From Candidatus Bathyarchaeota archaeon ex4484_205 (GTDB lineage: Archaea > Thermoproteota > EX4484-205): a stretch of DNA of 34,553 nt. The stretch lies in assembly GCA_002255045.1 (NCBI GenBank), contig NJEE01000026.1, forward strand, positions 1-34,553, read 5' to 3'. Below the pieces are notes generated by a model, which was given only the letters and a program-made list of their open reading frames with translations, was not told the origin of the DNA and did no database searches. Position 1 is the first letter of the stretch, and the number at the start of each line of letters is the position of its first letter. The position numbers were made by a program, and so were the translations under genes. Below, one piece after another: positions 1 through 34,553 of this stretch.

Positions 1-1195
1 CAGTAATTATACTCTTTGTCACAAGTGCTGCGGGTTTGATGGGAATGTGTCTTAGACTACTACGTGAGAGTGTATAATGCATATCACGAATCAGCCTTCG
101 AAATGCAGCTCTAAATAAAGTTGCAAATATTGAGCCTGCCAGCCTTAAACGTTTATTTCCATAATGGTCTTTATCATCCTTCGTTCTCCATCCCAGCCTT
201 AATGTCAGAACCCGGTTTGCCATTTCACATAGATATCTTGCCTTTTCAATCCTCTTATCTGAGGTATTACCTAGATGTGGCAATAAAATTGCGTCAAGTA
301 AGTTGGCTGTCCGTGCCCTACGAGTCTGCTCTGGTTGTCCATGTGCAATCCTGTTACCAATAAAGAGTATGGCTTCATCCTCCGTGAATATCCCTTCGGC
401 ATCCTCAAAAGATGCCGAAAGAAGATCTTGGACCTCTGAGAAGGGTGAAACTTCATTGGCTATATCTACATCCTTTGTTAGTCCTAAAGCCTTAACCATT
501 ATTATGAAAGGTATTTCGGCAGCAACGCCTGGAAGATAGACCTTAAGCTCCTCATTACTACTCCTATACCTTACTTCTACACGGGTTCGATATCCTGCAG
601 TAGAGGAGAATACCTTAGCAACATACAGTTTGTAAGAACCCATATCTTTAATGTCTGTCAAAATTTTATTGGGAGCGAGGTCTTCCAAACCAACGACTAC
701 ACGTTCAGAACCATTTACGATAAGATATCCGCCGGGATCATAGGGATCTTCACCCAATTTTGCTAGCTCTTCTGTGGTTTTGCCATGAAGGACACAATAT
801 TTGGATTTAACCATTATCGGCAGGGACCCTATCTCTACTTCTTCTCTGATCTTTACCCCTCCACTCTTTATTTCATACATCTCCAGATATATGGGAGCAG
901 AATACGTTAGGTTTGAGATTCGACAAATACGTGGAGTTAGGTATATAAGGTTGTCTGAAACATCCCTTATCTGTGGTTGCCCCAGTCTCACCTTCCCAAA
1001 TTTTATCTGATATCTGCCGTCAGGCAGAAGCACAGAAATGCCTCCTACTTCATCTATTATTCTCTGTAAATCTTCTTCAACGAATTTTTCGAAGGAGTCT
1101 ATATGCTGACGGGCTAACCCTTTTTCCTGTATTAATGCCTCAAGAATGACTGCCCGTTCCTCCTGTGTTGGGAATTCCAAATTATCCCCTTTCAT
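1..1195 (-). CDS. rpoB: DNA-directed RNA polymerase subunit B, N-terminal part (runs off the window edge)
   Basis: Reverse-strand translation from the ATG at 1195..1193 gives MKGDNLEFPTQEERAVILEAL..., then open reading to position 1, including VLLPDGRYQIKFGKVRLGQPQI, GGYLIVNGSERVVVGLEDLAPN and TRRARTANLLDAILLPHLGNT, typical of archaeal RpoB. Lies directly downstream of rpoH. Absent from the ORF track because it has no stop in the window. Confidence 0.93.
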   Translation of the reverse strand, partial: MKGDNLEFPTQEERAVILEALIQEKGLARQHIDSFEKFVEEDLQRIIDEVGGISVLLPDGRYQIKFGKVRLGQPQIRDVSDNLIYLTPRICRISNLTYSAPIYLEMYEIKSGGVKIREEVEIGSLPIMVKSKYCVLHGKTTEELAKLGEDPYDPGGYLIVNGSERVVVGLEDLAPNKILTDIKDMGSYKLYVAKVFSSTAGYRTRVEVRYRSSNEELKVYLPGVAAEIPFIIMVKALGLTKDVDIANEVSPFSEVQDLLSASFEDAEGIFTEDEAILFIGNRIAHGQPEQTRRARTANLLDAILLPHLGNTSDKRIEKARYLCEMANRVLTLRLGWRTKDDKDHYGNKRLRLAGSIFATLFRAAFRRLIRDMHYTLSRSSLRHIPIKPAALVTKSIIT

Positions 1196-1197
1196 TC

Positions 1198-1473
1198 TTA
1201 CTTTTCCTCCACAACATACCTGTAAAACACAGATTTTCCTGCAGTTGGACTTATTCTTTCAATTTTTATAATGTCCCCTGGTCTGGCACCTATCGCCTTC
1301 ACTACAGGGTCTGTGGAGAGAATTCGTGGAAGTTGATAAGGTTTTATACCGTATTTAGACAGAAGTTCCTCTCGTTCATCTTGGTCGACGATTTTATGTA
1401 CTGGAACTAAGACATGTTTCATCAAATCGAAAGAAGCATCCTTCTTCTTAGACATATTTTTATCTAACCTCAT
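1198..1473 (-). CDS. rpoH: DNA-directed RNA polymerase subunit H (Rpb5 C-terminal domain)
   Basis: ORF contains LVPVHKIVDQDEREELLSKYGIKPYQLPRILSTDPVVKAIGARPGDIIKIERISPTAGKSVFYRYVV, the RpoH/Rpb5 signature. The true start may be the internal MSKKKDAS. Confidence 0.95.
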   Translation of the reverse strand: MRLDKNMSKKKDASFDLMKHVLVPVHKIVDQDEREELLSKYGIKPYQLPRILSTDPVVKAIGARPGDIIKIERISPTAGKSVFYRYVVEEK

Positions 1474-1525
1474 AAATAGGCGTGATAGAGAGACTTATAA
1501 TCAGTATTTAAGTTTATCTCATCTC

Positions 1526-2578
1526 TTAGGACCACACTCCCTCAACTTTATAACCACAGTTTGGACATACCCCATTTTTTATGTTATTTTTAAAAACGGA
1601 AAATCCAAATCTCTCAACTAACTTATATTTGCAGCGTGGACAGTAGGTATTTTCATCTTCATGAGGCACGTTTCCTACATACACATATTTGAGACCGGTT
1701 TCATGACCTATCTCAGAAGCGTATCTTAATGAGGAAAGAGGAGTTGGATTTAAATGTGTAAGTTTATACATCGGGAAAAATCGAGATATATGCCAGGGGA
1801 TATAATCGCCAATTTCAACTAAGAAGGAGGCGATCCCCCTAAGAGTTTTTTCACCATCATTTAATGATGGAATAAGGAGGGTGGTAACTTCGATCCATAC
1901 TCCGAGTTCATGGAACAGCTTTATAGAGTCTAGAACAGGCTGTAGTTTCCCCCCACAGATTTTTCTATAAAAATCTTCAGTGTAACCTTTCAAGTCGATA
2001 TTTGCCGCATCAATATAGGGAGCCAAATCGCGAAAAGCACCCTCTGAGATATACCCATTGGTTATCATTAGATTCTTTAAACCCTTTTTCTTTGCCTCTT
2101 TTGCAGTATCTAACATAAACTCATAGAATATAGTGGGTTCTGTATAAGTGTAGGCAATAGATTTAGCACCATATCTTAACGCCATTTCTACAATTTCTTC
2201 TGGCTCACGATGAAAGCCCTGTATTGCCCCCTCACCTTTTGGAACCTGTGAGATTTCATAATTCTGACAGTTGAGACATCGAAAATTACATCCTACTGTG
2301 GCAATAGAATATGCAGTAGAACCAGGTAAAAAATGATAGAGAGGTTTCTTCTCTATAGGATCCAGGTGTTCTGCAATTACCACACCATAAACCAGAGAGA
2401 AAAGCCTACCCTCTCTATTTTCCCGCACACCACATATTCCTCTTTTTCCTGGAGGAATTATACATAGATGTGGACAAAGGAGGCACCTAACATAATTAGG
2501 CTTGTCTCGAATTTGAGTGTAGAACAAAGCTTCTTTCAAAGACTGCCTCCCTAACTTTATTTTCTTAATTGTAACCAT
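1526..2578 (-). CDS. amrS: AmmeMemoRadiSam-type radical SAM enzyme (AmrS/PflA-like) with C-terminal zinc ribbon
   Basis: CNFRCLNCQNYEIS radical SAM motif (CxxxCxxC); N-terminal CLLCPHLCIIPPGKRGICGVREN; C-terminal CPRCKYKL...CPNCGYKV. Confidence 0.85.
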   Translation of the reverse strand: MVTIKKIKLGRQSLKEALFYTQIRDKPNYVRCLLCPHLCIIPPGKRGICGVRENREGRLFSLVYGVVIAEHLDPIEKKPLYHFLPGSTAYSIATVGCNFRCLNCQNYEISQVPKGEGAIQGFHREPEEIVEMALRYGAKSIAYTYTEPTIFYEFMLDTAKEAKKKGLKNLMITNGYISEGAFRDLAPYIDAANIDLKGYTEDFYRKICGGKLQPVLDSIKLFHELGVWIEVTTLLIPSLNDGEKTLRGIASFLVEIGDYIPWHISRFFPMYKLTHLNPTPLSSLRYASEIGHETGLKYVYVGNVPHEDENTYCPRCKYKLVERFGFSVFKNNIKNGVCPNCGYKVEGVWS

Positions 2579-2626
2579 TTATAATTTATGTGGGCCCGGT
2601 GGGATTCGAACCCACGACCCCCGGCT

Positions 2627-2638
2627 TACCTCCAGAGA
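2627..2638 (-). other. tRNA-Arg intron 3 (canonical 37/38, 12 nt: TCTCTGGAGGTA)
   Basis: Central helix CTTC/GAGG, bulges GG^T and TA^A; removal restores CTTCGGA and stem CCGGC/GCCGG. Confidence 0.75.
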
Positions 2639-2646
2639 CCGAAGGC

Positions 2647-2658
2647 TTACACCCTGGT
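2647..2658 (-). other. tRNA-Arg intron 2 (position 29/30, 12 nt: ACCAGGGTGTAA)
   Basis: Interrupts the 5' anticodon stem CCG|GC. Central helix GCAC/GTGT (one G-U) flanked by bulges CG^A and AA^G. Confidence 0.7.
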
Positions 2659-2672
2659 CGGTGCCCTATCCA

Positions 2673-2686
2673 CTTCCCTCAGAGAT
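2673..2686 (-). other. tRNA-Arg intron 1 (D-loop, ~14 nt: ATCTCTGAGGGAAG)
   Basis: Insertion between the D-stem/AG and TGGATA-GGGC. BHB with GCCC/GGGA (3 G-C pairs plus one mismatch). Boundaries approximate. Confidence 0.6.
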
Positions 2687-2771
2687 CTGGGCGACGGGCC
2701 CATAAGATACACCAAGATAACTACTAATAATAATTTCACTCATTTAACATCTTCACATCAGTAGGATATGG

Positions 2772-2860
2772 CGCCCCGGCCGGGATTTGAACCCGGGTTT
2801 CGCCCTCCATAGGTCTGGCGGGTGACAGCCGCCAATGATAGGCCGCTACACTACCGGGGC
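2772..2860 (-). tRNA. tRNA-Asp (anticodon GTC) interrupted by a variable-loop intron
   Basis: Acceptor GCCCCGG/CCGGGGC, anticodon arm GGCGG-CTGTCAC-CCGCC, T arm CCGGG-TTCAAAT-CCCGG. CCA encoded immediately downstream (2771..2769). Variable region of 20 nt rather than 4-5. Confidence 0.88.
2799..2814 (-). other. tRNA-Asp variable-loop intron (16 nt: ACCTATGGAGGGCGAA)
   Basis: Perfect 4-bp central helix CGCC/GGCG with bulges AG^A and AA^A; splicing leaves variable loop AGAC and a 73-nt mature tRNA. Confidence 0.75.
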
Positions 2861-2982
2861 TAAACTCATTTAGCACAATTCGACAATATAAATTTTGGTG
2901 GAGAAGGTTCTTAAAAATTTATTAAACGGATGAATATAACTAATTTTTGGTCCCGCGGTAGCTCAGCCTGGTAGAGCTTCCG

Positions 2983-3009
2983 AGTCAACCTTGGAGGGTT
3001 GGCGGAGAC
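2983..3009 (+). other. tRNA-Tyr intron 1 (position 30/31, 27 nt)
   Basis: Splits TCCG|G of the anticodon stem. Central helix CTTC/GGAG, bulges CG^A and AC^G, inner hairpin GTCAACC...GGTTGGC. Confidence 0.75.
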
Positions 3010-3016
3010 GCTGTAG

Positions 3017-3069
3017 AAGTACACCACAGAGGGGTGTACTTTAGACAGCCTACCAGGCAACACATAGAA
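3017..3069 (+). other. tRNA-Tyr intron 2 (canonical 37/38, 53 nt)
   Basis: Central helix CTGT/ATAG, bulges AG^A and AA^A; internal hairpin AAGTACACC...GGTGTACTT and a second small hairpin GCCT-ACC-AGGC. Confidence 0.7.
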
Positions 3070-3145
3070 ACCGGAGTGTCGCTGGTTCAAATCCGGCCCG
3101 CGGGACCAATGAATGGGCCCGTAGCTCAGCCAGGAAGAGCGCCGG

Positions 3146-3158
3146 TGTTTACGGCGAG
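3146..3158 (+). other. tRNA-Lys intron 1 (position 30/31, 13 nt: TGTTTACGGCGAG)
   Basis: Perfect central helix CGCC/GGCG with bulges GG^T and AG^G; restores CCGG|G. Confidence 0.72.
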
Positions 3159-3165
3159 GCTTTTA

Positions 3166-3176
3166 GGCGGGAGGCA
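3166..3176 (+). other. tRNA-Lys intron 2 (canonical 37/38, 11 nt: GGCGGGAGGCA)
   Basis: Central helix CTTT/GAGG (two G-U), bulges TA^G and CA^A; only a 4-nt loop inside. Confidence 0.68.
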
Positions 3177-3183
3177 ACCCGGT

Positions 3184-3198
3184 GCATGTGTGCGGGGA
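3184..3198 (+). other. tRNA-Lys intron 3 (variable-loop region, ~15-17 nt)
   Basis: 22 nt lie between anticodon-stem CCCGG and T-stem CGGGG. Helix CCCG/CGGG supports a 15-nt intron but leaves a 7-nt variable loop; 17 nt would leave 5. Exact boundaries uncertain. Confidence 0.5.
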
Positions 3199-3265
3199 GG
3201 TGTCCGGGGTTCGAATCCCCGCGGGCCCGCATTTATTCTTCTCTCTTGGGTATCAGGTATTGTTA

Positions 3266-3661
3266 TTATAAGGGGGGACGAAAAGCGATACCATACTGTA
3301 TTATGCCATCCTTTCCATTCACTCTATATCTTCGGACTGTAGGCTCTAGGGACATACCAATCCTAAGTTCTTCTGGTTCTACATCGACAATTCTCGCTAT
3401 GACCCGTATCTTCCCATCTACTTCAACAAGACCCATTATATAAGGGGAGAGCGACTCAAAGTCCGCTGGAGGGCTGCGGATCACTGTGAAGGTGAGAAGC
3501 TTTCCTTCTCCATTGATGCCCACGCTCTCTAAGTCCTTATTTCGGCAGCGGGGACAGATCTCTCTAGGTGGATAATAGTACTTACTGCAATTCTCACAGT
3601 AGGAGGCAACTAACCTGTGGAGATAGGGTATCATGCGCCAATATCGTGGTACAGACATCAA
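3266..3661 (-). CDS. DUF35-type Zn-ribbon/OB-fold protein, partner of thiolase/HMG-CoA synthase
   Basis: CENCSKYYYPPREICPRCRNKDLE zinc ribbon followed by OB-fold GKLLTFTVIRSPPADFESLSPYIMGLVEVDG; directly downstream of thiolase and HMGS genes. Confidence 0.9.
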   Translation of the reverse strand: MMSVPRYWRMIPYLHRLVASYCENCSKYYYPPREICPRCRNKDLESVGINGEGKLLTFTVIRSPPADFESLSPYIMGLVEVDGKIRVIARIVDVEPEELRIGMSLEPTVRRYRVNGKDGIIQYGIAFRPPL

Positions 3662-4795
3662 TCAACACCTCCCTTCAAGTATATGTATAGTTACGGTGCC
3701 TCCTATTCCTCCTACATTCTGTGCAAGCCCATAAATAGCATTATCTATCTGGTTCGCCCCCGCATCTCCTCTTAATTGCTTCACTAAATCGACGACCTGA
3801 TAAATACCTGTTGCCCCTACAGGATGACCCCTAGCTTTTAGACCACCCAAGGTGTTTATTGGTAGCTCACCGTTCAAATTGAAATAACCAGCCTCAATAA
3901 GTTCTGCTGCTTCTCCTCTTTTAGCAAACCCCATGTCTTCCAGAGAGATAACGCCCATTATGGTAAATGCATCATGGACTTCTACGATGTGAATATCTTT
4001 AGGAGAAAGATTTGCCTGTTTATATGCCTGCATGACTGCCCTTTGGGTGGCACTAAAAGATAGGAGGTCAGTGCGCTCGTGAAGACTCAAATAATCGGAG
4101 GACATGGTTGATGCAATTACTTTAATATCACCCTTTTCTCTCGAGAGAACAACTGCTGCAGCACCATCAGAGATAGCTGCACATTCAAGAAGATGTATAG
4201 GGTCAGCAATTAGGGGAGAGGACATTACATTCTCTACGGTGAGCTTGAGATGGTATTGTGCATAAGGGTTGTTGAGGGCATGTGCATGGGAGAGGACAGC
4301 TAATTCAGCAATTTTTTCAGGAGGTACCTGGAAATGATGCATATAAAGTCGATGTAGTAATGCATTCAACCCTACAAAGGTCATGCCAAGATCTGCTGAA
4401 AATACTCGGTCATCTGCGGAAGCAAGAGAGGAAGATACTTGAGAGGTAGGCATATCACTGAGTTTTTCAACACCAATACATAGCACATTATTATATTCAC
4501 CTGAGAGTACAGCCTTACATGCTTCATGGAGAGCTGCGCCGCCAGATGCACATGCAGCCTCTACATGCACGGCAGGAACTCCAGATAAACCCATATAGTC
4601 AGCGATCAATGCCCCTATATGTGACTGTGCCTGAAGATAGGGGGCACACATGTTCCCAACATATATGGCATCTACAGTAGATAGGGAGGCATCTTCCAGT
4701 GCATTTATGCCAGCCTCGGCCCCCAGAGACCTCAGGGAGCGATTCCAGTGCTCGCCTACTTTTAGAGCGGAGATACCGCGAATGAATACAGACAT
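3662..4795 (-). CDS. Archaeal thiolase (acetyl-CoA C-acetyltransferase family)
   Basis: VHVEAACASGGAALHEA, HIVEVHDAFTIMGVISLEDMGF and NTLGGLKARGHPVGATGIYQV motifs; HMGS/DUF35 neighbourhood. Confidence 0.92.
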   Translation of the reverse strand: MSVFIRGISALKVGEHWNRSLRSLGAEAGINALEDASLSTVDAIYVGNMCAPYLQAQSHIGALIADYMGLSGVPAVHVEAACASGGAALHEACKAVLSGEYNNVLCIGVEKLSDMPTSQVSSSLASADDRVFSADLGMTFVGLNALLHRLYMHHFQVPPEKIAELAVLSHAHALNNPYAQYHLKLTVENVMSSPLIADPIHLLECAAISDGAAAVVLSREKGDIKVIASTMSSDYLSLHERTDLLSFSATQRAVMQAYKQANLSPKDIHIVEVHDAFTIMGVISLEDMGFAKRGEAAELIEAGYFNLNGELPINTLGGLKARGHPVGATGIYQVVDLVKQLRGDAGANQIDNAIYGLAQNVGGIGGTVTIHILEGRC

Positions 4796-4809
4796 CCAAT
4801 CACCTCCCT

Positions 4810-5856
4810 CTACATGGATATTTTATCACGATACTTTGCGTAAAGTGAGTAGGTAATATACTTCTTTCGCTGTATTAATTGCTGTACAGTTGGAGCTAAA
4901 TTTCTCTTCGATTCAATGGAGTCTAAAACAGAGATTATGAATGAGTCGCTTCCTGCACCGGAGCCAAAGGATGAGACAAGGATTCTGCTTTCGGGTTCTG
5001 CTATATCTAAAACTGCAGCTAAACCTAGTGGAACAGCACCTGCATAGGTGTTACCAATAATAGGGGAGAGAAGCCCTGGTTCTATTTTCTCTCGAGGGAT
5101 GCCGAGTTTCTTTGCCACTCTTAAGGGAAACTTCGTATTTGGCTGGTGGAAAACACAATAATCAAAGTCATTCAGTGAGTAACCAGATTCCTCCAGAATA
5201 CCTTTTACAGAGGAGATAATGTGATGGAAATAGGCTGGCTCTCCAGTAAACCTACCTGTATGTCGAGGATATTTTTCTCCCTGCCGTCTCCAGAAGTCTG
5301 GAGTATCAGAGACATAAGAATATGAATATTCGATTCTTGCTATCATATCACTACGGTTGAAGGATGAAAAGATATATGCAGCACCTCCAGAAGCTGCGGT
5401 ATATTCTAAGTTGTCGTTAGGCCGTCCTTGTGCAGTATCGGCACCTATGGCTAACGCATAGTTAACCATCCCTGAAGATACGAGCCCAATAGAAGATTGA
5501 AAAGCCTCAGTACCAGCTTTACATGCAAATTCATAATCGGCAGAGAGTATTTTGCTTGATGAATTAATTATGCTTGCGATCACAGTGCTTGAGGGTTTTA
5601 CAGCGTAGGGTTTCGACTCAGTTCCTATCAGAATAGCACCGAGTTCTGAGGGAGAGATCCCAGCTCTTCTTAATGCATACTTTGCAGCTTCCGCTGATAT
5701 GGTTATTACATCTTCATCTATACCAGCTACAGCCTTCTCTATTATAGGGAAAGAGCTGGACTTACCCCATACTTTGCCTATTTCTTCCGCCCTTATCCTA
5801 TAGAGCGGGATATAGGCACCATAACCCAATATGCCAACATTATTTTTTGGCTTCAA
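4810..5856 (-). CDS. Hydroxymethylglutaryl-CoA synthase (archaeal type)
   Basis: [68 protein letters not shown]; adjacent to thiolase and DUF35. Confidence 0.93.
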
Positions 5857-5917
5857 TACTCGTCGAGTCTTAGGTAGACATATCCCAGTTAAAATATCTT
5901 TATCAGAAATTTGATGG

Positions 5918-5991
5918 AGCTGGGGGTGGGATTTGAACCCACATAGAGCGGGTCTGCAGCCCGCCGCCTAGCCTGTCTCGGCCACCCCAGC
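5918..5991 (-). tRNA. tRNA-Cys (anticodon GCA), no intron
   Basis: Acceptor GCTGGGG/CCCCAGC, anticodon arm GCGGG-CTGCAGA-CCCGC, T arm GTGGG-TTCAAAT-CCCAC; CCA encoded (5917..5915). Confidence 0.93.
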
Positions 5992-6059
5992 AGCTCCTCA
6001 TAAAACAAAATAAGGCGGAATAGGGCTATTTAAAGAATAAAGTGGGAGCAGGATGAGAG

Positions 6060-6977
6060 ATGGATGAGGAAAAGAAGGAAGTCGTAATAATTGGGGCGGG
6101 ACCAGCTGGTTTAACTGCGGGAATCTACCTAGCACAAAACAAGATAGATATTACAATCTTAGAGAGAGGACTTCCTGGTGGAAGGATGGGAGAAGCGGTA
6201 GAGATAGATAACTATCCTGGTTTTCCTGAAGGGGTAACTGGAAAAGAGCTTACGGAGAGAATGGTTTCACAACTTGAGAGATTTGGAGTAAAAATAAGAT
6301 TTCCGGAGGAAGTCCTTAAGTTTTCATTCACAGAGTCTGGGAAAGAGGTATTCACGCGAAAGGCTAGATATTTGGCGAAAGCAGTCATAATAGCTACAGG
6401 GGGAGAAAGTATGAAGCTGAATATTGCAGGAGAGGAGAGACTCCTTGGGAGAGGAGTATCTTATTGTGCTGTATGTGATGGTTTTTTCTTCCGTGAGAAA
6501 ACTGTTTGCGTAATAGGGAGAGGAGAGGAAGCAGGGCAGGACGCACTCTACCTCTCTAACTTAGCGGATGAGGTATATTTACTAATGTATGGAAAAGAGG
6601 AAATGAGTGGAAGTACATTTGATAAGTTGAAGGATAGAGAGAACATACATATGTTAGAGGGAACTCCGCTTGAGATATTAGGAAAGGAAAAAGTTGAAGG
6701 AGTGAAGATAGAGAGAGATTGGAAGACCAAGGTTTTACGAGTGGATGGTGTATTTATAGGATTAGGTATGACACCATCCACTCGTATTGCGAAAGAGGCC
6801 GGCATAAAAGTAAATGAGAGGAGAGAGATAATTGTGGATAAGAGACAGATGACAAATATAGAAGGAGTGTTTGCAGCAGGGGATTGTACGGGAGGATTTA
6901 AACAGATAGTTATAGCTGCTGGAGAGGGGGCGACTGCGGCTTTATATGCTATAAGATATCTACGAAGACGACTCTGA
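6060..6977 (+). CDS. trxB: Thioredoxin-disulfide reductase-like FAD/NAD(P) oxidoreductase
   Basis: VVIIGAGPAGLTAGIYLAQNKIDITILERG, redox-active CAVCDG, GVFAAGDCTGGFKQIVIAAGEGATAALYAIRYL. Confidence 0.92.
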   Translation: MDEEKKEVVIIGAGPAGLTAGIYLAQNKIDITILERGLPGGRMGEAVEIDNYPGFPEGVTGKELTERMVSQLERFGVKIRFPEEVLKFSFTESGKEVFTRKARYLAKAVIIATGGESMKLNIAGEERLLGRGVSYCAVCDGFFFREKTVCVIGRGEEAGQDALYLSNLADEVYLLMYGKEEMSGSTFDKLKDRENIHMLEGTPLEILGKEKVEGVKIERDWKTKVLRVDGVFIGLGMTPSTRIAKEAGIKVNERREIIVDKRQMTNIEGVFAAGDCTGGFKQIVIAAGEGATAALYAIRYLRRRL

Positions 6978-7562
6978 GACTTCTAACTTCTCGCTCTCTG
7001 AACATAAGGTCTCCAGACTTCCCTTATTCTCGATAAAGCCTCTACCTATAATCAAATCTCCCGCCGCTAGATGAAAGTCGGGCTCAGGTCTGTATTTCCA
7101 CTTTTCACCTCGTTTTATGGCAATTATGTTCATAGAGGATTCTTCCTCTACGTCCTCGACACTCATTCCCTCACTCCATGAACCCTTTTTCACGACAGCA
7201 AGCTCCACTATTTCTTCAGATTCTTCTAGCGCAGATTTTACTATTGGGTGAGTATGTTTAAGTCTCAGAACGATCTCCGCAATGTTTGAGGCAGCATCAG
7301 CCAAATTTTCGGCAGCATAACCTATTCTAACAAGACCTAAAATACCTTCTTTATTCCCTCCCTTATTCAATTCCAACACTTTAAGTTCAAATTCCGTGTG
7401 AAGCTCGTCAAAGGATTCTTCTAACCTTAGAATTTCTTCACTCAAAGTCTTATGATTGTATAAAAGAGCTAGAAAGGCGAGGTCTATCATCATTTCAGAG
7501 GTCTCCTTCAGCTCTATCAGCAGATCTTTTACTGACTGAACTTTATTTTTCATAGGATTCAC
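6960..7562 (-). CDS. PhoU-like/TrkA-C (RCK_C) domain protein
   Basis: N-terminal helical PhoU-like region (LLIELKETSEMMIDLAFLALLY) and C-terminal AIKRGEKWKYRPEPDFHLAAGDLIIGRG (TrkA-C). Paralogous to the neighbouring ORF. Confidence 0.8.
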   Translation of the reverse strand: MNPMKNKVQSVKDLLIELKETSEMMIDLAFLALLYNHKTLSEEILRLEESFDELHTEFELKVLELNKGGNKEGILGLVRIGYAAENLADAASNIAEIVLRLKHTHPIVKSALEESEEIVELAVVKKGSWSEGMSVEDVEEESSMNIIAIKRGEKWKYRPEPDFHLAAGDLIIGRGFIENKGSLETLCSESEKLEVSESSS

Positions 7563-8181
7563 CTCCTTTACAAAGATCGATTACTTCTTCTAATCCCTCA
7601 CGGTCACCTCTCAGAATCAGAATATCACCGCTCTTTACCACATCAGAACCAGAGGGGTCAATTATAAACTCGACACCCCTACGTATAGCTGCAACATCAA
7701 CACCATAACGCTGAGGCAGCATGAGGGTGCTTAGAGATTTCCCGACGAAAGGAGAGTTAGGAGAAACTGTAATTTTGCCCAGTCGCTCTTCTGTAGATTC
7801 AAAGGCCTCCAAAAGAAGGGGATGAATACCTAACCCTCTTAATTCAACTATAGCGATATCGGCTGCAGCATTAGAAATGCCATCAATAGCTGTAGCAGCC
7901 TTGAGTATCCCAGCTACATCTATTGCATCCTCCTTATCACGAACAGCTAGAACAGCATTCATAGTGAGTATATAGGTTAGTTGATCTACCCTTTCTTCAA
8001 GACGGAGGACCTCCTCTGCCAAGTCTTTGTCACGGAATATAACGGAGGAGTATGCTAGGTCAACCATAAGTTGGGATATATTTTTCATCTCAATAAGTAA
8101 GGAGCGTACTGAACAAGGAGTATATGAGAGTTCCATACTACTATGAGGTTCTCCTTCGCCCACTGATTGATCCTCCACCAA
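7543..8181 (-). CDS. PhoU-like/TrkA-C (RCK_C) domain protein, tandem paralogue
   Basis: LLIEMKNISQLMVDLAYSSVIF ... VAAIRRGVEFIIDPSGSDVVKSGDILILRGDREGLEEV. Confidence 0.82.
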   Translation of the reverse strand: MVEDQSVGEGEPHSSMELSYTPCSVRSLLIEMKNISQLMVDLAYSSVIFRDKDLAEEVLRLEERVDQLTYILTMNAVLAVRDKEDAIDVAGILKAATAIDGISNAAADIAIVELRGLGIHPLLLEAFESTEERLGKITVSPNSPFVGKSLSTLMLPQRYGVDVAAIRRGVEFIIDPSGSDVVKSGDILILRGDREGLEEVIDLCKGGESYEK

Positions 8182-8225
8182 TAGAATGAATTAAATAACA
8201 ACATCTTAAAAATTTTGGTGTAAGG

Positions 8226-8792
8226 ATGCAGAAGAACAAAGAAATTCTAAGAAAGGTGTATAAGGAGATACGTTTAAAAATAAACAAATCAGATAAAAAA
8301 AGAAAGAGTTTAGAGATATGGAGAAAAATTGAAAAAATGGATATTTATAATAATAAAAAAACAATAATGTTCTATTACTCGAAAGAAAATGAGGTAGATA
8401 CACGATTAATGATAGAAAAAAGCATAAAAGATGGAAAGAGAGTCATTTTACCAAAAATAATTAACGGAGAGCTTTCTCCTATCCAAATAGAGGGCTTAGA
8501 CAGCCTCAGGGAAGGGCCTTACGGAATTAAGGAACCATCAAATGCCAGGAAAGTCGATCTCTCAGAGATAGAACTTATCTTTGTACCCGGTGTAGTATTC
8601 GATAAGAAGGGATATAGAATAGGGTATGGAAAGGGATACTACGATAGATTTCTATCTAAACTCTCCTCGAATACCGTAAAGATAGGTCTGGCATTTAGCG
8701 AACAAATTATTGAACAGATACCTCATGAGGATTGGGATATCAGAATGGACATACTAGTGACTGATAAGGAAGTAATTTACATCAGTGATTAA
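8226..8792 (+). CDS. 5-formyltetrahydrofolate cyclo-ligase
   Basis: IFVPGVVFDKKGYRIGYGKGYYDRFLSKL signature of the 5-FCL family; GPYGIKEPS upstream. Confidence 0.92.
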   Translation: MQKNKEILRKVYKEIRLKINKSDKKRKSLEIWRKIEKMDIYNNKKTIMFYYSKENEVDTRLMIEKSIKDGKRVILPKIINGELSPIQIEGLDSLREGPYGIKEPSNARKVDLSEIELIFVPGVVFDKKGYRIGYGKGYYDRFLSKLSSNTVKIGLAFSEQIIEQIPHEDWDIRMDILVTDKEVIYISD

Positions 8793-10332
8793 AACCTCTT
8801 ATACCGGTAAATATCATACACATCCCGTATTCATTTGCCGCCTCAATGACTTCAGCATCCCTCTTGGAACCACCTGGTTGGATTATAGCAGTTATACCAG
8901 CTTCAGCCATTACATCAATAGAGTCACGGAAGGGGAAGAAGCCATCAGAAGCAAGGCATGCATCCTTGGCTCTTCTACCAGCCTTTTCCACTGCGTGTTG
9001 CACTGCATCTACTCTACTACTTTCACCCCACGCAATGCCAACTGTGGAAGAGCCCTTCGTAATAACTATAGCATTTGAGTAAGTATGTTTAACTACGTTC
9101 CAGGAGTATATCATCGTGGAAAGTTCCTCCTTGGTGGGAGCTCTCTTTGAGACTATTCTCAAATTTTCAGGATGCAAGAGCATACTAGTATCTTCCTGCA
9201 GGAGAAAGCCACCAGACACTTTTATCCATCGAAGGCCGTATGGCCTATAAATATCCAGGCCCGGCAGCTCAAAAATTGTAAGACTTTTCTTGGAAGAAAG
9301 CATTCCAAGAGCTTCTTCCTCAAAATGAGGAGCCATGAGACAGTGAAAGAACTTCTTAGAAAGCTCCCTGGCTACGTCTGAGTCAACATTGCGATTGAAA
9401 ACTACAACACCGCCGAAGGCAGATTTGGAGTCACATTCATAGGCTTTTTTAAAGGCAGTGAGCAAAAACTGAGAAGACGCTACACCACAGGGATTCCTAT
9501 GTTTGATTATCACACAGGTGGGATCTCTAAACTCAGAGATTATTCGCAAACCGGCATCTAGATCGCCAATATTGTTCAAACTGGGTTTTCTAGAGGATAG
9601 GCATATAGCATTTACCACACCTACCTTCTCTACAGGATATCGGTATAAAAATGCCCTTTGGTGAGGATTCTCCCCATACCGTAATTTTCCAGCATATTTT
9701 AGGGGTATCGTTTGGTAATTACTTTCCCACATACCTGTAGTGAAGTTCATGAAGTGAGAGATCAATGCATCATAATATGCAACGTAATTTATTGCATCTA
9801 CAGCTAGCTTCATTCTTGTTTCGGGAGAGGTCTCTCCAAAAGTTTCCAATTCACTTATAACTTGAGAATAGTATGTAGGAGAAGTAAGAATAGTAACATA
9901 TTGATAGTTCTTCACAGCCGCTCTGATGAGAGAAATCCCGCCAATATCAATATAGGTGAGTAGATCGTTGAAGCTCAAGTCGGCCCTCAGGGATAATTCT
10001 TCGTAGGGATAAAGATTAACAGCGATAATGTCAAAGAGAGGAACTTTGTATTTTGTGATCTCTTCAAGGTGTTCTTTGTTGTTCCTGTCACATAATATAC
10101 CTGCATATATTATTGGATGAAGGGTTTTGACTAAACCATTCATCAGGTGTGGGTAACCAGTAATTGAGGATACACTATCTACAAAGACACCATGTTCCTT
10201 CAGATACTGGTATGTTCCTTCGCTGGCATATACATTATACCCTTGTTCTAATAGCTTTCTCGCTAGTAAATCAATATCAGTTTTATCATACACTGAAAGT
10301 AGGGCAGATTTTGGAATAGAAGCATACATCAT
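8782..10332 (-). CDS. purH: Bifunctional AICAR transformylase/IMP cyclohydrolase
   Basis: ALLSVYDKTDIDLLARKLLEQGYNVYASEGT, KTLHPIIYAGIL, GGISLIRAAVKN, LRYGENPHQRAFLY, IKHRNPCGVA, SDGFFPFRDSIDVMAEAGITAIIQPGGSKRD. The ORF track starts at 10398; the start more likely lies at the internal MMYASIPK (10332). Confidence 0.95.
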   Translation of the reverse strand: MMYASIPKSALLSVYDKTDIDLLARKLLEQGYNVYASEGTYQYLKEHGVFVDSVSSITGYPHLMNGLVKTLHPIIYAGILCDRNNKEHLEEITKYKVPLFDIIAVNLYPYEELSLRADLSFNDLLTYIDIGGISLIRAAVKNYQYVTILTSPTYYSQVISELETFGETSPETRMKLAVDAINYVAYYDALISHFMNFTTGMWESNYQTIPLKYAGKLRYGENPHQRAFLYRYPVEKVGVVNAICLSSRKPSLNNIGDLDAGLRIISEFRDPTCVIIKHRNPCGVASSQFLLTAFKKAYECDSKSAFGGVVVFNRNVDSDVARELSKKFFHCLMAPHFEEEALGMLSSKKSLTIFELPGLDIYRPYGLRWIKVSGGFLLQEDTSMLLHPENLRIVSKRAPTKEELSTMIYSWNVVKHTYSNAIVITKGSSTVGIAWGESSRVDAVQHAVEKAGRRAKDACLASDGFFPFRDSIDVMAEAGITAIIQPGGSKRDAEVIEAANEYGMCMIFTGIRGFNH

Positions 10333-10604
10333 CAGAGAGAGGTAGTATATGAGACTAATAAAGGTAAAGTGGGCCTCAGAATAACTCTGAAAATTCATCT
10401 AAATTCATCTAAATGCCTTCCCTTCATAGGCCCAAATCTGTAGAAATTGTCTCAATTAATAAATTTTAGCGGAAGAGAATAATAATATAAGGAGATGTGA
10501 CACTCTACTCTATTGTAAAAATGAGAATGGCACACTTCCTTTTTCGGGTTCCTGTAAGGAAGGGTGGGTAGAGCTAAGGGATAGTATTTGAGAGGTGGAG
10601 GATT

Positions 10605-11177
10605 TTGTATTCAATTAGGAGAGAAATGAAGAAATATGAGGAGTATGCTTATGTTCTGGATTTTATACCACATGGGTTACCCTCTCGTGAGAGAAGGCAT
10701 GTGGTAACTGCTCTCGCGCAAGTTGTAGGGGAAATGGAGTTCACATTACTAGAGGTAACTATCAAGCCAGGTATAAGGCTAACTCCTGGACAGAGAATTT
10801 ATGTGGGTCGTGGAAGGAGGGAGGAGATAGACCATGTTATAGGTAGAATAAGCTATGACGATTTAACAGAAGATGCAAAAGAGAGGCTTCCACAAATCAT
10901 CAGGAGAATAGTTGAAAACAATGAAAGAAGGTTCATAGAGTTTATAAATACATGTAGACCCATAAGTCCAAAACGCCATTCACTTTCTCTTCTCTCAGGA
11001 ATAGGAAAAAAGTATACAACAATAATTCTTAGGGAAAGGGAGAATAGAAAGTTTGAGTCATTCAAAGAGCTTGAAGAGAGAACAGGAATACATGATATTG
11101 TGGAAATCATAGTGAGGAGGATAGTGGATGAGCTCAGAGGAGATGAGAAGTATCATCTATTCACAAGACGAAGATAG
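10605..11177 (+). CDS. DUF655 family RNA-binding protein
   Basis: YAYVLDFIPHGLPSRERRHVVTALAQVVGEMEFTLLEVTIKPG and LSLLSGIGKKYTTIILRERENRKFESFKELEERTG; directly upstream of ksgA as is common in archaea. TTG start, or internal ATG (MKKYEEYAY). Confidence 0.9.
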   Translation: MYSIRREMKKYEEYAYVLDFIPHGLPSRERRHVVTALAQVVGEMEFTLLEVTIKPGIRLTPGQRIYVGRGRREEIDHVIGRISYDDLTEDAKERLPQIIRRIVENNERRFIEFINTCRPISPKRHSLSLLSGIGKKYTTIILRERENRKFESFKELEERTGIHDIVEIIVRRIVDELRGDEKYHLFTRRR

Positions 11178-11994
11178 AATATATCAACTTAAATATTTAA
11201 TGAAGAAATATAAATTTAGGCCGTCCAGAAGAAAGAGTCAACATTTTATGATAAATTATAAAATAATGAAAGATATGATAGAACTTGCGGAAATTTCAAA
11301 TAAAGATGTAGTTTTGGATATTGGGGCGGGAGATGGAGAGCTCACAGAAAGAATAGCAAAATACGCAAGAAGGGTGTATGCAATAGAATATGATAGAACA
11401 CTATGCAAAATATTGAGACGTAGATTTAAGAGAAGTAAAAAGGTGAAAGTAATTGAGGGAGATTTTTTAAAGATAGATATTCCATTTTTTAATAAAATAG
11501 TTTCAAACCCTCCCTTTCATATATCTTCAGAGATACTTTTCAAAATATTCGAATATGACTTCGAGGTAGGAGTAATAACCTTCCAAAAGGAGTTTGCGGA
11601 GAGAATTACTGCGAGGCCGGGTGAGAAGAAGTATGGACGTTTAAGTGCCGTTGCACAGTTAATAGCTGAGGTGAGAATCTATAGAGACCTTGAGCCTAAG
11701 ATGTTTTATCCGAGCCCTAAAACTTTTGTGAGTATTCTGAAGATAAGACCTTACAGCAGAGATATACGTCTACATGTGAAGAGATATGGACGTCATCTAG
11801 CTTACATATTTACTCAGAGGAGGAGGAAGGTGAGAAAGGTTGTAAAAGAGTACTTGAGGAAATATGATATAGATCCAGATGCTTCAGATATAAAGAGATT
11901 TTTGAATAAAATGCCTAAAAAAAGAGTTTTTCAACTAACTCCAGAAGAAGCATTAGAAATATCCATAAATATTGCAAATATATTGAAGAAATAA
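11128..11994 (+). CDS. ksgA: 16S rRNA (adenine)-dimethyltransferase KsgA/Dim1
   Basis: SQHFMINYKIM, VVLDIGAGDGELTERIAKYARRVYAIEYDR, KIVSNPPFHISSEI. Start overlaps the DUF655 gene; the exact start is uncertain. Confidence 0.93.
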   Translation: MSSEEMRSIIYSQDEDRIYQLKYLMKKYKFRPSRRKSQHFMINYKIMKDMIELAEISNKDVVLDIGAGDGELTERIAKYARRVYAIEYDRTLCKILRRRFKRSKKVKVIEGDFLKIDIPFFNKIVSNPPFHISSEILFKIFEYDFEVGVITFQKEFAERITARPGEKKYGRLSAVAQLIAEVRIYRDLEPKMFYPSPKTFVSILKIRPYSRDIRLHVKRYGRHLAYIFTQRRRKVRKVVKEYLRKYDIDPDASDIKRFLNKMPKKRVFQLTPEEALEISINIANILKK

Positions 11995-11995
11995 T

Positions 11996-13018
11996 CTATT
12001 TTAAGCGAATTTCCACAATATCTCCATCTTTCACTTTGAAGTCTAGGCCCACTCTAAAAATTTTGCCCTCACGCCATAGCTTCGCATATTTAAACATAGA
12101 TAAGAAGTCCCGATGAATGCGGGCAGCTACATCTCTAACTGTAGAACCTTTCTTCAGGAGTATAGGTTTCTTTGAGGGAGGCCCCCCGATAGGTTTTGTA
12201 AAAATTCGGACCCACTCCCCTGCATTCAATATAGCCTTATAAAGAAAGGATAAGGGATCCTCTTTCACTGATATGCTGTACACTGGAAAGAAGTTTCTGA
12301 ACTTCGATTTGATGATATCTTGATAATTTTTATCAAGATTTTTGAGGTTGAGCAGAAGGATCAGAGGTTTTACCTTAGAACCTGGTCTTATCGCAGCCTC
12401 CAGATCCGGGAACTTAGTATTTTCTTGAGCAGGACCAGGAGGGGTGCTGAAAAAGATGCCATATTCTTCACATTTTTCTATGAAAGACAGCTGGGGCAAG
12501 AGCTCGTTATTACTATCGACCAAAAAAATTATGAGATCGCTACTATTCAATGCATCTAATTGAAGGGAAGTCAGCGGGTTTTGAGGAATATATGCAGGTA
12601 CTTCAATAAACTTGAAATATACCCCCGCATATTTCGAGGTTCCGACCTGAGGTGAGAGCGTAGTATAAGGCAGACCAGTTATTTTAGGTTTGGTATTTGT
12701 AAGTCTCGCAAGTAACGTACTTTTACCTGAGAGAGTGACGCCGAAGAGGGAAATAAGCAGTTCAGATTCCCCTTTTCGAAGAAAAGGGGGAGGTTTTCTC
12801 TTTGATTTCTTTCTTTTTCTTTCAATTTCCGTCTGTAATGCAGCTATTTGACGTTTGACTCTCATACGGAGTTTTTCGGTCCCTTTATGTTTGGGAATCA
12901 TGGACAAGTAAAGCTGAAGATTTCTGAGCTTTTCCTCAGGAGATCTGCTTTCTAAAACTTTTTTATATTGAGCTTCTGCCTGAGGCGGGAGATTTGTCAC
13001 CATCCTTCTCACCACCAC
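11996..13018 (-). CDS. OBG/DRG-family GTPase with TGS domain
   Basis: P-loop LFGVTLSGKSTLLARLTNTKPKITGLPYTTLSPQVG; C-terminal TGS-like KKGSTVRDVAARIHRDFLSMFKYAKLW...VKDGDIVEIRLK. Confidence 0.85.
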   Translation of the reverse strand: MVVRRMVTNLPPQAEAQYKKVLESRSPEEKLRNLQLYLSMIPKHKGTEKLRMRVKRQIAALQTEIERKRKKSKRKPPPFLRKGESELLISLFGVTLSGKSTLLARLTNTKPKITGLPYTTLSPQVGTSKYAGVYFKFIEVPAYIPQNPLTSLQLDALNSSDLIIFLVDSNNELLPQLSFIEKCEEYGIFFSTPPGPAQENTKFPDLEAAIRPGSKVKPLILLLNLKNLDKNYQDIIKSKFRNFFPVYSISVKEDPLSFLYKAILNAGEWVRIFTKPIGGPPSKKPILLKKGSTVRDVAARIHRDFLSMFKYAKLWREGKIFRVGLDFKVKDGDIVEIRLK

Positions 13019-13724
13019 TTTGGATGGTTTCTCTTATATGTCGTAAGACCCCCAAAAGTAAAGTTGTTTCTCTTTTTGAAGGATAGCTTCTACACAAGAT
13101 ATTTCGGAAGGCTTTTTTAGAGTACCTAATTTTATGTGGAGGAATACCAGAGAAATCAACGAGGGTATCAAACTCCTTAATCAGCTGATTTAGAATAGAG
13201 GAATTTGGGGCATCTCTAATATTCTTTCTAGGACGTCGGCGACTTAAGAAGAGTTCATAAAGTATAATACCCACGGAAACAGCGAGATTGAGTGTAGGAT
13301 ATTTTGGATTACTCGGGATTTTTACTAAAATGTCACAGCTATCTAGAACCTTTTTGGGAAGTCCGAAGTCTTCTCTTCCGAATAGGATAGCTGGGGAAGA
13401 ATATTTAGCAAGGAATGAGGAGAGTTCTCTGGGAGTTATGGCAGTTCGGAAGACATTTCTCCCACCATAATTTAACTTAGCGGAGGTACCTATTATTGCA
13501 TCAGAACCCTCTAAGGCTGCTTCTAGAGATGTGAAAATTCTCGCATTACGCAGAATAGACTCACCATGCATTGAGTAAGCATATGCCTCCTCACCAATAG
13601 AGACCTGGGGATTGACCAAAACCAAGTTACTAAAAGAAAAATTATGCATTATTCTAGCAACCATCCCTATATTTCCTTCATATTTTGGCTCAACAAGCAC
13701 CACTCTTAGCTCTTCACTCATCAC
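12963..13724 (-). CDS. SpoU/TrmJ-like RNA 2'-O-methyltransferase
   Basis: RVVLVEPKYEGNIGMVARIMHNF, AILFGREDFGLPKKVLDSCDILVKIPSNPKYPTLNLAVSVGIILYEL. Confidence 0.88.
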   Translation of the reverse strand: MMSEELRVVLVEPKYEGNIGMVARIMHNFSFSNLVLVNPQVSIGEEAYAYSMHGESILRNARIFTSLEAALEGSDAIIGTSAKLNYGGRNVFRTAITPRELSSFLAKYSSPAILFGREDFGLPKKVLDSCDILVKIPSNPKYPTLNLAVSVGIILYELFLSRRRPRKNIRDAPNSSILNQLIKEFDTLVDFSGIPPHKIRYSKKAFRNILCRSYPSKRETTLLLGVLRHIRETIQSGGEKDGDKSPASGRSSI

Positions 13725-13786
13725 TACTTAAACACATCCTAAAGTAAAGATAAAAATACAAGCCAAGCACTATCCTCTTTAATACC

Positions 13787-14284
13787 ATGGGTAAGAACAA
13801 ATCACTAAAACAAATGCCATACACTAGGAAGGAGTATATTTCAAGTATTCCTGGAATTAGGCTGGCTAAGATGACCTTAGGCACAGCAAGGGACGATTAT
13901 AAAGTTCTATATGAAATAAGGACACAAAAGAAAGGTCTAGTTAGTGATAGAGCATTAGAATCCATTAGAATAATGGTAAATAAAATTCTTCAAAAAGAGA
14001 TAGGACAGGGAAATTATTTACTGAAGGTGATTAAGTACCCACATATAATCCTAAGAAAACATAAAATGCTGACGGGGGCTGGAGCAGATAGATTAAGTGA
14101 GGGAATGAAGAGAGCATATGGGAAGCCTATCGGATTGGCAGCAAAAGTCAAGGAAAATGATGTGTTATTGAAAATATGGATGCTTGAAGAAAGACCACGA
14201 TTGATGAAGAGAATTCTCCGAGTTATTAGTCCAAAGATTCCAGTAGGGTGTAGACTGGCAGTATCCAAATTGGAGGCAGCCTAA
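13787..14284 (+). CDS. rpl10e: 50S ribosomal protein L10e (L16)
   Basis: YTRKEYISSIPGIRLAKMTLG, HIILRKHKMLTGAGADRLSEGMKRAYGKPIGLAAKV. Confidence 0.92.
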   Translation: MGKNKSLKQMPYTRKEYISSIPGIRLAKMTLGTARDDYKVLYEIRTQKKGLVSDRALESIRIMVNKILQKEIGQGNYLLKVIKYPHIILRKHKMLTGAGADRLSEGMKRAYGKPIGLAAKVKENDVLLKIWMLEERPRLMKRILRVISPKIPVGCRLAVSKLEAA

Positions 14285-14285
14285 A

Positions 14286-14864
14286 GTGCTGAGAAAAACG
14301 GTAAATGAGAGAGTTGGGCAGTTCGTATTACCTGGTCAAACGGTTGGAGTAGTGGAGGAATTTAATCCTGGTATAGGAACATTTGAGGTGAATGGGTCTA
14401 TATATTCAAAGATAATCGGAACTATAGTAATAGATATGTACACCAGGACAATCTCGGTGGCCAGAAGAGGGAAGGGCCCGATTTTCCCGATAAGAGGGAA
14501 TATTGTTGAGGGACAAGTGACTGCTGTTCTGCAGAATAAGATCGTCTTTGTGAACATATATAAAGTGGGAAAGATTTATCTGAATAGACCTTTTACAGGA
14601 ATTATTTACATCAGTCGTGTTTCCAGAGAATACATTAAAAATTTGTTAAAATATGTAAAACCAGGAGATTTAGTAAAAGCGAAAGTTATATCTATAAAAA
14701 ATGGGGCATTTCAGCTGTCTTTAATAGGGGAGAAATTGGGGGTTATCAGAGGATATTGCTCACAATGTGGACAGACACTCGTAAGGAGAGGAAAGAAACT
14801 TTATTGTCCTACATGTAATAGATATGAAGAAAGGAAAATTGCTGTAGATTATGGTGAGGTGTGA
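14286..14864 (+). CDS. csl4: Exosome complex RNA-binding protein Csl4
   Basis: VLPGQTVGVVEEFNPGIGTFEVNGSIYSKIIGT; S1-like middle; C-terminal zinc ribbon CSQCGQTLVRRGKKLYCPTC. GTG start. Confidence 0.92.
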   Translation: MLRKTVNERVGQFVLPGQTVGVVEEFNPGIGTFEVNGSIYSKIIGTIVIDMYTRTISVARRGKGPIFPIRGNIVEGQVTAVLQNKIVFVNIYKVGKIYLNRPFTGIIYISRVSREYIKNLLKYVKPGDLVKAKVISIKNGAFQLSLIGEKLGVIRGYCSQCGQTLVRRGKKLYCPTCNRYEERKIAVDYGEV

Positions 14865-14865
14865 G

Positions 14866-15126
14866 ATGAAGATTTTAAGAGAAAGTAAGAGGGAGATAGA
14901 GTTTGAATTAGAGGGAGAAACACACACCTTCTATAATCTATTAAAGGAGTATCTTTTGTTAGATCCTAATGTAGAGATAAGTGCCTATAAAATAGAACAC
15001 CCCCTTGAGGGAACAATGAGAATGTATGTTAAGGTAAAAAGGGGAGAAGTGAGGAGAAGTATAAAAAGGGCCTTAGAAAGGATTATAGAGGACCTTACTG
15101 AAATTGAGAGACAACTGCAAGGATGA
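14866..15126 (+). CDS. rpoL: DNA-directed RNA polymerase subunit L
   Basis: MKILRESKREIEFELEGETHTFYNLLKEYLLLDPNVEISAYKIEHPLEGTMRMYV. The ORF track begins at 14851; the MKIL start is more likely. Confidence 0.9.
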   Translation: MKILRESKREIEFELEGETHTFYNLLKEYLLLDPNVEISAYKIEHPLEGTMRMYVKVKRGEVRRSIKRALERIIEDLTEIERQLQG

Positions 15127-15487
15127 GCTTGCATTCAAGATAAGGGAGATAGCTAGAGATAGAAAACTAAAAAGTTTTGGAGACGTTCTTTTGAATTATA
15201 TAATAAGCGTATACAATTTTCAGACCAGAGGAGAAATAAAGGGAACAAAGATTGATAATAAATACTTAAGAAATGTAGTAGTAAGAAGTAAGTTAAGAGA
15301 GCACCTTCCATCACGAATGGACAGAAAGAATCTTGGAAATGCATATGAGGCAATAATCGCCTATGCAAATTTGATTTTAGGTATAAAGACGGAGGAGATG
15401 ATAAAGATATTATGCAAAGAGGAGAATCTTGAAGAAGGGCTGAAAAATCTTATAGATGAATTGGTGAGTAAGATAGCGAAGAAATAA
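15104..15487 (+). CDS. Archaeal ribonuclease III-family-like protein
   Basis: SFGDVLLNYIISVYNFQTRGEIKGTKIDNKYLRNVVVRSKLREHLPSRMDRKNLGNAYEAIIAYANL resembles the RNase III helical core (GD..N...S...; LG...EA). Start uncertain. Confidence 0.65.
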   Translation: MRDNCKDELAFKIREIARDRKLKSFGDVLLNYIISVYNFQTRGEIKGTKIDNKYLRNVVVRSKLREHLPSRMDRKNLGNAYEAIIAYANLILGIKTEEMIKILCKEENLEEGLKNLIDELVSKIAKK

Positions 15488-15488
15488 T

Positions 15489-16100
15489 TTGAGAGAAATC
15501 ACCGTGAAGAAGGAGATAAGGATAATAGGAATAGATGATGGACCCTTCAGGTTACATGAGGATAGATATGCAATCCTGATCGGTGTAGTAATGAGAGGAA
15601 CATATGGCATAGAAGGATATGAATACAGATGGATTGAGGTAGATGGATTAGATGCCACAGATAAAGCAGTAGAGATGATAGTAAATAGTAAATTTATGGG
15701 AGAGATCCGAGTAATTTTACTTAGTGGAATAACATATGCAGGATTTAACATGATACACCCTCTCGAACTGATGGAAAGAACATCCCTACCAGTAATTGTA
15801 GTATCCGAGAAGAAGCCAGATTATGAATCCATGAGGAAGGCTATGATTAGATTGAAGAATTCTGAGAGGAGAATGGATATACTAAGGGAAGTTATGGAGC
15901 CTAAAGAAATAAGAATGAGGAATAAGAAGCTGTACATTCAACCCTATGGCATCAGTATAGAGAAAGCAGAGGAAATACTCGAGAAAAGTATGTGGAGAGG
16001 AGGCTTACCCGAAGCTTTAAGGTTGGCTCATATAACAGGGAGACTTGTCTTTGAGGCATGTGAAGAAAGGTTTAAATTAGGTTTGAAGAGTGATAAATGA
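15489..16100 (+). CDS. DUF99 family protein (EndoV-like fold)
   Basis: IRIIGIDDGPF, VMRGTYGIEGYEYRWIEVDGLDATDKAVEMI, ILLSGITYAGFNMI, LPVIVVSEKKPD; TTG start. Confidence 0.9.
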   Translation: MREITVKKEIRIIGIDDGPFRLHEDRYAILIGVVMRGTYGIEGYEYRWIEVDGLDATDKAVEMIVNSKFMGEIRVILLSGITYAGFNMIHPLELMERTSLPVIVVSEKKPDYESMRKAMIRLKNSERRMDILREVMEPKEIRMRNKKLYIQPYGISIEKAEEILEKSMWRGGLPEALRLAHITGRLVFEACEERFKLGLKSDK

Positions 16101-16444
16101 GCATAGAAGTGAAGTTCTGCCCTAAATGTGGAAGTAGGCTCGTGATAAAGACGAATGAAGAGGGTAAAAGAGAATATGTCTGCCCTAGGAAGGGGTGTGG
16201 TTATAGAGAACCGTTGAGTACATTCACCTATAAAATACTTGAAGAGAGGAAGACTGAGGCAATAAGGTTGTTAGATGAGAAAAGCACATCTATAAAGACC
16301 ATGCCGATAATAAGAGTAGAATGCCCTAAGTGTGGAAATATGGAGGCATATTGGTGGATTGTCCAAACGAGGGGAATGGATGAATCTCCTACAAGGTTCT
16401 ATAGGTGTACAAGATGTGGTCACACATGGAGAGAGTACTCTTGA
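16097..16444 (+). CDS. tfs: Transcription factor S (TFIIS/Rpa12-like)
   Basis: N-terminal FCPKCGSRL...CPRKGCGY zinc ribbon and C-terminal VECPKCGNMEAYWWIVQTRGMDESPTRFYRCTRCGHTWREY. Confidence 0.95.
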   Translation: MSIEVKFCPKCGSRLVIKTNEEGKREYVCPRKGCGYREPLSTFTYKILEERKTEAIRLLDEKSTSIKTMPIIRVECPKCGNMEAYWWIVQTRGMDESPTRFYRCTRCGHTWREYS

Positions 16445-16448
16445 TAAT

Positions 16449-17183
16449 TCACTCTTCTAGCTTTGGAGCGACATAGTAAGTGAGGAAACCTTCAGAATTT
16501 AAATTTACACCCATTTTCAGAGGCATATCCGTATCAAAACTTATTTTAACCAAATCAACAAAAGTAAGGGCACCAACTATTTTCTGCAAGCGTAGTAAAT
16601 CATAGCTCTGCCGAACATCAGGAGATATCTTAGGCTCGATTAGAGTCCCATCTTCAGCCGTAAGCTCCACCTTAATGCTGGACACATCACTTTGGGCGAG
16701 CAATATTACTTTATTCGTAGCAGTTTCGATTCTGAGAGTATCGGAAACATACCTTCCATTGTTCAATATATATTTGAGAACTTTCACAGATGTAGTAAAG
16801 ATATTGTTAAGTGTAATGTTTAGAGGGGGGGCTTCACGAGTGGCGGAGGTAAAGCGAGGTATACCAAATTCTCTCGTAAATTCACCTATAATTCTGAATT
16901 TAAGTTGATTTTCTTCTGGAATTATAGTCATCGTCTCATTAGAAGAGGCTTTTAAAAGCTTCAAGGCATCACTGACCCTAAACGTAACTTCGGTGGGTTC
17001 TACATCATATTCTGTAAACAAAGATTTTGGGAGAAAAAGATCAACCATGGAGACTTCCGCGAGATCTAAGGCTCTAAGTTTTATACCATCATTATCTACT
17101 TTCAAGGTAGCCTCTTCTACAACGACTCCTACAGCGTTAATAATATCCCGAAATAGCTTAACGTCATCAAATACAATTTTCAT
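16449..17183 (-). CDS. pcn: DNA polymerase sliding clamp PCNA
   Basis: LFRDIINAVGVVVEEATLKVDNDGIKLRALDLAEVSMVDLFLPKSLF; C-terminal MGVNLNSEGFLTYYVAPKLEE. Confidence 0.94.
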   Translation of the reverse strand: MKIVFDDVKLFRDIINAVGVVVEEATLKVDNDGIKLRALDLAEVSMVDLFLPKSLFTEYDVEPTEVTFRVSDALKLLKASSNETMTIIPEENQLKFRIIGEFTREFGIPRFTSATREAPPLNITLNNIFTTSVKVLKYILNNGRYVSDTLRIETATNKVILLAQSDVSSIKVELTAEDGTLIEPKISPDVRQSYDLLRLQKIVGALTFVDLVKISFDTDMPLKMGVNLNSEGFLTYYVAPKLEE

Positions 17184-17265
17184 ATGTCCTTACCTAATAG
17201 ATTCATTAAGATAGTAGAATATATAATTTCGTTGAGAAGTTAATTGAAAATAGGGTATAGGCATA

Positions 17266-18258
17266 TTGAACATCGTGAGGGCAGCTCAGTATCCCTTTAC
17301 AAATAGAGGGGCTCTCTATGTAGAATCATTAAATCTGACCCTCGAAGAGATAGATGAAAGATATCTAGATGCCATCAACAGAGCATACGAACGAATTATG
17401 GATGCCATCAAACTGAGGGAGATAAGGATAGGACCACAACAATTTCTGAATTACGAAACGGAGATACTCTCCTATCCTATCGCTATTTTAATAGTGGCGG
17501 CAGTAGGAGATGTGGAGCTCCGTAGAAGATATGCATATGCTGAAGCACGAGGAGCCTCTCATAGACTTTTACGAGAAGACATATCTATAGTGGAGGAGAT
17601 TTGCCAAGATCTGGGATTAAATGTTGAAATAATAGATAGGGTTGGATATGAGTTAAAGATCCCCGTTGAAAATTATTTGAAATATTCGTCTCGATTTTAT
17701 GATATCCATTGGAAACTAGTAAATAGAGTATTGTTAGGGGGATATGTGTATCTCTCTAAAAGAGAGACAGTGAGACTTCTTGAGGAAGCTATAAGGGGGA
17801 GAGTATTCCAGAAGACAGGGTTAACAGTAGATGAGGAACATCTTTCCCCCCTTTTGAGGAAGAGAATTCAGGAAGTAAAGGAGAAGTGGAGTAAGAAGAT
17901 GAAAAGAGCTAGAGTCACATATAAGGGGGAAAAACCACCCTGCATACAATATTTAATGAAGAAAATCGAGAGAGGGGAGAATCTTTCACATATGGAGAGA
18001 TTCACAATAACAACCTATTTGATTCATACAGGTAGGAGTACGGATGAAATAGTCGAGATCTATTCTAAGATGCCGGACTTTAACAGAAAGATTACAGAGT
18101 ACCAAGTTAGACATTTGAGAGGAGAAATTGGTTCTGGTATAGTCTATAAGACGCCAAGTTGTAATACCCTTAAAACGTTAGGTATATGCCCAATTAAGGA
18201 GTATTGTAAAGGAGTGAGAAATCCACTTCATTTTCATAAAGTAGAAGGTAAGGACTAA
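17266..18258 (+). CDS. priL: DNA primase large subunit PriL (TTG start)
   Basis: AAQYPFTNRGALYVESLNLTLEEI; FeS cysteine region PPCIQYLMKKI...PSCNTLKTLGICPIKEYCKGVRNPLHFH; followed by priS. Confidence 0.92.
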   Translation: MNIVRAAQYPFTNRGALYVESLNLTLEEIDERYLDAINRAYERIMDAIKLREIRIGPQQFLNYETEILSYPIAILIVAAVGDVELRRRYAYAEARGASHRLLREDISIVEEICQDLGLNVEIIDRVGYELKIPVENYLKYSSRFYDIHWKLVNRVLLGGYVYLSKRETVRLLEEAIRGRVFQKTGLTVDEEHLSPLLRKRIQEVKEKWSKKMKRARVTYKGEKPPCIQYLMKKIERGENLSHMERFTITTYLIHTGRSTDEIVEIYSKMPDFNRKITEYQVRHLRGEIGSGIVYKTPSCNTLKTLGICPIKEYCKGVRNPLHFHKVEGKD

Positions 18259-18259
18259 G

Positions 18260-19465
18260 ATGAGAATATTGACATTTAAGTTCATTAGGGACGTACTCTC
18301 GAGATATTATGAGAGGGCGGAGATAGAAGATGTGCCCAAGATAGGAATGAGGGAATTTGCATTTTTCATACCAGACTTAAAAGAGGGAGATATAGTAGAG
18401 AGACATATAAGCTTCACAGATGTGGAAGAACTTCGAAAGTACCTCATCGATAAAACACCTAGGGATGCCTACTATTCTGCTGCATATTATTTAGAGCCTA
18501 CTTTAGAAATGGACAGGAAAAATCTTGTCGAGGCAGATCTAATATTCGATATAGATGCAGATCATTTGGAAGTGGAGAAGGAGGAGATTTTTGTTTGCAC
18601 AAGATGTGGAGTGAAAGAGAGCTCTGGAGATAGGTGTGATGATTGTGGAGGAGAGTTAAGAAAAATAACTTGGATAACTCCAACCATGCTAAAAAAGGCA
18701 AGTGAAGAGACATACAAACTTGTGGAAATATTGAGTAATGATTTTGGGATACCATATAACGAATTAGAGATATACTTTAGTGGCCACAGAGGATACCATG
18801 TCAGAGTGACGACAGAGTGGGTGAGAAAAATGACTCAACCTGAGAGAAAGGAGATTGTAGACTATTTAATTTGCAGGGGGATAGATGTGGAGAGACATGG
18901 GATTAAGTTTAGGGGAGATATTTTCCAAGATCCTGGTGGAGGGTGGGGTCGAAGAATTTTTAATGGGTTGAAAAGGATAATAGAGATTGGGGAATATAGA
19001 AATTTCGATTTTCTATCAGACAATGATAAAAAAAGAATAGAAATAAATAAAGAAAGAATTTTAATGGAAATAGGTGAAAAGGGATTTTCTTTATTGAGAA
19101 AATGTTTAGATAGAGGGAAATTTATGAAGATAATAGAGAAATCTATCGAAGTATCTCGGGTACATTTGGATCCTGTGGTGACACAAGATATGCATAGATT
19201 ATTCAGGCTACCTGGAAGTGTACATGGGAAAATAGGTCTCATTAAAGTTAGAGTGAAGGATGTAGATGAGCTTAGGAGTTTTGATCCTTTCGAATGGGCA
19301 CTTCTTCCATTTAGAGAGGAAGGAAAGTTTAGAGTGTATTATTCTCCTAGGTTTAATGCAGGAGGGGATACTTATGGGCCGTATCAAAATGAGGTTGTCA
19401 GTTTACCCATTTGTGTAGGGACTATTCTGGTATTTAAGGGATTGGCAGAGGTAGAGAGAAAATGA
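18260..19465 (+). CDS. priS: DNA primase catalytic small subunit PriS
   Basis: LIFDIDADHLE catalytic acidic motif, zinc CTRCGVKESSGDRCDDCGG, SGHRGYHVRV, DMHRLFRLPGSVHGKIGL. Confidence 0.95.
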   Translation: MRILTFKFIRDVLSRYYERAEIEDVPKIGMREFAFFIPDLKEGDIVERHISFTDVEELRKYLIDKTPRDAYYSAAYYLEPTLEMDRKNLVEADLIFDIDADHLEVEKEEIFVCTRCGVKESSGDRCDDCGGELRKITWITPTMLKKASEETYKLVEILSNDFGIPYNELEIYFSGHRGYHVRVTTEWVRKMTQPERKEIVDYLICRGIDVERHGIKFRGDIFQDPGGGWGRRIFNGLKRIIEIGEYRNFDFLSDNDKKRIEINKERILMEIGEKGFSLLRKCLDRGKFMKIIEKSIEVSRVHLDPVVTQDMHRLFRLPGSVHGKIGLIKVRVKDVDELRSFDPFEWALLPFREEGKFRVYYSPRFNAGGDTYGPYQNEVVSLPICVGTILVFKGLAEVERK

Positions 19466-20037
19466 ATAAACAAAGAGATCTATATAAAGAAATAATCGAG
19501 TTATGGAGAAAGGAAATAGAAACTTCTGAAGTAGTTGAAATACCGGAAGGTTTCCTAAAAAATTTATCTGAATACATGCTTCATGAACGGAGAAGCAATT
19601 CATTAAGAGAGAGACAGAACATTGCTACTATATTGAAGGAAAAGGAATTAGAAATTGTGAGTATGATCCTTAAAGATCTATTTGAAATTAGAGAGGAGAA
19701 AATACGATACTATTTTCTTATGAAGAAAGAGAAGATATCCTTAGAGAGTTCCGATGATTACTTCCTACTTGATAAGATCCATGAAACCATTCAGGAACTT
19801 TCTAGAAGTATAGAGAATATACTTCACGGATCCTTTGTAAAAGAGGAAAAGTTGTTGAAAAGGATTAGAAGGATAGGTATAGTTAAAAAGGAAATCCCGA
19901 AATATGTAGATGGAGATGGAAGAGCATATGGCCCATTTAAAGTGGGGGATATTGTAAGTCTGCCACAGCGTGAGTTCGCCATTCTTATGTCTCAAGGGTA
20001 TTTAGAGGAAATAAAAATATACAAATGGTTGAAGTAA
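19462..20037 (+). CDS. GINS complex subunit (Gins51/Gins15-like)
   Basis: Helical A domain with LRERQNIATILKEKELEIVSMI and C-terminal B domain VKKEIPKYVDGDGRAYGPFKVGDIVSLPQREFAILMSQGYLEEI; located between priS and rpl44e. Confidence 0.85.
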   Translation: MNKQRDLYKEIIELWRKEIETSEVVEIPEGFLKNLSEYMLHERRSNSLRERQNIATILKEKELEIVSMILKDLFEIREEKIRYYFLMKKEKISLESSDDYFLLDKIHETIQELSRSIENILHGSFVKEEKLLKRIRRIGIVKKEIPKYVDGDGRAYGPFKVGDIVSLPQREFAILMSQGYLEEIKIYKWLK

Positions 20038-20157
20038 GTATATAAGTCTCCCAAGGAGGAAGAAAAAATAATGAAAGTACCAAAGAGTATAAGTTGAAGT
20101 AAGTATATAAGTCTCCCAAGGAGGAAGAAAAAATAATGAAAGTACCAAAGAGTATAA
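20028..20157 (+). repeat. Perfect tandem duplication, 2 x 65 bp
   Basis: Unit gttgaagtaagtatataagtctcccaaggaggaagaaaaaataatgaaagtaccaaagagtataa at 20028-20092 and again at 20093-20157 with no mismatch. Confidence 0.97.
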
Positions 20158-20420
20158 CCACATACTGCCCACGTTGCAATACACATACTGAACATGAGGT
20201 GAGCCTGTATAAACCAGGAAAAAGAAGGAAACTTGCTGCAGGGGAAAGACACCATGAGAGGGTAGATAAACATGGATATGGAGGATCTAAGGCACCTATA
20301 CAACGCCAGAAAGTTAAGACTACTAAAAAGCAGACTCTCAAATTGAGGTGTAAAAAATGCGGGTATATTTTAACTAGAAAGGGAATGAGACTGAAGAAAA
20401 TTGAGGTAGTGGAGAGGTAA
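20136..20420 (+). CDS. rpl44e: 50S ribosomal protein L44e
   Basis: MKVPKSITTYCPRCNTHTEHEVSLYKPGKRRKLAAGERHHERVDKHGYGGSKAPIQRQKVKTTKKQTLKLRCKKCGY. Confidence 0.96.
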   Translation: MKVPKSITTYCPRCNTHTEHEVSLYKPGKRRKLAAGERHHERVDKHGYGGSKAPIQRQKVKTTKKQTLKLRCKKCGYILTRKGMRLKKIEVVER

Positions 20421-20427
20421 GAAAGAA

Positions 20428-20628
20428 ATGGAACTCGTATGGAGGAAGCTCATACCACAGCCTCGGAGTAAATTCTATGAAGTAGAGTGCCCGGAATGCG
20501 GGAGCACGATGAGTATTTTTAGTCATGCTGCAACTATAATAAGATGTGAGGTGTGTGGAAAAATTATGGCAGAACCTACTGGAGGAAAAGCCAAAATATA
20601 TGGAAAAATCATAAGAACATTAGAGTGA
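20428..20628 (+). CDS. rps27e: 30S ribosomal protein S27e
   Basis: CPECGSTMSIFSHAATIIRCEVCGKIMAEPTGGKAKI. Confidence 0.96.
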   Translation: MELVWRKLIPQPRSKFYEVECPECGSTMSIFSHAATIIRCEVCGKIMAEPTGGKAKIYGKIIRTLE

Positions 20629-20634
20629 AAATAA

Positions 20635-21408
20635 ATGGATAAAAAAATAGAAGTTGACACCTTAACAGTTGCAAAAATAAGAAGAATAAGCACATTTGGA
20701 CTTGAAGTTTATTTCCCTGAATATGATGCAGAGGGGTTTATTCACATTAGCGAGATCCCTAGGAAATATGAAAGAAAATTAGATGAAAGATTTGTAGTAG
20801 GACAAATTTTGGCTGTTAGAATAATTAGCGTAGAAAAAGGTGAGATCTTTGCATCCATCAAGAGAGTAGAGAGGAATGAGGGAAAAAGAAAGCTCAGGGA
20901 ATGGAAAGAGGAGGAAAGGGCGAAAGAAATCATCAAGATGGGAATAAAAAACATTGGGAGAATTCCTGTAAGCGAGATTGACAACATCGAGCTAGAGGCT
21001 TTAAAAAGGTATGGAAGTATGGCTAAAATGCTTGAAAATGCACTTGAGAAGGGAGCAGAAATATTGACCAAGATAGGTATAGGTGAAGAAACAGCACTTG
21101 AGATATACAGAATAGCGAAGAGAAAAATCAAGAAAAAAGAGAAGGAAGTGAAGGCGATTCTGGAGATAACACTTTATCAGCCAAAGGGAGTAGAGGAGAT
21201 CAGAAGGATAATTCTGAAGGGAATGGAAAGAATAAAGAGGAAGGGATATAGAGGTGAGGCAGTCACTATAGGTGCGCCACGATACTTAATAAGAGTAAAG
21301 GGAGGAAAGATAAAAGAACTAAATAACTTACTGGAGAAAACTATAAGCTACATAGAGAGAGAGGTAAATGGATTAGGTGGCGTGTTTAAATTAGTTGAGA
21401 AGAGTTAA
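20635..21408 (+). CDS. Translation initiation factor 2 subunit alpha
   Basis: S1 domain FGLEVYFPEYDAEGFIHISEIPRKYERKLDERFVVGQILAVRI...; RYLIRVKGGKIKELNNLLEKTISYIEREV; follows rpl44e and rps27e. Confidence 0.94.
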   Translation: MDKKIEVDTLTVAKIRRISTFGLEVYFPEYDAEGFIHISEIPRKYERKLDERFVVGQILAVRIISVEKGEIFASIKRVERNEGKRKLREWKEEERAKEIIKMGIKNIGRIPVSEIDNIELEALKRYGSMAKMLENALEKGAEILTKIGIGEETALEIYRIAKRKIKKKEKEVKAILEITLYQPKGVEEIRRIILKGMERIKRKGYRGEAVTIGAPRYLIRVKGGKIKELNNLLEKTISYIEREVNGLGGVFKLVEKS

Positions 21409-21565
21409 ATCTCTTTTTAATAAAAAAGCTTTTGATCTTTAATTCTAGATAGGGGTCGTCAGGAGATAGTTTGGGAGGGTTAATTTCAATAGTGTGGGAG
21501 AGGCATATTGGACATTTATACATTAGGGTGTATTCATTGCACCGTTTACAGAAACGTAAGCGCAA
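21386..21565 (-). CDS. nop10: H/ACA RNP protein Nop10 (inverted, TTG start; absent from the ORF track)
   Basis: Reverse-strand translation MRLRFCKRCNEYTLMYKCPICLSHTIEINPPKLSPDDPYLELKIKSFFIKKRFNSSQLI: CxxC...YTL...CPxC...PPKxSPxDPY is the Nop10 signature. 59 aa, below the ORF-track cutoff. Confidence 0.9.
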   Translation of the reverse strand: MRLRFCKRCNEYTLMYKCPICLSHTIEINPPKLSPDDPYLELKIKSFFIKKRFNSSQLI

Positions 21566-21626
21566 GTCTAACAGAGAGTTTCGGGAGAGGAATATTAAAA
21601 AGTTAATGGCAATATTTAATTAGAGA

Positions 21627-22418
21627 ATGCTTGAAGGTCGTTTGTTTAAATCTAAAACTAAAATTTGGCTTGATGAGGAAGCCTCTTTCACAAGACCATG
21701 GCTTATTCTGGGTTTTCCAGGATTGGGAAGAATTGGCAGGATATGTGCGAAATTTCTTATTAAGAAATATAATATGAGAATGAGAGGTTTTATTATTTCA
21801 CCCCATTTCAGCAGTCAAGTGATCATAACTAAAGATGGATTACCTAGACTCATGAGAGCAGAGATCTATCACACAACCATTGGAGGAAGAGAAATAGTTA
21901 TCTTGACAGGTGATGAACACTATGAAAATATCGAGGAGGAATATGAGCTGGCTTCTAGAATATTGGATATATTCCTTAAGTTTGGATTAGAGATGGTGAT
22001 AACTGTTGGAGGTCATATCTCAGACAGAAAAGAGAAGAAGGTCATAACTTTTGCAACAGATAAAGAGACCTTACAATATGCACTAGCAGCAGGTGCAGAG
22101 AGAGCGCCTGAGGGCACACCAGTAATTGGAATCTCAGGAGTGATGGTCAACCTAAGTAAGGAGAGAGGAATTCCAGCTATTTGCTTATTGGGAGAGACAA
22201 ATGGAGTGTATCCGGATGTGGAGGCTTCAGACAGAGTATTGGAGGTACTACATAAGATCCTAAATGTAAAATACGAGAGGGGAATCATTGAGGAAGAAAA
22301 GAGAAAGATTGGGGAAATCGTAAGAAAGTTTGAGAAAGAATATGAGAAAATTATAGAAAATAAAAGGGTGAAGGAAGGTTTAGGAAGGGAGAGAAGAGGA
22401 ATAGACTATGTGAGTTAA
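21627..22418 (+). CDS. PAC2 family protein (proteasome assembly chaperone-like)
   Basis: RPWLILGFPGLGRIGRICAKFLI; TVGGHISDRKEKKVITFATDKE; GTPVIGISGVMVNLSKERGIPAICLLGETNGVYPDVEASDRVLEVL; conserved position next to aIF2-alpha/nop10. Confidence 0.9.
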   Translation: MLEGRLFKSKTKIWLDEEASFTRPWLILGFPGLGRIGRICAKFLIKKYNMRMRGFIISPHFSSQVIITKDGLPRLMRAEIYHTTIGGREIVILTGDEHYENIEEEYELASRILDIFLKFGLEMVITVGGHISDRKEKKVITFATDKETLQYALAAGAERAPEGTPVIGISGVMVNLSKERGIPAICLLGETNGVYPDVEASDRVLEVLHKILNVKYERGIIEEEKRKIGEIVRKFEKEYEKIIENKRVKEGLGRERRGIDYVS

Positions 22419-22420
22419 AC

Positions 22421-25062
22421 TCATGGAGAGATAGGTTTGGTGATAGGATAGAAGGAGAGTTGGGAGCAAGATACTGAGGCAGTTGCAGGCTTTATTATCT
22501 CATTTGGAGAGTTCTCTGCCTCAACATATATTGCAAATTGTAGATCACCACTCACGTCTTTTCGATCTATTTGATATACGTCTATAGGTTGACCATTTAG
22601 CAAGTGGAGTATAACAATATTATCATTCTTTTCCCTGATTTCAAAGGTATGTAAACCTATGGTAGCAGGGATACTTAGAATGTTTTTATCTAGGAATTTG
22701 AATAATATGGAGGCTGAGGCATTTAGAGGACCCCCCTCTTTTGCAGCACCCATCTCCACGAAGACAGAGGTTATATTGACCGAGACACCCCAATTATCAC
22801 CTATATAATGGGTGATATAGGGAAGAGAAGAGTTGGTATTGTAAGATATGTTAGATCGGGAGGAAGATGTAGAAATTTGGAACGGACCATATGTTACATT
22901 ATAATTCACTTTACAGATTACTACCATTGGAATATTGTAGGCGATATAATCATTTAATGAGTCAAACCAGATTTTTCCGGATGAACGCCATACGATCGTG
23001 AAGTGGTTGCCTAGTGAAACTAGGTTTTTTACTTGTGGATAATTATTTCCAAAGACTCCCTCGATCATAATACGTGTGAGAAGAGTATCTCTACGTGGAA
23101 GCCAACGTACAACTCGTTGGTAATTTTGACGACCACCCCATCTGTCATAGACACCTAAGTTTACAAGTTCTGTGAAAAGATTCTTATCCCCAAATCTCTG
23201 TAAAGTTAGATTATGATATATATTCTCACCAGCTATTGGGATGTTATATCCTATTTCAGCCATCCATATCCATTTGACTTCTTCTCCACCCCATGCACCT
23301 ATATCCCATCCAATTGGTGAGAACACAAGAATATAAGACACGTTATATTTCTTTAGAAGAGGTAAAGCAAGAGTATCATTACCCATAAAGATTCTACCAA
23401 TTACAGCTATTTGGGTGCTATTTATTGTCGCATTATCTGCGAGTGAAGGACGGTCCCCTACGCCAGTTATCCAATAACCATAGTCCCACCAAGATAATAT
23501 AACAGAGCCGGGAGGGGTATTATCTCTCAACCAACCCAATGCCTCCAGCCAATCAGGGGCATATGTCTGATAAAGGGATGCTCCTGCAATGGAGACAGGG
23601 GTACCAATTCTCGGCTTAGCTAGGGAGATAGAGATGTAAGAGAAGGAGAGGATGAGGAGAACGATGGATACTACAATGTAGGTAGAATATTTTTCTGACT
23701 TCTCAGTGGGGAGTCTTCTTTTCTTCTTTATGCGTATCTTTGGCTTATAGGAGAGCACAGACTTCGCCAATGAAATTAATTCATGGATCCCCTGTGCACC
23801 CAGAATAGCAACAAAGGGAGCAAGAATAAGACCAATTCTAACCATCGTAGATGCGAAATAGATAGAGAGTAAAAAGCCTAGAGTGACAGTTATTTTCCCT
23901 TCATCTGGATGAAGAAAATTCAGGAAGCTTGCCAATAGGCCTAAAAGCAGAAGAAAACCGTGATCTTGAAACAGGGAGAACCATGTGGATACCTTGTGTT
24001 CTGCAACAGACTCCACAATCGGAATATAGAGACGTGAGGCAGGATTCAATATGGCGTATAATTTCTTTATCAGACCACCAAAGAGACCAGTATAAATTGA
24101 CAGATAGGCAAACAGAAGAAGAATGGGAATTATTGAAAGTAAGATAAATTCACGTCTTATTCTTAATCTGTTTAATATAGATGTTTTTTGAGTTAGGATG
24201 AAATCCAGAGATAGGTATATGGAGAGAACTAGAACTGGGATGAAAGTGACTGATGTCACCATAGAGAGACCCGGACGAGGAACTGAGAGCCCTATTAAAG
24301 TACCAAGAGACATCGTGATGATATAAGAAACTGTTAAGTTTCTATAATTCCCGTGAAGGATAATTAGGAGTATAGATGTGGCTGTAAATAGGGCTATATC
24401 AAAAATATAGGCAGTCCAAGAGATAGCGAGGTAACCATATGTTAGACCAGCCAGAATACTGAAAATAATGGAGGAACGGAGAGATGACTCTTTATTTATA
24501 GCTTTGATGAAAAAAAGGGTTGAAAGAACTATAAGAAAAACCCCTATTGTTTCATGTTTGAAAAACCCAAAATATGTTCTTTCAATGTGGCCACCACTTA
24601 GGGCCAGAAAGAGAGAAATGCAGTAATGAGATAAACAGAAAGTACCGTTATCATACCAGCAACTGGGGGAAAATGAATTGTTACATCCAGTAGGGAGGTC
24701 TTAACGCCAATTATGTTTAGGAGTTGGTAAATTACTGCTGCGGTTAGAGGCAGACCAGGCGGAGAGGAGGCAGCAGCATCACGGCCATAGGGATACCAGC
24801 TCATGGTATCATGCCAATTAAAAAAAGCAAAGAGACCATTATTTGCTATATATTCAGCACATCTATAGTGCCAATAGGGGTCGAATTCAGAGAGATAAAC
24901 ACCCCATCTGAAAGAAACCATTCGAACTACTAGGGCAATCAATAATGTGAGGATGAGGGCAAAATAGTGTAAGATATTCTGCCTTGAAAGATTTAAGGGA
25001 AGAATATTAGTTACACGTGTCAATATATATGATGGCTCGAGATATTTCTTTAGTTTAACCAA
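22421..25062 (-). pseudogene. aglB: Dolichyl/archaeol-phosphate oligosaccharyltransferase AglB/STT3 with one apparent frameshift near 24600-24620
   Basis: N-terminal ORF 24598..25062 (LSEFDPYWHYRCAEYI, SWYPYGRD) stops at ...TAFLSFWP*. The next frame continues FLALSGGHIERTYFGFFKHETIG... without a stop into the 22421..24313 ORF, which contains ILSWWDYGYWITGVGDRPSLADNATIN (WWDYG catalytic motif). Functional status unknown. Confidence 0.88.
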
Positions 25063-25174
25063 GCTTAGTTTGGTTTAGCATCACAATTATATTAAAACTT
25101 TATTCCCCCTTATCTAGAGGAGCCTTAATAAGATTTTATATAATGGATTTCAGGATGAATGTAAAGGTAATATT

Positions 25175-28144
25175 ATGGAATTGGAAAAAGTGACGGTAGA
25201 TACACAATACGAGCCCCTTAAGTTTGAGAGGGAAGTGAGAGAGTTCTGGAAGAAACATGAGATACCTCGCAGGCTCAGGGAGCTACGTGAAAGAAAGAAC
25301 ATTGGATATATGGGGTATGTGGAAGGACCGCCTACCATGAACGGCTACTGTCATGTGGGACATTCCCGAGGCAGAGCAATCAAAGATTTATGGTATAGAT
25401 TCAACACAATGAGGGGATATTACATATTATATAGAGCAGGATGGGACACGCAGGGGCTCCCAGTAGAGCTACAGGCTGAGAAAGAGCTCGGATTCAGGAA
25501 TAAGAAGGAAGCACTGGAGAAACTGGGAATGGAGAAGTTTATAAAGGAATGTAAGAGAATTGTACATGAATATAATAAACATTGGTTAAGAGTGGATAAG
25601 AAGTTTGGGATGTTTATGGATTATGACAAGGCATATTGGACATATAAGGACGAATATATGGAAAGGGAATGGAGATATCTGAAGGAGGCTTGGAAGAAGA
25701 AGCTTCTGGGAAGAGGATATAGGGTAGTAGCTTATTGTCCAGGATGTCAAACATCCCTAAGTAATGCAGAGGTAGGACTCGGATATGAGGAAGTCCAAGA
25801 TCCCTCAATTCTTTTTAAATTCAAGCTAAGGGGAGAAGACACATATTTGATAATCTGGACAACCATGCCCTTTACACTAATCACCAATGAAATGGTGGCG
25901 GTACACCCCAACGCAGTCTATGCTAAAATTAAGGTTGGAAGTGAGAGTTGGATAATTGTGAAAAACCGTCTCGAGGAAATACTGAAGAAGTTGGGAGTGG
26001 AAGAGTGGGAGATACTAAAAGAGATATACGGGAGGGAACTTGAGGGGAAAAAATACGAATATCCATTTTATGAGGAAGTGCCAAAGCAGAGGGAGTTGGA
26101 GCACCAGAATAAGTATATCCATACAGTTGTATGTGAGGAGTTTGTAGATATAGAGACAGCGACTGGAATAGTACATCTAGCACCAGCAAATGGTGAGGAG
26201 GATTTTGAAGCTGCACAGAAGAGGGGGGTACCTATTTTCGTACCATATGATGATGAGGTCAAATTTACAGAGGAGGCAGGGAATTTTGGGGGAGAATTTG
26301 CGAGAGACTGCGATAAAATAGTGATAGAAAAACTGAGGAAAAAAAGTCTTTTGCTCCAGGAGGAGACCATAACACACGAATATCCAACTTGCTGGAGATC
26401 ACATCATAAATTGGTATGGTTAGCTAGAAATGAATACTTCCTATGGACGGACAAAATAAATGACACAATTGTAAAGGCTGCAGAGAAAGTTGAATATTTC
26501 TATGAACCCCCAAAGAACAGATTCCTCAGCTTTCTTCGTGAGGCCAAACCTTGGTGTATATCGAGAGAGAGAACATGGGGAACACCTCTTCCTATATTTA
26601 AATGCAAAAAATGTGGAGAAACTGAATTGATAGCATCAAGAAGGGAGATAATAGAGAGAGGTGTGAGACTCCCAGATGGTGAAGATTTTGAACTTCATAG
26701 GCCGTGGATAGATAGAATAGAGCTACGTTGCATCAAATGTGGAGGGATAATGAAGAGGGAACCTTTCGTACTTGATACCTGGCACAATAGTGGTGCTGCC
26801 CCTTATGCGAGTCTTAGTGATGAGGAGTTTGAGAGGTACGTACCAGTAGAGTTTCTGGTGGAGGGAATAGATCAAACAAGAGGATGGGCGAATACCTTAC
26901 TCCTCTTACATGTAATACTAACGGGAAAGGCAGAGCCACCCTACAAAGCATTTCTCTTCTACGGATTAGTGTTGGATAGAAAGGGAAGAAAGATGGCGAA
27001 GAGTTTAGGGAATGTAGTACTTACAGAAGAGGTAGTAGACAATCATTCAGCAGATTTGTATAGATTTTATCTACTTTGGAAGACAGCTCCAATCGAGAAC
27101 ATGAACTTCGATATAGAGGAGATGTGGAAAAGACCTTACCAGGTTTTAAATACATTATTTAATCTCAATAAGCTCTTTCTGCAGAATGCCGGATATGACA
27201 ACTATACTCCATTGAAGATAGAGAATATCAAACGTTCCTCATTGAGGGTGGAGGATCTTTGGATATTATCGAGGTTACAGGGAGTAGTAAAGATTGTGAC
27301 GGAGAGTTTTGAGAAGGCCAGATATCATGTTGCATTGCGTGAAATGGAGAAATTTATAATAGAAGATTTGAGCAGAAAGTATATACCAATTATAAGAAGG
27401 GATCTATGGGAGGAAACAGAGAAGGCAACAGAGAGGAGGAAGATAATTTATACAGTACTATGGAAAGTTCTAAGAACACTTAATAGATTGCTGAATCCTG
27501 TAGCTCCCTTCCTCATAGAGGCAATTCATCAAAAAATTCATAGGATATTTGATAGAGAGCTACCTGAGAGTATTAATTTCGACAACTGGCCGGAGGTGGA
27601 GGAGATATGGATGAACACAGAGCTGGAGAAGGTGATGGAACAAACTTTCAAAATAATTGAGAGTATCCTCGCAGCGAGGCAGAATGCAGGAATTAAAAGA
27701 AGGTGGCCTTTGAAGTGGGTGAATATAGAGACAGATATGAATATAATGCCTACATTAGAGGTCATAAAGAGACTTACCAATGTCAAAGAGGTACTACTCA
27801 ATCAGAAGATAGAGGAAGAGAATGTAGAAATCGTTGAGGGGGATAAATATAAGATTTACTTATTTGTAGCAAGGGATGAGGAACTCATTTACGAGGGACT
27901 GGTCAGAGATATCGCTAGGAGGATCCAAGCACTCCGTAAAGAGAGAGGATATGAACCCACATATATACTTAGTATGGTGGAGATTTATGGAATAGAGAAA
28001 GAGTTAAGGAGATTAGAGAGGTATAGGGTGGAGTTAAAGAAACTTGTGAGAGCAAGAGAAGTAAAATTTGTAACTGAAAAAGAGGGAAATGAGTGGAGAA
28101 AATACAAGGTAAATGGAAAAACTATAGAGATAAGAATACAATAG
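25175..28144 (+). CDS. ileS: Isoleucyl-tRNA synthetase
   Basis: YVEGPPTMNGYCHVGHSRGRAIKDLWYRFNTMRGYYILYRAGWDTQGLPVE; KMAKSLGN; IDQTRGWANTLL; 989 aa. Confidence 0.95.
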   Translation: MELEKVTVDTQYEPLKFEREVREFWKKHEIPRRLRELRERKNIGYMGYVEGPPTMNGYCHVGHSRGRAIKDLWYRFNTMRGYYILYRAGWDTQGLPVELQAEKELGFRNKKEALEKLGMEKFIKECKRIVHEYNKHWLRVDKKFGMFMDYDKAYWTYKDEYMEREWRYLKEAWKKKLLGRGYRVVAYCPGCQTSLSNAEVGLGYEEVQDPSILFKFKLRGEDTYLIIWTTMPFTLITNEMVAVHPNAVYAKIKVGSESWIIVKNRLEEILKKLGVEEWEILKEIYGRELEGKKYEYPFYEEVPKQRELEHQNKYIHTVVCEEFVDIETATGIVHLAPANGEEDFEAAQKRGVPIFVPYDDEVKFTEEAGNFGGEFARDCDKIVIEKLRKKSLLLQEETITHEYPTCWRSHHKLVWLARNEYFLWTDKINDTIVKAAEKVEYFYEPPKNRFLSFLREAKPWCISRERTWGTPLPIFKCKKCGETELIASRREIIERGVRLPDGEDFELHRPWIDRIELRCIKCGGIMKREPFVLDTWHNSGAAPYASLSDEEFERYVPVEFLVEGIDQTRGWANTLLLLHVILTGKAEPPYKAFLFYGLVLDRKGRKMAKSLGNVVLTEEVVDNHSADLYRFYLLWKTAPIENMNFDIEEMWKRPYQVLNTLFNLNKLFLQNAGYDNYTPLKIENIKRSSLRVEDLWILSRLQGVVKIVTESFEKARYHVALREMEKFIIEDLSRKYIPIIRRDLWEETEKATERRKIIYTVLWKVLRTLNRLLNPVAPFLIEAIHQKIHRIFDRELPESINFDNWPEVEEIWMNTELEKVMEQTFKIIESILAARQNAGIKRRWPLKWVNIETDMNIMPTLEVIKRLTNVKEVLLNQKIEEENVEIVEGDKYKIYLFVARDEELIYEGLVRDIARRIQALRKERGYEPTYILSMVEIYGIEKELRRLERYRVELKKLVRAREVKFVTEKEGNEWRKYKVNGKTIEIRIQ

Positions 28145-28158
28145 AAGTAAGATAATAT

Positions 28159-28335
28159 TCAAAATATTATGATTTCAACTGAAGATTCGTCAAACTTTTC
28201 TGGTGAGAACGATAGTGAAACACCGCAATAGGAACATCGGAAATTATGCTCCTGTATTACCTCTAAAGGGGACTTCAAATCATCTCCTTCATACAACACA
28301 GAGCCACATTTTGCACAGAGTATACGTAGAGGCAT
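28159..28335 (-). CDS. Small zinc-ribbon protein (58 aa, absent from the ORF track)
   Basis: Reverse-strand ORF MPLRILCAKCGSVLYEGDDLKSPLEVIQEHNFRCSYCGVSLSFSPEKFDESSVEIIIF with CAKC...CSYC. Confidence 0.75.
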   Translation of the reverse strand: MPLRILCAKCGSVLYEGDDLKSPLEVIQEHNFRCSYCGVSLSFSPEKFDESSVEIIIF

Positions 28336-28430
28336 ATTTAGGATAATAAAATAAATCAGGAATATCTATAAAAGGTTTAAAGAATGGGAGATAAAATTAT
28401 TTAAAAGGAGGGAGAAATAGAGGAAGTAGA

Positions 28431-28850
28431 ATGAGAAGGGACAGAGGGAGCATCTCCATATTTCACAACTTGAGAGGAATGCTAAATAAGTACCTTGCAT
28501 ATTTCGTAGTATTAGCTTCTTGTTTTCTATTAGGAGGAGGAATATATCTTCTGGTATATAGACCGGGAATCTTTATAAGGGGGGCTGGGGGACTAGGTGT
28601 CACCTTCATCTATAGAGGAGATACACTTTCACAACTCACCTTAGAGGGATTTTTTGTAGGATTCATGTATCTCATTGCATTGACAGGGTTATTCATTATG
28701 GTGAGAAGCAGAAGATTTATAGATAATCCATCAAGAATGACCAGAGACTTCTTTATCGGTTTTTCGCTAGCAATCATTGGAAGCTTGTTGATTTTCATGA
28801 TAGGATATTGGAAGGTTCCCTATTTGTATGGACGAATTTTTGGGATATAG
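28431..28850 (+). CDS. Small multi-TM membrane protein; candidate OSTC/Ost3-Ost6-like OST subunit
   Basis: 139 aa with about four hydrophobic segments. FLLGGGIYLLVYRPG, YRGDTLSQLTLEGFFVGFMYLIALTGLFIMVRSR, RDFFIGFSLAIIGSLLIFMIGYWKVPYLYG align by eye to eukaryotic OSTC. Confidence 0.5.
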   Translation: MRRDRGSISIFHNLRGMLNKYLAYFVVLASCFLLGGGIYLLVYRPGIFIRGAGGLGVTFIYRGDTLSQLTLEGFFVGFMYLIALTGLFIMVRSRRFIDNPSRMTRDFFIGFSLAIIGSLLIFMIGYWKVPYLYGRIFGI

Positions 28851-28854
28851 AAGA

Positions 28855-29349
28855 TTACCAGGGATTTTTCTTCAAGCCTAGCTTATATGCAAAAAGGTTG
28901 GAGGATATGTGAAGTAGAAATGTGATGATATTTATTATTAGGAAGTCCCACAGAGATAGCGGAAATGGGAGAATAGGATAAGAAAAGATTATGGAGACCC
29001 ATAGGAAGTCGAGCTGATCAACTGGAGGAAATGGAGCACCAGGTTTCAGAGAAAATCTACGTTTGATGAAGGAACCAGCGAGATCACCCATGAGAGCACC
29101 AAAACTTAGAAGAAAGCCGAGTAAGGGATGCAGTTGAACTGACCCTACGATAGAGCCGACAACTATACCGGCTATGAAACCCTTTATAGTCTTATTGGGC
29201 CCAAATAGAGGATTATTATCCAAGAATAAACGACCACCATCTAAAGGTTTCCCACCACCAAAAATAACTGCACTAGCATTTGCTACATAGGCTGGTAGAA
29301 ACAGGTAAATCAACTTGGCAATATGAATAAGGGCATCTAGGTTATTCAT
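28855..29349 (-). CDS. carS: CDP-archaeol synthase CarS (DUF46)
   Basis: VANASAVIFGGGKPLDGGRLFLDNNPLFGPNKTIKGFIAGIVVGSIVGS and GDLAGSFIKRRFSLKPGAPFPPVDQLDF. Confidence 0.93.
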   Translation of the reverse strand: MNNLDALIHIAKLIYLFLPAYVANASAVIFGGGKPLDGGRLFLDNNPLFGPNKTIKGFIAGIVVGSIVGSVQLHPLLGFLLSFGALMGDLAGSFIKRRFSLKPGAPFPPVDQLDFLWVSIIFSYPILPFPLSLWDFLIINIITFLLHISSNLFAYKLGLKKNPW

Positions 29350-29998
29350 TGGTACTCACACCCAACGAGAGAGACAGACCCATCCTACGACAACCTTTCA
29401 TGGCTTTAATGTAAATTTTTCCGCCGGGAGACTTCTCAAGCTTTATCACATTATCAGCCCACATCACGGGCAGCATAGAAAGGGGAATATCAGTCTCGTC
29501 AAGGAGGGGATCGATATACATTATAAATACTGAGTAGGTATCGTATTTTAAGGCGAAATATTTCAAAAAGGCAAAAATTCTGTTCATATGAGAGAAATCT
29601 ATGAATGAAGTTGGCTTCCTTTTAAGAATCAGAGAGACATAATAGATGGATTTCGGAATAACTATCAATATTAGTGATTCTTTCTTCACATGAAATTCTA
29701 TGAATTCGATGTCCTTTGATAAAGAACTGAGGGGAGAGGAATGTAGGAAATAGAAATTGTCCTCGCTTCCTCTAGATTGAAGTATAGAGGACAATGAAAG
29801 ATGAGACGGAGAAAAGGAAGAAACTAGAAAAACCTTTCTTTCCTCCTTTGAAAGAGCAGATTTAATTAGCATTTTAGGAAGATAAAAAAATCCATTGTAA
29901 GGGTATCCATAAATAACTGTAAAGGAGGAAGAAGACAAACCTCCTTCCAATATGTAATCAAAAAGAGGAATACCAAACTTTAATTTCTCCCTCTTCAC
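29342..29998 (-). CDS. RecA/KaiC-like protein with degenerate P-loop
   Basis: LKFGIPLFDYILEGGLSSSSFTVIYGYPYNGFFYLPKMLIKSAL aligns with KaiC-type 'GIPGLDELLGGGLP.GS..LI.G.PGSGKTT', but lacks GKT. Confidence 0.65.
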   Translation of the reverse strand: MKREKLKFGIPLFDYILEGGLSSSSFTVIYGYPYNGFFYLPKMLIKSALSKEERKVFLVSSFSPSHLSLSSILQSRGSEDNFYFLHSSPLSSLSKDIEFIEFHVKKESLILIVIPKSIYYVSLILKRKPTSFIDFSHMNRIFAFLKYFALKYDTYSVFIMYIDPLLDETDIPLSMLPVMWADNVIKLEKSPGGKIYIKAMKGCRRMGLSLSLGVSTNE

Positions 29999-30068
29999 AT
30001 TTCTTTATCTAATTCCTCCTTTGATAAATTATTTTTGATACAGGTAAAGATGTAAATCTTAGAAGGTA

Positions 30069-31184
30069 ATGAGGAGAAAAGAAATTTCCATACAGAAAGG
30101 AGAAAATGTGCTTTTGGACGGCCCATCTAAATTAGAAGTACTAACAGGAGAAATAGAAATTTATGGAAAGATTTTGAAAAGGGGGGAGAATGTTATAGTG
30201 AGGAAGGATAAGAGAGTAGCTATTATACCACATGTTTCGAGCACCTTGAGAATAACTTCAGGGAGATTTTTTCTCACAGAGGATGAGGTAATTCCCTCAA
30301 ACTGGGTAAAAACATGTGAAAGAGTCTCTGAACTTAGAAGAGGAGAATCCGCCTTAATTATTGGGAAGGCAGATAGTGGAAAATCCACACTAGCAATTTA
30401 CCTGATAAACAAACTATTGGAGAAAAAAGAAAGAATCTTTTTCTTAGAGGGAGATATAGGTCAACCAGAGATCTGGGTGCCTACAACCATTTCAGGGATT
30501 TTTCTCGAAAGGGGGGTAATAGATTTGGAGGGATATTTCCCGTCTTTCATGGAGTTTGTGGGGGACATTACACCAAGAAAGGTTTACAGACGAAATATAA
30601 GATTAATAACCTTTCTGAATAAGTGTGGGAAAGAAGAAGCCCCTGTGATTATAAATAGTGATGGCTGGATAAGAAATGGAGGACTTGAACACAAAATCAA
30701 GTTGGCTAGACAGTTGAATCCACAGTTCATAATATCCTTTTTATCTGAACGTTTGAATAGTGATTTCAAAGAAATTGGGAGAGTAATCGAAGTTAATAGA
30801 CCTAAATACATAAAAAGGAGAGGAATGGAGGAAAGGAGGAAAAGGAGAATAAGAAAATATTGGAAGGCATTCTCCTCAGCTGTGTTGGATACTATAGAAA
30901 TAAAGGATTTGAAGATAGAGTTGGCAGAAATAGAGAGAGAAATAAAGTATGAAAAAGTGAGGAAGGTATTTGAGAGAGACAAGCTGAGGGGTATACTATG
31001 CGGATTATATGGTGAGGGTAAATGTATAGGGGTAGGCAGAATTATAGAGATGAATGAGGGGAGTATAACTCTCTCAGTAAATTATATCAAGAAAGAGAAA
31101 ATTGAGGGAATGGTACTCGGAAATATAATAATTGATAGTGAATTTAATGAATGGAGAGTCTCATGGGAGGATAAAATAGTTTAA
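30069..31184 (+). CDS. Clp1/Grc3-like polyribonucleotide 5'-hydroxyl-kinase
   Basis: GESALIIGKADSGKSTLAIYLINKLLEKKERIFFLEGDIGQPEIWVPTTISG; beta-rich N-terminal domain GPSKLEVLTGEIEIYGKIL. Confidence 0.85.
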   Translation: MRRKEISIQKGENVLLDGPSKLEVLTGEIEIYGKILKRGENVIVRKDKRVAIIPHVSSTLRITSGRFFLTEDEVIPSNWVKTCERVSELRRGESALIIGKADSGKSTLAIYLINKLLEKKERIFFLEGDIGQPEIWVPTTISGIFLERGVIDLEGYFPSFMEFVGDITPRKVYRRNIRLITFLNKCGKEEAPVIINSDGWIRNGGLEHKIKLARQLNPQFIISFLSERLNSDFKEIGRVIEVNRPKYIKRRGMEERRKRRIRKYWKAFSSAVLDTIEIKDLKIELAEIEREIKYEKVRKVFERDKLRGILCGLYGEGKCIGVGRIIEMNEGSITLSVNYIKKEKIEGMVLGNIIIDSEFNEWRVSWEDKIV

Positions 31185-31200
31185 GAACAAAGTATTATAG

Positions 31201-33474
31201 ATGTGGAGGACGTATTTCCCATATAGGGAAATTAGAAAATTTCAGGATGTATATGCAGAAAAAATTTACAATACCCTCAGAGAGGGTAGAAATATAGTTA
31301 TTCAGGCGGTGAATGGGCTCGGCAAAACGGCTGCAATACTTTCAGCAACATTACCTCTTGTTGAAAAGGTGGGGAACATAATTTATTTAACTCGGACAAT
31401 AATGCAGGGGACACATGTCCTGGACGAACTCCAAAAAATAGCTGAAAAAAGAGGCGTAGATGGAATTCTATTGGTTGGAAAGAATAAAATGTGCCCACTT
31501 AAGAAATTACGAAATTTAGCAGAAGATTATGACACCTTTAATACATTATGTGAATATCTTAGAAAGACCGGGAGATGTGAATATTTTTCGAACTATAGTG
31601 TAGATAAGCAGGAAGAATTAATGGGAGTAATATACCCGAGGGACTTAATGAAAATTTCCAAGGATAATGAAATATGTCCGTATTATCTTATGAGGAAGGT
31701 ATTATATGAGAAGAATGTAGTTGTAGCAAATTACCTACATGTTATCAATCCTTTTCTTAGGAGAATGTTGCCAGTTAGCCGAAATAGTGTCATCATTTTT
31801 GATGAATGTGTTACAGGAGATACACTTGTGAAAATAAACGAGAGATTTGTAGAGATAGGTAAATTCGTGGAAAAAATGTCTGAGAAGGGAAAGTACACCA
31901 TGGTTAAAGGTGATTTCCATATTGAAACGAGGGGAGGGAGGGGCAGTGCTTCTATTCGAGGCGTGTGGAGGAAGAGATATAGTGGAAGTATTTATAAAAT
32001 TTGTACTGACAAATGTACAGTAAGGGTAACAGAGAATACTTTAATATGGACTAGAAATGGATGGAAATATCCAAAATTTCTAAAGAAAGGGGAACAGATC
32101 TCCGTAATATTAGAAAAAGGAAAAAGAAAAATTGAGAGAATAAGTAAAATAGTAAGAGAGTGCAAGAAGGATGAGGATGTTTATGATTTGAATGTCTCAC
32201 CAACTCATTGTTTCTATGGAGGAGGAATTCTCGTCCATAATTCCCATAACCTCCCAGAAATTATAATGGATAATGCTGGAATTAAAATTAGGAGAGGAAC
32301 CTTTGAATTAGCACGAATCGAGGCTGAAAAATATGGATATGTGGGCATGAGTAGAATACTCTCTTACATCACTGAAGAAATTTGTCAATATACGGAAAAA
32401 GAGGAAGGAGTTCTTGAAATTCCAAAAATTCTTAGGACTATACAATTTAGGTACAAAACACTCCCCTTGATTGTTCAAAATATAATATACCTCGGGGAGA
32501 GAATAAAAATACTTAAATTTGATGAACAGAAACGTGCAGTCTCACACGTATACAAAGTTGGAAGATTTTTGGAGAGAGTGTTACATTTGAGGCCCTGGGA
32601 AGTATGTCTGCATTTTGAAGAAAATGGAATAAAGTATTTGGAGCTCCTTCCACTAGATCCTTCACCCTTTATGCGTCATGTGCTTCACAATATAAAAAAC
32701 GCTGTGTTCACATCAGGAACTTTAGAACCTATAGAGGCCTTTAATGAGATTCTTGGACTGAAAGGAAACAGTGAGGGAGTAGTTGTACCTTCTCCATATA
32801 CACCTGAAAGATTGTTAAAAGTGATAATAGAGGGAGTAACTACAAGATTCGAATTGAGAGATGAAAAAATGTTCAGACGAATCATAGAGTATATAAGCAA
32901 GATCGTGGAGCACACGCCTGGAAATGTTGGTGTATTTCCTGCTAGTTATGATGTTCTTGAGAGATTAAGAGATGAGGGATTGGAGGATTACATTGATAGG
33001 AAAGTCTTCTGGGATACACAAACTAATTTCTGGTTAAGCGAGACCACCATCAAAAGGTTTAAGGAGAAGGGGGATAAGGAGGGTAGTGTTTTGGTAACAG
33101 TGATTGGAGGAAGGGTGGCTGAGGGGGTAGATTTTCCAGCAGGAGAAATGAGAACAGCGATAGTAGTGGGAATACCCTTTGCATCACCTTCTGTAAAACT
33201 GGATGAAAGGGTGAAATTTTTAGAAAGAAAATATCCAGGAAGAGGAAAAGATCTGGGATATATACTTCCTGCAATAAGAAAGGCGTCTCAGGCAGCAGGT
33301 AGGGCGGTACGATCTCCTCGAGAAAAGGCAGCAATCTTCTTTTTAGACGAAAGATATAGAAATGGAAGATGCTTCAAATACCTGCCCAAATGGCTGAAGG
33401 AAAATATGATAATTATTAATCAGAAGAGAAAAGTTGCAATGATACTAAAGAACTTTTGGAGTATAGGAAGATGA
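31201..33474 (+). CDS. xpd: XPD/Rad3-family FeS DNA helicase, interrupted by an intein
   Basis: P-loop VIQAVNGLGKTAAILSA; FeS cysteines (MCPLKK, TLCEYL, GRCEYF, ICPYYL); Walker B FDE...SHNLPE split by an intein; HRD-like QAAGRAVRSPREKAAIFFLDERY. Confidence 0.93.
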   Translation: MWRTYFPYREIRKFQDVYAEKIYNTLREGRNIVIQAVNGLGKTAAILSATLPLVEKVGNIIYLTRTIMQGTHVLDELQKIAEKRGVDGILLVGKNKMCPLKKLRNLAEDYDTFNTLCEYLRKTGRCEYFSNYSVDKQEELMGVIYPRDLMKISKDNEICPYYLMRKVLYEKNVVVANYLHVINPFLRRMLPVSRNSVIIFDECVTGDTLVKINERFVEIGKFVEKMSEKGKYTMVKGDFHIETRGGRGSASIRGVWRKRYSGSIYKICTDKCTVRVTENTLIWTRNGWKYPKFLKKGEQISVILEKGKRKIERISKIVRECKKDEDVYDLNVSPTHCFYGGGILVHNSHNLPEIIMDNAGIKIRRGTFELARIEAEKYGYVGMSRILSYITEEICQYTEKEEGVLEIPKILRTIQFRYKTLPLIVQNIIYLGERIKILKFDEQKRAVSHVYKVGRFLERVLHLRPWEVCLHFEENGIKYLELLPLDPSPFMRHVLHNIKNAVFTSGTLEPIEAFNEILGLKGNSEGVVVPSPYTPERLLKVIIEGVTTRFELRDEKMFRRIIEYISKIVEHTPGNVGVFPASYDVLERLRDEGLEDYIDRKVFWDTQTNFWLSETTIKRFKEKGDKEGSVLVTVIGGRVAEGVDFPAGEMRTAIVVGIPFASPSVKLDERVKFLERKYPGRGKDLGYILPAIRKASQAAGRAVRSPREKAAIFFLDERYRNGRCFKYLPKWLKENMIIINQKRKVAMILKNFWSIGR
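31807..32241 (+). other. Mini-intein (145 aa, no endonuclease) inserted between DE and SH of the DEAH/DESH box
   Basis: Starts CVTGDTLVKI (block A), block-B-like KCTVRVTENTLIWTRNGWK, block F VYDLNVSPTHCFYGGG, block G ILVHN followed by Ser (+1). Excision yields VIIFDE-SHNLPE in frame. Confidence 0.93.
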
Positions 33475-33529
33475 GATGGGTTTCTATCCTGAAATACTTT
33501 ATTAAGAGATAGGAAGGATGAAATGTTGA

Positions 33530-34553
33530 ATGAAAGAGGGTGCATTGAGCAAATATATGGATATGCAGAATAAGAACGAGGTGTATGAGGCAAATTTCTC
33601 TAAAATTGATGAGATACCAATGCTTTTAAGAGAAAGTGAAAGAATGGATAAAATTTTATTAGCAAGAGGAAAGAAATGGATAAAAATAGTCGGAAACATC
33701 TTCAGTTTTAGAAATATTCTAAAACTGTTTAAACTATCTGGCAAAAGACAGTTAATTGAGAAACTTTCTGAGGATGTACGTATAAAACCCGAAGTTTTGG
33801 AAGGTTCTCTTAACGAATACTATCCACGTAAATTACATATTTCCCAGCTACCAGTCCCGAAATATTACAAGGAAGATGCAGGCCCCTATCTAACAACAAG
33901 CATAGTTACTGCGAAAGATCCCGATACTGGATTCCAGAACTTCTCGTTCCACAGAATATTGTTGAAAGAGGAGTTTGGAGTTATACGAATAGTTGAAGGC
34001 AGACATCTACATCAAATTTATCGTAAATATCAGAAAAAAGGGAAGGATATGCCTGTGATCATTGGAATAGGATGGGAACCGATATTACAGATTAGTGCAG
34101 CGATGAGGCCATCCTATGGAGTAAGTGAGTTAGAAATAGCTGGAGGATTAATGGGAAGACCTGTCCCCGTAATAAAAGATAGTGATATTATGATTCCAGT
34201 GAGCGGGGAGATAGTGCTGAAAGGATACATAAAGATAGATAGATATGATGATGAATGGATGACAGACATTTTGCAATTACGTGACAGAAAAAGGAGACAG
34301 CCTCTGTTTGAAATAGAGGAAATAAGAGGCGTAGAGAACCCCTTGTTTCAGGTTCTTTTACCTGGGGGGCAGGAACATAAGAATCTGATGGGGATTCCTG
34401 TATTACCAAAAATATGGAATGAGCTACAGAATCAGGGGATTCAAGTAGAGGACATTCACTTGACTGGAGGGTCAGGGGGGTGGCTACATGTAGCTGTGGC
34501 AATAGAAAAACTACGAGATACCGACGGTAAGACCACCATACTTTCTGTTTTTA
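33530..34553 (+). CDS. UbiD-family decarboxylase (partial, runs off the window), possibly anhydromevalonate phosphate decarboxylase
   Basis: Translation from the ATG at 33530 stays open to the edge: PRKLHISQLPVPKYYKEDAGPYLTTSIVTAKDPDTGFQNFSFHRILL...GRHLHQIYRKYQKKGKDMPVIIGIGWEPILQISAAM. Absent from the ORF track because it has no stop. Confidence 0.88.
   Translation, partial: MKEGALSKYMDMQNKNEVYEANFSKIDEIPMLLRESERMDKILLARGKKWIKIVGNIFSFRNILKLFKLSGKRQLIEKLSEDVRIKPEVLEGSLNEYYPRKLHISQLPVPKYYKEDAGPYLTTSIVTAKDPDTGFQNFSFHRILLKEEFGVIRIVEGRHLHQIYRKYQKKGKDMPVIIGIGWEPILQISAAMRPSYGVSELEIAGGLMGRPVPVIKDSDIMIPVSGEIVLKGYIKIDRYDDEWMTDILQLRDRKRRQPLFEIEEIRGVENPLFQVLLPGGQEHKNLMGIPVLPKIWNELQNQGIQVEDIHLTGGSGGWLHVAVAIEKLRDTDGKTTILSVF

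Follow-up and report, generated by a model that had tools for sequence, protein, structure and literature searches.

An OSTC-like membrane protein encoded near aglB is a probable oligosaccharyltransferase subunit in a bathyarchaeal lineage

In the human oligosaccharyltransferase (OST) complex OST-A, the membrane protein OSTC (DC2) binds STT3A specifically and, together with KCP2, joins the enzyme to ribosome-bound Sec61; MAGT1 binds STT3B (PMC7226087). The β-hairpin of OSTC touches both the Sec61 plug and the substrate (PMC12804085). The archaeal OST is described in reviews as a single polypeptide, AglB (PMC7226087, PMC8993221), and a 2016 search with hidden Markov models turned up no archaeal proteins convincingly homologous to the accessory subunits (PMC4973528). 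Archaeal Ost1 and Ost3/6 are already known from TACK and Asgard lineages: the accessible text of one study reports Ost1, Ost3 and five further subunits in Asgard archaea (PMC10307638), and that of a 2024 paper states OST1 and OST3/6 for eukaryotes, TACK and Asgard archaea (PMC11417166). In these portions of the two papers it is the existence of the homologues that is stated, and not a linkage to aglB across families or the lineage considered here. An earlier note on the DNA studied below, made from the sequence alone, had stated that Ost3/Ost6-like proteins are reported in Asgard archaea and that most archaeal AglB is thought to act alone.

The window, by which we mean the whole stretch of DNA that was analyzed, comprises 34,553 nucleotides from Candidatus Bathyarchaeota archaeon ex4484_205 (contig NJEE01000026.1). 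An open reading frame (ORF) on its plus strand (28431–28850, start codon ATG) encodes a protein of 139 aa, which the earlier note had proposed as an archaeal homologue of OSTC and Ost3/Ost6. The multi-pass membrane protein it described is exactly this ORF, with all three of the stretches it had quoted, and the real OSTC sequence carries the motifs it had given for OSTC, in the same order. Hydropathy predicts three transmembrane (TM) segments (approximately residues 20–43, 69–93, and 104–129), with basic regions at the N-terminus and in the TM2–TM3 loop, and this three-segment arrangement is that of OSTC. The ORF is more than a chance reading frame, because homologous ORFs are found, among the matches listed, in 151 of the 299 genomes of the phylum (E ≤ 1e-4). 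The protein is OSTC-like, since the thioredoxin domain found in Ost3/Ost6 is absent from it. Its annotation as an OSTC-like membrane protein of the OST3/OST6 superfamily is based on the ORF, a family profile searched against the PDB, an AlphaFold model, and Foldseek.

The single sequence gave no matches in the PDB using phmmer and matched no NCBIfam model, because the protein is too divergent when taken alone. Against Pfam it reached PF04756 (OST3_OST6) with 19.3 bits (E = 8e-4), below the curated cut-off of 27 bits, over positions 178–275 of the 294 in the profile, which correspond to the membrane part. Relatives were gathered from genomes of the phylum and aligned (27 sequences in alignment A1, 98 in A3), and the two profiles were searched against 177,635 distinct PDB sequences. 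OSTC (7.8e-14 with 27 sequences, 8.7e-16 with 98) and MAGT1 (1.7e-6 and 3.7e-8) were the only significant matches; all others had E > 0.3, the first unrelated proteins appearing at 0.36 and 1.2, respectively. PF04756 was matched by 24 of the 27 family members (E ≤ 1, best 6e-9), compared to five for the next Pfam family, and several Asgard members exceeded its cut-off. The family therefore matches the OST3/OST6 clan, and no other membrane family better, two points on which the earlier note had proposed that its identification be judged. A scan for conserved peptides found no stretch of the family that was conserved enough. Weak matches in families f7 and f21 (E of about 1e-3 with the first profile) mostly failed the 1e-4 threshold with the wider profile and were set aside. 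A second PF04756 match in the same genome (contig C108) proved to be an ordinary thioredoxin-like protein and was dropped as evidence.

Of the positions that are most strongly conserved in the archaeal family, eight (G36, Y39, P45, Q68, E72, G86, G110, and K128) are identical in OSTC, and MAGT1 is identical at seven of these, with tryptophan in place of Y39. An AlphaFold model built from the 98 sequences (pLDDT 90.1, pTM 0.78) was compared with 350,542 chains using Foldseek. Ranks 1 to 8 were taken exclusively by chains of OSTC, yeast Ost3/Ost6, or MAGT1, each with a probability of 1.00, followed at rank 9 by an unrelated protein (E 2.5). This model supersedes an earlier one from 27 sequences (pLDDT 75), whose top four matches were OSTC with weaker E-values. 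Short strands are predicted in the extracellular loop, where OSTC has its β-hairpin. A small hydrophobic three-helix protein might resemble OSTC by chance, its link to aglB reflecting nothing more than the conservation of a gene block, and both the 19.3 bits of the single sequence against PF04756 and the conserved housekeeping genes of the region would suit such a reading. However, the family profiles reach OSTC with E-values of 1e-13 to 1e-15, and the top PDB matches, like the top eight fold matches, are all OST subunits. Chance likeness is refuted as far as homology is concerned, the profile and fold matches being confined to OST subunits, and as an account of the whole locus we find it extremely improbable. 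Judged by profile comparison and predicted fold, homology to the OST3/OST6/OSTC superfamily is settled, as the earlier note had suggested, and it is the firmest element of the argument.

Within this superfamily, OSTC resembles the archaeal protein most closely. The two are of nearly the same size (149 aa in OSTC, 139 aa here), have three TM helices and the same predicted fold, lack a thioredoxin domain, and share the motifs GG-x-x-Y...P, Q...E, G, G, and K in order, with an identity of about 22–24% over the structural match. Yeast Ost3/Ost6 and human TUSC3/MAGT1 have a membrane part with the same fold and most of the conserved positions, but they carry an N-terminal thioredoxin domain with a CxxC motif that is absent from the archaeal protein, and their profile score is weaker. 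They also have four TM helices, one more than the archaeal protein. The archaeal homologues recovered span about 105–206 aa, including those of Thor-, Loki-, Heimdall-, and Njordarchaeota, and none has a thioredoxin domain. The Asgard members recovered here belong to the same family as the Ost3/6 homologues reported from Asgard and TACK archaea (accessible text of PMC10307638 and PMC11417166) and consist of the membrane part only.

Score and size favor OSTC over Ost3/Ost6, although sequence comparison does no more than suggest orthology to OSTC, and the archaeal proteins may instead be an outgroup to both eukaryotic families. Could the protein instead be a strict Ost3/Ost6 orthologue, an oxidoreductase subunit whose thioredoxin domain was lost or is supplied separately? 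The Pfam family and the membrane fold are the same, and a thioredoxin-like protein is encoded elsewhere in the genome (L002). Yet the sequence of that free protein shows no membrane segment. The archaeal and Asgard homologues, moreover, are short and without the thioredoxin part, and the profile scores higher for OSTC than for MAGT1; we therefore consider strict orthology very unlikely. In the simplest reading, the membrane module would be ancestral and the thioredoxin domain a later gain.

In the window, aglB starts near position 25062 on the minus strand, 3.4 kb upstream of the OSTC-like gene, and ileS (25175–28144, plus strand) lies between them, an arrangement that had been described correctly in the earlier note. 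A gap of 286 bases separates ileS from the OSTC-like ORF downstream of it, and one of four bases separates this ORF from the end of carS (28855–29349, minus strand), which encodes CDP-archaeol synthase and is the convergent neighbor of the OSTC-like gene in many lineages. The aglB gene is split by one frame change. Its N-terminal part (24598–25062, minus strand; PF02516, E = 1.5e-15) and its main C-terminal part (22421–24700, minus strand, with an open frame listed at 22424–24700; Pfam AglB core-like and STT3), which holds the WWDYGYW motif and the double sequon DNATINST, lie in different frames that overlap at 24598–24700, and the rest reads as one AglB. The break is likely a sequencing or assembly error, a real frameshift being possible. 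The assembly (G000) contains a second STT3/AglB on contig C95 (7473–8525; L080:7305–9215), which lacks the double sequon of the AglB in the window and may be either a contaminating contig or a true paralogue.

Proximity to aglB extends well beyond this genome. Among the matches listed, 76 of 88 OSTC-like/aglB pairs located on one contig were within 10 kb of each other; these close pairs represent 20 families, and 71 of the 76 are divergent. Named organisms, reached through their AglB, place the linked pair in Brockarchaeota, Bathyarchaeota, Caldarchaeum, Pelearchaeum, and Njordarchaeum, and also in a Thorarchaeote. The OSTC-like protein, linked or unlinked, is further encoded in genomes of Wolframiiraptor, Culexarchaeum, Nezhaarchaeota, and Methanomethylicota. 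What separates the two genes varies: ileS in the window and in families f18, f20, f40, and f48, topoisomerase IA in the examined members of f4, f5, f26, and f55. In f3, topoisomerase IA adjoins the OSTC-like gene. In f12, f14, f16, and f30, the pair is mostly head to head, 300–600 bases apart, and carS and clp1 are often not beside it.

The region around the pair is conserved and comprises pcna, priL, priS, L44e, eIF2-alpha-like, psmG-like, and aglB, followed by the OSTC-like gene, carS, clp1, and an XPD-like helicase gene. Because the pair sits in such a region (pcna, priSL, L44e, aglB, carS, clp1), part of its linkage is the background of a larger gene block, and proximity alone is no proof of joint function. 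Even so, the OSTC-like gene stays next to aglB at loci where neither ileS nor carS nor clp1 adjoins the pair (for example L077, L094, and L095), which argues against the linkage being a mere by-product of the block.

To what extent do the two proteins occur together? We surveyed 299 genomes of the phylum, with thresholds of E ≤ 1e-4 for the OSTC-like protein and 1e-5 for STT3. Among the matches listed, STT3 occurs in 265 genomes and the OSTC-like protein in 151, of which 149 also encode STT3 (Fisher p = 5e-9, kinship ignored). Co-occurrence, on which the earlier note had made its proposal depend, is thus nearly complete in this direction. In the other direction, 116 of the 299 genomes have STT3 without the OSTC-like protein, among the matches listed, and AglB therefore has no general need of it. 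Two genomes (G012 and G240) encode OSTC-like and Ost1-like proteins without an STT3 match at 1e-5; aglB is probably missing or divergent in them. The double sequon of AglB, considered as a marker of a multi-subunit OST, was found in 27 of 33 linked cases and in 10 of 26 without the OSTC-like protein, a weak association that we did not use as support.

A homologue of a further OST subunit, Ost1 (ribophorin I), was found in these archaea. Of 61 relatives, 18 scored above the cut-off of Pfam Ribophorin_I; none of the 14 control genomes did so, and the genome from which the window comes gave no match. A profile of the archaeal Ost1-like proteins matched human RPN1 (3.6e-27) and yeast Ost1 (4.2e-12) in the PDB. 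In the window's own genome, it detected a 538-aa Ost1-like protein on contig C12 (about 25720–27333; L261:1721–3334), with a hydrophobic N-terminus followed by a ribophorin-like region, another hydrophobic segment farther on, and a C-terminal part rich in charged, heptad-like stretches. This member is divergent, because alone it has no match in Pfam. Contig C12 likely comes from the same organism as the window; this is not certain because the genome is 90% complete with 6.89% contamination. Ost1-like proteins occur in 113 of the 299 genomes, and 112 of these also encode the OSTC-like protein, among the matches listed. We conclude that the OSTC-like and Ost1-like proteins travel together. The Ost1-like gene, by contrast, is far from aglB: in the single-contig genome G075, for example, they are 1.57 Mb apart in coordinates, or about 0.58 Mb by the shorter way round should the genome be circular.

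These distributions bear on a further alternative, in which the homology to OSTC/Ost3/Ost6 is real but the archaeal protein is no OST subunit, acting instead as a general SecY- or membrane-associated factor that was recruited to OST later by the eukaryotic lineage. OSTC itself also touches Sec61 (PMC12804085), and many archaea have AglB without the OSTC-like protein. However, among the matches listed, the OSTC-like protein occurs without STT3 in just 2 of 151 genomes and its linkage to aglB extends across 20 families; it also co-occurs with a homologue of Ost1, another OST subunit. We regard recruitment from a general factor as unlikely. The best explanation, to which we assign a probability of roughly 0.8, is that the protein is an archaeal OSTC-like subunit of oligosaccharyltransferase, whose homologues are OSTC (DC2) and the membrane part of Ost3/Ost6/MAGT1.

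The archaeal OST, usually described as a lone AglB, thus probably has partners in these lineages, and we infer a physical complex of AglB, OSTC-like, and Ost1-like subunits. The earlier note had proposed a two-subunit OST; the OSTC-like protein stands as the partner candidate, and the count is probably too low, given that the genome encodes a divergent Ost1/ribophorin I as well. By analogy with OSTC on STT3A, the OSTC-like protein would pack on the membrane helices of AglB, with its extracellular loop close to both the SecY channel and the acceptor peptide. It could in this way bring AglB to SecY, so that proteins would be glycosylated while crossing the membrane and export would be coupled to N-glycosylation. 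We lean, at slightly better than even odds, toward a broader scenario: a multi-subunit OST of these three proteins in many TACK archaea, docked to SecY, that would already have existed before TACK, Asgard archaea, and eukaryotes separated. In this scenario, the ancestral Ost3/Ost6/OSTC subunit would have been without thioredoxin, the domain being gained on the eukaryotic side, and lineages with AglB alone would have lost the partners.

A literature search covering mainly open-access papers found no account of linkage to aglB across families and no description of the three-gene co-occurrence or of a thioredoxin-less OSTC-like archaeal form, an absence that is weak evidence. Should the OSTC-like and Ost1-like proteins prove to be OST subunits across much of the phylum, the multi-subunit enzyme would be pre-eukaryotic and would exist outside Asgard archaea as well. 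A minimal OST of two or three subunits would then be open to structural study, and the distribution would point to the archaea worth testing and explain why lineages that lack the partners would not reveal them.

Farther along the window, the XPD/Rad3-like helicase gene (31201–33474, plus strand) contains an intein of approximately 145 aa at the DExH box (about residues 203–347), so small that there is no room for a homing endonuclease. It scores 33.5 bits with NCBIfam TIGR01445, over the cut-off, and 27.9 bits with Pfam Intein_splicing, below it.
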